DNA of 64,000 nt from positions 2,916,501 to 2,980,500 of the forward strand of contig NZ_JADBEG010000001.1 in the NCBI RefSeq assembly GCF_014873755.1, in the 5' to 3' direction. The notes beneath the pieces were generated by a model. That model did no database searches and was not told the origin of the DNA. It saw nothing but the letters and a program-made list of their open reading frames with translations. Origin of the DNA: Amycolatopsis lexingtonensis (GTDB lineage: Bacteria; Actinomycetota; Actinomycetes; Mycobacteriales; Pseudonocardiaceae). The translations under genes were made by a program, and so were the position numbers. Position 1 is the first letter of the stretch. Each line of letters opens with the position of its first letter. This document shows, one piece after another, positions 1 through 64,000 of the stretch.

Positions 1-364
1 CCTCCGGCGCGTACGGCTCCGTGCGGGCCAGGCGATGGTGCGCGGCGCGCACGCGGGCCTCCCAGTCGACGTCGCCGCGCTCCACCGACAGGCGCAGCAC
101 CACCGGCTCGACCGTCCGGCGCGCCTCCGTGATCTCCTGCCAGCGCCGGTCGGAGACCGCCGGGACGGCGAAGCCGCGGTTGGGCAGCCGGTCGGCCAGG
201 CCCTCCCCGACCACCCGCACGAGCGCCTCGCGCACGACGGCCAGGCTCACGCCCTGGTCCCGGGCGAGGTCCTGCGGCTTGAGCGCCTCGCCGGGGGCGT
301 AGTCCCCGCGCATGATCGCGTCCCGCAAGTGTGCGTAGACCTGCTCCGACAGCATCTGACCCAT
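1..364 (-). CDS. GntR family transcriptional regulator (FCD type), C-terminus cut by window edge
   Basis: Only the first ~121 codons are in the window; the gene runs off the left edge. The N-terminus reads as a winged helix-turn-helix of the GntR family (EQVYAHLRDAIMRGDYAPGE, then a recognition helix ending VSLAVVREAL), followed by the NRGFAVPAVSDRRWQEITEAR stretch that leads into an FCD ligand-binding domain in the FadR subfamily. The ATG at 364 is chosen; a second in-frame ATG lies at 355. It faces the PEBP-like gene at 443, and the AT-rich palindrome between them is a plausible operator. The effector is unknown because the sensor domain is not visible. Confidence 0.85.
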   Translation of the reverse strand, partial: MGQMLSEQVYAHLRDAIMRGDYAPGEALKPQDLARDQGVSLAVVREALVRVVGEGLADRLPNRGFAVPAVSDRRWQEITEARRTVEPVVLRLSVERGDVDWEARVRAAHHRLARTEPYAPE

Positions 365-387
365 GGCCAGAGCATAGATGTTGCGGT

Positions 388-403
388 TAATAATCGATTA
401 TCT
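388..403. promoter_or_regulatory. AT-rich palindrome, candidate GntR operator
   Basis: ATAATCGATTAT at 390-401 is a perfect 12-base palindrome inside an A/T island (TTAATAATCGATTATCT), in very GC-rich surroundings. It lies midway between the divergent starts at 364 and 443, where autoregulation by the GntR protein would be expected. Function is inferred from position and symmetry only. Confidence 0.45.
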
Positions 404-442
404 GTATGATCGTCGATGAACTGAGTACCTGGAAGGACATCG

Positions 443-976
443 ATGACCGTCAACGACCCGTTCGCCCGCCTCCCCGAAGCCGCCGCTTTCTCCGTCACCA
501 GCACCACGGTCGCCGACGGCGGCGCCTGGCCTCGCGCGCAGTTCTCGTCGGGGGTCCCGGGCGGCGAAGACCGCTCCCCGCAGCTGAGCTGGAGCGGCGC
601 GCCGGAAGGCACCAAGAGCTTCGCCGTCACCGTCTACGACCCCGACGCCCCCACCGGCTCCGGGTTCTGGCACTGGGCGGTCGCCGACATTCCGACGACC
701 GTCGCGGAACTGCCGGAGGGCGCCGGCGACGACACCGGCTCGGGCCTGCCGGAGGGCGCTTTCCAGCTGCCCAACGATGCCCGCGCGCCCCGCTACCTGG
801 GCGCCGCCCCGCCCGCGGGGCACGGACCGCACCGCTACTTCGTCGTGGTGCACGCCCTCGACGTCGACGCCATCGGCGTCCCGGCGGACACCACCCCGGC
901 CGTCCTGGGCTTCACGATGGCGGGCCACATCCTCGGTCGTGCGGTCTTGACCGCCACGGCCGAAACAGCCGCCTGA
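443..976 (+). CDS. YbhB/YbcL-type Raf-kinase-inhibitor-like (PEBP) protein
   Basis: 177 residues, the normal size for bacterial phosphatidylethanolamine-binding-protein homologues. It has the family signature DPDAPTGSGFWHWAV near residue 70 and the later GPHRYFVVVHALD strand that completes the anion-binding pocket. No signal peptide is visible, so it is probably cytoplasmic. A clear ribosome site (GGAAGGA, 431-437) supports the ATG at 443. Bacterial members have no settled biochemical role. It is divergent from a GntR regulator and probably controlled by it. Confidence 0.9.
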   Translation: MTVNDPFARLPEAAAFSVTSTTVADGGAWPRAQFSSGVPGGEDRSPQLSWSGAPEGTKSFAVTVYDPDAPTGSGFWHWAVADIPTTVAELPEGAGDDTGSGLPEGAFQLPNDARAPRYLGAAPPAGHGPHRYFVVVHALDVDAIGVPADTTPAVLGFTMAGHILGRAVLTATAETAA

Positions 977-1041
977 AATCCCGCCGGCCCCCGATAGGCT
1001 GGCGGGGACGGCAAAGTGTGCGGTGACGGAGAAAGGGAACC

Positions 1042-1455
1042 ATGCCCGATTTTGACGAGATCAACGCCAAAGTCATCGACGAGTACCGCGCCAACGGCGG
1101 CGAGCTCAGCGGTGGGTTCGCCGGGGAAACCCTGATCCTGGTGCACCACTTCGGCGCCAAGTCGGGCGTCGAGCGCGTCTCCCCGCTGGCCTGCTACGCC
1201 GAGGGCGAGCGCCTGTTCGTCTTCGCCAGCAAGGCCGGCCTGCCGGAGAACCCGGGGTGGTACTACAACCTGATGGCCCACCCCGACGTGACCGTCGAGT
1301 TCGGCGACGAGACGTTCCCCGTGCGGGCGACGGAGATCAAGGGCCCCGAGCGGGACGAGATCTACGCCAAGAACGTCGAGAAGCGCCCGCAGTTCGGCGA
1401 ATACCAGGCCAACGTCGACCGGCTGATCCCGGTCGTCGAACTGGTGCGCCGCTGA
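1042..1455 (+). CDS. Nitroreductase/deazaflavin (F420)-dependent oxidoreductase, DDN family
   Basis: 137 residues, typical of the small split-barrel DDN-like family. Recognisable parts are ILVHHFGAKSGVERVSPLAC, where the GAKSG turn is the conserved cofactor-contacting segment, then NPGWYYNLMAHPDVTVE and RDEIYAKNVEKRPQFGEYQ. Family members use coenzyme F420 to reduce unsaturated or nitro compounds; the substrate cannot be read from sequence. GAAAGGG at 1031-1037 is the ribosome site. It is monocistronic and ends before a strong hairpin. Confidence 0.9.
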   Translation: MPDFDEINAKVIDEYRANGGELSGGFAGETLILVHHFGAKSGVERVSPLACYAEGERLFVFASKAGLPENPGWYYNLMAHPDVTVEFGDETFPVRATEIKGPERDEIYAKNVEKRPQFGEYQANVDRLIPVVELVRR

Positions 1456-1461
1456 GGCACA

Positions 1462-1500
1462 CCCGGCACCGGAAGCCCGATGGGCGCTTCCGGTGCCGGG
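1462..1500. terminator. Bidirectional hairpin terminator
   Basis: Perfect 15-base inverted repeat: 1462-1476 pairs with 1486-1500, and the 9-base centre CCCGATGGG can pair further. It sits between the convergent stops at 1455 and 1507. There is no U-run, as is usual for actinobacterial terminators. Confidence 0.75.
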
Positions 1501-1506
1501 CCGGCG

Positions 1507-2253
1507 TCAGATCCCGCAGGAGGACGCCGACCAGAAGCGGGTCGAGCGGTGAGCCACGTGCGTGTGGTCGCTGTGGCCCGGGTACCCCGGCCCGAGGATC
1601 TCGCTGAACCCGTGGTTCCGCGCCTCCCGCGCCAGCGCGCAGAAGCCCTGCACCCCGGCCCCGAGATCGACGGCGTCCCCGTAAAGATGCCTGCTGGCGG
1701 CCGCGCCACCGACCGCGTTGTTGCAGGCCACACTGCGGAAACCGCCGTTGACCACGATCGGGCGGTCGCCCATCGCGTGCCGCATGGCCTGCAGCTTCCA
1801 CATCGACACCAGCGCGTTGGCCTTGGCCGTCGCGGCGGGGACGTTGCCGCCCGACCAGTCCGAGTTGCAGCGGTTCAGTTCCGCGTAGGTGAAGTTGACC
1901 GGCGTGCAGTCGTCGTCCTGCAGCTGGTAGATCTTGCCGAACGTCGCCGGGCCGGCGATGCCGTCCGCGGCGAGGCCGTAGGCCTGCTGGAAGCGGGTGA
2001 CCGCGGCCTTGGTCCCCGGCCCGAACTGGCCGTCGAGGGCCAGGACCCCGCCGTAGCCCGGGTAACCGGCGACCCGGATCTGCAGCTGCCGGACGTCTTC
2101 ACCGGACGCCCCTTGCGCCAGCGTGCGCCCCCAGGAGTAACAGGCGTCGGCGGCGACCATCGCCGATCCTTGGTCGGCCGCGACCGGGGCGGCCGCCGCC
2201 GTGCCGCACGCGGCCATCAGCGCGAACAGGGACAGCACCAGACGAATGCGCAT
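1507..2253 (-). CDS. Secreted peptidoglycan-binding zinc D,D-peptidase (M15 family)
   Basis: 248 residues. The start at 2253 gives a signal peptide (MRIRLVLSLFALMAACGTAAAA). Residues ~40-110 form a PG_binding_1 domain (QLQIRVAGYPGYGG, LDGQFGPGTKAAVTRFQQ). The C-terminal half is an M15 peptidase: NGGFRSVACNNAVGGAAASR leads into RHLYGDAVDLG (His and Asp zinc ligands) and the final HSDHTHV supplies the remaining His residues. Order and size match the Streptomyces albus G type Zn D-Ala-D-Ala carboxypeptidase. It probably trims cross-links in the cell wall. A longer frame to 2340 exists but lacks the signal peptide. Confidence 0.9.
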   Translation of the reverse strand: MRIRLVLSLFALMAACGTAAAAPVAADQGSAMVAADACYSWGRTLAQGASGEDVRQLQIRVAGYPGYGGVLALDGQFGPGTKAAVTRFQQAYGLAADGIAGPATFGKIYQLQDDDCTPVNFTYAELNRCNSDWSGGNVPAATAKANALVSMWKLQAMRHAMGDRPIVVNGGFRSVACNNAVGGAAASRHLYGDAVDLGAGVQGFCALAREARNHGFSEILGPGYPGHSDHTHVAHRSTRFWSASSCGI

Positions 2254-2349
2254 GGCAGGAACACCTTTCGGACGTCCGCGATTCACTGCCCCGCACGCTA
2301 ATGCGGCAGTGAGCACCACACTGTGGGGTGTTCGCACCACAAGGCCGCG

Positions 2350-3234
2350 TCAGCGCGCCAGCAACCCCAGCACCAGCGCCAGCGGCGGCCACACCTCCCG
2401 CCCGCGCCGGGTGCAGGCGAACGCCCGCTGCCGAACGTCCGGCCCGGCCAGTGGCAGCAACGCGACGCCGGGCTTCACCGCCCGGCCCGCGGGCAGCAAG
2501 CCGACCGCCGGGGCCGGCCCGGTCGCGATCAGGTCCTCCACCAGCTCCAGGCTGTCCGCGCGGTGGGTCACGCGCGGGGTGAACGTCGACGCCAGCCTGC
2601 GGACGACGTCCTCGTCGGCGGTGTTGCGGGAGTTGACGATCCAGTCGTGGTCGCGGAACGCCTCGAACGCCGCCACCGTGCCGCCGGCGCGGGCGAGCCC
2701 GGCGTCGGCCGCCGGGACGGCGAGGCCCCAGTGCGCGGTCCACAGTGGACTGACCGTGAGCGCGGGGTCCACGCTCGCCGGGGCGAGGTCGTAGTCGTAG
2801 GTGAGCGCGAGGTCGATGTCGTCGGCCAGCAAGGCCGCGAAGGCTTCAGCCGGTTCGTACTCGCTGATCCGCAACTTGACCCGCGGGTGGTGCTCGGCGA
2901 GCGCGGCCGCCGCCGGCAGCACGGAGCGCCGGATCGCCGTGGCGAACCCGGCGACGCGGACGGTCCCGGCCGGTTCGGCGCCGGGGTCCAGTGCGGCGCG
3001 CGCGGCCTCGACCGCAGCGAGGATCGTCACGGCGTGCTCGGCCAGCCGCCGTCCCGCGGGGGTGAGCCGCACGCGGCGGCCGTCCGGTTCGAGCAGCGGC
3101 GCCCCGGTTTCCTTCGCCAGCGTGGCGATCTGCTGCGAGACCGTGGACGTCGTGGTGCCGAGCACATCCGCGACGGCGCGCATCGAGCCGTGGCGGGACA
3201 GCTCGAGGAGGAACTGCAGCCTGCGGGTGTCCAT
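2350..3234 (-). CDS. LysR family transcriptional regulator
   Basis: 294 residues, normal LysR length. The N-terminal winged helix ([53 protein letters not shown]) is followed by a two-lobed effector domain beginning near [20 protein letters not shown]. It is divergent from the EamA transporter with 64 bases between starts. That gap holds direct and inverted repeats that look like LysR sites, so it probably controls the transporter and itself. Confidence 0.93.
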
Positions 3235-3243
3235 CCAGCGATT

Positions 3244-3288
3244 GTCCACGATTCGCGAACGGTACGTCCACGATCGGCACGTGGACGT
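3244..3288. promoter_or_regulatory. Candidate LysR operator between divergent genes
   Basis: GTCCACGAT occurs at 3244-3252 and again at 3266-3274, a 22-base (two-turn) spacing. The second copy is also the left arm of a perfect 8-base inverted repeat, ACGTCCAC (3264-3271) and GTGGACGT (3281-3288), with 9 bases between. The multi-site layout on one DNA face is typical of LysR regulators, which use a recognition and an activation site. Confidence 0.55.
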
Positions 3289-3298
3289 GAACGGTGGG

Positions 3299-4180
3299 AT
3301 GGGCTTTGCTCGGCACGTGCGCTCCTCCACCCGTACCGGCACGGCCTTCGCGGTCGCCGCCATGCTCTGCGTCCAGCTCGGGCTCGCCGTGTCCGTCGGC
3401 CTGTTCGACCGCCTCGGCCCCGAAGGAGCGGCGTGGCTCCGCCTGGCGTGGGCCGGTGTCCTGTTGCTGGTCCTGGTCCGGCCGCGGCCGTCGTCGTTCC
3501 GGCGGAGCACCTTCCTCGCCTGCTGCGGCCTCGGCGTGGTCACCGCGGGCATGACCATGCTGTTCATGCAGGCGGTCGCCCTGCTGCCGCTGGGCACGGC
3601 GAGCGCGCTGGAGTTCCTCGGGCCGCTCACGGTCGCCGTCACACGCGGGCGCGGCGGCAAGAAGCTGTGGCCCGTCCTCGCCGCGGTCGGCGTGCTCCTG
3701 CTGACCGAACCGTGGCGGGGCGGCGCCGACCCGCTCGGCGTCGGCTACGCGCTCGCGTCCGCGGTGTGCTGGGCGGGCTACATCCTGCTGACGCAGCGGG
3801 TCGGCGACGAAGTGGCGGGCGTGCGCGGGCTGGCCGTGTCGATGCCGGTGGCGGGGATCGTGGCGACGCTCGCCTTCGGCCCGGGCGCCTTCGGGCACCT
3901 GACGTGGGAGCTGCTGCTCATCGGCCTCGGGCTCGCGATCCTGCTGCCGGTGATCCCGTTCAGCCTGGAGATGCTTGCCCTGCGCCGGCTGAACGCCTCG
4001 GCGTTCGGCACGTTGATGAGCCTGGAGCCGGCCATCGCGCTGACGATCGGGTTCGCCGTGCTGCACCAGGTCCCGAACCCCGGCGCGGTGGCCGGGGTCC
4101 TCTTCGTGGTGGTGGCCGGCGTCGGCGCCGAACGCGGCGGGGCGCGGGAGCCCGTGCTCAGCCGGTCAGCGCCGGGCTGA
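3299..4180 (+). CDS. EamA/RhaT (DMT superfamily) membrane exporter
   Basis: About 293 residues with roughly ten hydrophobic segments in two similar halves (first [22 protein letters not shown]; second half begins near [20 protein letters not shown]), as in the EamA drug/metabolite transporters such as Rht[20 protein letters not shown] and the ...[17 protein letters not shown] segment are characteristic. The ATG at 3299 is used; GTG at 3317 is equally possible. The 3' end overlaps the convergent SnoaL-like gene by 23 bases. Substrate is unknown, amino acid or related metabolite by family. Confidence 0.9.
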
Positions 4181-4523
4181 GGTCCAGGTGGACGCGGTAG
4201 TCGACGATCCGCTCCTCCTCGAGCCACATCACCGTCACGCACGGCAGGGCCAGCGGCTGGCCCGCCGGTGACTCGGTTTCGATCGTGAAGCGGCAGAACA
4301 GCTGGTCCTCCCCCACCACCGCGACCTGGTCGACGACGTGGCGGACCCACGGCAGGGCGCCGGCCGCCCCGGCCGTCGCCGCGGTGATCGCGGCGCGCCC
4401 GATGAGCGGCTCGGCGTTGCCGAACACGTAGGTGGCGTCGTCGGCGAACCACGACGCGAAGGCCTCCGCGTCGCCCGCGTCGACGGCCGCGCACATCTCG
4501 CGGACCATCCGCTCGTGGTTCAC
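4158..4523 (-). CDS. SnoaL-like / NTF2-fold protein
   Basis: 121 residues with the NTF2-like layout: N-terminal helix ([20 protein letters not shown]), [19 protein letters not shown], then a curved sheet ending [18 protein letters not shown]. Members include polyketide cyclases, isomerases and limonene-epoxide-hydrolase-like enzymes, and many have no known activity. It is the last gene of a monooxygenase-cupin-SnoaL operon and overlaps the cupin by 4 bases, so a role in the same pathway is likely. Confidence 0.85.
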
Positions 4524-4966
4524 TTCTGCAAGCTCAGGCCGTAGCGGGTCATCACTTCCGCGACCAGCTTCATGTCCCGCCCGGGCGGCAGTTCGGACAG
4601 CTCCTGGTAGTAGTTTTCCAGCCCCGGCGGGGAAACCACGGCGATGATGCGGGTCTCCTCGTCGAACGGGTTGCGGAACACGTGCGGCACCCCGCGCGGC
4701 ATCAGCAGCGAGTCACCCGGGCCGAGCACGTGCCGGACGCCGTCCAACTCGACCTCGACGCGCCCCTGGACACACGTGAACAGCTCGTCCTCGCGGCTGT
4801 GGACGTGGGTCGGCGGGCCGCCGAGGCCCGGCGGCACGACGTATTCGAACAGCGAGTACGCGCCGTTCGTGTCGGCGCCGGTGAGCCGGGCGTGGATGCC
4901 CAGCCCGATCGCGCCGAGGTTCGTCCCGTCGCCGGGGCGGATCACGCCGGTCGTCACGGTGTCCAT
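4520..4966 (-). CDS. Cupin-domain protein
   Basis: 148 residues, a single cupin barrel. Motif 1 is PPTHVHSREDELFTCVQGRVEVE (two His plus Glu as metal ligands) and motif 2 is GDSLLMPRGVPHVFRNP with the final His. It could be a small dioxygenase, isomerase or sensor; sequence does not decide. AAGGAGT just upstream of the ATG at 4966 is a good ribosome site. It is translated between the flavin monooxygenase and the SnoaL-like protein. Confidence 0.9.
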   Translation of the reverse strand: MDTVTTGVIRPGDGTNLGAIGLGIHARLTGADTNGAYSLFEYVVPPGLGGPPTHVHSREDELFTCVQGRVEVELDGVRHVLGPGDSLLMPRGVPHVFRNPFDEETRIIAVVSPPGLENYYQELSELPPGRDMKLVAEVMTRYGLSLQK

Positions 4967-4979
4967 TTCGGACTCCTTT

Positions 4980-6470
4980 CTACAGCGGGGCTTTCGCGGG
5001 TTCGGGAGTGCTTTGCAGCCGGGCCAGCAGCTTCGGCGTCAGCGAGCGGTACGCCGACGGCGCGACCGGGTTCAGCCAGTGCGTGAAGCGGGTGAACCGG
5101 CCGAGCTGGACGCCGAGGTCGCCGAGCACCTCGTCGACGTTGTGGATGGAGAACGGGATGATCTTCGTGCCGCGGCAGTGGTGCGCCGCGGTCGCGACGT
5201 CCAGGAAGGCGAGCTGGGCGACGACGTCTTCGCGGCGCGCCGCCTCGTCCGGCAGGGTCAGCGCGCCGGCCAGGTCGGCCGCGATCCACAGCGCCGCCAC
5301 CTCGGCGTTGAGCGGGCTGAAGAACGACGAGTTGTAGCCGTTGAAGTACAGCCCCGGCACGCCGATCGGCTGGATCTGCCGGTACAGCAGGAAGTTCCGC
5401 CGTTCGTCGAAGAGCCGCTCCTGGACGGGCGCGGGCAGGAACGGCACGCCCTGGGTGAACCCGGTGGCGCAGACGACGAGATCGGCGCGCAGCACCGTGC
5501 CGTCGGCCAGGTGCGCCACCGGGTGGCCGCCGTCGGCGGCGAGCCGCTTGATCACCTGGTCGCGGTGGACCCGGATCGAGCCGTCGGCGACGCCTTCGAA
5601 GAAGCCTTCGGTGGCCAGCCCGATCGCGTTCTTGACGATGTCCTCCATCCGCCCGCGCGGCACCAGGTCGTGCCGGGCGAGGCCGAACTGCCGCACCGAC
5701 ACCGACCCGATGGAGTTCAGCATCGCCCGCCGCAGCCGGTTTCCCGGGCCGTGCAGGAACTTTTCGAAGCCGCGCAGCCACCGGTAGCGGAACAGCGCCT
5801 CGCCCAGCCGGGTCAGCAGCAGCATCTTGAAGTTGAGCACGCCGGCGATCTTGCGCGGCACCTTCCACAGCAACTGCCGGGCGATGACGTCGGTGCTCGC
5901 GGCGACGCCGCTGATCGCGACGGTCACGTCACAGGCGGACTTGCCGTAGCCGACGACCAGCACGTGCTCGCCGCGCGCTTCCTCGACGTCGTGGAAGTCC
6001 GAGCCGGCCAGCAGCCGCCCGCCGGCCGCCTCGAACTCCGCGCGGCCCGGGTAGTCCGGGAGCGCGGGCTCGCAGAACACGCCGTTCGCGACCACCACCC
6101 GGTCGAACCCCGCGGCCCCCTGCGCCGCGGTGGTCACCACCCACCGGCCGCCGTCGGGCACCACCGACGTGACTTCGGTGCCCAGCCGCAGGTGCGGCGT
6201 GACGCCGTACTCGTCGGCGTAGGCCGCGAGGTACTCCTGGATCTGCGCGCCGGACGGCCATTCCGGGAACTCGCGCGGCATCGGGAAGTCCGAAAAGGAG
6301 TACTGCGCCTTCGGGCTCTGCGTCGTCAGCCCCGGGTAGCGCCGGGTCCGGCTCCACACCCCGCCGACGTCCGGTGCCTTGTCGAACACCTCGACGTCGT
6401 GCCCGGCCTGCCGCAGCACCTTGGCCGTGGTCAGCCCGGCGAGCCCGGCCCCGATGATCGCGACGCGCAT
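4980..6470 (-). CDS. Flavin-containing (FMO/BVMO-like) monooxygenase
   Basis: 496 residues. The FAD Rossmann site is at the start (MRVAIIGAGLAGLTTAKVLR) and the NADPH site is VLVVGYGKSACDVTVAIS near residue 170, just after a loose version of the FMO fingerprint (AGSDFHDVEEA, where the final aromatic residue is Glu). ADLVVCATGFTQGVPFLP is the family ATG motif. Expected reaction is NADPH- and O2-dependent N-, S- or Baeyer-Villiger oxidation. It heads the operon with the cupin and SnoaL genes, downstream of the IclR gene on the same strand. Confidence 0.88.
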   Translation of the reverse strand: MRVAIIGAGLAGLTTAKVLRQAGHDVEVFDKAPDVGGVWSRTRRYPGLTTQSPKAQYSFSDFPMPREFPEWPSGAQIQEYLAAYADEYGVTPHLRLGTEVTSVVPDGGRWVVTTAAQGAAGFDRVVVANGVFCEPALPDYPGRAEFEAAGGRLLAGSDFHDVEEARGEHVLVVGYGKSACDVTVAISGVAASTDVIARQLLWKVPRKIAGVLNFKMLLLTRLGEALFRYRWLRGFEKFLHGPGNRLRRAMLNSIGSVSVRQFGLARHDLVPRGRMEDIVKNAIGLATEGFFEGVADGSIRVHRDQVIKRLAADGGHPVAHLADGTVLRADLVVCATGFTQGVPFLPAPVQERLFDERRNFLLYRQIQPIGVPGLYFNGYNSSFFSPLNAEVAALWIAADLAGALTLPDEAARREDVVAQLAFLDVATAAHHCRGTKIIPFSIHNVDEVLGDLGVQLGRFTRFTHWLNPVAPSAYRSLTPKLLARLQSTPEPAKAPL

Positions 6471-6569
6471 GCCCTGCTCCTCCTCGTCGAGGCCGTCGGG
6501 ACGGGTGCCCGGCTCGGCGTGCGCACAGCGTTCATCAGCGAGCCGCCGCGGGCCAACCGGGAGTCCTGC

Positions 6570-7355
6570 TCACTGGGACGGCAGCTCCGCGCGGGGCACC
6601 GCCCAGCGCCGGGCGGAGTAGGCGCGGCTGGCCGCCGCGGCCGCCATCCGCACCGCCGGCCCGATCCGGTCGGGCTGCACCGCGGCGCTCGGGCCGGTGA
6701 CCGACAGGGCGGCCGTGACCCCGCCGGTGAAGTCGAAGATCGGCGCCGCCACGCAGCTGATGCCGACGTTGCCCTCTTCGCGGTCGTAAGCCCAGCCCTG
6801 CTCGTGGACGACGGCCAGCTCGCGTTCCAGCGCATCCGCGGTGGTGATGGTGCGCGGGGTGCGCCGGGTCAGCCCGGCCGCCACCACCGCCGCGACCGTT
6901 TCCGCGTCCGCCCAGGCGAGGATCGCCCGGCCGATGCCCGAGCAGTGCGCCGGGATGAAGCCGCCGACCTGGTCGAGCATCGGCAGCGGCCGGTGCCCGC
7001 TGATCTTCTCGACGACCAGGATCCGCGTGCCCTCCAGCACGCCGAGCTGCACGGTCGTCTTCGCCGCGGCGTAAAGGTCCTGCAGGTACGGCAGCACCGC
7101 CTCACGAAGTTCGTGGCGCACCGGCACCAGCCCGGACAGCTCGAACAGGCGGGTACCGATCCGGTACTTCTCCCCCGGCTTGTCCAGCCAGCCGAGCTCG
7201 ATCATCCGGGCCGCGGTGCGGTGCACGGTCGAGCGCGGCAGGCCCGAGCGCTCGACGAGCCGGGCGAGGGTGAGCTCGCGGTGCGTCACGTCGAAGGCGT
7301 CCAGCAGCGCGGCGGCCCGTTCGAGCGCGCCGGAGTCCCGGGCAGTGGGACTCAT
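6570..7355 (-). CDS. IclR family transcriptional regulator
   Basis: 261 residues: an N-terminal winged helix (LERAAALLDAFDVTHRELTL, SGLPRSTVHRTAARMIELGW) and a C-terminal effector domain with the usual GTRLFELSGLVPVRHELREA, AHCSGIGRAILAW and ISCVAAPIFDFTGGVTAALS segments. IclR proteins often sense aromatic acids. It is divergent from the SDR-to-dioxygenase operon (41 bases between starts) and co-directional with the monooxygenase operon 99 bases downstream, so it may control both. Confidence 0.93.
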   Translation of the reverse strand: MSPTARDSGALERAAALLDAFDVTHRELTLARLVERSGLPRSTVHRTAARMIELGWLDKPGEKYRIGTRLFELSGLVPVRHELREAVLPYLQDLYAAAKTTVQLGVLEGTRILVVEKISGHRPLPMLDQVGGFIPAHCSGIGRAILAWADAETVAAVVAAGLTRRTPRTITTADALERELAVVHEQGWAYDREEGNVGISCVAAPIFDFTGGVTAALSVTGPSAAVQPDRIGPAVRMAAAAASRAYSARRWAVPRAELPSQ

Positions 7356-7396
7356 CCTTGGTCACCGGGGGTCATGCGCCGAATGTAGGGCACATC

Positions 7397-8188
7397 ATGG
7401 AGAGCAACCAGACCTTCGCGAACCGCCGCCGCGTGGCTCTCGTCGGCGGCGGCGCCGGCGGCATCGGCTCGGCCTGCGCGGCCACGCTGCACGCGAGCGG
7501 CCACTGCGTGGTCCTCGCCGGGCGCACGGAGACCACCCTCACCGAAACCGCGCTCGAGCTCGGTCCCGGCGCCGATTACGTCGTCTGCGACCTCGGGGAC
7601 CCGGCCGCGGCGGCGGCCGCCGTGGACCACGTGCGCGAGCGGCACGGCTCGCTCGACGTCGTCGTGGCCAACGCGGGCGGGCCGGCGCCGGGCACAGTCT
7701 TCGACGTCCCCGCCGCACAGTGGCACCACGACCTCGACCTGCTGGTCCTCGGCCCGCTCTCCCTGATGCGGGCCGCGCTGCCCGCCATGGCCGAGCGCGG
7801 GTACGGCCGCGTCGTCGTGCTCACCTCGACGGCGGTGCGCCAGCCGCAACCCGGCCTGGCCGCGTCGACCGTGCTGCGCTCGGCGACGACGTCGGCGGCG
7901 AAGCTGGCCGCGCTCGAGTACGCCGACCGGGGCGTCACCGTCAACTGCGTCGCGGTCGGTGCGACGCTCACCGAGCGGCGCCTCGAAGTGGTGCGCTCCC
8001 GGGCCGGCGCGGCCGGCGTCGACGTCGCCACGGCGCTGGCCGAGGACCTCGCCGCCATCCCGGCCGGGCGGGCCGCGGCACCCCGCGAGGTCGCGGCCGC
8101 GGTGGCGTTCCTGGCATCCCCCGAGGCGGGGTACGTCAACGGGACGGTGCTGACGGTCGACGGCGGCCGCACGGAATGCCCAGCCTGA
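7397..8188 (+). CDS. Divergent SDR family protein lacking the usual catalytic tyrosine
   Basis: 263 residues from the ATG at 7397 (an upstream GTG at 7358 would nearly touch the IclR start). The dinucleotide site RVALVGGGAGGIGSACA and the NAG(G) motif are clear. In the active-site helix the residue four before Lys is Thr (ATTSAAK) where SDRs have YxxxK, and the Ser region reads VVVLTSTAVRQPQPG. This matches a divergent SDR subgroup, so activity may be altered. First gene of a four-gene operon with cupin, hydrolase and extradiol dioxygenase; a dihydrodiol or hydroxy-acid dehydrogenase role would fit the context. Confidence 0.85.
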   Translation: MESNQTFANRRRVALVGGGAGGIGSACAATLHASGHCVVLAGRTETTLTETALELGPGADYVVCDLGDPAAAAAAVDHVRERHGSLDVVVANAGGPAPGTVFDVPAAQWHHDLDLLVLGPLSLMRAALPAMAERGYGRVVVLTSTAVRQPQPGLAASTVLRSATTSAAKLAALEYADRGVTVNCVAVGATLTERRLEVVRSRAGAAGVDVATALAEDLAAIPAGRAAAPREVAAAVAFLASPEAGYVNGTVLTVDGGRTECPA

Positions 8189-8199
8189 AAGGTGCGCCC

Positions 8200-8694
8200 A
8201 TGACCACGTCCGGACCCGGCTTCGCGATGCCCGACTTCCTCGCGAGCATCGGCCACACCGTCCGCCCCGGCGAGCAGCGCCCGCTCGTCGTGCACGACGG
8301 CGAACTGGAGGAGATCCCGCCCGGCGCCGTCCCGAACCCGACGTCGCTGCGGATCGCCGGGAAGCTGCCGACCACGACGTTCGAGCTGTTCCGGCAGGTC
8401 ATCCCGGCCGGTGCGAGCTCGGACATGCAGCGCCACCACCACGAGACCGTCCACTTCGTCCTCTCGGGCGACGGGCACAGCGAAATCGAGGACGAGACCG
8501 TCACGTGGACGACGGGGTCGTTCGTCTACACCCCGCCGTGGACCTGGCACCGCCACTACAACGACTCGGCCGAGCACCCGGTCGAGTTCCTGACCATCGA
8601 AAACTCGCGGCTGCTCGGCCTGTTCGGGCTCGGCCGCCGCCAGAGCGCGGGCCTGGCGACCATGGCCGAAGCCCGCCACCGGGAGGACCAGTGA
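8200..8694 (+). CDS. Cupin-domain protein (gentisate-dioxygenase-like barrel)
   Basis: 164 residues, one cupin domain. MQRHHHETVHFVLSGDGHSE gives the first metal motif and FVYTPPWTWHRHYN the second. It resembles one half of the bicupin ring-cleaving dioxygenases, but the short length makes a ring-cleavage role uncertain. It starts 11 bases after the SDR and its stop overlaps the hydrolase start (GTGA), so all are co-translated. Confidence 0.85.
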   Translation: MTTSGPGFAMPDFLASIGHTVRPGEQRPLVVHDGELEEIPPGAVPNPTSLRIAGKLPTTTFELFRQVIPAGASSDMQRHHHETVHFVLSGDGHSEIEDETVTWTTGSFVYTPPWTWHRHYNDSAEHPVEFLTIENSRLLGLFGLGRRQSAGLATMAEARHREDQ

Positions 8695-9602
8695 GCACCA
8701 CCGAACGCGCCGCCCCGCCGATCCCCGACCACGTCGGGATCTGGGGCGAGCTGGGCGAACTCGAGCACACCCTGCGCTACCTCGACGTGCCGCTGGACGG
8801 GCAGCCGGTGCGCACCCGCGTCCTGCAAGCCGGCGCCGGGCCGGACCTGGTCCTGCTGCACGGCACCGGCGGCCACCTCGAGGCCTACGCCCGCGACCTG
8901 GCCGGGCTGGCGCGCGACTTCCGCGTCACGGTCTACGACATGGTCGGCCACGGCTGGTCGGACCTGCCGGACCGGCCGTACACCATCGACGTCCTCTCGG
9001 CGCACCTGGTGTCCCTTTTGGACACTCTCGGCATCGGGCGCGCGCACCTGTCCGGCGAGTCGCTCGGGGGCTGGGTGGTCGCGTGGACCGCCGCCCACCA
9101 CCCGGACCGCGTCGACCGGCTGGTGCTCAACACCCCCGGCAACATCGCCAACAAGCCCGAAGTGATGGCCAAGATGCGGGACAGCACGATGGCCGCGGTG
9201 CTCGACCCGAGCGACGAGACGGTCCGCCGCCGCGTCGAGTTCCTGTTCCACCACAAGGAGATGGTCACCGACGAGCTGGTGAACCTGCGCCGCCGGGTCT
9301 ACTCGCGGCCGGGGTTCGTGCGGGCCATCGGCAACACGCTCGTGCTGCAGGACCCCGCGGTGCGCAAGGATTTCGCGTGGGATCCGTCGTGGGTTTCGCG
9401 CGTCACCGCGCCGACGTTGCTGCTGTGGACCAGCCACGACCCCACCGGCGGGCTCGACGAGGCCGAGCTGCTGCTGGACTGGCTGCCGGACGCGCTGCTG
9501 CACGTCATCGACGACGCCGGCCACTGGCCGCAGTGGGAGAAGGTCGGCGAATTCCTCGACGTCCACCGCAGGTGGCTGCTGACCGGCGAGGACCCGTCCT
9601 GA
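8691..9602 (+). CDS. Alpha/beta hydrolase, MhpC/BphD-like C-C bond hydrolase
   Basis: 303 residues from the GTG at 8691. The oxyanion segment LVLLHGTGG, nucleophile elbow SGESLGGWV, acid region in LLLWTSHDPTGG and catalytic His in DDAGHWPQWEK follow the order of meta-cleavage product hydrolases, which hydrolyse 2-hydroxy-6-oxo-dienoates. Its immediate neighbour is an extradiol dioxygenase, the enzyme that would produce such a substrate. An alternative is a general esterase, but the gene pair argues for ring-cleavage chemistry. Confidence 0.87.
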   Translation: MSTTERAAPPIPDHVGIWGELGELEHTLRYLDVPLDGQPVRTRVLQAGAGPDLVLLHGTGGHLEAYARDLAGLARDFRVTVYDMVGHGWSDLPDRPYTIDVLSAHLVSLLDTLGIGRAHLSGESLGGWVVAWTAAHHPDRVDRLVLNTPGNIANKPEVMAKMRDSTMAAVLDPSDETVRRRVEFLFHHKEMVTDELVNLRRRVYSRPGFVRAIGNTLVLQDPAVRKDFAWDPSWVSRVTAPTLLLWTSHDPTGGLDEAELLLDWLPDALLHVIDDAGHWPQWEKVGEFLDVHRRWLLTGEDPS

Positions 9603-10531
9603 TGGCCGAGCTCATCGGGTTCGCCGGCATGTCCCACAGCCCGTTCGCGACCCTGCTGCCGCCCCCGCCCGAAGGCGGCCCGGGCGCGAAGTTCCTCGCC
9701 GACGCCGCCGTCGTGCGCCGCGCGGTGGCAGCGCTGGCGCCGGACGCGATCGTCGTCATCGGCCCGGACCACTTCCACGGCAACTTCTACGACGTGATGC
9801 CGCCGTTCGTCCTCGGCGTCGAGCACGCGGCCGGCTTCGGGGACTTCGGCAGCACCGAAGGCCCGTTGCCGATCGCGGGCCCGCTCGCCTGGTCCGTCCA
9901 CAACGGACTGACCGGCGCCGGGTTCGACGTGTCGCTGTCGTACTCGCTCACCGTGGACCACGGCATCGTCCAGACCTACGAGATGCTCACCGGCGGCACC
10001 ACGCTGCCGCTGGTGCCGCTGGTCGTCAACACCGCGGCGCCCCCGCTGCCCTCCCTCGACCGGTGTCTCGCGCTGGGCCGGGCGCTCGGCGAGGCGCTGC
10101 GCTCGGCCGAGTTCCCCGGCCGCGTCCTGGTGGCGGCGAGCGGCGGCCTGTCGCACTGGCTCCCGTCCAACGACCCCCGCGAGGTGGCGGGCGAACGCCG
10201 TGAGTCCCTCATCCACGGCCGCGCGGACATCCACGCGTTCGCGGCGGCCCGCGAACCCCGCGTCCGCGCCATGGCCGGCGACCCCACCGCGCGGGTGAAC
10301 ACGCAGTGGGACGCCTGGTTCCTCGACCGCCTGACCGCGGGCGACCCCGGGTCGGTGGCCGCGCTGGGCCACGAGCGGCTGGAAACCCTGGCCGGCAGCG
10401 GCGGCCACGAGGTCCGCTGCTGGCTGATCGGCCAGGCCGCGATCGCCGCGCCCCTGACGTGGACCAGCTACGAACCGGTCCCCGAGTGGATCACCGGAAT
10501 GGGCATCGGCACCACGTTCCCGGTCGGGTGA
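9602..10531 (+). CDS. Class III extradiol ring-cleavage dioxygenase (LigB/MhpB-like)
   Basis: 309 residues. Family landmarks are GMSHSPF (metal His near residue 12), IVVIGPDHFHGNFYDVMPPF with the second His, and LTVDHGIVQTYEML with the acid/base His. Class III enzymes use Fe(II) to open catechols next to the hydroxyls; MhpB acts on 2,3-dihydroxyphenylpropionate. The start overlaps the hydrolase stop by one base, and the gene ends 6 bases before a convergent gene. The substrate is unproved; the IclR regulator and partner hydrolase support an aromatic acid. Confidence 0.88.
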   Translation: MAELIGFAGMSHSPFATLLPPPPEGGPGAKFLADAAVVRRAVAALAPDAIVVIGPDHFHGNFYDVMPPFVLGVEHAAGFGDFGSTEGPLPIAGPLAWSVHNGLTGAGFDVSLSYSLTVDHGIVQTYEMLTGGTTLPLVPLVVNTAAPPLPSLDRCLALGRALGEALRSAEFPGRVLVAASGGLSHWLPSNDPREVAGERRESLIHGRADIHAFAAAREPRVRAMAGDPTARVNTQWDAWFLDRLTAGDPGSVAALGHERLETLAGSGGHEVRCWLIGQAAIAAPLTWTSYEPVPEWITGMGIGTTFPVG

Positions 10532-10537
10532 GCCCGG

Positions 10538-11410
10538 CTACCACCGGAAGGGCACGAGCGTGGGACCGCAGTGGTGGTACTCGTCCGCGTGCTCCGGTTC
10601 GGCGTGGTGCCCGAGGTGACCGCAGTACCAGAGCACGGCGTCGGCGCTCGTCATCGGCTCACCGGTCAGGTAGGCGGCGAGCCCGTCCCCCTGCGCGGTG
10701 CCCTGGTTCCCGCGGAGGTCTTCCCCGCCGCGGTAGCGCATGATCCAGATGTCCCGGTCGGAGAACGTGTCCGCGACGCCGTCGTCCGGGTCGGGCAGGA
10801 CGTGGTACCCCCGCTGGGAGTTCAGGTCCATGATCGCCCAGCTGCGTTTGGTCGGCGGGTTCTTGACGCGGCTGATCTCCCGGGTCTTCTGGTGCCAGCC
10901 CGGACCCCAGCCGAGGTTCGGCGTCGACGTGTTGTATTCGAACACGCTGTCCGTGCCGGCGCCGTCGATGTCGAAGTCCAGCCGCCAGTACGCGTGGTGG
11001 CGGTGGTCGGTGTTGCACTGGAGCCCGGCGCTGTAGAGGCGCGGGGTGATCCGGCCGTCGGCCCAGAACGTCCACCGCTCGGTCAGCTTGTAGGCCCCGA
11101 TGCGGTGGAACGCCTCGACGGCGATCCCCGGCAGCCCGGCGCTGACGACGGTGTAGGTCTTGACCTTCTTGGTCCCGGCCAGCGGCTGGGCGTTGTTGTA
11201 GGTGAGCGGATCCTTGTACGGCCCGCAGGCGTTGTGGTCGTACTGGACCCGCAGCGACGGCAGGCTGCCCTTGTAGAGCACCTGGTGGTCCCGGTAGAAC
11301 GCCTGCGTGATGGCAATCCCTTCGCAGGCAGGCGGGTCGGCCAGCGTGTAGGTGAACCGCCACAGCGCCGAACCCGGGCTCGGCCACGCGATGTACCCCG
11401 ACTCGCCCAT
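10538..11410 (-). CDS. Copper-amine-oxidase-like C-terminal domain protein with degenerate cofactor motif
   Basis: 290 residues from the ATG at 11410. I align it by eye to bacterial copper amine oxidases: VLYKGSLPSLRVQY matches the conserved YEGSL segment, TDHRHHAYWRLDFDIDG matches the HxH copper pair (H136, H138), and LWYCGHLGHHAEPEH matches the third copper-His region (H268). The cofactor tyrosine site, normally N-Y-D/E-Y, reads AYKL (Y107), and ~30 residues before the HxH are missing. Length is well under the ~400-residue catalytic domain. It may bind copper without making topaquinone. Translated right after the 224-residue partner (TGATG). Confidence 0.6.
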   Translation of the reverse strand: MGESGYIAWPSPGSALWRFTYTLADPPACEGIAITQAFYRDHQVLYKGSLPSLRVQYDHNACGPYKDPLTYNNAQPLAGTKKVKTYTVVSAGLPGIAVEAFHRIGAYKLTERWTFWADGRITPRLYSAGLQCNTDHRHHAYWRLDFDIDGAGTDSVFEYNTSTPNLGWGPGWHQKTREISRVKNPPTKRSWAIMDLNSQRGYHVLPDPDDGVADTFSDRDIWIMRYRGGEDLRGNQGTAQGDGLAAYLTGEPMTSADAVLWYCGHLGHHAEPEHADEYHHCGPTLVPFRW

Positions 11411-12084
11411 CAGTCTTCGCCTCCCGCGTTTCCGCAGCCACATTCGCGGTCGGCCCTGGCCACCTTGAGGACCTGCTCGGTGCTGAGGTCCACCCAGATC
11501 CGGTGGCGGGGCAGCCGCTGCCCGCACGCGCCGAACAGCACCTCGACGAGCCGGTGGTTCGCGGCCGCCTCGGGCAGCCCTTCCGGGGCGACCTGGATGG
11601 CCATGGCTTCCAGCTCGGCGAGCTCGGCCCGGTCGAGCCGGGCGTCGCCGCGGGCCAGCTCCACCGCTTTCTCGACCTCCGCGGTGGCGAGGGGCGGCTG
11701 CGTGACGGTTTCGGTGATCGCGACCAGCTCTTCACGCCGTCCGTCGAGCACGGCGTCGATCGCGCGATTGCCTTCGTAGTCGAAGGCGGTGACGACGAAA
11801 CTCCACGCTTCGTCGCCCTTGTCCCGGAACCGGCTGACGCCGATGAGCTGCCAACGAGCCCCCAGCCGTTCCCGCAGTTTGGGCTGCGACAGGGCCAGCT
11901 CGACCATCCGCTCGGCCAGCTCGGCGGTGAATTCGTCCTCGTCCCGCTGCGCTTCGAACGGCTCCGTTTCGTCCGGGAGTTCCCCGGTCCAGGGGGCCAG
12001 CCGCAGCCCGCCCAGGTGCGGCGGCAGCTCCGCCGAAGCGGCCAGCCTCGGCGGTGGCACCAGATAAACCTCGTTCTCGGGCAT
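11410..12084 (-). CDS. Partner of the amine-oxidase-like protein; possible N2/N3-type domains
   Basis: 224 residues, no signal peptide. The segments WSFVVTAFDYEGNRAIDAVL and HRIWVDLSTEQVLKVARADR resemble the small alpha/beta domains that precede the catalytic domain of copper amine oxidases (a strand-turn-strand reading V.DL.T..V). The C-terminus has two close cysteines (ECGCGN). The stop and the next start share one base, so the two proteins are coupled and may form a complex equivalent to a split enzyme. Family assignment rests on weak visual similarity. Confidence 0.5.
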   Translation of the reverse strand: MPENEVYLVPPPRLAASAELPPHLGGLRLAPWTGELPDETEPFEAQRDEDEFTAELAERMVELALSQPKLRERLGARWQLIGVSRFRDKGDEAWSFVVTAFDYEGNRAIDAVLDGRREELVAITETVTQPPLATAEVEKAVELARGDARLDRAELAELEAMAIQVAPEGLPEAAANHRLVEVLFGACGQRLPRHRIWVDLSTEQVLKVARADRECGCGNAGGED

Positions 12085-12267
12085 GACGGCCTCGACCTCC
12101 CGGATCTCGAACGCACTTGTCGTACGCCGGGCAAAGAGAGCCGGGACCCCGCGCTGGATACCCGCGGCGGGAGGTGAAGAAATGGCGGGAAATCGCTGTT
12201 CCGAGGCGGTCGGATCACGAATTCGTCAGAGGCTGCCGCTTTGTGGCGGGGACGACGGACGCCGCGG

Positions 12268-14091
12268 CTACACCGAAGCCGCGCGCTGCCTCCGGTGGGC
12301 GGCCATCCGGACCGGCGAATTGACCGCGCCATCACCGGCATAGCCGCCGATCCGTTGCACCACCTCGAAGAACACCCGGCCGCCCAGCACCACCGTGAAG
12401 AAGTGCAGCAGTTCGCCGTGGTCGTCGCGGTCGTAGAGCACCGACTCCTGCCGCAACGCCGCCAGCAGCGCTGGATCCGGCGCCAGGCGGGCGTCGAGGT
12501 CGTCGTAGTAGTTGCCCGGGATCTCGAGCAGCGGCGCTCCCCGCTCGCGCATCCGGCGGGCGCTCGCCAGCGCGTCCCCGGTGGTCAACGCGATGCGCTG
12601 GGGCTCGCGCACCCCCGGCGCCCAGTCGCCGCGGCGGAGCAGGGCCGATTCGAGGGCGATGCGGACGCGGCCGGACGGGTCGGCCACCGTCCGGCTGCGC
12701 ACCAGCCCGAACGGCGCCGCGAACTCCGTCACCGGCTCCGGCGCCAGGCCGAGCACCGCGCGGTAGAACAGCGCCGCCTCGTCGAAGTGGTCGAACGGCT
12801 GGGTGAGGGCCAGGTGGTCGACCCCGGTCACCCCGGCACTCTCGCCCACCGGCGACGTCTCCGTGAAGTCACCGAGCCAGCTGTCCGCGGTGTCCGCGCC
12901 GGTGCGGCAGAAGAAGACCGAGGTGCCGTCGGGCGCGGCGATCGCCGACAGGTCCGCTTCGTCCGCACGGTGGCCGCGGGGCAGGATCGGCGCGAGCAGC
13001 CTCTGCGCGCGCCGGGCCGACGCGACCGGGTCGGCGCTCTCGACGGCGACCGCGGCGACCGACGCGCCCTCGGGAGCGCCGGAGCCGTTCAGCAGGATCC
13101 GCGCGTCCCCCTGCCGCCACAACCGGACCGGCTTGGACCGGTGGTGGCCCGTCTCGGTGAAACCCAGTCCGGTCAACGCCTGCGCCAGCGCCGGCCCGGC
13201 CGCGTCGTCGACCGCCAGCTCGACGAACGCGTGCCCGGCCAGCGCCGGCGCGGGCGGCAGCTCGGCGGCCCCGAGCGTCTCCTGCAGGCCGAGCAGGGAC
13301 CGCATCGCGTCGACGGCCGCGGGTCCCGGGTCGGCCTGGCGGAAGACGTCGTTGAACACCTCGAGCGACAGCGGCCCGCGGTAGCCGGCCGCCAGCACGT
13401 GCCCGGTGAACGCCGTCAGGTCGAACGCACCCTGGCCCGGGAAGAGCCGGTGGTGCCTGCTCCACTGCAGGACGTCCATCTGCAGCCGCGGCGCGTCGGC
13501 CAGCTGCAGGAAGAACAGCTTCTCGCCGGGGATCGTGCGGATCGCGGCCGGGTCGCTGCCCCGCGACAGGATGTGGAAGCTGTCCAGGCACAGCCCGAGC
13601 GCGGGGTGGGCGGCGCGGCGCACGATGCGCCACGAGTGGTCGTAGGTGTTGACGAACCGGCCCCACGCCAGCGCTTCGTAGGCGATCCGGATCCCCCGCG
13701 CCGCCGCGCGCTCGGCCAGCAGGTGCAGCTGCTCGGCGGCGAGGTCGTCGTCGTCGACCGCGTCCGGCGACACCGACGAGCACACCAGCATCGTGTCCGC
13801 GCCGAGCTGGCCCATGACGTCGAACTTCAGCTCCGCGCGCCGGAGGTTGCGGGCCAGCACGTCCGGCGGCACCGCTTCGAAGTCGCGGAACGGCTGGTAC
13901 AGGTCGATCGTCAAGCCGAGTTCGGCGCAGTGTTCGCCGATCTCCTTGGGCGACCACGACGAGGCGACGAGGTCGTTTTCGAAGATCTCCACGCCGTCGA
14001 ACCCGGCGCGGGCGGCCGCGGTCAGCTTGTCTTCCAGGGTGCCGGACAGGCACACGGTGGCGATCGAACGGCGGGACTCAGTCGAGGGCAT
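12268..14091 (-). CDS. quiC: 3-dehydroshikimate dehydratase fused to a 4-hydroxyphenylpyruvate-dioxygenase-like domain
   Basis: 607 residues. Residues ~10-270 are a sugar-phosphate-isomerase-type TIM barrel (ATVCLSGTLEDKLTAAARAG, IAYEALAWGRFVNTYDHSW, GLCLDSFHILSRG, LSLEVFNDVFRQ). The rest carries two VOC modules (HAFVELAVDD; GVTGVDHLALTQPFDHFDEA; ending DHGELLHFFTVVLGGRVFFE) as in HPPD. This is the architecture of bacterial QuiC/QsuB-type 3-dehydroshikimate dehydratases, which give protocatechuate from quinate and shikimate. It overlaps the shikimate dehydrogenase gene by 14 bases, which supports the role. A true HPPD function for the C-terminus is unlikely. Confidence 0.88.
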   Translation of the reverse strand: MPSTESRRSIATVCLSGTLEDKLTAAARAGFDGVEIFENDLVASSWSPKEIGEHCAELGLTIDLYQPFRDFEAVPPDVLARNLRRAELKFDVMGQLGADTMLVCSSVSPDAVDDDDLAAEQLHLLAERAAARGIRIAYEALAWGRFVNTYDHSWRIVRRAAHPALGLCLDSFHILSRGSDPAAIRTIPGEKLFFLQLADAPRLQMDVLQWSRHHRLFPGQGAFDLTAFTGHVLAAGYRGPLSLEVFNDVFRQADPGPAAVDAMRSLLGLQETLGAAELPPAPALAGHAFVELAVDDAAGPALAQALTGLGFTETGHHRSKPVRLWRQGDARILLNGSGAPEGASVAAVAVESADPVASARRAQRLLAPILPRGHRADEADLSAIAAPDGTSVFFCRTGADTADSWLGDFTETSPVGESAGVTGVDHLALTQPFDHFDEAALFYRAVLGLAPEPVTEFAAPFGLVRSRTVADPSGRVRIALESALLRRGDWAPGVREPQRIALTTGDALASARRMRERGAPLLEIPGNYYDDLDARLAPDPALLAALRQESVLYDRDDHGELLHFFTVVLGGRVFFEVVQRIGGYAGDGAVNSPVRMAAHRRQRAASV

Positions 14092-15010
14092 CGGCGGGCT
14101 GCCTTTCCTGGGACGTCGTGAGCCGGGCGAAGTGATCCAGCATCCGCGCGGCGTCGGGTTCGGTGCCGGTGAACAGGCCGAGGGCGCCGGCGGCCTGGAA
14201 CACCGCCATCCGGCCGCCGTCGAGGACCCGCGCCCCGAGCGCGCGGGCGGTGCGGACCAGCTCGGTTTCGAGCGGGCGGTAGACCACCTCGGCGACCCAC
14301 AAGTCCGGGCGCAGCAGCCGCGCGGGCAGCGGCAGCCCCGGGTGGGCGGCCATGCCGGTCGGGGTGGCGTGCACGAGCCCGTCCGCGGCGCCCACCGCCG
14401 CGTCGAGGTCGGTTCCCGCCGAGGCGCGGCCGGCGCCGAACCGGGCGGCGAGGGCACCGGCCAGCTCCGCGGCCCGGCCGGCGTCGAGGTCGAAGATCCG
14501 GAGGCGGCCCGCGCCCGCGGTGAGCAGGCCGTACGCCACCGCGGCCCCGGCCCCGCCCGCACCGAGCACCAGCACGGAGTCCAGCTCCACACCGGGCAGC
14601 CCGGTCCGGAGCCCGCGCGCGAAGCCCGACCAGTCGGTGTTGTGCCCGATCGCGCGGCCGTCTTCGAACACGACGGTGTTGACCGCGGCCAGCGCGGCCG
14701 CGTCGGCCGACAGCTCGTCCAGGTGGTCGAGCACGACCTGCTTGCACGGGTGCGTGATGTTCAGCCCGCGGTACCCGGCGGCACGGGCCTCGGCCAGCAT
14801 CGGGCCGACGGCGGTGGCCGGGACGTCGTGGTCGTCGAGGTCGAACCGGGCGTAGACCAGCTCCAGCCCGAGCCTGCGGGCCTCGGTCTCGTGCAGCGGC
14901 GGGCTCAGCGACGGGCCGATGCCCGTGCCGATCAGGCCGGTGAGCACCGTGCCCGGCGTGGCCCGATCCGCGTACCCGCGGATCGCCTCGGCGGCTGATG
15001 ACAAGGTCAC
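14078..15010 (-). CDS. aroE: Shikimate/quinate dehydrogenase
   Basis: 310 residues, GTG start. The substrate site SLSPPLHE, catalytic-Lys region NITHPCK, NTDWSGF and the NADP/NAD Rossmann loop VLVLGAGGAGAAVAYGLL are all present. With the dehydratase and transporter around it, it most likely works catabolically, oxidising shikimate or quinate to the dehydro acids, rather than as the biosynthetic AroE. It is divergent from a TetR gene with repeated GTAC sites in the gap. Confidence 0.88.
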   Translation of the reverse strand: MTLSSAAEAIRGYADRATPGTVLTGLIGTGIGPSLSPPLHETEARRLGLELVYARFDLDDHDVPATAVGPMLAEARAAGYRGLNITHPCKQVVLDHLDELSADAAALAAVNTVVFEDGRAIGHNTDWSGFARGLRTGLPGVELDSVLVLGAGGAGAAVAYGLLTAGAGRLRIFDLDAGRAAELAGALAARFGAGRASAGTDLDAAVGAADGLVHATPTGMAAHPGLPLPARLLRPDLWVAEVVYRPLETELVRTARALGARVLDGGRMAVFQAAGALGLFTGTEPDAARMLDHFARLTTSQERQPADALD

Positions 15011-15025
15011 GCGCCCTCCCCTAAT

Positions 15026-15050
15026 GTACGAACTAGTACGTTATTTGTAC
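15026..15050. promoter_or_regulatory. Candidate TetR operator with three GTAC elements
   Basis: GTAC occurs at 15026, 15036 and 15047 (10- and 11-base steps, one helical turn) in an A/T-rich island between the divergent shikimate dehydrogenase (15010) and TetR (15097) starts. The regular phasing suggests cooperative dimers on one DNA face. Confidence 0.45.
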
Positions 15051-15096
15051 CACGGCCTAGAGTGGTCAGCACCAGCTGAAGCGAGGAAGGAAGTCC

Positions 15097-15759
15097 GTGG
15101 CAGCACCGACGTCGGGCGAAGTGGCGAACAGCGGACCCGGACGCGTCCGCGACGCCGACCGGACCCGCACCGAGATCCTGGACACCGCCGCCCGCGAGTT
15201 CGCCGAAAAGGGCTTCGACGGCGCCCGGGTGGACGAAATCGCCGCGAAGACCCGCACGACCAAGCGGATGATCTACTACTACTTCACGAACAAGGACCAG
15301 CTGTTCGTCGAGGTGCTCGAACGGGCCTACACCGTCATCCGCTCGCTCGAGCAGAACCTCGACGTCGACCACCTCGACCCCGCCGAGGCGATCCGGCAGC
15401 TCGCCGGGCTCACCTTCGACCACCACGAGTCCCACCCGGACTTCGTGCGGCTGGTCAGCATCGAGAACATCCACCGCGCCGAGCACATCGCCCGCTCGAC
15501 CGCACTGTCCAATCTGGCCAACCCGGCCCTCGACGTGCTGACCCGCATCCTCGCCCGCGGCCGCGAAACCGGGCAGTTCCGCGACGACGTCGACGCGCTC
15601 GACGTGCACATGGCCATCAGCGCGTTCTGTGTGTTCCGCACGGCGAACCGGCACACGTTCAACGCGATCTTCGGCCGCGACATGCTCGACCCGGCCTTCC
15701 GGGACCACCACCGGCGCATGGTCGCCGACATGCTCGTCAGCTACCTGACGACCCGCTGA
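15097..15759 (+). CDS. TetR family transcriptional regulator of the quinate/shikimate locus
   Basis: 220 residues; GTG at 15097 behind GAGGAAGG. N-terminal helix-turn-helix: ILDTAAREFAEKGFDGARVD, EIAAKTRTTKRMIYYYFTNKDQLF. The rest is an all-helical ligand domain. Position, facing the shikimate dehydrogenase and close to the transporter, makes it the likely repressor of the locus, released by a pathway intermediate. The 3' end overlaps the convergent MBL gene by 23 bases. Confidence 0.9.
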   Translation: MAAPTSGEVANSGPGRVRDADRTRTEILDTAAREFAEKGFDGARVDEIAAKTRTTKRMIYYYFTNKDQLFVEVLERAYTVIRSLEQNLDVDHLDPAEAIRQLAGLTFDHHESHPDFVRLVSIENIHRAEHIARSTALSNLANPALDVLTRILARGRETGQFRDDVDALDVHMAISAFCVFRTANRHTFNAIFGRDMLDPAFRDHHRRMVADMLVSYLTTR

Positions 15760-16498
15760 GCCGCACGATCCGGTCCGTCACCGGCGGGTACCGCGCCAGC
15801 ACCTCCGGGTCGTGCCCCGGCACCGCCAGGCCGGGGCCCGCCAGCTCCCGGATCCGGTCGAAAGCGCCGTACACCCCGGCCATCGAGTGCAGCAGCGGCG
15901 CCGGGCGGTCTTCCTCGAGGTTCTCGTGGAAGTGACTGGCGTCCGAGGCCAGCACCACCGGACCGGCGGCCGTCTCGACCCGGACGACCTGCATGCCGGC
16001 CGTGTGCCCGCCGACCAAGTGGACGCTCAGCCCCGGCACGACCTCGGCGTCCCCGTCGACCAGGTCGGCTCGCAGGTCTTCGAGCGCCACTTCGTCGAGC
16101 AGCCACCGCTCCCGCTCGATCCGCTTCGCCAACGGGCCGGTCCAATAGTCCACTTCGGACCGTTGGACGACGACTCTCGCCCCGGGGAACTCGCCCACCG
16201 TGCCGCAGTGGTCGTAGTGCAGGTGGGTGAGGACGACGTGGTCCACCGTCTCCGGGCCGACACCGAGTTCGGCGAGCAGCCGGACGGGCTCGACGTAGTC
16301 CAGCCCGTCGATTTCGCGCGCCCGCTCGGCCCGGATGCCGGCGTCGACGAGCACCGTGTGCTCCGGCGACACCGCCAGCCAGACGTAGTAGGCGGTCGGG
16401 TGGGGTTCCGCGGATTTCCCGTCGTAGCCCAGGAAGTGCTCACCCCGGAACCCCGTCCGCCGTCCGTAGCAGAGCGCGTAGACCTCGAACTCGTTCAT
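15737..16498 (-). CDS. MBL-fold metallo-hydrolase, AHL-lactonase-like family
   Basis: 253 residues. The zinc motif THLHYDHCG (HxHxDH), a further His in VGGHTAGMQVV, an Asp in LASDASHFHENLE and His in VPGHDPEV complete a two-metal site. Size and spacing fit the N-acyl-homoserine-lactonase-like branch. Co-transcription with the transporter (ATGA overlap at 16495-16498) suggests it opens a lactone or ester related to quinate rather than a signal molecule, but this is inference. Confidence 0.85.
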   Translation of the reverse strand: MNEFEVYALCYGRRTGFRGEHFLGYDGKSAEPHPTAYYVWLAVSPEHTVLVDAGIRAERAREIDGLDYVEPVRLLAELGVGPETVDHVVLTHLHYDHCGTVGEFPGARVVVQRSEVDYWTGPLAKRIERERWLLDEVALEDLRADLVDGDAEVVPGLSVHLVGGHTAGMQVVRVETAAGPVVLASDASHFHENLEEDRPAPLLHSMAGVYGAFDRIRELAGPGLAVPGHDPEVLARYPPVTDRIVRLSGSSGS

Positions 16499-17844
16499 CG
16501 CGGAACGGCGACCTCGCCGCGCACCGGGTCCTTGCGGCCGAGCTGCGCGGTGGGCACCCGGTAGGTCTCCTTCCCGGTGGCCACGGCGACGACGTTCACC
16601 AGGCACAGCGCGGCGGTGAAGACGGCCACGCCCAGCCACGCGCCCCGGCCCGTCCCGGTCACCCCCACCGCGATGGTGGGCAGGAACCCGCTGATCGCGA
16701 ACCCGATCTGGGTCCCGATCGCCGTCCCGGACAGGCGCACCCGCGCGGGGAACATCTCGCCGTAGAACGACGGCCACACGGCACTCGTGGCGGTGTAGAC
16801 GATCCCGAACATCCCGATGCCGACGACGAAGATCCACAGGTAGCTGCCGGCCGCGATGGCACCGAGGTACGCGAAGATCAAGACGGCGCAGCCCAGTGAA
16901 CCGGCAATGAAGATCCGCTTGCGGCCGACGCGGTCGGAAAGCTTGGCCCACAGCGGGATCGAAACGACGGCGGCGACGTTGGCCAGCACCCCGACCCACA
17001 GCATGGGCGTCTTGCTCAGGCCCACCGTGTTCACGGCGTAGCTGAGCGCGTAGACGGTGAAGATCGTGCTGACGGAAGCGATCAGCGCCGCGACGACGAC
17101 GCGCAGGACGTCGGCCCAGTGGTCCCGCAACAGCACGGCCAGCGGCAGCTTCACGACTTCGCCGCCGGCGACTTCTTCCTGGAACACCGGCGTCTCGTCC
17201 AGCGAGCGGCGGATGTAGTAGCCCACCAGCACCACGACGGCGCTGAGCCAGAACGGGACCCGCCAGCCCCACGACAGCAGCGCTTCCTGCGGCAGCGCGG
17301 CGACCGGCAGGAACACCGCGGTCGCCAGGATCTGCCCGGCCTGCGTGCCGCTGAGGGTGAAGCTCGTGTAGTACGCGCGGCGGTGCTCGGGGGCGTGCTC
17401 GAGGCTCATGGAGTTCGCGCTGGCCTGCTCGCCGCCGGCGGACAGGCCCTGCAGCAACCGCAGCGCGACCAGCAGGATCGGCGCGGCGACGCCCCAGCTG
17501 CCGTAAGCGGGCAGGCAGCCGACGAGCACGGTGGACAGCCCCATCAGCAGGAGTGTGGCCAGCAGGACGCGCTTGCGGCCGAACTTGTCCCCCAGGTGCC
17601 CCAGCAGCAGCGCCCCGAGCGGCCGCGAGACGTAGCCGACGCCGAAGGTCGACAGCGCCAGCAACGTGCCGGTCGCCGGCGACGAGGCCGGGAAGAAGAT
17701 CTTGTTGAAGACCAGCGCGGCGGCCGTGCCGTAGATGAAGAAGTCGTAGTACTCGAGCGCGCTGCCGATCCACGCGGCCAGTGCCGCTTTGGCGGGCCGG
17801 CCCGCGGGAGGGGCGTCCACTGCGCCATCCGGACGATCGGTCAC
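16495..17844 (-). CDS. MFS transporter, metabolite:H+ symporter (shikimate/aromatic-acid type)
   Basis: 449 residues with about 12 hydrophobic segments. The MHS-family start KAALAAWIGSALEYYDFFIY, the loop RPLGALLLGHLGDKFGRKRV and the later LSDRVGRKRIFIAG repeat are diagnostic. The nearest role by family and context is H+-driven uptake of shikimate, quinate or a related acid. GTG start with GGAGGAG upstream. Its promoter region holds two palindromes that could be TetR sites. Confidence 0.9.
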   Translation of the reverse strand: MTDRPDGAVDAPPAGRPAKAALAAWIGSALEYYDFFIYGTAAALVFNKIFFPASSPATGTLLALSTFGVGYVSRPLGALLLGHLGDKFGRKRVLLATLLLMGLSTVLVGCLPAYGSWGVAAPILLVALRLLQGLSAGGEQASANSMSLEHAPEHRRAYYTSFTLSGTQAGQILATAVFLPVAALPQEALLSWGWRVPFWLSAVVVLVGYYIRRSLDETPVFQEEVAGGEVVKLPLAVLLRDHWADVLRVVVAALIASVSTIFTVYALSYAVNTVGLSKTPMLWVGVLANVAAVVSIPLWAKLSDRVGRKRIFIAGSLGCAVLIFAYLGAIAAGSYLWIFVVGIGMFGIVYTATSAVWPSFYGEMFPARVRLSGTAIGTQIGFAISGFLPTIAVGVTGTGRGAWLGVAVFTAALCLVNVVAVATGKETYRVPTAQLGRKDPVRGEVAVPR

Positions 17845-17884
17845 GTCATTCTCCTCCGCGGGTGCGCCACTGCAGTCCGAGTAA

Positions 17885-17912
17885 CTAACCGGTTAGGTAT
17901 GTACCGTACGGT
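17885..17912. promoter_or_regulatory. Palindromic operator region upstream of the transporter
   Basis: CTAACCGGTTAG (17885-17896) is a perfect 12-base palindrome and ACCGTACGGT (17903-17912) a perfect 10-base palindrome, 40-70 bases upstream of the transporter start at 17844. The second shares GTAC with the TetR region at 15026-15050. The area is A/T-rich (GGTTAATTAGAGAG follows), consistent with a promoter. Confidence 0.5.
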
Positions 17913-17967
17913 TAATTAGAGAGATTGAACGGCGCCCGCGGGCTTGTCAAGTACGAGTTCCCGGTCC

Positions 17968-18717
17968 TCAGGACGGCGGGGTGAGGTTCTGGCAGAGCGA
18001 CCTGGGAAACGCCGGTTCGACGGCCAGGATTTCACCGCAGCCGCCGCCGCTGGCCGAGGCGAAGCTCGCCCAGCCGGTGCCCGCCCAGCGGTAGGCGACC
18101 CGGTTCGGGGCCTGGCCGCTGTGCCGCTGCAGGTCGTGGATCAGCCAGTTCTGGTCGCACGCCCGCGTGGTGCCGGGGTACTCGGCCTCCGTGCTGAACT
18201 CGATCTGCGCGACCCACGCCTGGGCGCAGTGGTCGGGGGGCGGTTCGCAGCCAAGGATCTTGTCGCACTTCTTCCAGCCGCCGGGCAGCAGCCGCCAGCT
18301 GTCCTCGGCGTTGACGATCACCGGCCGCTTCCCGATCGGTGCCGCCGTCTTCAGCGGGACGTCGGCCGGGACCTGCTGGCAGTCCGGCCCGGCCCCGGCC
18401 TGGAACAGGACGCCGGCGTCGATCCGCTCGGGGGCCTCGGTGACCTGGGCGTGCGGCGCGATGGCGCAGGCGGACAGGTCGACGTGCAGCACCGCGCTGT
18501 GGTCGTCCAGGCCCGGCCGGATGTCCGTGACCCACGCGGTCATCTCCGCCGGAGCGGCCGCGGGTACGGGCGGCGGTTCCGGGGTGGTCGCGGACGTGGT
18601 TTCCGGGGCGGCGGTGCTCCGGTACGGGATGTTGAGCGCCAGCAGCACGCCGAACACGAGGCCCCCGGCGGCGAGCGCCCCGAACGTCCACAGCACGGGT
18701 CTGACGAATCGCGACAC
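17968..18717 (-). CDS. Membrane-anchored, Cys-rich hypothetical protein
   Basis: 249 residues, GTG start. One N-terminal transmembrane helix (VLWTFGALAAGGLVFGVLLA), a Thr/Pro-rich linker, and an extracytoplasmic domain with about nine Cys residues, enough for several disulfides (DLSACAIA, GPDCQQV, WKKCDKILGCEPPPDHCAQA, TRACDQNWL, GGGCGE, SLCQNL). The pattern recalls secreted septum-formation-like proteins of actinobacteria, but I do not recognise the family. No catalytic motif is visible. It lies between the transporter promoter and the DHRS12-like gene. Confidence 0.75.
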   Translation of the reverse strand: MSRFVRPVLWTFGALAAGGLVFGVLLALNIPYRSTAAPETTSATTPEPPPVPAAAPAEMTAWVTDIRPGLDDHSAVLHVDLSACAIAPHAQVTEAPERIDAGVLFQAGAGPDCQQVPADVPLKTAAPIGKRPVIVNAEDSWRLLPGGWKKCDKILGCEPPPDHCAQAWVAQIEFSTEAEYPGTTRACDQNWLIHDLQRHSGQAPNRVAYRWAGTGWASFASASGGGCGEILAVEPAFPRSLCQNLTPPS

Positions 18718-18750
18718 CGAAGTTCCCCCTCCACCGTTGCCGGCGGGAGC

Positions 18751-19683
18751 CTACCGGCCGACGACGTCCAGGCAGTGCCGCAGCAGCCGTTCCGCGTCGC
18801 CGGGCGCCGGGCGCGTGCCGGGCAGCAGGTGCGTCGGCCGGTCCCGGCGGTCGTGCCAGAACCGCCCCGGCGGCGGGCCGGGCTCGGTCGCCGCCAGCCA
18901 CACCGCCGTGTCGGCGCCCTCGGCGGCCGTGCGCAGCACGGGCCCGAGCAGCCGCCGGAACGACGGCAGGGACGCGGCCAGGCCCGGGGTGTCCGCCCAG
19001 CCGGGATGCGTGCTGTGCACCGCGATCCCGTCCGGCCGCCACCGGTCGGCCAGCACCGGCGTGAGCTCGACCTGCATCCGCTTCGTGCGCGCGTACGCGG
19101 TCGCGCCGCGGTAGCGCCCGCCCCGGTATTCCGGGTCGTCGACGGCGAGCGGCTGGGTGTACATCCCGCCGGAGGACACCCAGATCACCCGCGCGTCGGC
19201 CGACGCACGCAGCGCGGGCCGCAGCAGTTCGGTCAGCAGCAGCGGTCCGAGCACGTGCGTGGCGAACGTGCGCTCGTGGCCGTCCACGCTCTCTTCCCGC
19301 CGCGGCGGCAGCACTCCGGCGTTGTGGACGAGAACGTCCACACGCGACTCCCGGGCCGCGAACTCGCGCACCGACGCGAAATCGGCGACATCGCACCGGG
19401 CTGTCCGGACCTTCGCGTCCGGCACCGCCGCGTGGATCCGGTCGAGCGCCGACTCCCCGCGTGCGAGGTCGCGCACCACCAGCACGACTTCCGCGCCCAG
19501 CCGGGCCAGCCCGGTGGCGGTCGCTTCGCCGAGGCCGGAACTCGCGCCGGTCACCAGTGCGACCCGGCCCCGCAGCGCGTCCGGCGCGGGATCACCGGCC
19601 GCCCAGGCGCGGCGACGCAGCGCGTAGCCGAGGCGGGAATAGCCGACGACCACGGTGCGGTCGAGGAGGGTGTCGAGCAGCAA
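18751..19683 (-). CDS. SDR family oxidoreductase, DHRS12-like
   Basis: 310 residues. A ~37-residue N-terminal extension (VVVGYSRLGYALRRRAWAAG) precedes the NAD(P) site VALVTGASSGLGEATATGLA; NAG, Ser (IWVSSGGM) and YARTK are intact. The extension is typical of DHRS12-type SDRs and may contact membrane. The start codon at 19683 is TTG after a GGAG; no better start fits the conserved N-terminus. First of the stretch with TspO and TIGR01777 genes, transcribed the same way. Confidence 0.87.
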   Translation of the reverse strand: MLLDTLLDRTVVVGYSRLGYALRRRAWAAGDPAPDALRGRVALVTGASSGLGEATATGLARLGAEVVLVVRDLARGESALDRIHAAVPDAKVRTARCDVADFASVREFAARESRVDVLVHNAGVLPPRREESVDGHERTFATHVLGPLLLTELLRPALRASADARVIWVSSGGMYTQPLAVDDPEYRGGRYRGATAYARTKRMQVELTPVLADRWRPDGIAVHSTHPGWADTPGLAASLPSFRRLLGPVLRTAAEGADTAVWLAATEPGPPPGRFWHDRRDRPTHLLPGTRPAPGDAERLLRHCLDVVGR

Positions 19684-19696
19684 GGGGATTCTCCGA

Positions 19697-20170
19697 TCAG
19701 TTCAGGACGACGATCGCGGCATTGAGCGCCGTCGCGAAGAGCGTCCACGCGAGGTACGGCAGCTGAAGCGCGGCCGCTGCTCGCGAGCGGCGCCGGAAGA
19801 CCAGCGCGGTCGCGGCGATCACGACGTCGAGCGCCACGATCTCCACCAAGGCGACGGTGTACGCGCCCGCGGCGAAGAACAACGGCGTCCACGCCGCGTT
19901 GAGCACCAGCCCGGCGGCGTACCAGCCGAACTCCCGCCGCGGTCCCCCGGCGCGCCAGAAGAGCCAGCCGGACAGGGCGATCGCCAGGTACAGGACTGTC
20001 CACACCGGACCGAACAACCACGAGGGCGGCGCCCACGGCGGCTGCGCCAGTCCGGCGTAGACGGCGCGGGACTGCGTCGCGGCGAGGCCGCCGACGACGG
20101 CGACGACGGCCACCGCGGCGACGAACCCCGCCAGGGCCAGCGGCGGCGCGGGACGGTGGATGGTGGTCAT
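19697..20170 (-). CDS. tspO: TspO/MBR (CrtK) family membrane protein
   Basis: 157 residues, five hydrophobic segments. Signature stretches: [72 protein letters not shown]. TspO proteins bind porphyrins and respond to light and oxygen stress; in Rhodobacter the gene (crtK) sits with carotenoid genes. Its start overlaps the stop of the TIGR01777 gene (ATGA). The context with a CarH-like regulator fits a light or redox role. Confidence 0.93.
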
Positions 20171-21534
20171 ACCGGCTCTCCTACGGTCGGGCGTGCGTCC
20201 GAATCGGTTTTGGCGCCCAGCAAGTGGGCGAGCGCGTCGCGAAGCCGGCCGTGACGGAACTCGTGCCCGGCGTCGAGCAGGCGCCCGGGCCGCACCCGCT
20301 GGTCGGCGAGCGCCAGCTCGCGAGCCCCTTCGCGGCCGAGCAGCAGCCGCGGGCCGAACGCCGGCACCGGCAGCAGCGCCGGGCGGTGCAGCACCCGCCC
20401 GAGGGTCTTCGTGTACTCGGCGTTCCGCACCGGTTCGGGACTGACGGCGTTCACCGCGCCGGACAGGGCCCGGTCGGTCACGGCCCGCAGGTAGACGTCG
20501 GTCAGGTCGTCGAGGCCGATCCACGGCAGCCACTGCCCGCCGGTCCCGATCGGGCCGCCCAGGCCGGCGGCGAAGAGCGGGCGCTGGAGCCGGAGCACGC
20601 CGCCGCGCGGGCTGAGCACCAGCCCGGTGCGCACCCGGACCACGCGGATTCCCGCGCCGGCCGCCGGTTCCGCGGCGGCCTCCCAGTCTTCGACGACGTC
20701 GGCGAGAAACCCTTCCCCGCGCTCGCTGTCCTCGGTCAGCACCTCGTCGCCCCGCTCCGGGCCGTAGTAGCCGACCGCGGACGCCGAGACGAACACCCCG
20801 GGACCGTCCGGGGTGCGGGCGGCCAGTTCGGCGAGCTTCCGGGTGGGGCCGATCCGGCTGTCGCGCACGGCCCGCCGGTGGCGCTCGTCGAACCGCCCGG
20901 CCACCGAGGCACCGGCCAGGTGCACCACCGCGTCGACGCCGGCCAGGAGGTCCTCGGCGGGCTCTTCCGGCCGCCACGTCCGCTCGTCCGGAGTGCGCGC
21001 GGCGCGCCGCACCAGGCGGATCACCCGGTGGCCGCCGGTGGTGAGCAACGCCGTCAGCGCGGTGCCCACCAGCCCGCTCGCCCCGGTCACCGCGATGGTC
21101 AGCGGCTCGTGCCAGTACCGCCGCTGCGCGGCCAGGTCGGCCGCGAGCTGGCGGTACCGGTAGGCGAACATCGAGCGCAGCGCCGCCGCCGGCACGGGCG
21201 TCTCCACGCGGTCGGTGAGCACGGTGCGGCCGGGGCCGTCGGCTTCGAACCGGTGAACGTGCCGCCACGGCACGACGGCCGAGAGCACCGGCGTGGCGAG
21301 CCGGTCGACGAACTGGTGCGGCGGCCGGTAGCCGGCGGGCTCGTGCTCGGCGGTCCACTTCAACCCGCCGGGCAGCACCAGCTCGGCCGTGCCGTCGCAC
21401 AGGGACTCGGCCTCGGTCCCGACCCGGACCGGCTGCCACGGCGGGGCGAGCCGCGTGAACGCCCCGGGCAGCCCGTGCCACGAGAACACCTCAGCCAAGG
21501 GGGCGGAGACGACGCCCGAGAACTCCGCGACCAC
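20167..21534 (-). CDS. TIGR01777-type epimerase with N-terminal SRPBCC domain
   Basis: 455 residues in two parts: a START/SRPBCC-like ligand pocket (residues ~1-145, [20 protein letters not shown]) and a TIGR01777 NAD(P)-binding epimerase-like domain ([44 protein letters not shown]). The fused form is common in actinobacteria and its substrate is unknown. GTG start at 21534. It is divergent from the orphan cytochrome b, with the motif-bearing 171-base gap between them. Confidence 0.9.
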
Positions 21535-21543
21535 GCGCTCCTC

Positions 21544-21637
21544 CGATGCAGTATCGACTCAACTATCGCCGTAACCGTACCTCGGCCTGGTGATTCTCGC
21601 CTATTTCCCCTGTCAGGTGCGATTCATCTTCGATGCA
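21544..21637. promoter_or_regulatory. Candidate MerR-type operator sites between TIGR01777 gene and cytochrome b gene
   Basis: The 17-base GATTCATCTTCGATGCA at 21621-21637 matches 15 of 17 positions of a site upstream of the MerR gene (24798-24814). CGATGCA also occurs at 21544-21550, and GACTCAACT at 21556-21564 is a near-copy of the first half. The gap serves both divergent genes. Confidence 0.45.
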
Positions 21638-21705
21638 GCCGCGTGCAATCTCGGCGCACCGGTGTGACGATCGAGAAGGCAAGCGACCGATCCCTGGAGA
21701 GTCCG

Positions 21706-23274
21706 ATGAGTTCACTCACCACCCCGACCAAGGGGTCGAGTGCCGTGGAGCGGCACGTGGGCGAGGCCGCGGACAACGCGGACCGGCGGTACCACGCGGC
21801 CAAGGGCCTGCGGCACCAGATGAACAAGGTGTTCCCGACGCACTGGTCGTTCCTGCTCGGGGAGATCGCGCTCTACAGCTTCATCATCCTGCTGCTCACC
21901 GGTGTGTACCTGACGCTGTTCTTCGACCCCTCCATGCAGGAGGTCGTCTACCAGGGCAGCTTCAAGAACATGCAGGGCCTGGAGATGTCGCAGGCGTTCC
22001 GCACGACGCTGGACCTCTCCTTCGACGTCCGCGGCGGGCTGTTCATGCGGCAGCTGCACCACTGGGCGGCGCTGATCTTCGTGGCGTCGATGGCCGTGCA
22101 CATGCTGCGGATCTTCTTCACCGGTGCGTTCCGGCGCCCGCGTGAGGCGAACTGGGTGATCGGCGGGCTGCTGCTGATCCTGGGCTGTTTCGAGGGCTTC
22201 TTCGGGTATTCGCTGCCGGACGACCTGCTCTCGGGTACCGGTATCCGCGCGACGCTGTCGGGCATCGTGCTCTCGGTGCCGGTGATGGGCACCTGGATCC
22301 ACTGGGCGCTGTTCGGCGGGGAGTTCCCGGGCGACCAGATCATCCCGCGCCTGTACACGCTGCACATCCTGCTGCTGCCGGGCATCATGCTCGCGCTGGT
22401 CGGGGCGCACCTGGCGCTGGTCTGGTACCAGAAGCACACCCAGTTCCCGGGGGTGCGCCGCAAGGAGACCAACGTCGTCGGCGTCCGGATCATGCCGTAC
22501 TTCGCGCTCAAGGGCGGGGCGTTCTTCACCCTCGTGGTGGGTGTGCTGGCGTTGATGTCGGGGTTGTTCCAGATCAACCCGGTGTGGAACTTCGGCCCGT
22601 ACAACCCTTCCCAGGTCTCCGCCGGGTCCCAGCCGGACTGGTACATGGGCTGGGCCGACGGGCTCCTGCGCGTCTGGCCGCCGTGGGAGCTCTACCTCGG
22701 CGACCACACCGTCCCGCCGGTGTTCTTCGCCGGCGCCATCGGGATCGCGGTGCTCGTGACGCTGCTGCTCAGTTATCCGTTCCTGGAACGGAAACTCTCC
22801 GGCGACACCGCGCACCACAACCTGCTCCAGCGCCCGCGCGACGTCCCGGTGCGCACCTCCATCGGGGCGATGGCGATCACGTTCTTCCTCGTGCTCACCC
22901 TCTCCAGCTTCAACGACATCCTCGCGGTCCAGTTCGACGTCTCGCTCAACGCCATGACGTGGGCCGGCCGGATCGGGCTGCTCGTCGGCCCGCCGGTGGT
23001 CTACTTCCTCACCTACCGGCTCTGCGTCGGCCTGCAGCGGGCCGACCGCGAGGTGCTGGAGCACGGCATCGAAACCGGCATCATCAAGCGGCTCCCCCAC
23101 GGCGAGTTCATCGAAATCCACCAGCCGCTCGCCGCCGGGCCGCTCGAGTACCAGGGTGCGCCGGTGCCGAAGAAGATGAACCAGCTGGGCTCGGCCGGGC
23201 ACGCCGTCCCCGGCTCCCTGCTGACCCCGGACCCGGTCGAAGAAACCGCGGCGCTGGAGCGGGAGCGGCGATGA
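21706..23274 (+). CDS. Cytochrome bc1-type cytochrome b (QcrB paralogue), orphan
   Basis: 522 residues, the actinobacterial QcrB length. Heme-b His pairs lie in [20 protein letters not shown] and in [21 protein letters not shown]. The quinol-site motif is the actinobacterial PDWY ([20 protein letters not shown]), and [18 protein letters not shown] is characteristic. Normally qcrB follows qcrC and qcrA; neither Rieske (QcrA) nor cytochrome cc (QcrC) is adjacent here. It is followed by two small membrane proteins with 4-base overlaps. It may be a stress- or light-induced replacement for the main subunit, or act alone in quinone redox chemistry. Confidence 0.92.
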
Positions 23275-23654
23275 CCGTCACGGCACCCCGCGTCGCCGTC
23301 GCGTCCCGCCTCGCGACAGGATGCGCCGCGGGGGCGGCACTGTTGTCCGCGTTCGCCACGACGAGCAGTTTCGGCTGGCTGCCCCTCGAATCGCCCGCGG
23401 TGGCCGCGGGGCTGGCCCTGACGGTGCACGCCACGCTGCTGCTGACCATTGTGGACAGCCGGGACCGGCGGCTGCGCGGCCCGGCCGTCGTCGTCGGATC
23501 GCTGCTCGCCTGCGGCCTGCTCGCCGGCTCGCTCTGGGCCGCGACCGCGCACTCCCCCGGCCAGGCGGGCCCGGTCTTCGTTCAGGTCGTGGAAAACATC
23601 GCCGGGCCGCTGGCCGTCCTGACCGTCCACATCGGAGCGGGGCGCACCTCGTGA
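23271..23654 (+). CDS. Small hypothetical membrane protein
   Basis: 127 residues with about four hydrophobic segments ([78 protein letters not shown]). No family recognised. It overlaps the cytochrome b stop (ATGA) and the next start (GTGA), so it is translated with both and could be an accessory subunit of the orphan cytochrome b. Confidence 0.75.
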
Positions 23655-23947
23655 CCCGGCCGGTCCTGATCACCACGGCCGCGCCGTCGGCCGAAGAACA
23701 GCTCGCCCGGCGGCGCCGCAAGTACGTGGTGATGATGGCCTGCCGGATCCCGTGCCTGGTCCTCGCCGGGCTCACGGCGCACGTCTGGTGGCTGGCGCTG
23801 ACCTTCCTGGCGATCTCCATCCCCCTGCCGTGGGCCGCGGTGCTCATCGCCAACGACGTCCCGGCGCGGCGGAAGGAGCCGGCCGCCCGCCACCTCGCGC
23901 GGCCCGCGCTGTCACCCGGAGAAGACCGCGAGCGCCCCGGCGAATGA
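23651..23947 (+). CDS. DUF3099-like membrane protein
   Basis: 98 residues. It has the DUF3099 layout: a short cytoplasmic start (LITTAAPSAEEQLARRRRKY), VVMMACRIPCLVLAGLTAHV as first helix, WWLALTFLAISIPLPWAAVL as second, then a charged tail. Function unknown. GTG start overlaps the previous stop, and its end overlaps the convergent MerR gene by 36 bases. Confidence 0.75.
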   Translation: MTRPVLITTAAPSAEEQLARRRRKYVVMMACRIPCLVLAGLTAHVWWLALTFLAISIPLPWAAVLIANDVPARRKEPAARHLARPALSPGEDRERPGE

Positions 23948-24757
23948 CGGCGGGAGCGGTTCGCCCACGGTCGGCAGCCCGCGCCAGCCGGGACCGGCCG
24001 GGCGCACCGGCACCCCGTCGGCGTGCAGCGCGCGCAGGATCCGCACGTCCGCGGACTGCGACGTCATCGACCAGACCACCACCTCCCCCGGCTCGAACCG
24101 GGCGGCGACCACGCGCAGGACGTCGAGGGAAACCAAGCCTCCCAAGAACATCGCCGACGCGCCGTCGTCGTTCAGCGCGGCGCTGAGCATCTTCACCGGC
24201 AGGTCGTGGCGCTCCGCCGGACCGCACACGAAGAGGACGGGCGCCCGGCCGGCCCGCGCGGGCGCGGGATACCGGTCCACCGCCCCGGACGCCGCGGTGG
24301 CCAGCGCCCACTCCGCGGCCATCGCGGCGCGGTCGCCGTGCCGCGCCCACCGTTCCCCGATGGCCCGCAGCACGGGGCCGACGACCTCGGTCCACGTCTT
24401 CGCCACGCCCAGGCTGCCGAGCGCGTCGTCGACCAGACCGCCCATGGTGGGCAGGTCGAGCGACTCCGCGGCCTCGGCGAGCCGTTGCCTGCGCTGCCCG
24501 GCGGTCACCTCGGCGGCCGAGCGGTCCAGCACCAGCCGGGCGGCGTCGCGCGCGCTGGTCCCCTGGGCCTGCAGGGCACGCATCCGGCGCAGCCGTTCGA
24601 CGTCCTCGGGGGTGTACCGCCGCCGTCCGTTCGCTTCGCGCTCGGCGGCGCCGATGCCGTACCGCTGCTCCCAGGTGCGCAGCGTCACCTGCGACACGCC
24701 CAGCGTCCGCGCGACCTCGCTCGAGCTGAGGAACCGCGCCCCTGCGGTGCTGCTCAT
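23912..24757 (-). CDS. MerR family regulator with B12-binding-type C-terminus (CarH/LitR-like)
   Basis: 281 residues. N-terminal MerR helix-turn-helix: FLSSSEVARTLGVSQVTLRT, WEQRYGIGAAEREANGRRRY. The C-terminal ~200 residues have the helical plus Rossmann layout of CarH/LitR, which hold adenosylcobalamin as a light sensor. ERHDLP stands where the base-off His motif E/DxHxxG is expected (final Gly is Pro), and the upper Wx9EH motif is disturbed (Trp in place of His, one extra residue). It may therefore not bind B12 normally. Likely controls the neighbouring redox genes and perhaps the carotenoid cluster. Confidence 0.85.
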   Translation of the reverse strand: MSSTAGARFLSSSEVARTLGVSQVTLRTWEQRYGIGAAEREANGRRRYTPEDVERLRRMRALQAQGTSARDAARLVLDRSAAEVTAGQRRQRLAEAAESLDLPTMGGLVDDALGSLGVAKTWTEVVGPVLRAIGERWARHGDRAAMAAEWALATAASGAVDRYPAPARAGRAPVLFVCGPAERHDLPVKMLSAALNDDGASAMFLGGLVSLDVLRVVAARFEPGEVVVWSMTSQSADVRILRALHADGVPVRPAGPGWRGLPTVGEPLPPSFAGALAVFSG

Positions 24758-24780
24758 CGGGCCTCCTCGTGAACGCGTAG

Positions 24781-24814
24781 TGAATCACGAGCATACCGAT
24801 TCAACTGCGATGCA
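24781..24814. promoter_or_regulatory. MerR gene promoter/operator with shared motif
   Basis: TGAATC (24781-24786) and GATTCA (24798-24803) form an inverted repeat with an 11-base spacer, and GATTCAACTGCGATGCA (24798-24814) nearly equals the site upstream of the cytochrome b gene. It lies 24-57 bases upstream of the MerR start, a suitable place for autoregulation. Confidence 0.45.
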
Positions 24815-24910
24815 CACTTCCGCTGACTCGACCGAGTCTCCCGGATCGATCGCAGCCCCGCAACAGGTGATTGACCTGCTACTTCTCGCTCTCCGCTGCC
24901 GATCCGTCAC

Positions 24911-24971
24911 TTGTGTGCCGAGCGAACGAGAGCAGGCGCCTTCGCGCTCGCGCAGCGCACGCGGCACACAA
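24911..24971 (-). terminator. Stem-loop downstream of glycosyltransferase
   Basis: TTGTGTGCCG (24911-24920) pairs perfectly with CGGCACACAA (24962-24971), enclosing a 41-base GC-rich loop that can fold further. It begins 4 bases after the glycosyltransferase stop at 24975, so it probably ends that transcript before the MerR promoter. Confidence 0.6.
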
Positions 24972-24974
24972 AGC

Positions 24975-26345
24975 TTAGATTCGCATCGACTCTGCATCGA
25001 CCACCGGAAGGCGTCGCATGGCCGACAGCAGCCGGACCGCGGCCGGCCGCGGTCCACGTCCCGCGAGCAGCCGGTGCGCGGCTTGACCCTCCTCATGAGC
25101 GGCCGCGAGCACCTCCGTCAAGGCCGCGGCCACCTCGCCGGGGGTGACGCGGAAGGGGTCGAGCGCCCGGCCGGCCGGAATCCGTTCGAGGTCGTGAGCC
25201 ACGGCGAACTGGTCGCTGGAAAACGGCAGGGCCACCGCGGGCACCCCCGCCGCCAGGCACTCCGTGAAGGAGTTGTTGCCACCGTGGTGCACGACGGCGG
25301 CCGTCCGCGGCAGCAGCGCCCGCTGGGGCACCTGGTCGGCGACGTCGACCCGGGGCTCGCCGTCGAACTCCGCGCGAAGACCGGCCGCGCGATCACCGGC
25401 GGCCACCAGCACCGACACCTCGCGCACTTCGAGCAGGCCGCGCACCACCGTGCGCAAGACGTCGTCCCGCGCGGACAGGAAGGTCCCGAAGGACACGAGG
25501 ACGAGCCGCCGCCGGCCGCCGTCGGTCAGCGCGTCGGTCCGCCGGGCCCAGTCGCCGGGCAGCACCACCGCCCCGACGTCGCTGCAGTGTCCGGCGAAGA
25601 TCCGGGCGGGACCGGCCGGGAGCTCGGGCAGCCAGGGCAGCTCGGGGTAGTTGAACAGCACTGCTTCCGGGGAAGTCAGCCCGAAGGCGCTCTTCGGCAC
25701 CGGCCGGTCCGGGGCGTGCTCGGCGAGGAAGCCGGCGAACAGCCCGGTGAACAGCCGGTCGTTCGCCTCGGCCTCGGCGCGCAACCGGCCCACTTCGCCG
25801 TCGGTGGGCCGGATCGCGCGCGGCCAGTACGGCGGCAGCCCGAAGAAGCGGCCGGCACCCTCGAGGACGTAGCTGGGGTGGCCGGGGCAGAAGGCGGCCC
25901 ACCGGCGCCCCAGGGTGTGCACCGCCAGCGTGACGGCGTAGGCCAGCTGGTCGATCAGGTACCAGTCCGGTCGCAGCCGCTCGTCGAGCGACCGGATGGA
26001 CGCGAGCACGCCGCCGGGATCGGGCAGCATGTCGGCACGCCGGTGCCGGGCCTGGGCCAGCAACGCGGGCACCGCGCCGGCGCGGGTGGCTTCGAGGAAC
26101 TCGGCCAGCCGCCGCGCGCCGTCGGCTTCCTGGCGGGTGCGCTCGGCGATGCCCGTGTTGGCGTTGTCCCCGAAAACCAGCGCCGTGAAGGGCAGTCCGT
26201 GCTCGGCGGCCAAGCCCGCGAAAGCGGGCGCGCAAGCGAACGTCACCTCCGCTCCTTCGGCGGCGAGCGCCGCCCCCACCGTCGCGAGTGGACGCGCGTG
26301 CGAAGCGAACGGCGGGCTCACCACCACGATCCGCGATGCCTTCAT
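24975..26345 (-). CDS. Family 1 glycosyltransferase (macrolide/UGT type)
   Basis: 456 residues, GT-B fold. N-terminal acceptor domain opens IVVVSPPFASHARPLATVGA; the C-terminal nucleotide-sugar site reads AAVVHHGGNNSFTECLAAGV and ALPFSSDQFAVAHDLERI, the bacterial GT1 signature with the DQ pair. Such enzymes glycosylate natural products, carotenoids or sterols. It is divergent from a GT4 gene with 56 bases between. A carotenoid glucosyltransferase role is possible given the crt genes ~20 kb away but not shown. Confidence 0.88.
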   Translation of the reverse strand: MKASRIVVVSPPFASHARPLATVGAALAAEGAEVTFACAPAFAGLAAEHGLPFTALVFGDNANTGIAERTRQEADGARRLAEFLEATRAGAVPALLAQARHRRADMLPDPGGVLASIRSLDERLRPDWYLIDQLAYAVTLAVHTLGRRWAAFCPGHPSYVLEGAGRFFGLPPYWPRAIRPTDGEVGRLRAEAEANDRLFTGLFAGFLAEHAPDRPVPKSAFGLTSPEAVLFNYPELPWLPELPAGPARIFAGHCSDVGAVVLPGDWARRTDALTDGGRRRLVLVSFGTFLSARDDVLRTVVRGLLEVREVSVLVAAGDRAAGLRAEFDGEPRVDVADQVPQRALLPRTAAVVHHGGNNSFTECLAAGVPAVALPFSSDQFAVAHDLERIPAGRALDPFRVTPGEVAAALTEVLAAAHEEGQAAHRLLAGRGPRPAAVRLLSAMRRLPVVDAESMRI

Positions 26346-26401
26346 CCCGGTCTCCTCCCTCTTCCCCGCCGACCCTACGGCCCGACCACCGGAGCAGCGC
26401 A

Positions 26402-28501
26402 GTGATCAGTCAGGACACCCGGACCACCGCGGCCACCGACCCGCTGGCCGTCCTCCGCACGCTCACGCCCGGAACCGATCCGGCCCGGATCGACGCGGTC
26501 CGCCGGGCCCTCCACCCGGACTTCGCCGGGCCCGCGCTGGTCGAATACGCCGGCGCCCCGGCGGGTGGCGTCGATCCCGACGGGGCGGTGGCCGCGCTGC
26601 GCGCCCGCACCCGCGGGACCGCCACGCCCAGCGCCGTCGACGTACTGGCCGCGATCCCGGACACCGGGGACGACGTGCTCGACGACCTGGCCGGATCCAT
26701 CGCGTTGGACCTCTTCGCCGCCGCGGTCGCCGCGCACGGCGAAGCGGCCGCGGCCGCGGCGATCGGCCTCGCGTTCGCCGATGCGCCGCCCCGGCGCGGG
26801 GCGCTCCTGCTGGATCTCGCGGAACGGCACGGCCTCCGCTGCCTGCCGGTCAAGGCACTGGCCGGAGCCGCGCCGGGCCACCGGCGGTACCGGCACGCGA
26901 TGTGGCGCTACCTTTCCCAGCTCGACGAAGCCGCGGAAGCGACCGAACTGCTGGCCGCCGCCCACGTCCGGGCCGGGGATCCCTACGAACGCGCGCTGTC
27001 CGCGGTGTGCCTGGCCCGGCAGTCCGGGCCGGGTTTCAAGAGTCCCCTGTGGACCGTTCCGGCGTCCGGCCGGAGCGGGCTGACGGTGGCGCAGTCGATG
27101 CTGCTGGGATCCTTCGACCAGCCCGGCGCCGGTGCCAGCGGCGGCCTCACGGTCCTGCTGCGGCACCTCGGCACCGCCTTGCCCCGCCACGCCGGCATCG
27201 CCCGCGTCGTGACGCTGACCTTGGCGGGCCAGGACCTGCTGCGCGACCGGAACACCCTCGCCGAAGCCGACGACCACGGGCACGTCGTGCTGCGGCTGCC
27301 CGTCGACTCCCCCGGCGCCCCGGCGCAGGCGGCGCTCTCCCGGCACCGGCCGGCCATCGGGTTCCTGGCCCGGCACCTGCTGTGGCTCACGGACTGCATC
27401 CCGGACGTCGTCCACGTGCGGTATGCCGACGACGGCTCAGCCGCGGTCGCGGACGCCGCCGGGGCGATGGGCGCGCGGACGGTCTTCACCCTCACCGCCG
27501 ATCCGCACCGCTCCCTGGCCGAGCGGTACCGGCCCGGTCTCGCGGCGGACCGCGCGGCGGCCCGGTTCGACCTGCACCGGATGTACGCTGCCGACCGGCT
27601 GGTGGCGGCCGCCGACACCCTGCTGGGGCTGCCCGGGCGCCCGGGCGGGGAACTCACGGCGTACTTCCCCCAGCTGCGCGAAGGCCCGGAACCGGAGTCA
27701 CTGGCCGAAGGAATCCCCTTGCTCTCGCCCGTGGTCACGGCCGATGCCCGCCAAGAGCAGCTGATCGCGTCCTTGTTCGCGCCCGGCTCCGTGCTGCCCC
27801 GGCTCGCGCCCGAGGTCCGCGGTCTCCCGATCACGCTGTCGGTGGGCCGGCTGCACCCGGTCAAGCAACAGGACGTGCTCGTCGAAGCCTGGCTGGCCCG
27901 CGGCCTGTACCGGCACACCGCGCTCGTGCTCGTCGGCGGCGACCCCGCGCACCCGAACGACGACGAATCCCGGATCCTGGCCCGCATCCGGGAACTGGCG
28001 AGCGCGTACCCGGACGCGGCGGGCCGGCTGGCGGTGCTGGCCGCCGTGAGCAACGAGGACGTCCGCTCGCTGGAGCACGGCCTGGCCCGCCGGCTACCCG
28101 CCCCGACGCCGCACCTCTACGTCTGCCCCAGCCGCAAGGAGGAATTCGGCATCGCCGTCCTCGAAGCCATGGACGCCGGCCTGCTCGTCCTCGGCCCCCG
28201 CCGCGGCGGGCTCGGCCACTACATCGAGCACGGCCGCAACGGTCTGCTCGCCGACACCTCGACCCTCGCCGCGTTCGGTGACGCGCTCACCGCGTTCGTC
28301 CGCGGCGCGGCCGGCGATCCGGCGCGAGCCCGGGCGGTCGCGGCCGCCGGCCGGGACACCGTCGCCCGGCGCTTCGGCATCCACGAGGTCGCCGGCCGCT
28401 TCGCCGGCGTCTACCAGCGCACCGCAGGCACCAGCGCCCGGCGGGCGACCACGAACCGCGGACCCCTGTCCTCGCTGCCGCCGGGCCCGGAGCCGCGATG
28501 A
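26402..28501 (+). CDS. GT4-type glycosyltransferase with N-terminal helical domain
   Basis: 699 residues; GTG at 26402 preceded by GGAG. Residues 1-~235 are Ala-rich and helical with no family I know. From GSFDQPGAGASGGLTVLLRH onward it is a GT-B fold: ITLSVGRLHPVKQQDVLVEA starts the donor domain and YVCPSRKEEFGIAVLEAMDA is the EX7E motif (E-F-G-I...E) of GT4 enzymes. It resembles sucrose-phosphate-synthase-like and mannosyl transferases. The stop overlaps the next start (ATGA). Confidence 0.85.
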   Translation: MISQDTRTTAATDPLAVLRTLTPGTDPARIDAVRRALHPDFAGPALVEYAGAPAGGVDPDGAVAALRARTRGTATPSAVDVLAAIPDTGDDVLDDLAGSIALDLFAAAVAAHGEAAAAAAIGLAFADAPPRRGALLLDLAERHGLRCLPVKALAGAAPGHRRYRHAMWRYLSQLDEAAEATELLAAAHVRAGDPYERALSAVCLARQSGPGFKSPLWTVPASGRSGLTVAQSMLLGSFDQPGAGASGGLTVLLRHLGTALPRHAGIARVVTLTLAGQDLLRDRNTLAEADDHGHVVLRLPVDSPGAPAQAALSRHRPAIGFLARHLLWLTDCIPDVVHVRYADDGSAAVADAAGAMGARTVFTLTADPHRSLAERYRPGLAADRAAARFDLHRMYAADRLVAAADTLLGLPGRPGGELTAYFPQLREGPEPESLAEGIPLLSPVVTADARQEQLIASLFAPGSVLPRLAPEVRGLPITLSVGRLHPVKQQDVLVEAWLARGLYRHTALVLVGGDPAHPNDDESRILARIRELASAYPDAAGRLAVLAAVSNEDVRSLEHGLARRLPAPTPHLYVCPSRKEEFGIAVLEAMDAGLLVLGPRRGGLGHYIEHGRNGLLADTSTLAAFGDALTAFVRGAAGDPARARAVAAAGRDTVARRFGIHEVAGRFAGVYQRTAGTSARRATTNRGPLSSLPPGPEPR

Positions 28502-29877
28502 CCTCCCCGCGAAACGCCGTCCGGCCACGCTGCGCGGTCCTGGGCGCGACCGGTTTCGTCGGCCGGGCGCTCGTCTCCGATCTCGTCGCCGCCGGCCACC
28601 CGGTCCGCGTCCTGTCCCGCTCCGCGGCACACCGCTTCCCCGGGCAGGTCGAGGTGACGCTCGGGGACGCCGCGGACCCGCGTGCCCTCGAGACCGCGAT
28701 CGCCGGCGCGGACGTGGTCTTCCACCTCGTGCACTCGCTGGCCCGGTCCGACTTCGCCGCGCGGGACCGCCTCATCGCCGAACGCCTCGCCGCCGCGGCC
28801 GCCACCGCGCGGGTCGGGCAGATCGTCTACCTCGGCGGGCCGCGCCCGGTGACCGCCGCTTCGCCGCACCTGGCCTCCCGGTCCGAAGCGGCCGACATCC
28901 TGCTCGGCGGCGACGTCCCGGCGATCGCGCTGCAAGCCTCGATGGTCCTGGGCCGGGGATCCGCCGGGGTCGAACTGCTGGCCCGGACCGCGCGGCTGCC
29001 GATCCGGCCGCGTCCCCGCTGGACCGCCCGGCGAAGCCGTCCGGTCGCGCTCGCCGACGTCCGGCACTACCTGCGGGCCGCCGTCGATCTCGCGCCGCTG
29101 CGGGGCCGGTTCGACGTGAGCGGCCCGGAAACGATCAGTTACCACGACCTGGTGCGCCGGTGCGCCCGCGTGCTGCGCCGGCCCGCCGCGCTCGACCTGC
29201 CTTCGCCGTGGTGGTCGCACGAGATCGCCGCCCGGGTCGCCGGGGCGGCGTCGCCCGTTCCGACCGCCGTCGCGGCCGGGTTGTTCGCTTCTCTCGAGCA
29301 CGACCTGCTCCCGGCCGACGTCCCGGCGGAGACCGTCCTGCCGTCACTTCCGGCCGGGGCCACCAGCCTGGACAACGCCTTGCGGGCAGCACTCGGGGTT
29401 CCGCTGCCGGACCCGCCGGCGGGACGGTCCCACGTGGAGGAAGACACCGAAAGCTCGACCGCCACCCCCGAACGGCTGTGGCGGGCGATCACCGAGCTGG
29501 GCGGGGAAAGCGGCCGGTTCCCGCCCGGACCCGCGTGGGCCCTCCGCGGCCTGCTCGACCAGGCCCTGGGCGGTGCCGGGCTCTACCGCGGCCGTCCGGA
29601 ACGCCCGGGAACCGGGGACGTCATCGACTTCTGGGCCGTCCGGCACCGGGACGACACCCGCCGTGAACTCGTGCTGGCCGCCGACATGCGCTTGCCCGGC
29701 GACGCCGAGCTGACCTTGCGCGCGGAACGGGCCGCTTCGGGGAGCCGGCTGCGCCGCCGGGTCCGGTTCACCCCGGCCGGCCGGCTGGGCGACGCCTACT
29801 GGTACCTCCAGAAGCCGGCGCACGACCTCGTGTTCGCGTGGCTCGCCCGCTCGATCGTCCGCGCCGCCGAAGGCTGA
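28498..29877 (+). CDS. NAD(P)-binding SDR with DUF2867 domain
   Basis: 459 residues. The extended-SDR/NmrA-like start (CAVLGATGFVGRALVSDLVA, VVFHLVHSL) runs to ~300, followed by a DUF2867 SRPBCC-like domain (RLWRAITELGGESGRFPPGP, DVIDFWAVRH, YWYLQKPAHDLVFAWLARSI). Similar fused proteins are widespread and uncharacterised. Co-translated with the GT4 enzyme, so both may act on one sugar or lipid product. Confidence 0.87.
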   Translation: MTSPRNAVRPRCAVLGATGFVGRALVSDLVAAGHPVRVLSRSAAHRFPGQVEVTLGDAADPRALETAIAGADVVFHLVHSLARSDFAARDRLIAERLAAAAATARVGQIVYLGGPRPVTAASPHLASRSEAADILLGGDVPAIALQASMVLGRGSAGVELLARTARLPIRPRPRWTARRSRPVALADVRHYLRAAVDLAPLRGRFDVSGPETISYHDLVRRCARVLRRPAALDLPSPWWSHEIAARVAGAASPVPTAVAAGLFASLEHDLLPADVPAETVLPSLPAGATSLDNALRAALGVPLPDPPAGRSHVEEDTESSTATPERLWRAITELGGESGRFPPGPAWALRGLLDQALGGAGLYRGRPERPGTGDVIDFWAVRHRDDTRRELVLAADMRLPGDAELTLRAERAASGSRLRRRVRFTPAGRLGDAYWYLQKPAHDLVFAWLARSIVRAAEG

Positions 29878-29890
29878 AGACCGCGGGGGA

Positions 29891-30118
29891 TCAGCCGGGC
29901 ACGGCTTCCGCGGCGGTGAGCCGGTAGCCCGGCACGAGCCGCACGTCGTCCGGGCCGAACTCGACCCAGACCGAACCGGGCCGCAGATCCGGGGTCCGGT
30001 CCACCACCACGCCGGTCCGGCCGCGGAACTGGCCGCTGTGCGCGCGGACGCGCAGCCCGGCGGGAAAACCGCCCGTCCGGGCCGGTCCGGGGTCGGGCGT
30101 GCGGTGGGCGAAAGTCAT
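29891..30118 (-). CDS. Small hypothetical protein with SH3/KOW-like strands
   Basis: 75 residues. The core GLRVRAHSGQFRGRTGVVVD and PGSVWVEFGPDDVRLVPGYR reads as a small beta barrel like the KOW/SH3-type modules found in nucleic-acid-binding and translation proteins. Function unknown. It ends 13 bases past the convergent DUF2867 gene. Confidence 0.65.
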   Translation of the reverse strand: MTFAHRTPDPGPARTGGFPAGLRVRAHSGQFRGRTGVVVDRTPDLRPGSVWVEFGPDDVRLVPGYRLTAAEAVPG

Positions 30119-30460
30119 GCCGACCTCCAGGGAACGCCGGTCAGGACAGGGAAGCGGTGGTGGCGGCCGGAAGGGGCCGGTTCACCACCACCGTTCTCCG
30201 CGAGGGCGTCCGCCGCCGATTTCGACCGGGCCGGCGCCGGGCGGCTCCCTCATCAGCCAGGTTCCTCGCGCCGCCGGGCCCGCGCAGTGTTCGAAAGTCC
30301 TTGGGGGCGGGGACGAAAGGCCGTGCGGTTCTCTCGGAACTGACACGGTTCATGGACGGACGGCGGCCGGTGATAGGGGTCTGGGCCGCCGCCCGTCCGG
30401 GAAAGCGGCGATCCCCCGGGGGGAGGGGAGGGATCGCCGCCAGTCAGGGAGCCCGGTGGC
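30119..30460. other. 342-base intergenic region with two hairpins
   Basis: No convincing gene. It holds a hairpin at 30155-30193 (CGGTGGTGG pairing with CCACCACCG, plus an inner CGGCC/GGCCG stem) in the leader of the 75-residue gene, and the terminator at 30405-30440. Nothing else stands out. Confidence 0.5.
30405..30440 (-). terminator. Terminator hairpin after sigma/membrane-protein operon
   Basis: GCGGCGATCCC (30405-30415) pairs perfectly with GGGATCGCCGC (30430-30440) around a 14-base G/C loop. It lies ~20 bases downstream of the stop at 30461 in the direction of transcription. Confidence 0.7.
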
Positions 30461-31228
30461 TCAGTGGGTGGGACGGGTGGCCGGCGGCCCGGACGGGTGC
30501 GTCTCGGGCGCACCGGTCGGGTGGGTGGGAACCGTCGCCGGCGCGTGGTCCTTGCCGTTCTCCGAGTTGCCCGGGTCCGCCGGCGCTCCCGGCGAATCGG
30601 TGGTGTGCACCGGCTTCGAGGCCTCGTCCTTGAGCACCGTGTCGCAGTACCCGTCGACGCCGTTCTTGTCGCCCGCGGCCGCGATCAGCTCGGCGAACGC
30701 GGGGCTTTCCAGCGCCTTGCCGTGCTCGGCCTTGTCACCGGCGGCGTACGCGTGGCACAGCCCGACCAGGGACGGCGACGGCGACGGGTGGTCCGACGGC
30801 CGGGACCCGGCGGGTGCGTGGGTCGTGGCCGCGTCCGACGCGCCGGCCGGGGGCTGGGCGTGGGTGGAGGCCGAGGGGGCCGCGGGCGCGTTGCTGCCCG
30901 GGAGGGGCAGTGCGCCGGTCACGGCGGCCGCGGCGACGCCGCCGGCGGCGAACAGCGCCGCCACGACGGCGGCGACCTTGGCCGTCAGCAGCTTCGCCGA
31001 AATGCTCTTGATCATCGAGGGACTCCGGGGTTGAGGGGCGTTGGCGTGCTGAGCCGCCTCGAGGAACGCCGTCATGGCCGCTGGTTCCCCACCCAGCTCG
31101 CCGTCGCGCGGTGGGGCGGCCGCGGCGGCGAGCAGGCCGGCCAGCGCGTCCGGGGCATCGGCCGGCGCACCCCGCAGCAACTGCTCGGCGGTGTGCCGGT
31201 CGAGCCGGCGCCCTTCGTGCTTGCTCAT
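30461..31228 (-). CDS. Membrane protein encoded next to sigma factor; possible anti-sigma protein
   Basis: 255 residues. A ~75-residue cytoplasmic part (MSKHEGRRLDRHTAEQLLRG, AMTAFLEAAQHA) is followed by one transmembrane helix (AKVAAVVAALFAAGGVAAAA) and a Pro/Thr/Ser-rich outer domain with two Cys (GLCHAY, GYCDTV). It lies 34 bases downstream of the sigma factor gene on the same strand, the usual place for an anti-sigma factor, but no zinc-binding HxxxCxxC motif is present. Secreted-tail repeats of His/Pro/Thr end the protein. Confidence 0.7.
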   Translation of the reverse strand: MSKHEGRRLDRHTAEQLLRGAPADAPDALAGLLAAAAAPPRDGELGGEPAAMTAFLEAAQHANAPQPRSPSMIKSISAKLLTAKVAAVVAALFAAGGVAAAAVTGALPLPGSNAPAAPSASTHAQPPAGASDAATTHAPAGSRPSDHPSPSPSLVGLCHAYAAGDKAEHGKALESPAFAELIAAAGDKNGVDGYCDTVLKDEASKPVHTTDSPGAPADPGNSENGKDHAPATVPTHPTGAPETHPSGPPATRPTH

Positions 31229-31262
31229 CACATTCCCCTCAGCGTCGGGCCGCTCGAAAGTG

Positions 31263-31865
31263 TCACACCTGCCCGCCGAGCCGGTCGGCGAGCGTGCGAA
31301 GTCCCCGGTAGGCGGCGGTGCGCACGGCGCCGGGGCGCTTCCCCAGCACGGCCGCGGCGGCCTTGGCGTCGAGGCCGACCACGACCCGCAGCACCACCGC
31401 CTCGGCCTGGTCACGCGGCAGCGTCGCGATCAGCGCCAGCGCCGCGCCGGTGGCCGTCGCCTCGATGGCCGCGCCGGCGGTGTCGTCGGGCGCGGCCCGC
31501 TCGGGGAACCATTCCGCCGGCGTGTCCGAGACCGGGCGACGGCGGTGGTGCCGCAGGTGGTCCAGCGCCCGGTGCCGCCCGATCGTGGCGGTCCAGGCCC
31601 GGAAGCCGTCCAGGTCACCCCGGAACGACGCCAGGTCGCGCGTGATCTGCAGCCACGCCTCCGAGGCGACGTCCTCGGCGTCCTGTCCCACCAGGACCCG
31701 CAGGTAGCGGCACAGCCCGGGCTGCACCGCCCGGTACAGCGCGCGGAAGGCCTCCTCGTCACCGTGCCGGGCTCGTTCGAGGGCGGCCGACAAACCGGCG
31801 TCCACCGCCGGCTCCACCGGCGCGCGCTCACCACGGTAAGGGACCGAATCCAGCACCACACGCAT
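31263..31865 (-). CDS. ECF-type RNA polymerase sigma factor
   Basis: 200 residues from the ATG at 31865. Region 2 is EAFRALYRAVQPGLCRYLRV, DAEDVASEAWLQITRDLASF and RAWTATIGRHRALDHLRHH; region 4 is IATLPRDQAEAVVLRVVVGL and AAAVLGKRPGAVRTAAYRGL. These are canonical ECF segments. It directs RNA polymerase to a stress regulon that I cannot identify; no self-promoter is obvious upstream. Followed by the membrane protein gene. Confidence 0.92.
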   Translation of the reverse strand: MRVVLDSVPYRGERAPVEPAVDAGLSAALERARHGDEEAFRALYRAVQPGLCRYLRVLVGQDAEDVASEAWLQITRDLASFRGDLDGFRAWTATIGRHRALDHLRHHRRRPVSDTPAEWFPERAAPDDTAGAAIEATATGAALALIATLPRDQAEAVVLRVVVGLDAKAAAAVLGKRPGAVRTAAYRGLRTLADRLGGQV

Positions 31866-32322
31866 CCTTTGCGGTCTGCCCCACCGCGTTCGTCCGGCCA
31901 TCATGGTCCATCGCCCCGGCTCGCGATAGCCCGCCCCACCCCTGTTCCGCACGGCTTCCGACAAAGCGGCCAGGTCGGAAATTCTCCCCCTCCTCGCGGT
32001 ACGCAACGGGATGGTGCTGCGGCTCCGGCAAAGTCGTGGTCTCGCGGTCTGCCCGGCGTCGCGGCGATGTCATGAAAGGGTCGTTCATGTCGCCTGGCGA
32101 CAGGGTCCCGGCAAAGTCGCGTCGGTGCAGCCCGCAGCGGTGCGCCAGCGTCTTGAATGACTCATTCAGGACCTCCGAAGACCTGAATGAGTCATTCAAG
32201 ACGTCGGGCGAGCTGGTCACCGACGGCAGAGCGGCCCAGCCGCGTGACTTTGCCGGGACCTGGGGGTGATGCTGCTCAGCGACGGCGGCTGGTCAGTCGC
32301 GTGAGCACCACGAGGACGGACT
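31866..32322. other. 457-base intergenic region with nested repeats
   Basis: Between the sigma factor start and the catC stop. Short frames here (for example those translating to VLNDSFRTSEDLNESFKT) come from palindromes and are not believable genes. The right two thirds are the repeat block described separately; 31866-32020 shows nothing recognisable. Confidence 0.6.
32025..32260. repeat. Composite nested palindromic repeat block
   Basis: Three copies of CCGGCAAAGTC: 32025-32035, 32108-32118, and inverted at 32246-32256. The last two extend to a 15-base exact inverted repeat (GGTCCCGGCAAAGTC, 32104-32118 and 32246-32260). Between them is a perfect 22-base inverted repeat (32149-32170 with 32182-32203, 11-base spacer), each arm of which contains its own palindrome, TGAATGACTCATTCA. 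A separate hairpin at 32063-32094 joins GGCGA+CATGAA to TTCATG+TCGCC. I recall similar palindromes as widespread in Amycolatopsis intergenic DNA. Confidence 0.75.
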
Positions 32323-32604
32323 TCAGCCGGTGACCTTGGACGGGTGCGCCGCCAGCGGCGTGACCTGGATGTCCATGTAGGGGAACAAGGGCAGCCCCGA
32401 CAGCACCGCGTGCAGCTCGTCGTGGTCCGCGACGTCCAGGATCGAGAAGTTGGCGTACTCCCCCGCGATCCGCCACAGCTGGGGCCACTTGCCCGCCCGC
32501 TGCAGCCGCCGGCTGTATTCCTTCTCGCGCGCCACGATCTCCTCGCGCGCGCCCGGGTCCAGGTCGGCGGGCAGGCGGACGTCCATCCGGACGTGGTACA
32601 GCAT
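32323..32604 (-). CDS. catC: Muconolactone delta-isomerase
   Basis: 93 residues, exact family length. MLYHVRMDVRLPADLDPGAR, EYSRRLQRAGKWPQLWRIAG and SGLPLFPYMDIQVTPLAAHP are the conserved segments, with the catalytic Glu in REKEYSR. It converts muconolactone to beta-ketoadipate enol-lactone in the catechol branch of the beta-ketoadipate pathway. Its start shares a base with the catA stop. Last gene of the cat operon. Confidence 0.95.
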   Translation of the reverse strand: MLYHVRMDVRLPADLDPGAREEIVAREKEYSRRLQRAGKWPQLWRIAGEYANFSILDVADHDELHAVLSGLPLFPYMDIQVTPLAAHPSKVTG

Positions 32605-33455
32605 CAGGACCGCTCCGGGTCCAGGACGAAGCCGTACTCGATGGCCTCGCCGCCGTCGACGGAGCGCGGGTCCAGCAGCAGTTCCGGCTTGACCGCCGAG
32701 GCGATGTCGTCGTCGTTGTGCTCGTCGCCCGGGAAGTACAGCTGCGCGGTAAGCAGTTCGTGGCCCGGGGCGGACACCTTGACGTGCAGGTGCGCCGGGC
32801 GCCAGGCGTGCCAGCCGGCCGCCGCGATCAGCTTGCCGCAGGCGCCGTCGGTCGGGATCTGGTACGGCGCCGGGCGCACGGTGTGGATCTCGAAGCGGCC
32901 GGAGTCGTCCGCGGTGAAGGAGGCACGCAGGTTCCACTCCGGGATGCCCGGCGCGAACTGGGAGTAGAAGCCGTCGGCGTCGGCGTGCCACAGCTCGACC
33001 TTCGCCCCGGCCAGCGGGGAGCCGTCGGTCGAGGTGACCTGGCCCGTCCAGGTCAGCGGGGTGCCGGGCTCGCCGTCCCGCATGGGCACCGAGCCGCGGG
33101 CGCCCCGCTCGGGTGCGTCCGGGACGTAGTACGGGCCTTCGATGGTGCCCTTGTTGCCTTCGCGGTGCTCGGTGGCTACCTCTTCGACGACGTGCTCGAC
33201 CCAGACGTCGAGGAACAGCGGCCATTCGCCGTCCTCGCCGACGCCGATCAGCCACGCCTTGAGCGCGTTGTACTCGTCGTAGGTGACCTTGTGCTTGCGG
33301 ATCGTGCCGTGCACAGCCTCCAGGACTTCCCGCGCGAGCAGGCTGACGCGCTCGGGCGGAGTTCCGGCGACGCCGGCGAACTTGTCGCTCTTGAAGCGCT
33401 CGGTGGCGTTGGCGCCCGAAGCCGCGGCGGTCGCGGTCTCTTGGATGGCGGTCAT
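32604..33455 (-). CDS. catA: Catechol 1,2-dioxygenase
   Basis: 283 residues. The N-terminal helical linker (REVLEAVHGTIRKHKVTYDE) is followed by the intradiol barrel: GPYYVPDAPERG (first iron Tyr), LAGAKVELWHADADGFYSQF, APYQIPTDGACGKLIAAAGW (second Tyr) and RPAHLHVKVSAPG with both iron His residues. Fe(III) intradiol cleavage of catechol gives cis,cis-muconate. A near-perfect ribosome site (AAGGAGG) precedes the ATG at 33455. Confidence 0.96.
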   Translation of the reverse strand: MTAIQETATAAASGANATERFKSDKFAGVAGTPPERVSLLAREVLEAVHGTIRKHKVTYDEYNALKAWLIGVGEDGEWPLFLDVWVEHVVEEVATEHREGNKGTIEGPYYVPDAPERGARGSVPMRDGEPGTPLTWTGQVTSTDGSPLAGAKVELWHADADGFYSQFAPGIPEWNLRASFTADDSGRFEIHTVRPAPYQIPTDGACGKLIAAAGWHAWRPAHLHVKVSAPGHELLTAQLYFPGDEHNDDDIASAVKPELLLDPRSVDGGEAIEYGFVLDPERS

Positions 33456-33481
33456 GAATCCTCCTTGATTCGTGGTGGGAG

Positions 33482-34585
33482 TCAGCGGTCCTGGCGGTAG
33501 CGCCGGAGTTTTTCGGGATCGATCTCGGCACCGAGGCCGGCGCCGGGGCGGACGGCGAGTTCGCCGTCGCTGATGCACATCGGTTCGGCGAGCAGGTCGT
33601 CGCTCATGTCGAGGAAGTTGGACAGCTCGCCGGCGCGCCGTGAAGTCAGCTCGTACGCCGCCCCGAAGGCGACGGTGCACAGCGAACCGAGCTGGCCGTC
33701 GATCTGGTTGCCCATCACGACTTCCAGGCCGAGGCCCTCGGCGAGGTGGTGGGTGCGCTGCGACCGCGTGAAGCCGGTGCGCGCGGTCTTGATGCTCACC
33801 GCCGTCGCGGACCCGCCGAGGATCTCGCGGGTGACGTCGGCGGGCGTCACGGCCGACTCGTCGGCGATGAACGGGACGTCCAGCCGCTGCACGAGCCACC
33901 GCCGGCCCAGCACGTCGTCGGCCGGGCACAGCTCCTCCGCGAAGAGGAGGTCCAGATCGGCCATCTCCTTCATCGCGCGCGCCGACTCGGCGGCGGTCCA
34001 GCCGCGGTTGCCGTCGACGTAGAGGTCGGCGCTGTCACCGAAGTGCTCCCGCAAGGCACGCACGACCGCGGTGTCCAGCGACGCCGGGCGGCGGCCCACC
34101 TTGACCTTGAACGTCGTGATGCCGTGGGTCTGGCGCATCTTCTCGGCCTCGGCGACCATCGCCGCGGGCTCGTCGAACCCGAGCATGTGCGCCACGCGCA
34201 TGCGGTCGGTGTAGCCGCCGAGCAGCTCGGTCACCGACACGTCGAGGCTGCGCCCGAGCGCGTCCCAGATCGCCATGTCGATGGCGGACTTCGCGGCCGG
34301 GTTGCCGACCGTCCGGGACAGTCGCGTGTGGACGGTCTCGCGGTCGAGCAGGCTCAGCCCGACGACCTGCGGCGCGAAGATCGAGTCGATGACGGCGACG
34401 ATCCCGGCCTGGGTCTCGCCGTAGGTGAACGGCCGCGGGGGCGCCTCGGCCACGCCCACGACGCCGTCGTCGGTGTGCACCCGCACGAGGACGTGCTCGG
34501 CGGTGCGCACCTCGCCGGAGGCGAACCGCAGCGGCTTGCGGTACGGGATCGCGAACGGGATCGCCTCGACGTGCGTGATCTTCAT
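33482..34585 (-). CDS. catB: Muconate cycloisomerase
   Basis: 367 residues, enolase superfamily. Catalytic KxK is in TTFKVKVGRRP; metal ligands lie in LYVDGNRGW, LLFAEELCPADD and PFIADESAV; a second Lys is in AVSIKTARTGF. This is the MLE-subgroup arrangement. It cyclises cis,cis-muconate to muconolactone. Its ATG overlaps the LysR stop, so regulator and enzyme are co-translated. Confidence 0.95.
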   Translation of the reverse strand: MKITHVEAIPFAIPYRKPLRFASGEVRTAEHVLVRVHTDDGVVGVAEAPPRPFTYGETQAGIVAVIDSIFAPQVVGLSLLDRETVHTRLSRTVGNPAAKSAIDMAIWDALGRSLDVSVTELLGGYTDRMRVAHMLGFDEPAAMVAEAEKMRQTHGITTFKVKVGRRPASLDTAVVRALREHFGDSADLYVDGNRGWTAAESARAMKEMADLDLLFAEELCPADDVLGRRWLVQRLDVPFIADESAVTPADVTREILGGSATAVSIKTARTGFTRSQRTHHLAEGLGLEVVMGNQIDGQLGSLCTVAFGAAYELTSRRAGELSNFLDMSDDLLAEPMCISDGELAVRPGAGLGAEIDPEKLRRYRQDR

Positions 34586-35490
34586 CGGCTGACCTCCGAG
34601 GGTGGCCGGGTGGACGGGAAGACGTCCTCGAGCGCGGCGAGGACGGTCGAAACGAGCGGGGACCGGGTTTCGCGGTGCCAGGCGAGCGCGAGTTCGACGC
34701 TCGCCGCTCCCGCCACGTCCCGGAAGACGACGCCGGCCAGGGGCAGCGACCGCGCCGACGCGGGCACGACGCCGATGCCGAGGCCGCCGGCGACCAGCGC
34801 GAGCAGCGGCGCGGTGCCGGGTGCCTCGTGCTGGCGGCGCGGGGTGAAGCCCGCTTCGCGGCAGCTGCGCGCGACCGCTTCGTGCACCACCGAGTTGCGC
34901 CCGGTGTAGGTCACCAGCGGCTCGGCCCGCAGGTCGCTCATCGCCACCACCGGCTCGACCGCGAGCCGGTGGTCGGCCGGGACCGCGAGGATGAGCGGCT
35001 CGGCCTCGATCACGCGGAACGCGATGTCGTCCCCGGTCACCGGCGGGCGCAGCACGCCGATGCCGAGCGTGCCGGCCCGCAGGAGCTCGCACTGTTCGGC
35101 GGTGAGCAGGTCGGCGCGGACTTCCAGCTCGACCTGCGGCACCCGCTGGGCGAGCGCCCGGGCCAGGTGCGGCAGGTGGGAGAACGCGGCCGTCCCGGTG
35201 AAGCCGATCCGGACCAGGCCGAGCTTGCCCTCGCCGATGCGCCGGACCCCGCGCACCCCGGCGTCGACGGCGGCGAGCACGTGCCGGGCCTCGGCGAGGA
35301 AGAACTCGCCCGCCGGGGTGACGCTGACCTGGCGGGTGGTGCGGGCCAGCAGGGCCACGCCGAGCTCGTCCTCCAGCTGCCGGATGGCGTGCGACAACGC
35401 CGGCTGGGCGATGTGCAGCCGCTCGGCGGCGCGGCCGAAGTGGCACGTCTCGGCGACGGTGGCGAAGTAGCGCAGGTGACGGAGTTCCAC
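34582..35490 (-). CDS. LysR family regulator of the cat/ben genes
   Basis: 302 residues from the GTG at 35490. N-terminal helix-turn-helix VELRHLRYFATVAETCHFGR, AQPALSHAIRQLEDELGVAL matches the CatR/BenM subgroup, which senses muconate and benzoate. It is unusual in being the first gene of the cat operon rather than facing it, and it faces benA instead, so one site could control both directions. Confidence 0.9.
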   Translation of the reverse strand: MELRHLRYFATVAETCHFGRAAERLHIAQPALSHAIRQLEDELGVALLARTTRQVSVTPAGEFFLAEARHVLAAVDAGVRGVRRIGEGKLGLVRIGFTGTAAFSHLPHLARALAQRVPQVELEVRADLLTAEQCELLRAGTLGIGVLRPPVTGDDIAFRVIEAEPLILAVPADHRLAVEPVVAMSDLRAEPLVTYTGRNSVVHEAVARSCREAGFTPRRQHEAPGTAPLLALVAGGLGIGVVPASARSLPLAGVVFRDVAGAASVELALAWHRETRSPLVSTVLAALEDVFPSTRPPSEVSR

Positions 35491-35573
35491 GGTGAGCCTC
35501 CTCCCGGTGCCGTTGTCGCCGATCACCTCACGGTAAGGAGCAAGCTGATCGAAGACAAAGACCTGATGTCGAG

Positions 35574-35596
35574 TGATCCATAAACAGTAGCTATCA
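35574..35596. promoter_or_regulatory. Candidate LysR site in the cat-ben divergent region
   Basis: TGAT (35574-35577) and ATCA (35593-35596) form a dyad with a 15-base spacer inside an A/T-rich island that also holds ATAAACAGTAGCTAT. It lies 84 bases upstream of the LysR start and 70 upstream of benA. Confidence 0.35.
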
Positions 35597-35665
35597 ATCG
35601 CACCCTGGGTCAGGTCTAGGCAGATGTCCGGTGTGACCGACCGCACGGCCTGTCATGGTCGATCC

Positions 35666-37027
35666 ATGACCGAGATGCTGGAGCACGTGTCCGCCGTCGT
35701 CGCCGACGCCGTCGTCGAAGACCCCGAAGCCGGCGTCTACCGCGCCAACCGGCGGATCTTCACCGACGAAGGGGTCTTCGAGCTGGAGATGAAGCACATC
35801 TTCGAGGGCAACTGGATCTACCTCGCCCACGAGAGCCAGCTGCCGGACCCCGGCGACTACTTCACGACGTACATCGGGCGCCAGCCGGTCGTCATCACCC
35901 GGGACGCCGGCGGCGAGCTGCACTGCCTGATCAACGCCTGCGCCCACCGCGGGGCGATGGTCTGCCGCCGCAAGACCGACAACCGCACCACGCTGACCTG
36001 CCCGTTCCACGGCTGGACGTTCCGCAACGACGGCAAGCTGCTCAAGGTCAAGGACCCCGACGGCGCCGGCTACCCGGACAGCTTCGACACCGGCGGCTCG
36101 CACGACATGACGCGCGTCGCCCGCTTCGACTCCTACCGCGGCTTCCTGTTCGGCAGCCTCAACCCGGACGTCACGACCCTGGAAGAGCACCTCGGCGACA
36201 CCACCAAGGTGATCGACATGCTCGTCGACCAGTCCCCCGACGGCCTCGAGGTGCTGCGCGGCGCGTCGACCTACACCTACGACGGCAACTGGAAGGTGCA
36301 GGCCGAGAACGGCGCCGACGGCTACCACGTCACCGCGACGCACTGGAACTACGCGGCGACGACCGCCCGGCGGAACACCGGCGAGTCCAAGAACAGCACC
36401 AAAACGCTCGACGCGGGCAGCTGGGGCAAGTCCGGCGGCGGCTACTGGTCCTACCCGAACGGGCACCTGTGCCTGTGGACGTGGGCGGGCAACCCGCAAG
36501 ACCGTCCACTGTGGAACCGCATGGCGGAGCTGAAGGAGAAGTTCGGCGACGCCAAGGGCGAGTTCATGGTCCGCGGGTCCCGCAACCTCTGCCTGTACCC
36601 GAACGTGTACCTGATGGACCAGTTCTCCACCCAGATCCGGCACTTCCGGCCGATCGCGCCGGACAAGACCGAGGTCACCATCTACTGCATCGCACCCAAG
36701 GGCGAGAGCGCCGACGCACGGGCGTGGCGGATCCGCCAGTACGAGGACTTCTTCAACGCCTCCGGCATGGCCACCCCGGACGACCTCGAGGAGTTCCGCT
36801 CCTGCCAGCTCACCTTCCGCGCCACCGCCGCGCCCTGGAACGACATGAGCCGCGGCGCGCGGCACTGGCTCACTGGCCCGGACGAAGTGGCCGAGGCCCT
36901 GGGCATGACGGGCGTGATCTCCGCGGGCAAGAAGAACGAGGACGAGGGCCTCTACCCCGTCCAGCACGGCTACTGGCGCGAGACCATGCAGGCCGCGATC
37001 GCCGCCGAGCGAGGAGAAACCCGATGA
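35666..37027 (+). CDS. benA: Benzoate 1,2-dioxygenase large subunit
   Basis: 453 residues from the ATG at 35666 (an upstream ATG at 35624 is possible). Rieske site: [11 protein letters not shown] and CPFHGWTF (Cys-His, Cys-His). The mononuclear iron site begins with [16 protein letters not shown] (two His). Size and motifs match BenA/XylX, which dihydroxylates benzoate to a 1,2-cis-diol-1-carboxylate. No clear ribosome site precedes the start. Overlaps benB by 4 bases. Confidence 0.95.
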
Positions 37028-37530
37028 CGACCGCCGAAAAGACGATCACCCAGCACGACATCGAGCAGTTCCTCTACCGCGAAGCCCGCTACCTCGACGA
37101 CCGCGAGTTCGAGAAGTGGCTGGAGTGCTACGCCGACGACGTCGTCTACTGGATGCCGTCCTGGGGCGACGACGACCTGCTGACCGAAGACCCGCAGACG
37201 TCGATCTCGCTGATCTTCTACCCGGACAAGGGCGGCCTGGAGGACCGGGTGTTCCGCATCCGCACCGAACGCTCGAGCGCGACGTCGATCCCGGAGCCGC
37301 GGACCAGCCACAACATCACCAACGTCGAGCTGATCGAACGGCGCGGGGAGGTCGTGGACGTCCGGTTCAACTGGCACACCATGTACTTCCGGTACAAGAC
37401 CGTGGCCCCGTACTACGGGACTTCGTTCTACACCATCGACTTCTCCGGCCCCGCGCCGCTGATCCGCCGCAAGACCGTGGTGCTCAAGAACGACTACATC
37501 CACCACGTCGTCGACGTCTACCACATCTGA
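37024..37530 (+). CDS. benB: Benzoate 1,2-dioxygenase small subunit
   Basis: 168 residues, cone-shaped NTF2-like fold. [40 protein letters not shown] and [20 protein letters not shown] are typical of BenB. It has a structural role in the alpha3-beta3 oxygenase. The ATG overlaps the benA stop, and the fused reductase follows after 9 bases. Confidence 0.94.
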
Positions 37531-37539
37531 GGTCCCGTC

Positions 37540-39993
37540 ATGACGCACCAAGTCGCACTGTCCTTCGAGGACGGTGTCACCCGGTTCATCACGTGCGCGC
37601 CGGACCAGACGGTCGCGGACGCGTCCTACCGCCAGCGCATCAACATCCCGCTGGACTGCCGCGACGGCGCCTGCGGCACGTGCAAGGCGTTCTGCGAGTC
37701 CGGCGAGTACGACGGCGGCACCTACATCGACGACGCGCTCACCGCCGACGAAGCCGGACGCGGGTACGTGCTGCCGTGCAGCATGAAACCCAAGTCGGAC
37801 CTGGTCCTGCGGATCGCGAGCACGTCGGCGGTCGCCAAGACGCAGGCCGCCACCTACCCGGCGACGATCACCGCGCTCGACCGGCTCTCCCCCACGACCA
37901 TGGCGGTCACCCTGGAGACGCCGGAGCGGGACAAGCTGGCTTTCCTGCCCGGCCAGTACGTCAACATCGCCGTGCCCGGCACCGGCGAATCCCGGTCGTA
38001 CTCCTTCAGCAACGCCCCCGACGAGAAGCACCTGACGTTCCTGGTGAAGATCACGCCCGGCGGCGTGATGTCGGAATACCTGACCGGGCGGGCGAAAACC
38101 GGCGACGAGCTGACCTTCACCGGCCCGCACGGCAGCTTCTTCCTGCGGGAGACCGACCGCCCGGTGCTCCTGCTGGCCGGCGGCACCGGGCTCGCGCCGA
38201 TCCTGTCGATCCTGCGCACCCTGCGGGCGGCCGGATCCACCCGGCCCGTCCACCTGATCTACGGCGTCAGCACCGACGACGACCTCGTCGAAGTCGAAAC
38301 GCTCGAGGAGCTGGCCGCCCAGGTCGAGAACCTCACCTGGGACCACTGCGTGGCCGATCCGGGCAGCACCGCGCCCCACAAGGGGTACGTCACGACGCTC
38401 ATCCGGGACGAGCACCTGCACGGCGGCGACGTCGCGGTCTACCTGTGCGGGCCGCCGCCGATGGTCGAGGCCGTCCGCGAGCACTTCAGCGGCGCCGGGT
38501 TCGAGCCGACCGGGTTCTACTACGAGAAGTTCGCCCTCGCCGCGACGCCGGTTCCCGAACCCGTCTCGGTGCCCGAGCCCGTCGTGGAGCAGCCGCCCGC
38601 GAGCCGCGGCCTGGGCGGGCAGGACCTGTTCCCGGCCGTCGCGGTCGACCCCCTGTGGGCGGGGACACCGCTCTCGGCCACCGCCGAGGCCGCCGTCGCC
38701 CGGACGATCGCGGGACAGGACGTGTTCCCGGCGCCGCCGTCGTCCGGCCACTACGAGATCGGCGAAGAACACCCGTCGGTGCACGAGTCGGACGCGGTGT
38801 TCGAAGCGCGTCAAGCCCTCGAACTGGGCGCGCTGGAACTCACCATCGGCCGGCTGGATTCCCGGCAGCTCGCCGGGTACCGGCTGCTCGCCGAGTCGGC
38901 GGTGCCCTATGTGGACGGTGACCGGTTCGTCGACGCCGCCGCCTACACCGAGGCCAACGCCGCGTTCCACGACTACCTGTTCACCCTCACCGGCAACGAG
39001 CACCTCCTGCAGGCCTACCGCGCGCTCGGCGTCAAGGGCCACATGGAGACCACGCTGCGGAACGCGACCTGGTGCCACCCGCGCTGCACGCAGGACCACC
39101 TCGACATCGTCACCGCCTTCGAAGCGGGCGACCGCGCCACGGCCCGCCGGCTGATCGCCGAACACGCCGGCCGTTCGAAGCTGACCACCCGCCGGGCGAT
39201 GGCCACCGAGCCCGCGCGGCCGGCGTTCGTCACGCCTGGCCGGTTCGACGGCAGGGTCGTCGTCGTCACCGGCGCCGCCCAGGGCATCGGCGAGCGGACC
39301 GCACGTCGGATCGCGGCCGAAGGGGGCTCGGTCGTCCTGGCCGACCGCTCCGATCTGGTCCACGACGTCGCCGGCGAACTCGCGGGCGAGGCCGTGGTCG
39401 CCGACCTGGAGACCTGGGCGGGCGCGCAGGCCGTGGCCGAGGCGGCGCTCGCCCGGTTCGGGCGGATCGACGTGCTCGTCAACAACGTCGGCGGAGCCAT
39501 CCGGTTCAAGCCGTTCACCGAGTTCTCCCCGGCGGAGATCGAAGCCGAGCTGCGCCGGTCGCTGCTGACCACGTTGTTCGCCTGCCGGGCCGCGCTGCCG
39601 TCGATGTCCGCGGGCGCGGTGATCGTCAACGTCTCCTCGGCCGCCACCCGCGGCATCCACCGGATTCCCTATTCCGCGGCCAAGGGCGGGGTCAACGCCC
39701 TCACCGCGTCGCTCGCCTTGGAGTACGCCGACGCGGGGATCCGGGTCGTCGCGGTCGCCCCCGGCGGCACCGAGGCACCCCCGCGGCGCGTCTCCCGCGG
39801 CGGCTCGGCGTTGGAAACCGACCAGGAACGGGCCTGGTTCCAGGCCCACATCGACCAGACGCTCGAGTCGTCGCTGCTCAAGCGATACGGCACGCTGGAC
39901 GAGCAGGCCGCGGCGATCGCGTTCCTGGCCTCCGACGAGGCCTCCTACGTGACCGGGACGGTGCTGCCCGTAGCCGGGGGCGACCTCGGCTGA
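37540..39993 (+). CDS. benCD: Three-part fusion: BenC reductase, FCD sensor-like domain, BenD diol dehydrogenase
   Basis: 817 residues in one uninterrupted frame. Residues 1-~340 are BenC: 2Fe-2S ferredoxin (C40, C45, C48, C80), FAD site RSYSFSN (152-158) and NAD site GGTGLAP (214-220), ending FYYEKFA. A Pro-rich linker with two GQDxFPA repeats leads to an FCD domain (~412-550; YTEANAAFHDYLF, TQDHLDIV, EHAGRSK give the metal-ligand pattern of GntR-type FCD sensors) but with no DNA-binding helix. Residues ~569-817 are BenD: VVVTGAAQGIGERTA, NNVGG, PYSAAKG. The ends supply electrons to BenAB and oxidise the diol to catechol. An ATG at 39199 could start BenD alone. Confidence 0.93.
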   Translation: MTHQVALSFEDGVTRFITCAPDQTVADASYRQRINIPLDCRDGACGTCKAFCESGEYDGGTYIDDALTADEAGRGYVLPCSMKPKSDLVLRIASTSAVAKTQAATYPATITALDRLSPTTMAVTLETPERDKLAFLPGQYVNIAVPGTGESRSYSFSNAPDEKHLTFLVKITPGGVMSEYLTGRAKTGDELTFTGPHGSFFLRETDRPVLLLAGGTGLAPILSILRTLRAAGSTRPVHLIYGVSTDDDLVEVETLEELAAQVENLTWDHCVADPGSTAPHKGYVTTLIRDEHLHGGDVAVYLCGPPPMVEAVREHFSGAGFEPTGFYYEKFALAATPVPEPVSVPEPVVEQPPASRGLGGQDLFPAVAVDPLWAGTPLSATAEAAVARTIAGQDVFPAPPSSGHYEIGEEHPSVHESDAVFEARQALELGALELTIGRLDSRQLAGYRLLAESAVPYVDGDRFVDAAAYTEANAAFHDYLFTLTGNEHLLQAYRALGVKGHMETTLRNATWCHPRCTQDHLDIVTAFEAGDRATARRLIAEHAGRSKLTTRRAMATEPARPAFVTPGRFDGRVVVVTGAAQGIGERTARRIAAEGGSVVLADRSDLVHDVAGELAGEAVVADLETWAGAQAVAEAALARFGRIDVLVNNVGGAIRFKPFTEFSPAEIEAELRRSLLTTLFACRAALPSMSAGAVIVNVSSAATRGIHRIPYSAAKGGVNALTASLALEYADAGIRVVAVAPGGTEAPPRRVSRGGSALETDQERAWFQAHIDQTLESSLLKRYGTLDEQAAAIAFLASDEASYVTGTVLPVAGGDLG

Positions 39994-40010
39994 ACCCGCG
40001 TGAGGTGGAC

Positions 40011-42668
40011 GTGACACGACCGGCGCAGCCGCTGATCGGGCGAGCGGAGCTCGTGGCCGGGCTGGAGCAGGGCCTCCGGACCGGCCACAACCGCTTCGTG
40101 CTGCTGGCCGGGCCGCCCGGCAGCGGCACGTCGGCCATCGCCGCGCACCTCGCGCGCAGCCACCACGGCCCGACCCACCGCGCGACCGCGGCGGCGTGGG
40201 AGTCCCACTGTCCGTACGCCCTGCTCACGCAGGCGTTCCCCGGGCTCCCGACGTCCGAGCCGTTCCGCACCGCCGGGGAACTCGCCGCCCGGCTCGACCC
40301 CGGCACCCTGCTGGTCGTCGACGACGCCCACCTCGCCGACGAGGCCTCGCTGCAGACTCTGGCCTCCGCCCTGCGCCACCACCCGGACGCCCACCTGCGG
40401 ATCATCGCCACCGCCACCACCGGCGACCCGCGGGCGAGTGCCGCGGCGCTCGACCTGCTGCCGCGCATCGCGACCGACCACCCCCGGATCCCGCCGCTGG
40501 ACGCCGCGCAGATCAGCGAACTGGCCGCCGCCTACGGCATCGCGCTCCACCCTTCGATCGCCGAACGGCTGCTGCGCCACAGCCTCGGGCGGCCGAAGCC
40601 GGTGGTCGAGCTGCTCACCGAGCTGCCCAAGACGACCTGGACGCAGTTCGACCCCACGCTGCCCGCCCCGGCCACGGTCACCGCCCGCGTGCGGGACGCC
40701 CTCGCGGCGTGCTCGCCCCCGGCCCGGCGGTTCGCCGAGGCGGCCGCCGTCCTCGGCACCGATACCGCGGTGCAGGACGTCGTCGCGCTCGCCGGGCTCG
40801 ACGCCGGCCCGCTGGAGCTGCTGGACGAAACCGCCGCCGCCGGCCTCGTCCGGCTGGCCCCGCGCGGGCTCACCAAGGTCGGCCCGCCCGACCCGACGGT
40901 GCGCGCGGCCGTCCTGACCGAACTCGGCCCGGCCCGGCGCGCCGTGCTGCAACGGCGGGCCGCGGAGCTGGTCACCGATCCGGTCCGGGCCCTGCGCCTG
41001 CTGGCGGCCGCCAGCCCGGTGCCCGACGCCGCCGTCGCCGTCCGGCTGGACGACCTGGCCCGCGAGCGGGCCGCCGAAGGTGCCTGGGGCACCGCGGCGA
41101 CGTTGCTCAGCGACGCCGGCCGGCTCACCGACGACCCGCAGCTGCGGCAGGCCCGCATCACCCGCGCCGTCGACGCGCTGATCGGCGCGGGCGACGTGTT
41201 CCGGGCGGCGGCCCTGGTCCCGGAAGTGGAAAGCATCCGGGAAACCCCGCTGCGAGACGCCGTTCTCGGCTACCTGGCCGTGGTTCGCGGCCGCGCCACC
41301 GAGGCCGGCACCCGGCTCCGCCGCGCCTGGGACATCGTCAACCCCGAGCGCGATCCCGAGACCGCCGCGCTCATCTGCCAGCGCTACGTCCTCGACGCCC
41401 TCGCCCGCTACGACGGCCGCGACCTCGTCCGCTGGGCCGACCGCGCCATCGAGCTCGCCGGCGCCGACACCCCGCCGGCCGTCGAAGCCGCCGCCATCCG
41501 CGGCCTCGGCCTGGCCGCCACCGGCCGGGCTAAGCAGGCCCGGCGCGACTACGAGCAGCTCACCACGCGCCTGCGCCACGGTGCACAGGCGCAGCGCGCG
41601 ACGATGGCGCGCGGCTGGCTCGGTCTGCTCACCGACCGGCTCGACGACGCCCGCGTCGACCTGGAAACCGCCGTGCCCACCAGCTACCTCGGCGGCTCCG
41701 CGCGGATTTCGCTGTGGGCCCGCGCGTGGCTGGCGCGCACGCAGTTCCTCACCGGCGAACTCGACGACGCCCTCGCCACCGTGCGCGAGGCCTCGGATCT
41801 GCAAGAACGGACCGGCATCCTGCTGACCGGCCCGCTGCTGTCGTGGACGGCCGCGGCGGTGCACGCGCTGCGCGGCGAGTGGGACGCCGCCGAGGCCCAC
41901 CTCCTGCGCGGCGGCACCGGGGCGAGCGACTACCCGATCATGCGGATCCCGAGCCTGCTGGCGCGAGCGCACGTCGCCGAGGCCCGCGCCGACTCCGCCG
42001 GTGTGCTGCGCGCGCTCCACCCGTTCACCCGGCCGTCGCCGGAGTCCAGCGCCGACGAACCCGGCCACTGGCCCTGGCAGGACATGTACGCCCACGCCCT
42101 GATCCTGCTCGGCCGGCTCGATGAAGCCGGGGAATTCCTTGTCCCGCACGAAAAACTGGCCGCCAAGCGCGACCACGCGTCCGCGCGTGCCCGCCTCGCC
42201 GCGGCCCGCGGCCGCCTCCACGGCGTCCGGGGCGACGTCACCGGTGCGACCGCCTGTTTCGACGAAGCTCTCGAACTGATCAGCACCCTGCCCCTGCGTT
42301 ACGACCAAGCCCGCGTCAACTTCGGGTACGGCCAGACCCTGCGCCGTCTCGGCCGCCGCGCCCGCGCCGACGTCGCGCTCACCGCCGCCCGCGACGGCTT
42401 CGCCGCGATGGGCGCGACGACGTACGTCGACCGCTGCGACCGCGAGCTGAAAGCCGGCGGCGTCCACCTCGCCCGGTCGGACTCGACACTGACGCCGCAG
42501 GAGGAAGCCGTCACCCGGCTCGTCGCACGGGGGATGTCGAACAAGGAGGTCGCCGCGGAACTGTTCCTGTCGAGCAAAACCGTCCAGTACCACCTGACCC
42601 GCGTCTACGCGAAGCTCGGTGTCCGCTCGCGGACGGAGCTGGCGGCCCACCACCGCACCGAGGACTGA
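40011..42668 (+). CDS. LuxR-family ATPase regulator (LAL type) with altered Walker A
   Basis: 885 residues; GTG at 40011 behind GAGGTG. N-terminal AAA-like ATPase: Walker A is GPPGSGTS (34-41), where the invariant Lys is Thr; Walker B is LLVVDDAHLAD. A long helical repeat region follows and a C-terminal LuxR helix-turn-helix (LTPQEEAVTRLVARGMSNKE, LSSKTVQYHLTRVYAKLG). LAL proteins are large activators of catabolic or antibiotic genes. It starts 17 bases after the BenC-FCD-BenD fusion and is probably the ben activator. The Lys loss may weaken ATP hydrolysis. Confidence 0.9.
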   Translation: MTRPAQPLIGRAELVAGLEQGLRTGHNRFVLLAGPPGSGTSAIAAHLARSHHGPTHRATAAAWESHCPYALLTQAFPGLPTSEPFRTAGELAARLDPGTLLVVDDAHLADEASLQTLASALRHHPDAHLRIIATATTGDPRASAAALDLLPRIATDHPRIPPLDAAQISELAAAYGIALHPSIAERLLRHSLGRPKPVVELLTELPKTTWTQFDPTLPAPATVTARVRDALAACSPPARRFAEAAAVLGTDTAVQDVVALAGLDAGPLELLDETAAAGLVRLAPRGLTKVGPPDPTVRAAVLTELGPARRAVLQRRAAELVTDPVRALRLLAAASPVPDAAVAVRLDDLARERAAEGAWGTAATLLSDAGRLTDDPQLRQARITRAVDALIGAGDVFRAAALVPEVESIRETPLRDAVLGYLAVVRGRATEAGTRLRRAWDIVNPERDPETAALICQRYVLDALARYDGRDLVRWADRAIELAGADTPPAVEAAAIRGLGLAATGRAKQARRDYEQLTTRLRHGAQAQRATMARGWLGLLTDRLDDARVDLETAVPTSYLGGSARISLWARAWLARTQFLTGELDDALATVREASDLQERTGILLTGPLLSWTAAAVHALRGEWDAAEAHLLRGGTGASDYPIMRIPSLLARAHVAEARADSAGVLRALHPFTRPSPESSADEPGHWPWQDMYAHALILLGRLDEAGEFLVPHEKLAAKRDHASARARLAAARGRLHGVRGDVTGATACFDEALELISTLPLRYDQARVNFGYGQTLRRLGRRARADVALTAARDGFAAMGATTYVDRCDRELKAGGVHLARSDSTLTPQEEAVTRLVARGMSNKEVAAELFLSSKTVQYHLTRVYAKLGVRSRTELAAHHRTED

Positions 42669-42672
42669 CCGA

Positions 42673-42690
42673 GCCGTCCGCCCGGACGGC
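42673..42690. terminator. Hairpin between convergent genes
   Basis: GCCGTCCG (42673-42680) pairs with CGGACGGC (42683-42690) across 2 bases, between the stops at 42668 and 42723. The tight loop may open by one or two pairs; GCCGTCCGG at 42703 offers a competing pairing. Confidence 0.5.
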
Positions 42691-42722
42691 GCGGGAATCC
42701 ACGCCGTCCGGGAAGAACCGCG

Positions 42723-43586
42723 TCAGCTCAGCTTGTTCTTCGCCGACTTCGCCTTGCCCTTCACCTTGCCGACCGCGTCCATCGTCGGCGAATACGTGCC
42801 GTACAACGCCGGGTCGGGCCTCGGTGCGGTGCCCGGCCCGCCCAGGGGCTTCGGGTCGGTCAGGTACTCGATCCCGGCCTTGGTGGTCCAGCCGCCCTTC
42901 GGGCCGTCCGGTCCGTCGGACAGGCCCCAGATCGTGTTGTTGTGGGTCTGGTCTTCCTCGTCCAGCAACGCGTTCGGGGCGATCTCGCCCTCGAGGCCGT
43001 CGGCCTCCAGTTCCTCGATCGCCGCGAGCCACTGCTTCTGGTGCACGGTGTCGCGGGCGAGGTTGAACTGCAGCATCGCCTTCACGCCGGGGTCGTCGGT
43101 CATGTTGTACAACCGCGCGGTCTGCAGCCGCCCCTGCGCTTCGGCGGCGGCGTTGGCCCGGAAGTCCGCCAGCAGGTTGCCCGAGGCGATGATGTACTTG
43201 CCGTTCCACGGCGTGCCGTTGCTGTCCGCCGGCAGGGCGCCGCCACCGGCGACGATGGCCTGCTGCGGGTCCATGCCGCCGAGCACCGCCGCCATCACCG
43301 GATCCTTGACCGCTTCGGCGGTCGCGGTCGCGGGCGCGCCTTCCAGCAGCCGGGCGACCATGGTGGCGAGCATTTCGACGTGCCCGATCTCCTCGGTCGC
43401 GGTGTCCATGATCAGGTCCTTGTACTTGCCCTCGACGCGGCAGTTCCAGCCCTGGAACAGGTACTGCATGGTCACCGTCATCTCGCCGAACGCGCCGCCG
43501 ATCAGCTCTTGGAGCTTGTGCGCGTACACCGGGTCCGGCTTCTCGGGCTTGGCCTCGAACTGCAGCAACTTCGTGTGACGAAACAC
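42723..43586 (-). CDS. Manganese-containing catalase
   Basis: 287 residues, ferritin-like four-helix bundle. Metal ligands lie in GGAFGEMTVTMQYLFQGWN, ATEEIGHVEML, ANAAAEAQGRLQTARLYNMT and LARDTVHQKQW, the Glu-His/Glu-His pattern of dimanganese catalases. It removes hydrogen peroxide. The C-terminal tail is Lys-rich (KVKGKAKSAKNKLS). GTG start. Isolated gene near the carotenoid cluster, consistent with oxidative-stress defence. Confidence 0.94.
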   Translation of the reverse strand: MFRHTKLLQFEAKPEKPDPVYAHKLQELIGGAFGEMTVTMQYLFQGWNCRVEGKYKDLIMDTATEEIGHVEMLATMVARLLEGAPATATAEAVKDPVMAAVLGGMDPQQAIVAGGGALPADSNGTPWNGKYIIASGNLLADFRANAAAEAQGRLQTARLYNMTDDPGVKAMLQFNLARDTVHQKQWLAAIEELEADGLEGEIAPNALLDEEDQTHNNTIWGLSDGPDGPKGGWTTKAGIEYLTDPKPLGGPGTAPRPDPALYGTYSPTMDAVGKVKGKAKSAKNKLS

Positions 43587-43678
43587 GGGGACTCCTCCGT
43601 CTGCCTGGTGGATCCCGGCCGGAACCCGGCGGGATCGTCGGGGCTTTCCCCGCCGTCCGCCGGATAACCACGATCGGA

Positions 43679-44683
43679 TCAGGCGCGCAGGGCGTACCGC
43701 CGCTCGGCGTAGGCGAGGTCGTCACGCCACAGCCGCGCCGCCGTGTGCCGCATGAGCGGGCGGATCGCCGGCGCCAGCTTGGCCGCGACGGCGAAGCCCG
43801 GCCGCTCCGACGCGGCGATCGTCGCCTCGATCACCGCGGTCCGGGGCCGCCCGTCCGCGCCGGGGCCGAGCGGCGTCGCGTGCGTCTCCACCACGCTGCC
43901 TTCGCCTTCGCCCTCGACGATGCGCATCACGACCGTGCGCGGCTCGGGACAGGCGAACTCGGCCACGACGGGCACTCCCCAGCGCCCGGTGATCCGGAAC
44001 GTCACCTCGACGAGGAACCGGTCCTCCGCCTCGGGCACGTCGACGCCCTTCGGCGCCGAGAGCACCCGCAGGCGCGCGAAGGAGTAGGGGTGGAACCAGG
44101 CGCCGTGCCACGGGTCGAGCCGGTTCGCCACGACGTCCTCCGGTTCGCACACCCCGGTGAGCGTCGCGACGGCGTCGATGCGCGCGCCGTCCGGCCGGTC
44201 CGGGACCACCGGCCGGTCGGTGGGCTGCTCGCGCCCGGTCGCGTCGAGGCGGGCCCAGACGAGCACACCGTCGTCGTAGGCCGGGATCGGAGCCCAGCCA
44301 CCGCGGCGGCCGCCGCCGAGGCGCAGCCCGTGCCACCGGCAGACCAGCTCCCCGCGGTCGAGCCGGGCGTCGGCGAGCGGGGCGCCCAGGTGCGGGCACG
44401 CGCCCGGCCCGGCGCGGACCTCGCCGTCGCGGTCGCGCCACGCGACGAGCTCGCGGCCGGCGACCGTCACGCCGAAGGGCCGGTCCGGCCGCACCGATCG
44501 GCTGGCCCCGAGGACGAACCAGTTCCCGGACGGGCGGGCCGACGCGCGTTTGCCCGCGGCCTCGATGAGCGCGGGCGCGCAGTCGCGGTAGGTCGGTTCC
44601 TGGCCGGCCCACCGCGGTTCGCGGAACGGCTGGACGGGCCACCGCCGCGGCCAGAGCCCGGTGATGCGCTGACTGACGTTCAC
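43679..44683 (-). CDS. Rieske 2Fe-2S protein (DUF5914 type) of the carotenoid cluster
   Basis: 334 residues from the GTG at 44683. The Rieske motif is CPHLGAPLADARLDRGELVC followed by RWHG (Cys-His, Cys-His). A C-terminal SRPBCC-like domain (VANRLDPWHGAWFHPYSFAR, EVTFRITGRWGVPVVAEFAC) follows, as in Rieske oxygenases; whether the mononuclear iron site is complete is unclear. Proteins with this layout are found beside actinobacterial carotenoid genes and may oxidise a carotenoid ring. Divergent from crtE. Confidence 0.87.
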   Translation of the reverse strand: MNVSQRITGLWPRRWPVQPFREPRWAGQEPTYRDCAPALIEAAGKRASARPSGNWFVLGASRSVRPDRPFGVTVAGRELVAWRDRDGEVRAGPGACPHLGAPLADARLDRGELVCRWHGLRLGGGRRGGWAPIPAYDDGVLVWARLDATGREQPTDRPVVPDRPDGARIDAVATLTGVCEPEDVVANRLDPWHGAWFHPYSFARLRVLSAPKGVDVPEAEDRFLVEVTFRITGRWGVPVVAEFACPEPRTVVMRIVEGEGEGSVVETHATPLGPGADGRPRTAVIEATIAASERPGFAVAAKLAPAIRPLMRHTAARLWRDDLAYAERRYALRA

Positions 44684-44788
44684 CGCCCCATCGTGGCGGC
44701 CGCGCAACGAACGCGCACGACGGACCGTGGTGCCACTTTCGAGGGAACGCACGTTTAACCGCGCTTCACTAGGGTAAGGCTGAACGGA

Positions 44789-44806
44789 CGCATCGCTTGC
44801 GCATCG
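44789..44806. promoter_or_regulatory. Tandem CGCATCG sites upstream of crtE
   Basis: CGCATCG occurs at 44789-44795 and 44800-44806, exactly 11 bases apart, 31-48 bases upstream of the crtE start. Read on the other strand it is CGATGCG, one base from the CGATGCA found upstream of the MerR and cytochrome b genes. The area also serves the divergent Rieske gene. Confidence 0.4.
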
Positions 44807-44836
44807 AATGGTCCTGCGTCAACCGAAGGAGCCTGC

Positions 44837-45916
44837 ATGACCGTGACGTCCGCCGCCGACGCGACCACGGCCTGGCTGGCCCACCTGCGCCGGAAGTGCG
44901 CCGACGACGTGCGGGAGTTCGTCGGCGACCGGGTGCGGGAGCACTTCACCGGCCGCGCCGCCACCCCGGCGGCCACCGCGCTGCCGGAGTTCGTGGCGGG
45001 CGGGAAGTTCCTGCGGCCGCTGTTCGCCTACACCGGCTGGTGCTGCGGCGCGCCGGACGACGAAGCCGCGCTGCGGGCCGCCTCCGCGCTCGAACTCCTG
45101 CACTGCTTCGCCCTTGCGCAGGACGACGTCATGGACGGCTCCGAACGCCGCCGCGGCCGTCCGGCGCTGCACGTGACGTTCGCGCGCTGGCACGCCGAAA
45201 CGGGGCTCGGCGGCTCGGCCGCGCGGTTCGGCGAGTCGGCCGCGATCCTCGCCGGCGACCTGTTCCTCGTCTGGTCCGAGCAGCTGCTGCGCGGCAGCGG
45301 CCTGCCCGCCGGGACGCTCGCCCGCGGCTGGCCGGTGTACGACCACCTGCGCTCCGAGCTCGCCGTCGGTCAGCTCGGCGACCTGGTCAACGACGCTCGC
45401 GCGCTGCCCGCTTGGGGTGACGTCCTCGACGTCGTCCGCCGCAAGTCCGGCAACTACACCGTGCGCCGCCCGCTCGAGTTCGGCGCCGCGCTGGCCGGGT
45501 GCGACGAGCGCGTCCGCGCGGCGCTCGGCACGTACGGCGGCCTGGTCGGGGAAGCCTTCCAGTTCCGCGACGACCTGCTGGGGGTGTTCGGCGATCCGGC
45601 CGTCACCGGCAAGCCGGTCGGCGACGACCTGCGTGAGCGGAAGGCCTCCACGGTGGTCGTCCTCGCCGCCGAGCTGGCCGGCCCTCGGCAGCGCGCCGAG
45701 CTGGCCGACCTGCTGGCCCTCGACGTCGTCGACGCGGCCGCGGTCGAGCGCTGGCAGCGGCTGATCACCGCGACCGGCGCCCGCGACCAGCTGGAGAAGT
45801 TCGCCGACGAGCGGGTGCGCCACGCGCTCGAAGCGCTCGACCTGGCCGGGCTCCCCCAACGCCCCGCGGACGCGCTGACGACACTGGCGCTGCGCTGCAC
45901 CGAGCGGGTCCGGTGA
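44837..45916 (+). CDS. crtE: Geranylgeranyl diphosphate synthase
   Basis: 359 residues. First Asp-rich motif ALAQDDVMDGSERRRG, second FQFRDDLLGVFGDPAVTGKP; GGKFLRPLFAYTGW carries the IPP-binding Lys/Arg. Makes the C20 precursor for carotenoids. Clear ribosome site AAGGAG. First gene of a seven-gene operon with 1- to 4-base overlaps. Confidence 0.93.
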   Translation: MTVTSAADATTAWLAHLRRKCADDVREFVGDRVREHFTGRAATPAATALPEFVAGGKFLRPLFAYTGWCCGAPDDEAALRAASALELLHCFALAQDDVMDGSERRRGRPALHVTFARWHAETGLGGSAARFGESAAILAGDLFLVWSEQLLRGSGLPAGTLARGWPVYDHLRSELAVGQLGDLVNDARALPAWGDVLDVVRRKSGNYTVRRPLEFGAALAGCDERVRAALGTYGGLVGEAFQFRDDLLGVFGDPAVTGKPVGDDLRERKASTVVVLAAELAGPRQRAELADLLALDVVDAAAVERWQRLITATGARDQLEKFADERVRHALEALDLAGLPQRPADALTTLALRCTERVR

Positions 45917-47427
45917 GGACGGTCACCGGCCGCACCGACCGCGTGGTGGTCGTCGGTGCGGGACTCGCCGGGCTCTCGGCCGCCCTGCACCTGGCCGGGC
46001 GCGGCCGCTCGGTCGTCGTCCTCGAACGCGACCCCGGACCCGGCGGCCGAGCCGGGCGGGTGGAGCGCGACGGCTACCGGCTCGACACCGGCCCGACCGT
46101 GCTGACCATGCCGGAGATCCTCGGCGACGCCTTCGCCGCGGTGGGCGCGGACCTGGCCGATCAGTTGCGGCTGCGGCGGCTCGAACCCGCCTACACCGCG
46201 CGGTTCGCCGACGGCTCGAGCCTGCCGGTGCACACCGACGGCGACCGGATGGCCGACGCCGTGCGGGACTTCGCCGGCCCGGCCGACGCCGCGGGCTACC
46301 GGCGGCTGCGCGACTGGCTGACCCGCCTCTACCGCACCGAGTTCGACCGGTTCGTCGCCGCCAACTTCGACTCGCCGCTCGGCCTGCTCACCCCGGCCCT
46401 CGCCCGGATCGTGGCGCTCGGCGGCTTCCGACGCCTCGACAACCGGATCGGGGCCTTCCTGACCGACGAGCGGCTCAAGCGCGTCTTCACCTTCCAGGCG
46501 CTGTACGCGGGAGAATCGCCGATGCGGGCGCTCGCGCTGTACGCGGTCATCGCCTACATGGACACCGTCGGCGGCGTGTACTTCCCCGACGGCGGCATGG
46601 CGGCCGTCCCGCGGGCCATGGCCCGGGCCGCGACGGAGGCCGGGATCGAGTTCCGCTTCGGCACTTCCGTGACGGCGCTCGAACGCCGCGGGACCCGGGT
46701 CACCGCGCTGCTCACCAGCGAAGGAGACCGGATCGAAGCCGACGCCGTCGTCCTGACCACCGAACCGCACGAAAGCCACCGGCTGCTCGGCCGCACCCCG
46801 CGCCGTCCCGTTCCGTTGCGCGCGGCGCCGTCCGCGCTCGTCCTGCACGCCGGCGGGCGCGCGGACCCGTCCCTCGGGCACCACACGATCTCCTTCGGGC
46901 ACGGCTGGCGCTCGACGTTCCGCGAGCTGATCACCGAGGGACGGCGGATGAGCGACCCGTCCCTGCTGATCACCCGGCCCACCGCGACCGACCCGTCGCT
47001 GGCCCCGCCCGGCAGGGAGCTGTTCTCGATCCTCGCGCCGGTGCCGAACCTCGAGCGCGGGCCCCGCGACTGGGACGCCGAAGCCGGGCCCTACGCCGAA
47101 GAGATCCTCGCGCACGTCCGGTCCCGGCTGCTGCCCGGCTTCACCCCCGAAACGTCCTACGTGCTGAGCCCGGCGGACTGGGCCCGGCGCGGGCTGGTGG
47201 CCGGCACGCCGTTCAGCTATGCGCACTCATTTGTCCAAACCGGACCGTTCCGGCCCCGGAACCTGCCCCGTGGCAACGAAAACGTCGTGCTCGCCGGCGG
47301 CGGGACCGTGCCCGGGGTCGGCGTCCCGACCGTCCTGCTCTCCGGACGGCTGGCCGCCGACCGGATCACCGGAACCCGGCGCGCCGCGACCGCCGCCGCC
47401 GGCCTCGCCGCGGAAGGAGCCCGATGA
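45913..47427 (+). CDS. crtI: Phytoene desaturase
   Basis: 504 residues. FAD site RVVVVGAGLAGLSAALHLAG near the N-terminus, LDTGPTVLTMPEIL, and the C-terminal PRGNENVVLAGGGTVPGVGV PTVL segment are typical of bacterial CrtI, which converts phytoene to lycopene. GTG start overlaps the crtE stop; ATGA joins it to crtB. Confidence 0.94.
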   Translation: MRTVTGRTDRVVVVGAGLAGLSAALHLAGRGRSVVVLERDPGPGGRAGRVERDGYRLDTGPTVLTMPEILGDAFAAVGADLADQLRLRRLEPAYTARFADGSSLPVHTDGDRMADAVRDFAGPADAAGYRRLRDWLTRLYRTEFDRFVAANFDSPLGLLTPALARIVALGGFRRLDNRIGAFLTDERLKRVFTFQALYAGESPMRALALYAVIAYMDTVGGVYFPDGGMAAVPRAMARAATEAGIEFRFGTSVTALERRGTRVTALLTSEGDRIEADAVVLTTEPHESHRLLGRTPRRPVPLRAAPSALVLHAGGRADPSLGHHTISFGHGWRSTFRELITEGRRMSDPSLLITRPTATDPSLAPPGRELFSILAPVPNLERGPRDWDAEAGPYAEEILAHVRSRLLPGFTPETSYVLSPADWARRGLVAGTPFSYAHSFVQTGPFRPRNLPRGNENVVLAGGGTVPGVGVPTVLLSGRLAADRITGTRRAATAAAGLAAEGAR

Positions 47428-48371
47428 CGAGCCGTGAGCTCGACGCCGCCGGCATCACCGACCCCGGACTGCGCCAGGCCTACCGGCGCTGCCGGGAGGT
47501 CAACGCCCGGCACGGCCGGACCTACTTCCTCGCCACGCGCATGCTTTCCCCGGCCCAGCGCCCGGCCGTGCACGCGCTTTACGCGTTCGCGCGCCGCCTC
47601 GACGACCTCGTCGACGAGCCGGCGCCCGGCACCACCCCGGAGCGCATCGCCGCCACGCTGCACGATGTCGAACGGCGGTTCTTCGCCGCGCTCGCCGCCG
47701 GGCACAGCGACGACCCGCTGCTGACCGCGGTGCTCGACACCATCGGGCGCCACGGCATCGCCGAGGCGCACTTCCGCGCGTTCTTCGCGTCCATGCGCAT
47801 GGACCTCACGGTCACCGGCTATCCGAACCGCGCCGCGCTCGACGAGTACGTGCACGGCTCGGCCGAGGTGATCGGGCTGCAGGTGCTGCCGGTGCTGGGC
47901 ACCGTGGTCGCCCGTGCGGAGGCGGCCCCGCGCGCCGCCGCGCTCGGGAAGGCGTTCCAGCTGACCAACTTCCTGCGCGACGTCGCCGAAGACCTCGGTC
48001 GCGGCCGCGTCTACCTGCCCGAGGACGAACTCGCCGCGGACGGCGTCGACCGTGACCGGCTGCGGTGGTGCACCCGCGCCCGCCGAACGGATCCGGCGGT
48101 CCGCCGGGCGCTGGCCGTTCAGGTGGCCCGGACGCGCCGGATCTACGCCGAAGCCCGGCCCGGCATCGCGATGCTGCACCCGGCGTCCCGGCCGTGCGTG
48201 GCGACCGCGTTCGACCTCTACGGCGGCATCCTCGACCGCATCGAGGCCGCGGACTTCAACGTCTTCGGCGGCCGCGCCCGCGTCCCACGGCACCGCCGGG
48301 CGCTCGCGGCCGGCGGTGCGCTCGTCCGCGCGCAGTGGGCGCGTCGCCGCCACCCGGTGGCGGTGGCCTGA
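47424..48371 (+). CDS. crtB: Phytoene synthase
   Basis: 315 residues. Asp-rich motifs FARRLDDLVDEP and LTNFLRDVAEDLGRGRVYLP bind diphosphate via magnesium; the family opening RQAYRRCREVNARHGRTYFL is present. Condenses two GGPP to phytoene. Between crtI and the lycopene cyclase genes. Confidence 0.95.
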   Translation: MTSRELDAAGITDPGLRQAYRRCREVNARHGRTYFLATRMLSPAQRPAVHALYAFARRLDDLVDEPAPGTTPERIAATLHDVERRFFAALAAGHSDDPLLTAVLDTIGRHGIAEAHFRAFFASMRMDLTVTGYPNRAALDEYVHGSAEVIGLQVLPVLGTVVARAEAAPRAAALGKAFQLTNFLRDVAEDLGRGRVYLPEDELAADGVDRDRLRWCTRARRTDPAVRRALAVQVARTRRIYAEARPGIAMLHPASRPCVATAFDLYGGILDRIEAADFNVFGGRARVPRHRRALAAGGALVRAQWARRRHPVAVA

Positions 48372-48372
48372 G

Positions 48373-48720
48373 GTGGGCAAGCTGGAGTACCTGCTGGTCC
48401 TGGCCGCCTGCGTAGTGGTGACGCTGCCGCTGGAACTGGCCGGGGCCCGCGTCTACCGGCGGCCGCGACGGCTGGCGCGAGCCGTGCTGCCCGTCGCGGC
48501 GGTGTTCCTGGTCTGGGACGCCATCGCCATCGCCGCCGGCGCCTGGGACTTCGACCCGGCGTTCGTCACCGGTGTCCGGCTGCCGCTGGGGATTCCGCTC
48601 GAAGAGGTGCTGTTCTTCGCCGTCGTCCCGATCTGCGGGCTGCTGACCTACGAAGCCGTGCAGCTGACCGGGCGGCTCGCCACGCGGCTGCTGCGCCGCC
48701 GGGAGCGGGTGCCGCGCTGA
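48373..48720 (+). CDS. crtYc: Lycopene cyclase subunit
   Basis: 115 residues, three hydrophobic helices (KLEYLLVLAACVVVTLPLEL, AVLPVAAVFLVWDAIAIAAG, VLFFAVVPICGLLTYEAVQL). PLGIPLEEVLFF is the family PxE(E/D) motif. One half of the heterodimeric actinobacterial CrtYc/CrtYd cyclase. GTG start one base after the crtB stop. Confidence 0.9.
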   Translation: MGKLEYLLVLAACVVVTLPLELAGARVYRRPRRLARAVLPVAAVFLVWDAIAIAAGAWDFDPAFVTGVRLPLGIPLEEVLFFAVVPICGLLTYEAVQLTGRLATRLLRRRERVPR

Positions 48721-49037
48721 TGCCTTGGGGCTACACGGTTCCCGCCGTCGCCGCCGTGCTCGTCGTGGTGGCCGCCGAGCTGCTCGTCCTGCGCACCGGC
48801 CTGCTGCGGCGCCCGGCCTACTGGGTCACGATGGCCATCGTGACCGCCTTCCAGGTCCCGGTCGACGGCTGGCTGACGAAGCTTTCCGCTCCCATCGTCC
48901 GGTACGCACCCGACGGCGTCACCGGGTGGCGGTTCCCGTGGGACATCCCGGTCGAAGACTTCCTCTTCGGCTACGCCATGGTCACCGCGGTCCTGCTGCT
49001 GTGGGAACGCGGCAAGTCGCGAGAGGACAGTGCATGA
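48720..49037 (+). CDS. crtYd: Lycopene cyclase subunit
   Basis: 105 residues, three helices, with FPWDIPVEDFLFGYAMVTAV as the matching PxED motif. With CrtYc it cyclises lycopene to beta-carotene. TGATG overlap with crtYc; ATGA overlap with the methyltransferase. Confidence 0.9.
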   Translation: MPWGYTVPAVAAVLVVVAAELLVLRTGLLRRPAYWVTMAIVTAFQVPVDGWLTKLSAPIVRYAPDGVTGWRFPWDIPVEDFLFGYAMVTAVLLLWERGKSREDSA

Positions 49038-49750
49038 GCTCGTTGCCCCGCAACGGTTTGCCGCGCGCCGAGGTGCCGTCGGCGTTCGACGGGGGTGCCG
49101 CGGCCTACGACCGGCTCGTCGGCGCGAACCCGGGCTACCACCGCGACCTCCGGCTCTCCGCGCGCCGCCTGGAGCTGCCCGACGGCGGCGCGGGGCAGCA
49201 CGTCCTCGACGCCGGCTGCGGCACCGGCGCGTCGACCGCCGCGCTGCTGCGGGCCGCCCCCGGGGCGCGGGTCACCGCGATCGACGCGTCCGCCGGGATG
49301 CTGGCGCGGGCGCGCGCGAAGCGGTGGCCGGCCGACGTCGAGTTCGTCCACACGCCCGTGGAGGAGCTGACGGCCGAGGAGCCCTTCGACGCGATCTTCG
49401 CCGCTTACCTGGTGCGGAACCTCGCCGATCCCGACGCCGGGCTGGCCGGGCTGTACCGCCTCCTGCGCCCGGGCGGCCGCATCGCGCTGCACGAGTACTC
49501 GGTGCGGGACTCGCGGCGCGCCCGCTGGGTGTGGAACGCGGTGTGCGGCGCCGTCGTGATCCCGCTGGGCCGGCTCGCCACCGGCGACGCGACGCTGTAC
49601 CGGCACCTGCGCCGCAGTGTGCTCGCCTTCGACGGGCTCGCCGACCTGTGCGCGCGGCTCACGCGGGCCGGCTTCACCGACGTCCGCACCGGCACGATGC
49701 CCGGCTGGTCACGCGGGATCGTCCACACCGTCCTGGGTACGCGCCCGTGA
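49034..49750 (+). CDS. crtT: SAM-dependent methyltransferase of the carotenoid cluster
   Basis: 238 residues. Class I SAM site HVLDAGCGTGASTAALLRAA, acidic VTAIDASAGMLARAR, and the UbiE-like IFAAYLVRNLADPDAGLAGL and LLRPGGRIALHEYS. A crtT gene occupies the same place, next to crtU, in Streptomyces griseus; its exact substrate is unsettled. The name is by position and family. Confidence 0.8.
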   Translation: MSSLPRNGLPRAEVPSAFDGGAAAYDRLVGANPGYHRDLRLSARRLELPDGGAGQHVLDAGCGTGASTAALLRAAPGARVTAIDASAGMLARARAKRWPADVEFVHTPVEELTAEEPFDAIFAAYLVRNLADPDAGLAGLYRLLRPGGRIALHEYSVRDSRRARWVWNAVCGAVVIPLGRLATGDATLYRHLRRSVLAFDGLADLCARLTRAGFTDVRTGTMPGWSRGIVHTVLGTRP

Positions 49751-51270
49751 GCCGCGACCGCCGCGCCGAGCTGCACCCCGCCCCCGGCGGCCTCCCCGAC
49801 GCCGGAGCGCTCGGCCGTCGTCCCCGCACCGCCGTCGTCGGGGGCGGGATCGCCGGGCTCACCGCGGCGACCGGACTCGCCGAGCGCGGCGTCGAGGTCA
49901 CGGTGTTCGAGCGCGAGCAGCACCTCGGCGGGCGGGCCGGCGGCTGGGCCGAGCGGCTGCCGGACGGCACCGCGGTCACCATGAGCCGCGGCTTCCACGC
50001 GTTCTTCCGCCAGTACTACAACCTCCGCGCGCTGCTCGCCCGCACCGACCCCGGCCTGCGGCGGCTCACGCCGGTGCCGGACTACCCGCTCATCGACGCG
50101 CTCGGCCGCACGGACACCTTCGCCGGGCTGCCGCGCACGCCGCCGTTGAACGCGCTGGCGTTCGCCCTGCGCAGCCCCACGTTCCGGGCGCGCGACCTGC
50201 TGCGCCTCGACGGACGGCGGGCGCTGCCCCTGGCCGGCGTCGGCGTCCCCCGCGTCTACGACCAGCTCGACCACGTCGACGCGGCGACGTTCCTGAGCGC
50301 GATCAACTTCCCGGCCGCGGCCCGGCACCTCGCGTTCGACGTGTTTTCGCGCAGCTTCTTCGCCGACCCCGGCGAGCTGTCCGCCGCCGAGCTGGCGACG
50401 ATGTTCCACCTGTACTTCCTCGGCTCCGCCGAAGGCCTGCTCTTCGACGTGCCCACCGAGCCCTTCCCCCAGGCCCTCTGGAACCCGCTGGGCGACTACC
50501 TCACCGCGCGGCGCGCCGACATCCGCACCGGAGTGTCGGTCACCTCCATCGAGCTGCGCCCCGGCGGTTTCCTCGTCGACGGCGAGTTCTTCGACGCCGT
50601 CGTGCTCGCCTGCGACGTACCGGGACTGCGGCGCGTCGTGGCGGATTCGCCCGGCCTGGGCACCGCGGACTGGCGCGACGCGATCGCCCGGCTGCGCACG
50701 GCACCCCCGTTCGTCGTGCGGCGGCTGTGGCTCGACCGGCCCGTCGACGCCGCCCGGCCCGCGTTCCTCGGCACCGGCGGCCTGCGGCCGCTGGACAACA
50801 TCAGCGTCCTCGACCGCTACGAGGGCGAGGCCCGCCGCTGGGCCGGCCGGCACGGCGGCTCGGTCGTCGAACTGCACGCCTACGCGGCCGGCGCGGACAC
50901 CGCCCGCGTCTCGCACGACCTGGACGGGCTCCTGCACCAGCTCTACCCCGAGACCGCCGGTGCCAGGGTGCTCGGCTCGAGCACCCTCGTGCGCGAGGAC
51001 TGCCCGCTGTTCCCGGTCGGCGGCTTCGCCCACCGGCCCGCCGTCGAGACGCCCCAGTCCGGCCTGCTCCTCGCCGGCGACGCGATCCGCGTCGACCTGC
51101 CGGTCGCCCTCATGGAACGCGCGGCGACCACCGGCTGGACCGCCGCGAACACCCTGCTGCGCGGGTGGGGCCTGGCCGGGCACCCGCTGCGCTCGGTGCC
51201 CAACCACGGCCGCATCGCGCTGTTCGACCGGCTCGCCGCCCGGACCGGGCGGCTGTCCGCGCACCGCTGA
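49747..51270 (+). CDS. crtU: Beta-carotene desaturase/methyltransferase (isorenieratene synthase)
   Basis: 507 residues from the GTG at 49747. FAD site AVVGGGIAGLTAATGLAERG, then MSRGFHAFFRQYYNLRALLA, a segment characteristic of CrtU, and LLLAGDAIRVDLPVALMERA near the C-terminus. CrtU aromatises both beta-carotene rings to give isorenieratene. Last gene of the crt operon. Its end is part of a 17-base direct repeat. Confidence 0.88.
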   Translation: MSRDRRAELHPAPGGLPDAGALGRRPRTAVVGGGIAGLTAATGLAERGVEVTVFEREQHLGGRAGGWAERLPDGTAVTMSRGFHAFFRQYYNLRALLARTDPGLRRLTPVPDYPLIDALGRTDTFAGLPRTPPLNALAFALRSPTFRARDLLRLDGRRALPLAGVGVPRVYDQLDHVDAATFLSAINFPAAARHLAFDVFSRSFFADPGELSAAELATMFHLYFLGSAEGLLFDVPTEPFPQALWNPLGDYLTARRADIRTGVSVTSIELRPGGFLVDGEFFDAVVLACDVPGLRRVVADSPGLGTADWRDAIARLRTAPPFVVRRLWLDRPVDAARPAFLGTGGLRPLDNISVLDRYEGEARRWAGRHGGSVVELHAYAAGADTARVSHDLDGLLHQLYPETAGARVLGSSTLVREDCPLFPVGGFAHRPAVETPQSGLLLAGDAIRVDLPVALMERAATTGWTAANTLLRGWGLAGHPLRSVPNHGRIALFDRLAARTGRLSAHR

Positions 51271-51510
51271 TCAGCTGGCCAGGGCGGGCGCCGGGCCAGC
51301 CGGGCGATGCGCCCCAATGTGGCGTTCGGTGCGTTGGACGCACCGAACGCCACATTGGGTGCATCCGGGACCAGACCACCAGACCCAGCAACCACATCAA
51401 TCACACCGCACGGGCCCAGCCAGCCGGTCGGACACAACTGCGCCGGAGCCCTGGCGTTCGCCCAATCCGCTGAGGCGACGTCCGCGAGTGACGGCTGATC
51501 AGCTGGCCAG
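51266..51510. repeat. 17-base direct repeat flanking a 211-base insert
   Basis: GCTGATCAGCTGGCCAG occurs at 51266-51282 and 51494-51510. The first copy spans the crtU stop; the second contains the last codons and stop of the convergent gene. The 211 bases between carry the long hairpin and no gene. The layout looks like a duplication or insertion event between the two operons. Confidence 0.7.
51306..51365. terminator. Long perfect hairpin; repeat element acting as likely bidirectional terminator
   Basis: A 22-base perfect stem (51313-51334 with 51338-51359) closes on a 3-base TGG loop. After a 2/1-base mismatch the stem continues for 5 pairs, GATGC (51306-51310) with GCATC (51361-51365). It lies between convergent operons. 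I recall the CAATGTGGCGTTCGGTG sequence as recurring in Amycolatopsis genomes. Confidence 0.75.
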
Positions 51511-51981
51511 CACCTGCGGGGAAAGGATCTTCAGCATGGCGTTGGTCCACTTCAGCTGACGCACCGTCCGCGGGTGACAGCGTCCGGCGAGCGCGAGCAG
51601 ATCGGGATCCTTGACCGCTTGGGCACCTTGGGCCACCAGTTCCCAGTCCAGGGACACCCCGGCCGCCTTGCGGTGCAGCCGCCGCAGGTCCGCCAGCAGC
51701 ACCAGTCCCGGCTCGGGACGGCGGCCGGTCAGCTCGGCGACCGTGGCACGGATCGCCTCCAGCGGCCCGGATGGCGAGGGGACTTCCGGGGACAGCTCGA
51801 CGTCGTAGCCGCGGGCCGCTTCGGCCAGCTCGCGGACGTTTTCCCGCGACCAGCGCGCCAGATCGTGGGCGACGTGGTGGACCTCGTGCTCGGCGGCGTG
51901 CCGGTCGGCGACCTTGACCAGGTCCTTCGCCAGCGCCGTCTCCGACCGGTGCAGTTCGCGGAGCGCCAACCCGAGTTTCAC
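51499..51981 (-). CDS. Hypothetical partner of the molybdopterin oxidoreductase
   Basis: 160 residues from the GTG at 51981, mostly helical with many His (ADRHAAEHEVHHVAHDLARW), ending MLKILSPQVLAS. The His-rich helix could bind metal. I do not recognise the family. Its start overlaps the oxidoreductase stop (GTGA), so it may be a chaperone or small subunit for that enzyme. Confidence 0.75.
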   Translation of the reverse strand: MKLGLALRELHRSETALAKDLVKVADRHAAEHEVHHVAHDLARWSRENVRELAEAARGYDVELSPEVPSPSGPLEAIRATVAELTGRRPEPGLVLLADLRRLHRKAAGVSLDWELVAQGAQAVKDPDLLALAGRCHPRTVRQLKWTNAMLKILSPQVLAS

Positions 51982-54320
51982 CGCGCACCTCCGGTCGACA
52001 CGGGCCGGATGGCGGCCGCGGCGGTCTTGAACAGCGGCTGTTTGGACACCGGGTCCCACTCGGTCCTCGTCAGCTCGTTCGCGGCGCGGTCGGCCCGGCC
52101 GCCTGTGGGGTCGTCGGTGTCGAAGTAGCCGTAGTGGAAGGGGATGAAGAGCACTCCTTCCCGGATTCCGCCGACGCGCACGCGGGCGAACACCCGGCCA
52201 CGCGGGGTGGTGATCTCCGCCCACGCGCCGTCGTGGAGATCGAGCCGCTTCGCGTCCACATCGGACACTTCGACCCAGGACTCCGGGGCTGCGGCCTGCA
52301 ACTGCGGCGCGCGGGCCGTCTTGGTCCGGGTGTGGAAGTGGTAGATCGTGCGCCCGGTGATCAGCGCGAACGGGTGGTCCTCCCCCGGCGTTTCGTGCGG
52401 CGGCAGGTATTCGGCGGCCTTGAGCATCGCTTTCCCGTCCGGGTTCATCGCCCGGTACTCGTCCGGTTCCACCGGCGCACCCGTGATCAAGTCGCGGCCG
52501 TAGCTTTCGCAGTAATCGGGCTGGGCGAAGAACTTCCCGTCGGCGTAAAGCCGTTCCGCGCCGTCGGGATTTTCCTCGTTGCACGGCCATTGGACGCCGC
52601 TGGTCGCCCGCAGCTTCGCGTAACTCAGGCCGGTGTAGTCGCACGGGCGGCCCGCCGTCGCGCGTTTCCACGCCTCGAACGCCGACTCGGCGTCGTGCCA
52701 GGACGGCAGCGGCGCGCCATCCTTGTCCCGGAAGTCCATGCGGCGCGCGTAGTCGAGCAGGATGTCCAGGTCCGGCCGCGCCTGCCCAGGTGGCTCGACG
52801 GCCTTCTCCGACAGGTGGACGGTGCGGTCGGCGTTGGTGACCGTGCCGGTCTTCTCGCCCCAGATCGCCGCCGGCAGCACGACGTCGGCGAGTTCGGCGG
52901 TTTCGGTGCGGAAGGCGTCCTGGACGACGAGGAAGAGCCGGTCCTGGCTCAGGATCGACCGGACGCGCCGCAGCTCCGGCAGCGAGACCGCCGGGTTGGT
53001 CGCCGAGACCCACAAGAACCGCAGCGTGCCGTTTTCGGCGTAGCGCAGCAGCTGCATCAGGTGCGTCGGCGGCCCGTAGTGCGGGATGGTCGACTGCTCG
53101 ACGTTCCACAGCTCGGCCAGCTCGGCGACGTGCGCGTCGTTGGCCCAGTTGCGGAACCCGGTCAGGTCGCCGTCGGCGCCGCACTCGCGGGTGTTCTCCG
53201 CGGTCGGCTGGCCGTTCATCTGCAGGACGCCCGCGCCGGGCTTGCCCAGCATTCCCCGCAGCAGCACGAGGTTGTTGACCTGCACGGACGCCGCACTCGC
53301 CTGGTGCGACTGGTAGAAGCCCTGCAGGACGGTGCACAGCAGCCGTTCGGCCGACCCCAGCAGTTCGGCGGCGGCGGTGATCTCGCCGGCGTCGAGCCCG
53401 CAGATCTCCGCGACCCGGTCCGGCGGGTACCCGGCGACCATCTGCTTCAGGTCGTCGTAGCCGACGGTGCACCGGCGGACGTAGTCGTGGTCGACCCGGT
53501 CGTGGGCGATGACCTCGTGCAGGAGGCCGTTCATCAGCGCCAGGTTGGTGCCGGGCAGCGGGGCGAGGTGCAGCGTCGCCGCGCGCGCGACCGGGGTGTC
53601 GCGGGGGTCGACGCACAGGATGGCGGGCGGGTTCGGGCCGGCGAGCCGGTCGAGCACGCGCGACCACAGCACGGACTGCGTTTCCGCGACGTTGTGGCCG
53701 AAGAGCGCGATGACGTCGGCGTGGTCGACGTCGGTATAGGAGGCGGGCTGGCCGTCGCAGCCGAAGGACTCCTTGAGCGCGGCGGCCGCGGTGGCCGTGC
53801 AGAGCCGGGTGTTGCCGTCGAGGTGGTTCGTGCCGAGACCGGCGCGGGCGATCGCGGCGAGCGTGTAGTACTCCTCGGCGAACAGCTGGCCGCTGGTGTA
53901 GAAGCCGATCGCGCTGGGTCCCTGCTCGTCGAGCAGTTCCTTGCTGCGCCCGGCGACCAGTGCCATCGCCTCGTCCCAGGTCGCCGCGACGAGCTCGCCG
54001 TCTCGGCGGACCAGCGGGGTCGTCAGCCGGTCGGGCGAGGAGTTGGCCTGCCAGCCGTAAAGGTCTTTCGGGTCCAGCCGGCCGCGGTTGACGCGGTCGT
54101 CCGCCCGGCCCCGCACGCCGACGATCGCGCCGTCCTTGACCGCGAGGTCGAGACCGTCACCGTTGGAGTGCAGCACGGCGGCGGTGCGGACCCAGCGGTC
54201 GATGTCATCAGACGCCAGCCCGTCGGCGAGGTGGCTGTCCACGCGCACCGGCCACGCTTCGCCGGGGCCGTAAGGCGTCCGGGCACCCCACGGCTGGTCG
54301 ATGGCGTCCCGTCCGGCCAC
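51978..54320 (-). CDS. Molybdopterin oxidoreductase lacking the N-terminal FeS cysteines
   Basis: 780 residues, DMSO-reductase superfamily. The Mo-bis-MGD domains are clear (DLYGWQANSSPDRLTTPLVR, WDEAMALVAGRSKELLDEQG, HLDGNTRLCTATAAAALKES with a Cys in the Mo-ligand region), and a C-terminal molydopterin-binding barrel (ALITGRTIYHFHTRTKTARA). Where assimilatory nitrate reductases have a CxxC..C 4Fe-4S motif this protein reads VLHSNGDGLDLAVKDG with no Cys, so the cluster is absent. Closest to the NasA/formate-dehydrogenase branch; substrate unknown. Confidence 0.88.
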   Translation of the reverse strand: MAGRDAIDQPWGARTPYGPGEAWPVRVDSHLADGLASDDIDRWVRTAAVLHSNGDGLDLAVKDGAIVGVRGRADDRVNRGRLDPKDLYGWQANSSPDRLTTPLVRRDGELVAATWDEAMALVAGRSKELLDEQGPSAIGFYTSGQLFAEEYYTLAAIARAGLGTNHLDGNTRLCTATAAAALKESFGCDGQPASYTDVDHADVIALFGHNVAETQSVLWSRVLDRLAGPNPPAILCVDPRDTPVARAATLHLAPLPGTNLALMNGLLHEVIAHDRVDHDYVRRCTVGYDDLKQMVAGYPPDRVAEICGLDAGEITAAAELLGSAERLLCTVLQGFYQSHQASAASVQVNNLVLLRGMLGKPGAGVLQMNGQPTAENTRECGADGDLTGFRNWANDAHVAELAELWNVEQSTIPHYGPPTHLMQLLRYAENGTLRFLWVSATNPAVSLPELRRVRSILSQDRLFLVVQDAFRTETAELADVVLPAAIWGEKTGTVTNADRTVHLSEKAVEPPGQARPDLDILLDYARRMDFRDKDGAPLPSWHDAESAFEAWKRATAGRPCDYTGLSYAKLRATSGVQWPCNEENPDGAERLYADGKFFAQPDYCESYGRDLITGAPVEPDEYRAMNPDGKAMLKAAEYLPPHETPGEDHPFALITGRTIYHFHTRTKTARAPQLQAAAPESWVEVSDVDAKRLDLHDGAWAEITTPRGRVFARVRVGGIREGVLFIPFHYGYFDTDDPTGGRADRAANELTRTEWDPVSKQPLFKTAAAAIRPVSTGGAR

Positions 54321-54406
54321 GATCGCACCTCCCGTCCACTACCGGCTGAGGCGCGATTACCCGCGTGCGTGCCTGGCAAACACACGTCGTTTGCCGGACG
54401 CAAATG

Positions 54407-54853
54407 TCAGGGCGCGTCCGGGGTGGCGACCGAGGCGAAGTTCGCGAACGCGGTGAGCACCGAGGCCCGGACGTCCTCGTCGAGCCGGTCGAGCACGGCG
54501 GCGAGCACCCGCCGCCGGTCCTCGTCGACCCGCCCGACCAGCTGGCGCCCCTTCGCCGTCGGCGCCAGCAGCGTCTCGCGCCGGTTGAGTGGGTTCTGCG
54601 CCTTCTGGAGCAGGTCGAGGCCGGTCAGGCGCTCACACGCCCGGGTGACGGTCGAGGGGTTCATCGCCAGCTCGTCGGCGACGCGGCTCATCGTCACCGG
54701 AGTCCGCTCGCTGACCACCCGCAGGGCGTGGAACTGCGTCAGCGTGAGCTGCCCGGTGGCGCGCTCGACGGTCGAGTCCGCGATCGCCACCATCGCCCGC
54801 AGGACCGCCAGTGCGGTCTCCACACCGTGATCCGCGGAAATATTTTGCGTCAC
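54407..54853 (-). CDS. MarR family transcriptional regulator
   Basis: 148 residues, GTG start. Winged helix: LTLTQFHALRVVSERTPVTM, SRVADELAMNPSTVTRACER, LLQKAQNPLNRRETLLAPTA. It lies between the molybdopterin gene and the TPP-enzyme operon, divergent from the latter with 101 bases between starts, so it probably controls that operon. Confidence 0.92.
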   Translation of the reverse strand: MTQNISADHGVETALAVLRAMVAIADSTVERATGQLTLTQFHALRVVSERTPVTMSRVADELAMNPSTVTRACERLTGLDLLQKAQNPLNRRETLLAPTAKGRQLVGRVDEDRRRVLAAVLDRLDEDVRASVLTAFANFASVATPDAP

Positions 54854-54954
54854 GCAAGCATGCTAAGCGCCGAGAGCGGGTACAGCGAATTCGAGTACCG
54901 CTTCCGCAGACGGGGTATCCGGCACCGCACCCGAGACACGGCTAAGGAGTTCCC

Positions 54955-56748
54955 ATGGCCCAGACAGTCGGCGACCACCTGCTCCAGCGCTTGCGCGAAT
55001 GGGGTGTCGAGCAGGTGTTCGCCTATCCCGGCGACGGGATCAACGGCCTCGTCGCCTCCTTCGGCAAAGCGGACAACCAGCCTCGTTTCGTCCAGACCCG
55101 GCACGAGGAGATGGCCGCGTTCGCGGCGGTCGGTTACGCGAAGTTCAGCGGAAATGTCGGCGTCTGCATGGCCACTTCCGGCCCCGGCGCGATCCACCTG
55201 CTCAACGGCCTCTACGACGCCAAGCTCGACCACGTCCCGGTCGTCGCGATCGTCGGGCAGACCGCCCGCAGCGCGATGGGCGGCAGCTACCAGCAGGAAG
55301 TCGACCTGCAGTCGCTCTACAAGGACGTCGCGAGCGAGTATCTCGTCGAGGTGAACGTCGCCGAGCAGCTGCCGAACGCCCTCGACCGGGCGATCCGCAC
55401 GGCGCAGTCCTCCCGCTGCCCGACCGCGCTGATCATCCCGGCCGACTTGCAGGAAGAGCCGTACGAAGCGCCGAAGCACGCCTTCAAGCAGGTGCCCTCC
55501 AGCCCGCCGAGCACGTCCTGGCCGGCGCCGGTGCCCGCCGAGCGCGACCTCGATGCCGCCGCCGAAGTCCTCAACGCCGGCGAGAAGGTCGCCATCCTGG
55601 TCGGCCAAGGCGCCCGCGGCGCGGCCGAGGAGGTTCGCCAGGTCGCCGAGGTCACCGGGGCGGGCGTGGCGAAAGCCTTGCTGGGCAAGGACGTCCTGTC
55701 CGACGAGCTGCCGTACGTGACCGGCGCGATCGGGCTGCTCGGCACCCGGCCGAGCTACGAGCTGATGCGCGATTGCGACACGCTGCTGATCGTCGGCTCG
55801 AACTTCCCCTACAGCCAGTTCCTCCCGGACTTCGGCCAGGCGCGCGCGGTGCAGATCGACCTGGACGGCCGGTTGATCGGGATGCGCTACCCGACCGAGG
55901 TCAACCTCGTCGGCGACAGCGCGGCCACCCTCCGGGCCATCCTGCCCCGGCTGACGAGCAAACCGGACCGCTCGTGGCGCGAGACGGTCGAGAAGAACGT
56001 CTCGTCCTGGTGGGACACCATCGACAAGGAAGCCGACGTCGACGCCGACCCGGTGAACCCGATGCTCGTCGTGTCGGAGCTGTCGAAGCGGATCCCCGAA
56101 AACGCGATCGTCACCGCGGACTCCGGCTCCTCCACCAACTGGTACGCCCGCAACCTGCGCATCCGCGGCGACATCCGCGGCTCGCTGTCGGGCACCCTCG
56201 CCACCATGGGCCCGGGCGTGCCGTACGCGATCGGCGCGAAGTTCGCCCACCCGGACCGGCCGGTGATCGCCCTCGTCGGCGACGGCGCCATGCAGATGAA
56301 CGGCCTCGCCGAGCTGATCACCATCGCCCGCTACCAGAGCCTGTGGACCGACCCGACGTGCGTGATCTGCGTGTTCCACAACAACGATCTCAACCAGGTC
56401 ACCTGGGAGCTGCGCGCGATGGGCGGCGCGCCGAAGTTCGAGGAGTCCCAGAGCCTGCCGGACGTCGACTACGCCGGTTTCGCGCTCTCGCTCGGGCTCA
56501 CGGCCGTCACGGTGGACAAGCCGGACCAGCTCGCGTCGGCGTGGGACACGGCGCTGTCCGCGGGCAAGCCCGCGGTGCTCGACGTCCGCTGCGACCCCGA
56601 GGTGCCGCCGATCCCGCCGCACGCCACCTTCGAGCAGGTGAAGTCCGCGGCCCAGGCGGTGCTCAAGGGCGACCCCGACGCGTTCCACCTCGTCGCGCAG
56701 GGGGTCAAGACGAAGCTGCAGGAGTTCTTGCCGGGCAAGAAGAACTGA
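54955..56748 (+). CDS. Thiamine-diphosphate-dependent enzyme (pyruvate oxidase/acetolactate-synthase-like)
   Basis: 597 residues. N-terminal Pyr domain with the catalytic Glu in QTRHEEMAAFAAVGYAKFSG; C-terminal PP domain with VIALVGDGAMQMNGLAELIT and the trailing FHNNDLNQVTW (GDG...N motif). Layout matches the pyruvate oxidase/ALS family, but no regulatory subunit gene is near, so it is not a biosynthetic IlvB. AAGGAG ribosome site. First gene of a long operon. Confidence 0.9.
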   Translation: MAQTVGDHLLQRLREWGVEQVFAYPGDGINGLVASFGKADNQPRFVQTRHEEMAAFAAVGYAKFSGNVGVCMATSGPGAIHLLNGLYDAKLDHVPVVAIVGQTARSAMGGSYQQEVDLQSLYKDVASEYLVEVNVAEQLPNALDRAIRTAQSSRCPTALIIPADLQEEPYEAPKHAFKQVPSSPPSTSWPAPVPAERDLDAAAEVLNAGEKVAILVGQGARGAAEEVRQVAEVTGAGVAKALLGKDVLSDELPYVTGAIGLLGTRPSYELMRDCDTLLIVGSNFPYSQFLPDFGQARAVQIDLDGRLIGMRYPTEVNLVGDSAATLRAILPRLTSKPDRSWRETVEKNVSSWWDTIDKEADVDADPVNPMLVVSELSKRIPENAIVTADSGSSTNWYARNLRIRGDIRGSLSGTLATMGPGVPYAIGAKFAHPDRPVIALVGDGAMQMNGLAELITIARYQSLWTDPTCVICVFHNNDLNQVTWELRAMGGAPKFEESQSLPDVDYAGFALSLGLTAVTVDKPDQLASAWDTALSAGKPAVLDVRCDPEVPPIPPHATFEQVKSAAQAVLKGDPDAFHLVAQGVKTKLQEFLPGKKN

Positions 56749-57836
56749 TGTCCACCGTCGACCGGGTCGGTGCCCGCGCCTACCGGGTGCCGACCCCCGG
56801 CCCGGAGGCGGACGGGACCCTGGAGTGGGACTCGACGACGATCGTCGTGGTGCACGTCGAGGCGGCGGGCGTCACCGGGCTGGGCTGGACCTACGCCGAC
56901 GCGGCCTGCGTGCCGCTGATCGAGGGCACCCTCGCCCCGGTCGTGCGCGGTCGACCGGTGCTCGACGTCCCCGCCTGCTGGACGGCCATGCGGCGCGCCA
57001 TCCGCAACCTCGGCCGTCCCGGCCTGGTCTCCTGCGCGCTGTCCGCCGTCGACATCGCGTTGTCGGACGCCGCCGCCCGCTCGCTCGGACTGCCCCTCGG
57101 CAGGCTGCTCGGCCGGGTGCGCGATGAGGCCGCCGTCTACGGCAGCGGCGGCTTCACCACCTTCAGCGACGGCGAACTGGTCGCGCAGCTGGACGATTGG
57201 GTGCGCCGCCGTCGCATTCCCCGGGTCAAGATCAAGATCGGCGAGTCCTGGGGCAGCCGGACGCGCCGCGACCTGGACCGGGTCGCCGTGACGCGGGACA
57301 AGGTCGGCGACGACGTCGAGATCTTCGTCGACGCCAACGGCGCGTACCAGGTCGGGCAGGCCCGCCGGATCGCCGAACGGCTGCTGGAGTGGGGCGTCAC
57401 CTGGTTCGAGGAGCCGGTCTCGAGCGACGACCTCCCCGGGCTCGCGGCCGTCCGCTTCCCCGGCGGCCCGGACGTCGCGGCCGGCGAATACGGCTACGAC
57501 CTGCCCTACTTCGCGCGCATGGTGCCGGTCGTGGACTGCCTGCAGGTCGACGTCACCCGCTGCGGCGGGTACACCGAGTGGGCCCGGGCGGCCGCCGTCG
57601 CCGCGGCGGCCAACCGCGACGTCTCCGCGCACTGCGCGCCGAACCTGTCCGCGCACGCCGCGGTGGCCACGCCGAACTTCCGGCACATCGAATGGTTCGC
57701 CGACCACGACCGGATCGAACGCGCCCTCTTCGACGGCTGCCTCGACCCGAGCGGCGGCACCGTCACGCCGTCGATGTCCGTCCCCGGGCACGGCCTGACC
57801 TTCCGGCCCGAAGCCGCCGCCGAATACGCACTCTGA
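56748..57836 (+). CDS. Enolase-superfamily enzyme (mandelate racemase subgroup)
   Basis: 362 residues. KxK is in PRVKIKIGESW; metal ligands are in IFVDANGAYQ, WFEEPVSSDD and AAGEYGYD; DVTRCGGYTEW and SAHCAPNLSAH give an Asp-His dyad. Members dehydrate or racemise acid sugars and other carboxylates. The substrate is not evident. Overlaps the TPP-enzyme stop by one base. Confidence 0.9.
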   Translation: MSTVDRVGARAYRVPTPGPEADGTLEWDSTTIVVVHVEAAGVTGLGWTYADAACVPLIEGTLAPVVRGRPVLDVPACWTAMRRAIRNLGRPGLVSCALSAVDIALSDAAARSLGLPLGRLLGRVRDEAAVYGSGGFTTFSDGELVAQLDDWVRRRRIPRVKIKIGESWGSRTRRDLDRVAVTRDKVGDDVEIFVDANGAYQVGQARRIAERLLEWGVTWFEEPVSSDDLPGLAAVRFPGGPDVAAGEYGYDLPYFARMVPVVDCLQVDVTRCGGYTEWARAAAVAAAANRDVSAHCAPNLSAHAAVATPNFRHIEWFADHDRIERALFDGCLDPSGGTVTPSMSVPGHGLTFRPEAAAEYAL

Positions 57837-57849
57837 AGGAGGAGCAGCG

Positions 57850-60783
57850 ATGGCAGACCTCGACGTCGGCGCGCTCGCCGGAGCGCTGCGGGAAGCGGTC
57901 GCCGGCGAAGTCCGCTTCGACCCCGGCACCCGGGCCGCGTACTCGACCGACGCCTCGAACTTCCGCCAGGTCCCGATCGGCGTCGTCCTCCCCCGCACCC
58001 CGGAGGACGCCGTCGCCGCGGTCGCGGTCGCGCGGGAGTTCGGCGCCCCGGTCCTGTCCCGCGGCGGCGGCACCAGCCTCGCCGGCCAGTGCACCAACAC
58101 CGCCGTCGTGCTCGACTTCTCCCAGTACTGCACCGAACTCGAGTCCGTCGACACCGGTGCCCGCACGTGCGTGGTCCAGCCCGGGATCGTGCTCGACGTC
58201 CTGAACTCCCGGCTGGCGGAGACCGGCCTGCGGTTCGGGCCGGAACCGGCGACGCACATGAACTGCACGCTCGGCGGCATGATCGGCAACAACTCCTGCG
58301 GCGCCACCGCCCAGCGGACCGGCAAGGTCGTCGACAACGTCAAGCGCCTGGAAGTCCTCACCTACGACGGCACCCGCTTCTGGTGCGGTGAAACCACCGA
58401 CGAGGAATACGCCGAAATCGAACGCCACGGCGACAAGCGGTCGGCGATCTACCGGCAGCTCCGCCGGCTGCGCGACGAGTACGCCGACGAGATCCGCCGC
58501 CGGTTCCCGGACATCCCCCGCCGCGTTTCGGGCTACAACCTCGATTCCCTGCTGCCCGAGCACGGTTTCGACGTCGCCGGGTTGCTCGTCGGCAGCGAGT
58601 CCACTTTGGTCACCGTGCTGCGGGCCGAGCTGGAACTGGTGCCCGTGCTGCCGGAGCGGACGCTCGTCGTGCTCGGCTACCCCGACATCGCCACGGCCGC
58701 CGAGGCCGTGCCGTCGATCCTGCCGCACGAGCCGGTCGCGCTGGAAGGCGTCGACCACAAGCTGATCCGCGACCAGCAGATCAAGGACATGAACCCGCAA
58801 GCTCTCGAGGAACTCCCCGAGGGCCGCGCGTTCCTGATGGTGCAGTTCGCCGGGCGGACCACCGAAGAGGTCGACGCCCAGGCCCACCGGATGCTCACGG
58901 CCCTGCACGGCACCGCGCACGAAGCCGACGTCGAGTTCCTGGACGACCCCGAGCGGGAAAACGAGCTGTGGCAGGTCCGCGAAGCCGGGCTCGGCGCGAC
59001 CGCGCACGTCCCGGGCAAGGCCGACACCTTCGAAGGCTGGGAGGATTCCGCCGTCGCACCCGGACGGCTCGGGGAGTACCTGCGGAAGCTGACGGCGCTG
59101 TACGAGGAGTTCGGCTACGCGAGCGAGACCGGGCCGAGCCTGTACGGGCACTTCGGCCAAGGCTGCGTGCACACCCGGATCCCGTTCGACCTCTACTCCG
59201 CCGACGGCGTCGCCACCTACCGCCGGTTCATGGAACGCGCGGCCGACCTCGTCGCGTCGATGGGCGGTTCCTTGTCGGGCGAGCACGGCGACGGGCAGTC
59301 GCGCGGCGAGCTGCTGCCGAAGATGTTCGGCGCCGACCTCGTCACCGCGTTCGGCAGGCTCAAAGCCGTCTTCGACCCGGAAAACCGGATGAACCCCGGC
59401 AAGGTCGTCGCCCCGGCCCGGCTCGACGAACACCTGCGCCTCGGCGGCGACTGGGCGCCGGCGGACCCGCGGGACCTGCGCTTCCGGTTCCCCGGCGACG
59501 GCGGTTCGTTCGCCCAGGCCGCCAACCGCTGCGTCGGCGTCGGCCGCTGCCGGCAGCACACCACCAGCGGCGGGGAGGTGATGTGCCCGTCGTACCAGGT
59601 GACCGGCGAAGAGGAGCACTCCACGCGGGGGCGGGCTCGGCTGCTGTTCGAGATGCTCGACGGGCACGGCGACAGCCCGGTCGGCGACGGCTGGCGCTCC
59701 ACCGAAGTCCGCGACGCGCTCGACCTCTGCCTGGCCTGCAAGGGGTGCAAGACCGACTGCCCGGCCAATGTGGACATGGCCACCTACAAGGCGGAGTTCC
59801 TGTCCCACCACTACGAAGGCCGCCCGTGGCGCCGGCCGCGGTCCGACTTCACGATGGGCTGGCTGCCCGCCTTCGCCCGGCTCGTCGGCAAGCTCCGCGC
59901 CGGAAAGCTGGTCAACGCCCTCACGCACGCCCCGGGCCTGGCCCGGCTGGCCACGCTGGCCGCGGGCGTCGAGAACCGCGAAATCCCGCTGTTCGCAGGG
60001 GAAACACTGCAGCAGTGGTTCGCCCGCCGCATGCCACGCGGTACGGGCGCCCGCGGCACGGTGCTGCTGTGGCCGGACACGTTCACCAACTCCTTCCACC
60101 CGCACGTCGGGCAGGCCGCGGTCCGGGTCATGGAAGACGCCGGGTGGCGGGTGGCGCTGCCGTCCGCGCCCCTCTGCTGCGGCCTCACCTGGATCTCCAC
60201 CGGGCAGCTCGACGTCGCCAAGCGCATCCTCGCCCGCACCGTCCGGGCGCTGGCCCCGCATCTGCGCGAAGGCGGACTCGTCGTGGGCTTGGAACCCAGC
60301 TGCACGGCCGTGTTCCGGTCGGACGCGTTCGAGCTGTTCCCCGGCGACCAGGACGTCCGGCGGCTGCGCGCGCGGACGGTCACCCTCGCCGAGCTGCTCA
60401 CCGAGCACTCCCCCGGCTACCGCCCGCCACAGCTCGAGGTGAAGGCGATCGCCCAGGTGCACTGCCACCAGCACGCGGTCCTGGGCTGGGACGCCGATCA
60501 GCAGCTGCTGAAAGCGGCCGGCGTCGACGCCGAACACCTGGACTCCGGTTGTTGCGGCCTGGCCGGGAACTTCGGGTTCGAGAAGGGGCACCTCGACGTC
60601 TCCGAGGCGTGCGCCGAGCGCGTCCTGCTCCCCCGCGTCCGCGCCGCCGAGCCGGGCACCGCGGTGCTCGCCGACGGGTTCAGCTGCCGCACCCAGCTGC
60701 ACCAGCTCGACAGCGGCGGCCGGGAAGGCGTGCACCTGGCCGAACTCCTCGACTTCGCGCTCGGCAAGGGCGGCCCGCGGTGA
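57850..60783 (+). CDS. FAD- and FeS-dependent oxidoreductase (GlcD-GlcF/D-lactate dehydrogenase fusion)
   Basis: 977 residues. The FAD-binding domain (~40-230) has PVLSRGGGTSLAGQCTNTAV and NCTLGGMIGNNSCGATAQRT; an oxidase C-terminal domain follows to ~530; 4Fe-4S ligands are in RCVGVGRCRQ..CPSY and DLCLACKGCKTDCPANVDMA; two CCG motifs (APLCCGLTW, DSGCCGLAGNFG) end the protein. Such fusions oxidise D-2-hydroxyacids and pass electrons to quinone. Strong ribosome site GGAGGAG. Confidence 0.92.
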   Translation: MADLDVGALAGALREAVAGEVRFDPGTRAAYSTDASNFRQVPIGVVLPRTPEDAVAAVAVAREFGAPVLSRGGGTSLAGQCTNTAVVLDFSQYCTELESVDTGARTCVVQPGIVLDVLNSRLAETGLRFGPEPATHMNCTLGGMIGNNSCGATAQRTGKVVDNVKRLEVLTYDGTRFWCGETTDEEYAEIERHGDKRSAIYRQLRRLRDEYADEIRRRFPDIPRRVSGYNLDSLLPEHGFDVAGLLVGSESTLVTVLRAELELVPVLPERTLVVLGYPDIATAAEAVPSILPHEPVALEGVDHKLIRDQQIKDMNPQALEELPEGRAFLMVQFAGRTTEEVDAQAHRMLTALHGTAHEADVEFLDDPERENELWQVREAGLGATAHVPGKADTFEGWEDSAVAPGRLGEYLRKLTALYEEFGYASETGPSLYGHFGQGCVHTRIPFDLYSADGVATYRRFMERAADLVASMGGSLSGEHGDGQSRGELLPKMFGADLVTAFGRLKAVFDPENRMNPGKVVAPARLDEHLRLGGDWAPADPRDLRFRFPGDGGSFAQAANRCVGVGRCRQHTTSGGEVMCPSYQVTGEEEHSTRGRARLLFEMLDGHGDSPVGDGWRSTEVRDALDLCLACKGCKTDCPANVDMATYKAEFLSHHYEGRPWRRPRSDFTMGWLPAFARLVGKLRAGKLVNALTHAPGLARLATLAAGVENREIPLFAGETLQQWFARRMPRGTGARGTVLLWPDTFTNSFHPHVGQAAVRVMEDAGWRVALPSAPLCCGLTWISTGQLDVAKRILARTVRALAPHLREGGLVVGLEPSCTAVFRSDAFELFPGDQDVRRLRARTVTLAELLTEHSPGYRPPQLEVKAIAQVHCHQHAVLGWDADQQLLKAAGVDAEHLDSGCCGLAGNFGFEKGHLDVSEACAERVLLPRVRAAEPGTAVLADGFSCRTQLHQLDSGGREGVHLAELLDFALGKGGPR

Positions 60784-61091
60784 CGCGCCCGGATGCGGCG
60801 GCCCGCATCGCGTGGGGCCTGGGAATTCTGGCCGCTTCCCGTCGGCTGCCCGTGCCGCGGGAAGTGGCCGTGGCCCTCGCCATGCGTCACCTCGCACAAG
60901 CGGTCGCGACCCTGCGGCGGCCAAACGGTTTCGTCGCGCACTGGGGCTGGACCGCCGACGTCGCACACGGCGTGAGCATGCTCGGCCTCGCCGCCGTTTC
61001 GCCCCGGTGGCGTGCGGCGGCGCTGGTGAACGCGGTCGTCGCGGCCGCCTGGGCCCGTGCGGCCAAACAGAACGGAGGTAACCATGTCTGA
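60780..61091 (+). CDS. Small hypothetical protein with hydrophobic stretches
   Basis: 103 residues, GTG start overlapping the previous stop. Hydrophobic segments (GVSMLGLAAVSPRWRAAALV) suggest a membrane association. MRHLAQAVATLRRPNG and WTADVAHGVSMLGL look conserved in character. No known family. Overlaps the next SDR by 8 bases. Confidence 0.75.
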   Translation: MTRPDAAARIAWGLGILAASRRLPVPREVAVALAMRHLAQAVATLRRPNGFVAHWGWTADVAHGVSMLGLAAVSPRWRAAALVNAVVAAAWARAAKQNGGNHV

Positions 61092-62088
61092 CACCCAGGT
61101 CGTCGTCGTGACCGGAGCCAGCGGCGGCATCGGCCGCGCGGTCGCCCGTGCCTTCGGCGCCCGGCGGGCGCGGGTCGCGCTGCTGGCCCGCGGCGAACGC
61201 GGGCTGGCGGCCGCCGCCGCGGACGTCGAACGCGGCGGCGGAACCGCCTTGGCGATCCCCACCGACGTCGCCGACTTCGGCGCGGTCGACGCCGCCGCCG
61301 AGCGGGCCGAGAAAGAACTCGGGCCGATCGACGTCTGGGTCAACGTCGCCTTCACCTCGGTCTTCGCCCCCTTCGAAGACATCGGGCCGGACGAGTTCCG
61401 CCGCGTCACCGAGGTCAGCTACCTCGGCTACGTCCACGGCACGATGGCCGCCCTGAACCGGATGAAGCCGCGGGACCGCGGCACGGTGGTCCAGGTCGGC
61501 TCCGCGCTCGCGTACCGCGGAATCCCGTTGCAGAGCGCCTATTGCGGCGCCAAGCACGCCATCCAGGGCTTCAACGAATCGCTGCGCTGCGAACTCCTCC
61601 ACGAAGGCAGCCACGTCCGGACGACCATGGTGCAGATGCCCGCCGTCAACACCCCGCAGTTCTCCTGGGTGCTTTCGCGGCTGCCGGACCACGCGCAGCC
61701 GGTGCCCCCGATCTACCAGCCCGAGGTCGCCGCCCGCGCCGTGCTGTACGCCACCGATCACCCCCGCCGGCGGGAGTACTGGGTCGGCGGCAGCACCGCC
61801 GGCACGCTCATCGCAAACGCCGTCGCGCCCGGGATCCTCGACCGCTACCTCGCCAAGACGGGCTTCAAAGCGCAGCAGACCGGCTCGCCCAAGCCCGCCG
61901 ACCAGCCGGCGAACCTGTGGGCACCGGCCGACCGTGACACAGACTTCGGCGCCCACGGCGAGTTCGACGCGAAGTCCACGCCGCGCAGCCTCCAGCTGTG
62001 GGCGAGCCGGCACCACGGCCTCCTCGCGGCGGGCGGCAGTGCCCTGGCCGCGACGGCGCTGGCCGTCTGGCGGCGGGCTCGCTCGTGA
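61084..62088 (+). CDS. SDR family oxidoreductase with C-terminal membrane anchor
   Basis: 334 residues. VVVTGASGGIGRAVARAFG binds NAD(P); Ser (VVQVGSALAYRG) and YCGAK are intact. The C-terminal ~75 residues end in a hydrophobic helix (GLLAAGGSALAATALAVWRR). Extended SDRs of this type are common in actinobacteria and uncharacterised. It follows the small protein gene and overlaps the glucoamylase-like gene (GTGA). Confidence 0.88.
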   Translation: MSDTQVVVVTGASGGIGRAVARAFGARRARVALLARGERGLAAAAADVERGGGTALAIPTDVADFGAVDAAAERAEKELGPIDVWVNVAFTSVFAPFEDIGPDEFRRVTEVSYLGYVHGTMAALNRMKPRDRGTVVQVGSALAYRGIPLQSAYCGAKHAIQGFNESLRCELLHEGSHVRTTMVQMPAVNTPQFSWVLSRLPDHAQPVPPIYQPEVAARAVLYATDHPRRREYWVGGSTAGTLIANAVAPGILDRYLAKTGFKAQQTGSPKPADQPANLWAPADRDTDFGAHGEFDAKSTPRSLQLWASRHHGLLAAGGSALAATALAVWRRARS

Positions 62089-63788
62089 CCGGCTTCGCCC
62101 CGCACGTCCTGCGCGAGTACGCGCTGCTGGCCGACGGCGAGCGCGGCGCGCTGGGCGGCCCACGCGGGGACATCTGCTGGCTCTGCGCGCCCGGGTGGTC
62201 CGACAGCGCCGTGCTGTCCTCGCTCATCGGCGGCACCGGCAGCTACACCGTCAGCCCGGTGGACACGTACGTCTGGGGCGGGTACTACGAGCCCGGCAGC
62301 CTGATCTGGCGCAACCGCTGGGTGACGACGTCGACCGCGGTCGAATGCCGGGAAGCGCTGGCCCGCCCCGCGGACCCGCACCGGGTGGTCCTGCTGCGCC
62401 GCGTCGAAGCCGTCGAGCGGGACGTCCGGGTCCGCGTCCGGCTCGACCTGGCCGACGACTTCGGCCGCCGCCCGTTGTGCGAGCTTCGCCGCGGCGACGA
62501 CGGGACGTGGACCGGCCGCGCCGGCGACCTTTGGGTGCGGTGGACCGGCGCCGCCGGGCCCGGGCTGGGGTTCGAGCTGACCGTCCCGTCCGGCGGCCAC
62601 CACGACCTGGTCCTGGAGATCTCCTCGCGGCAGTTGCCGGACCCGGTCGAGGCAGGTCGGCTGTGGCAAGCCACCGAACAGGCCTGGCACGCCGACGTCC
62701 CCCGGTTCGAAAACAGCGTCGCGCCCCGGGACGCGCGGCACGCCTACGCGGTCCTGCGCGGGCTGACCACCGGCACCGGCGGCATGGTCGCCGCGGCCAC
62801 GCTGGGCCTGCCGGAACGCGCCGAAGCCGGCCGCAACTACGACTACCGGTACGTCTGGCTGCGCGACCAGTGCTACGCCGGCCTCGCCGCCGCCGTCGGG
62901 GAACCCCATCCGCTGCTCGACGACGCCCTGCGGTTCACCACCGCCCGCGTCCTCGACCACGGCGACCGGCTCCTGCCCGCCTACCGCACCGATGGCACCC
63001 CGCCGCCCGGTGAGACGCGGCTGGACCTGCCCGGCTACCCCGGCGGCGCCGGCATCGTGGGCAACCACGTCAACGAACAGTTCCAGCTCGACGCCTTGGG
63101 CGAGCTGCTGCAGCTGCATGCGGCCGCGGCCCGCCACGGCCGCCTGGGCGCCGATGACCGGCGCGCCACCGCCATCGTCGTCCAGCTCATCACCGACAGG
63201 TGGGACACGCCGGAGGCGGGCGTCTGGGAGCTGCACGACGAGTGGTGGACGCACTCGCGGCTCGCGTGCGTCGCGGGCCTGCGCGCGCTGGCCCGCGAGG
63301 TACCCCGCGGCGACGAGCTGACCCGGCTCGCCGACAAGCTGCTCGCCGAAACGACCGCGCGCTGCCTCGGCCCGCGCGGAGCGTGGCAGCGCAGCCCGGC
63401 GCACCCCGGCACGGACGCGGCCCTGTTGCTACCGCCCGTGCGCGGCGCCCTGCCACCCGAAGACCCGCGAACGCGCGCGACGCTCGCCGCGGTCGAGGAC
63501 ACGCTGACCGAGGACGGCTACGTCTACCGCTTCGCCCCGGACGACCGCCGCCTCGGCGAGGCCGAAGGCGCGTTCCTGCTGTGCGGCTTCACCATGGCAC
63601 TCGCGCACTGGCACCAGGGCGACCAGGCCACGGCGTTACGCTGGTTCGAGCGCAACCGCGCGTCGTGCGGACCGCCCGGGCTCTTGGCGGAGGAGTACGA
63701 CGTCCGGCAGCGCCAGCTGCGGGGCAACCTGCCGCAGGCGTTCGTCCACGCTCTGCTGCTGGAGACCTCGCAGCGCTTCGCCTGCTGA
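62085..63788 (+). CDS. Glycoside hydrolase family 15 (glucoamylase/trehalase-like)
   Basis: 567 residues. N-terminal beta domain (ALLADGERGALGGPRGDICW) and a (alpha/alpha)6 barrel with RYVWLRDQCYAGLAAA, WELHDEWWTHSRLACVAGLR and the catalytic-Glu region LLAEEYDVRQRQLRGNLPQA. GH15 members release glucose from glucans, isomaltose or trehalose. No signal peptide, so cytoplasmic. Last gene of the long operon. Confidence 0.9.
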   Translation: MTGFAPHVLREYALLADGERGALGGPRGDICWLCAPGWSDSAVLSSLIGGTGSYTVSPVDTYVWGGYYEPGSLIWRNRWVTTSTAVECREALARPADPHRVVLLRRVEAVERDVRVRVRLDLADDFGRRPLCELRRGDDGTWTGRAGDLWVRWTGAAGPGLGFELTVPSGGHHDLVLEISSRQLPDPVEAGRLWQATEQAWHADVPRFENSVAPRDARHAYAVLRGLTTGTGGMVAAATLGLPERAEAGRNYDYRYVWLRDQCYAGLAAAVGEPHPLLDDALRFTTARVLDHGDRLLPAYRTDGTPPPGETRLDLPGYPGGAGIVGNHVNEQFQLDALGELLQLHAAAARHGRLGADDRRATAIVVQLITDRWDTPEAGVWELHDEWWTHSRLACVAGLRALAREVPRGDELTRLADKLLAETTARCLGPRGAWQRSPAHPGTDAALLLPPVRGALPPEDPRTRATLAAVEDTLTEDGYVYRFAPDDRRLGEAEGAFLLCGFTMALAHWHQGDQATALRWFERNRASCGPPGLLAEEYDVRQRQLRGNLPQAFVHALLLETSQRFAC

Positions 63789-63795
63789 GCGCGGG

Positions 63796-64000
63796 TCAGC
63801 GGAACTCGGGCAGCACGTGCTCCTGCCAGCCGCGGAAGAACGCGTCGTGGTCCGGGCCGACCTGCTGGACGTAGACCTCGTCCACCCCCGCGTCGACGTA
63901 CTGCCGGACGCGCTCCGCGTGGGCCTTCGGGTCGTCGCCGCACACGATCGCCTCGGCGACGTCGTCGCGCGAGACCAGCGACATCGCCGCGGCGAAGTCC
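63796..64000 (-). CDS. F420-dependent luciferase-like oxidoreductase, N-terminus beyond window
   Basis: Only the last ~67 codons are visible; the gene continues past 64000. The tail AIVCGDDPKAHAERVRQYVD, AGVDEVYVQQVGPDHDAFFR and HVLPEFR matches the C-terminus of TIGR03557-type F420-dependent enzymes. Subfamily is uncertain from so little sequence. Convergent with the GH15 gene, 7 bases apart. Confidence 0.8.
   Translation of the reverse strand, partial: DFAAAMSLVSRDDVAEAIVCGDDPKAHAERVRQYVDAGVDEVYVQQVGPDHDAFFRGWQEHVLPEFR

Follow-up and report, generated by a model that had tools for sequence, protein, structure and literature searches.

An FCD domain without a winged helix within a fused benzoate dioxygenase reductase and diol dehydrogenase of actinobacteria

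BenC, the benzoate dioxygenase reductase, and BenD, the benzoate cis-diol dehydrogenase, were found to share one chain with a GntR-type FCD domain in the window, the whole 64,000-nucleotide stretch of Amycolatopsis lexingtonensis DNA that was analysed. The gene is a single open frame, from ATG to TGA, of 817 amino acids plus the stop (computed mass, 86.6 kDa), in the order BenC, disordered linker, FCD, BenD (Table 1). The triple fusion is confirmed as real. Judging from sequence comparisons, we hold with moderate confidence that the FCD would be an accessory module that depends on a metal and binds a carboxylate, carried by an enzyme that could recycle its own NAD(H).

All three parts, which an earlier note had read from the letters as lying in one frame, were recognised by profile searches. 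NCBIfam equivalogs scored above their cut-offs for BenC (NF040810, residues 3-332, 492.5 bits; cut-off 430) and for BenD (NF040811, residues 568-817, 393.3 bits; cut-off 380), bearing out the view that two successive pathway enzymes share one chain. Pfam matched Fer2, FAD_binding_6 and NAD_binding_1 over the residues given in Table 1, SDR at residues 572-814, and FCD (PF07729) at residues 420-543 (58.1 bits, E 1.6e-15; cut-off 24.3). The BenC part has its 2Fe-2S cysteines, FAD and NAD domains all present, with Cys40, Cys45, Cys48 and Cys80 invariant in 48 sequences, and the BenD part contains TGAAQGIG and YSAAK, which we take to be the SDR glycine motif and the Tyr-x3-Lys motif. The GntR helix-turn-helix (PF00392) was not among the Pfam families listed up to E 1 across the 817 residues, in agreement with the proposal that the FCD has no DNA-binding helix; a product without the winged helix would not be classed as a GntR/FCD transcription regulator. 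The length of the frame is by itself no proof, because a 1015-residue frame overlies the gene on the reverse strand (36970-40017). However, the frame is maintained in other genomes, and the fusion is taken as real because relatives conserve both the domains and the frame; a sequencing error was rejected as its source, since many genomes have the same frame. Residues 340-560, used as a query, retrieved 796 relatives at E<=0.001, and 108 of the 120 listed exceed 780 residues. The full-length structure model (pTM 0.41) predicted no domain contact, and its ferredoxin part was poor, with pLDDT below 50 across most of residues 1-101.

Table 1. Features of the fused gene and its neighbours (positions in the window)
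Feature	Position	Strand	Basis
BenC-linker-FCD-BenD fusion gene, 817 aa	37540..39993	+	Open frame; Pfam/NCBIfam; conserved in relatives
2Fe-2S ferredoxin domain of BenC, residues 10-85	37567..37794	+	Pfam Fer2; four invariant Cys
FAD-binding domain of BenC, residues 108-200	37861..38139	+	Pfam
NAD-binding domain of BenC, residues 211-313	38170..38478	+	Pfam
Disordered linker, residues 334-402	38539..38745	+	Low pLDDT; low identity
Linker motif copy 1, residues 356-365, RGLGGQDLFP	38605..38634	+	Motif counts; conserved residues
Linker motif copy 2, residues 388-397, RTIAGQDVFP	38701..38730	+	Motif counts
FCD domain without winged helix, residues 403-555	38746..39204	+	
Asn473, predicted metal ligand	38956..38958	+	Set conservation
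His477, predicted metal ligand	38968..38970	+	Set conservation
His520, predicted metal ligand	39097..39099	+	Set conservation
His542, predicted metal ligand	39163..39165	+	Set conservation
Internal ATG at Met554, candidate separate BenD start without support	39199..39201	+	Sequence
BenD, benzoate cis-diol dehydrogenase, residues 567-817	39238..39990	+	NCBIfam BenD equivalog; TGAAQGIG, YSAAK
benA, dioxygenase large subunit	35624..37027	+	TIGR03229, 799.7 bits, above cut-off
benB, dioxygenase small subunit	37024..37530	+	TIGR03232, 266.9 bits, above cut-off
LysR-type regulator, divergent from benA, start approximate	34585..35538	-	
Muconate cycloisomerase-like (catB-like), start approximate	33485..34600	-	TIGR02534, 192.3 bits, below cut-off 334.95
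LuxR-type regulator (AAA + GerE), directly downstream, start by eye	40011..42668	+	Pfam GerE, AAA_16

The fused gene starts 9 bases after the benB stop, and a Tsukamurella plasmid has the same gene order, with the fused gene recorded simply as benC. Near the ben operon, a manganese catalase (42723-43586, reverse strand; NF052557, 401.8 bits) and a Rieske protein with DUF5914 (43682-44572, reverse strand) were also observed.

The arrangement is already published for one Gordonia genome. In Gordonia alkanivorans YC-RL2, benC and benD are fused with an FCD domain, and LysR and LuxR regulator genes lie at the cluster as in the window (PMC6362181, 2019). That paper deals with the fusion in a few sentences, and its accessible text mentions neither metal site, history, loss nor linker repeat. 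Beyond it, no other statement of the triple fusion, and no functional test of a BenC-borne FCD, was found in the accessible literature, a search that lay mostly outside subscription journals. As far as the accessible text goes, benC-xylZ of Rhodococcus strain TG-1 is termed an FCD domain-containing protein (PMC11858498), and benC of R. ruber is double-named as reductase and dehydrogenase (PMC6498646). Rhodococcus BenC-FCD resembles the window protein in its BenC and FCD chain and its operon, whereas its benD is separate and overlapping, and its linker is short and lacks the AGQ repeat. BopZ of Rhodococcus strain 19070 is presumably such a BenC-FCD with a separate benD; a 2001 study reportedly described this reductase as carrying an unexplained C-terminal extension of some 200 residues that resembled no known protein, with a size of about 60 kDa in E. 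coli. In proteobacteria (Pseudomonas, Roseomonas plasmids) the same two enzymes occur in the gene order benABCD, but they are encoded by separate genes and gave no FCD match.

When named bacterial genomes were scanned with an FCD alignment, 387 stretches matched; 242 of them code for a relative, and from these 242 loci the best 80 were kept. BenC and the FCD share a frame in 78 of the best 80, the other two being cut short by a contig end. The triple fusion, with BenD in frame too (type II), was found in 49 of the best 80 of 242 loci, so that the combination for which the earlier note had proposed a search across actinobacteria occurs in many genera, including Amycolatopsis, Saccharopolyspora, Prauserella, Nocardioides, Geodermatophilus, Mycolicibacterium, Williamsia and Gordonia. 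In 29 of the best 80 of 242 (type I), BenC-FCD is one gene and benD a second one that overlaps it; these loci belong to Rhodococcus, Dietzia, Arthrobacter, Paeniglutamicibacter and one further member of the Micrococcaceae. In 30 of 31 unfused loci, 4 bases are shared by the end of the FCD frame and the start of benD; a slight change within this overlap could therefore fuse the two genes.

The 80 loci were selected by FCD patterns and cannot demonstrate FCD absence, which rests instead on genome surveys that overlap in their genomes and that, being queried with the window protein, leave distant BenC uncounted. In the order survey, 48 of 397 genomes gave a match at E<=1e-75 and, classed by how far the match extended within a single open frame and by inspection of fetched loci, comprised 38 triple fusions, two type I (G642, G714) and eight without FCD. 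Three of the eight have BenC-linker-BenD (G651, G715 and G580, whose BenC is mostly outside the linker-BenD frame), and five have separate BenC and BenD (G345, G634, G719, G738 and G667, whose benD reads in two frames). The class survey (28 of 394 genomes matching at E<=1e-45) yielded the window's own fusion and ten others, G002 with type I and G345 without FCD, the remaining matches being weaker and to other reductases and dehydrogenases. The phylum survey (4 of 396 genomes matching at E<=1e-90) revealed no further architecture. Two standalone FCD proteins, P0137 (93% to Rhodococcus L038) and P0144 (by eye resembling Paeniglutamicibacter BenC-FCD), are probable fragments on contigs of about 1 kb; P0145, a 161-residue FCD-only relative of BenC-FCD on a 232-kb contig, is possibly a true standalone protein. 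A different frame, at positions 1489-3990 of L025 in a genome of the same taxonomic order, joins a BenC/XylZ-like reductase to an FAD-oxygenase-like part of about 500 residues and adjoins a monooxygenase-like gene (by eye); its FAD_binding_3 match is just under the cut-off. L023, L024 and L026, from the same order, are probably alike, L025 being the one that was read.

The order of events was examined with trees from quick searches, for which SH-aLRT is the only support. In the BenC tree (98 rows), type II proteins and their derivatives form one group of 60 rows (SH-aLRT 99) that includes the window gene, type I rows fall outside it, and the FCD-less BenC of proteobacteria serves as outgroup. 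Type II is also one group in the FCD tree (56 rows, SH-aLRT 95), and a less clean one in the BenD tree (62 rows, SH-aLRT 93, with the unfused row L108 inside). The deepest splits, among them those of G002 (BenC-FCD with benD alongside) and of three short BenC from actinobacteria, have no clear order, and the placement of long branches such as L138 is unsure. The trees of BenC and of the FCD, with that of BenD agreeing less neatly, fit one history, in which the FCD joined BenC first and BenD was fused later, most simply once. The earlier note had a metabolite-sensing fold set between successive pathway steps; since BenC-FCD predates the BenD fusion, the domain did not arise in that role.

In the BenC tree, the FCD-less rows G651, G715 and the G345/G634 pair branch at three separate points within type II, which indicates at least three losses of the FCD within the fused clade (G580 had no BenC row). 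G651 retains a short leftover of the FCD end, and G345 and G634 retain the linker motif at the BenC end. G719, G738 and G667 branch off close to the base of the BenC tree, and their lineages may never have had an FCD. Because the whole domain was lost several times while the enzymes were retained, the FCD is accessory to the enzymes. Relatives bearing a helix-turn-helix were considered as near ancestors, and no close ancestor was found among them; of the seven with their ends read, the third His is absent in P0204, P0207, P0208, P0212, P0213 and P0272, and P0163 has one. The BenD parts of L136 and L135 (G620 and G580) look by eye nearer to type I BenD; a BenD domain swap is unsupported, as the BenD tree places both on the type II side.

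The FCD has the residues expected of a VanR-type metal site, Asn or Asp plus three His with fitting spacing, at N473, H477, H520 and H542. The set is complete in 108 of 108 proteins among the matches listed and in 86 of 90 loci, the exceptions being four Rhodococcus loci (L041-L044) in which Thr replaces the Asn ligand. It matches that of solved FCD regulators in kind, with close spacing, which makes the metal or ligand site suggested by the earlier note probable. Arg424 and Thr549 are invariant in 90 of 90 loci and, from their position rather than from coordinates, would line the ligand pocket. The retention of the metal set and of a basic, possible pocket residue suggests that the FCD likely binds a metal and a carboxylate. 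A PDB sequence search with linker and FCD gave a best E of 0.21, and a profile search retrieved FCD regulators. In the VanR-group proteins PS5454 (which we take to be structure 3c7j) and Atu1419 (6z74), the FCD accompanies a winged helix and DNA binding, whereas in the window a reductase and linker are N-terminal to it. Cys512 and Cys516 (39073-39087, residues 512-516) come directly before the metal ligand His520 in almost every type II FCD examined and in no type I FCD, and are a possible redox-sensitive pair.

Median dN/dS of the FCD was 0.11 for the window protein against 14 relatives and 0.04, 0.12, 0.04 and 0.18 in the other four sets, values that are rough at a mean pS of 0.17-0.55. The FCD was lower than BenC in five of five sets and lower than BenD in four of five, BenD being lower (0.14) in the Rhodococcus set. 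These ratios indicate purifying selection on the FCD like that on the enzymes. Because BenD is tighter in Rhodococcus, and BenA (0.05-0.13) and BenB (0.02-0.18) resemble the FCD, this constraint is ordinary for the ben operon.

The linker is poorly ordered in the full-length model (pLDDT below 50 over residues 332-378 and 391-415), and its mean identity to relatives is 0.42, versus 0.78-0.89 in the domains. A degenerate winged helix hidden within it was rejected on the lack of a Pfam helix-turn-helix match and by the low-confidence coil of the model. Within the first motif copy, R356, G360 and Q361 are conserved in 94-97% of 108 proteins among the matches listed. The BenC-FCD linkers of type II average 138 residues, and R-x-x-[AGVML]-G-[QR] is present in 45 of 49, with 96 copies in total; 200 shuffles gave a mean of 1.14 and a maximum of 5, a control that overstates the surprise because the motif was defined after the linkers had been viewed. 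The commonest letters after the core are x-[MILV]-[FLW]-P, and the fuller repeat reads R-x-[IVL]-A-G-Q-x-[MILV]-[FLW]-P, spaced by about 31 residues (of 51 spacings, 32 are 28-34 and 10 are 61-65 residues). Among linkers without a pattern match, L079 and L105 have a variant with Ile preceding Gly-Gln, and L084 and L094 have [AG]GQ copies off the pattern or past the cut made by the script; the L060 linker, whose end the script did not find, was examined by its letters. The motif was absent from all 28 readable type I linkers, and three Dietzia linkers have a different repeat, I-[AEG]-A-R-P-x-G-x-x-P, in 2-3 copies each. Fused BenC-BenD proteins that lost the FCD still carry the motif. Elsewhere in the same genome, one search with a 65-residue piece, a weak test, gave a best other match of E 0.185. 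Our guess is that the partner of the motif is BenAB.

BenC transfers electrons from NADH to the BenAB oxygenase, and BenD oxidises the cis-diol to catechol, regenerating NADH. BenC thus spends NADH and BenD makes it; a single chain with three working parts and a flexible linker could give a local NAD(H) cycle around BenAB, for which the net reaction would be benzoate + O2 -> catechol + CO2. The FCD descends from the effector domain of GntR/FCD regulators, with the DNA-binding part gone. It would most likely bind a divalent metal together with a small carboxylate, for which benzoate, the cis-diol acid and muconate are candidates, and adjust or organise the enzyme, probably as a dimer. The early joining of the domain to BenC, the constraint on it and its clean losses favour such regulation or organisation over catalysis. 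Against an accessory module of this kind stand its absence from 8 of the 48 matching genomes of the order survey, some hosts thus dispensing with it, the Thr at L041-L044, the low pTM and absent domain contacts of the model, and the ordinary level of constraint. It is a tentative extension, on the unlikely side, that the FCD and its metal sense benzoate or a downstream acid and tune a redox-neutral BenC/BenD, while the linker repeats dock on BenAB, forming a tethered benzoate-to-catechol assembly.

A purely structural dimer or scaffold, keeping BenC and BenD near the oxygenase, with a metal that stabilises the fold and no metabolite sensed, is on the unlikely side. The FCD of Atu1419 has dimer contacts, and replacing its three His lowers Tm by almost 20 degrees, as far as the accessible text on that protein reports, and loss of the whole FCD is tolerated; the invariance of Arg424 and Thr549, if they do line a pocket, argues against it. 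Translation of BenD also from the internal ATG, which would give separate products and make the fusion partly formal, seems improbable. The start that the earlier note suggested checking is present, and an ATG stands at Met554 in 52 of 54 type II loci with readable sequence there; the 4-base overlap of unfused relatives, moreover, is the arrangement of translational coupling. However, no conserved Shine-Dalgarno-like stretch precedes Met554, two loci have Ile codons there, and the joint is in one frame on both sides in 49 of 49 type II loci. That the FCD acts as decoy or partner of a transcription regulator, coupling enzyme state to gene expression, is very improbable: this regulator-derived domain does adjoin LysR and LuxR-type genes, but no FCD match was found in the LuxR-type neighbour and LysR families match most of the length of the other, so neither offers an obvious FCD partner at the locus. 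A neutral leftover of gene fusion is strongly disfavoured and hardly credible, since median dN/dS of 0.04-0.18 and a conserved metal set are unlike a leftover, even though the domain was lost more than once.

GntR effector domains are usually studied within repressors, and here one lies inside an enzyme of many actinobacterial genera. The natural pairs with and without the FCD offer a direct route to asking whether such a domain regulates catalysis, and the conserved linker repeat poses a separate docking question. The ready-made BenC-BenD fusion may be of use in biocatalysis and in work on aromatic waste. If the tentative reading of sensing and docking is true, a transcription-factor effector domain would have been recruited into metabolism as an allosteric part.
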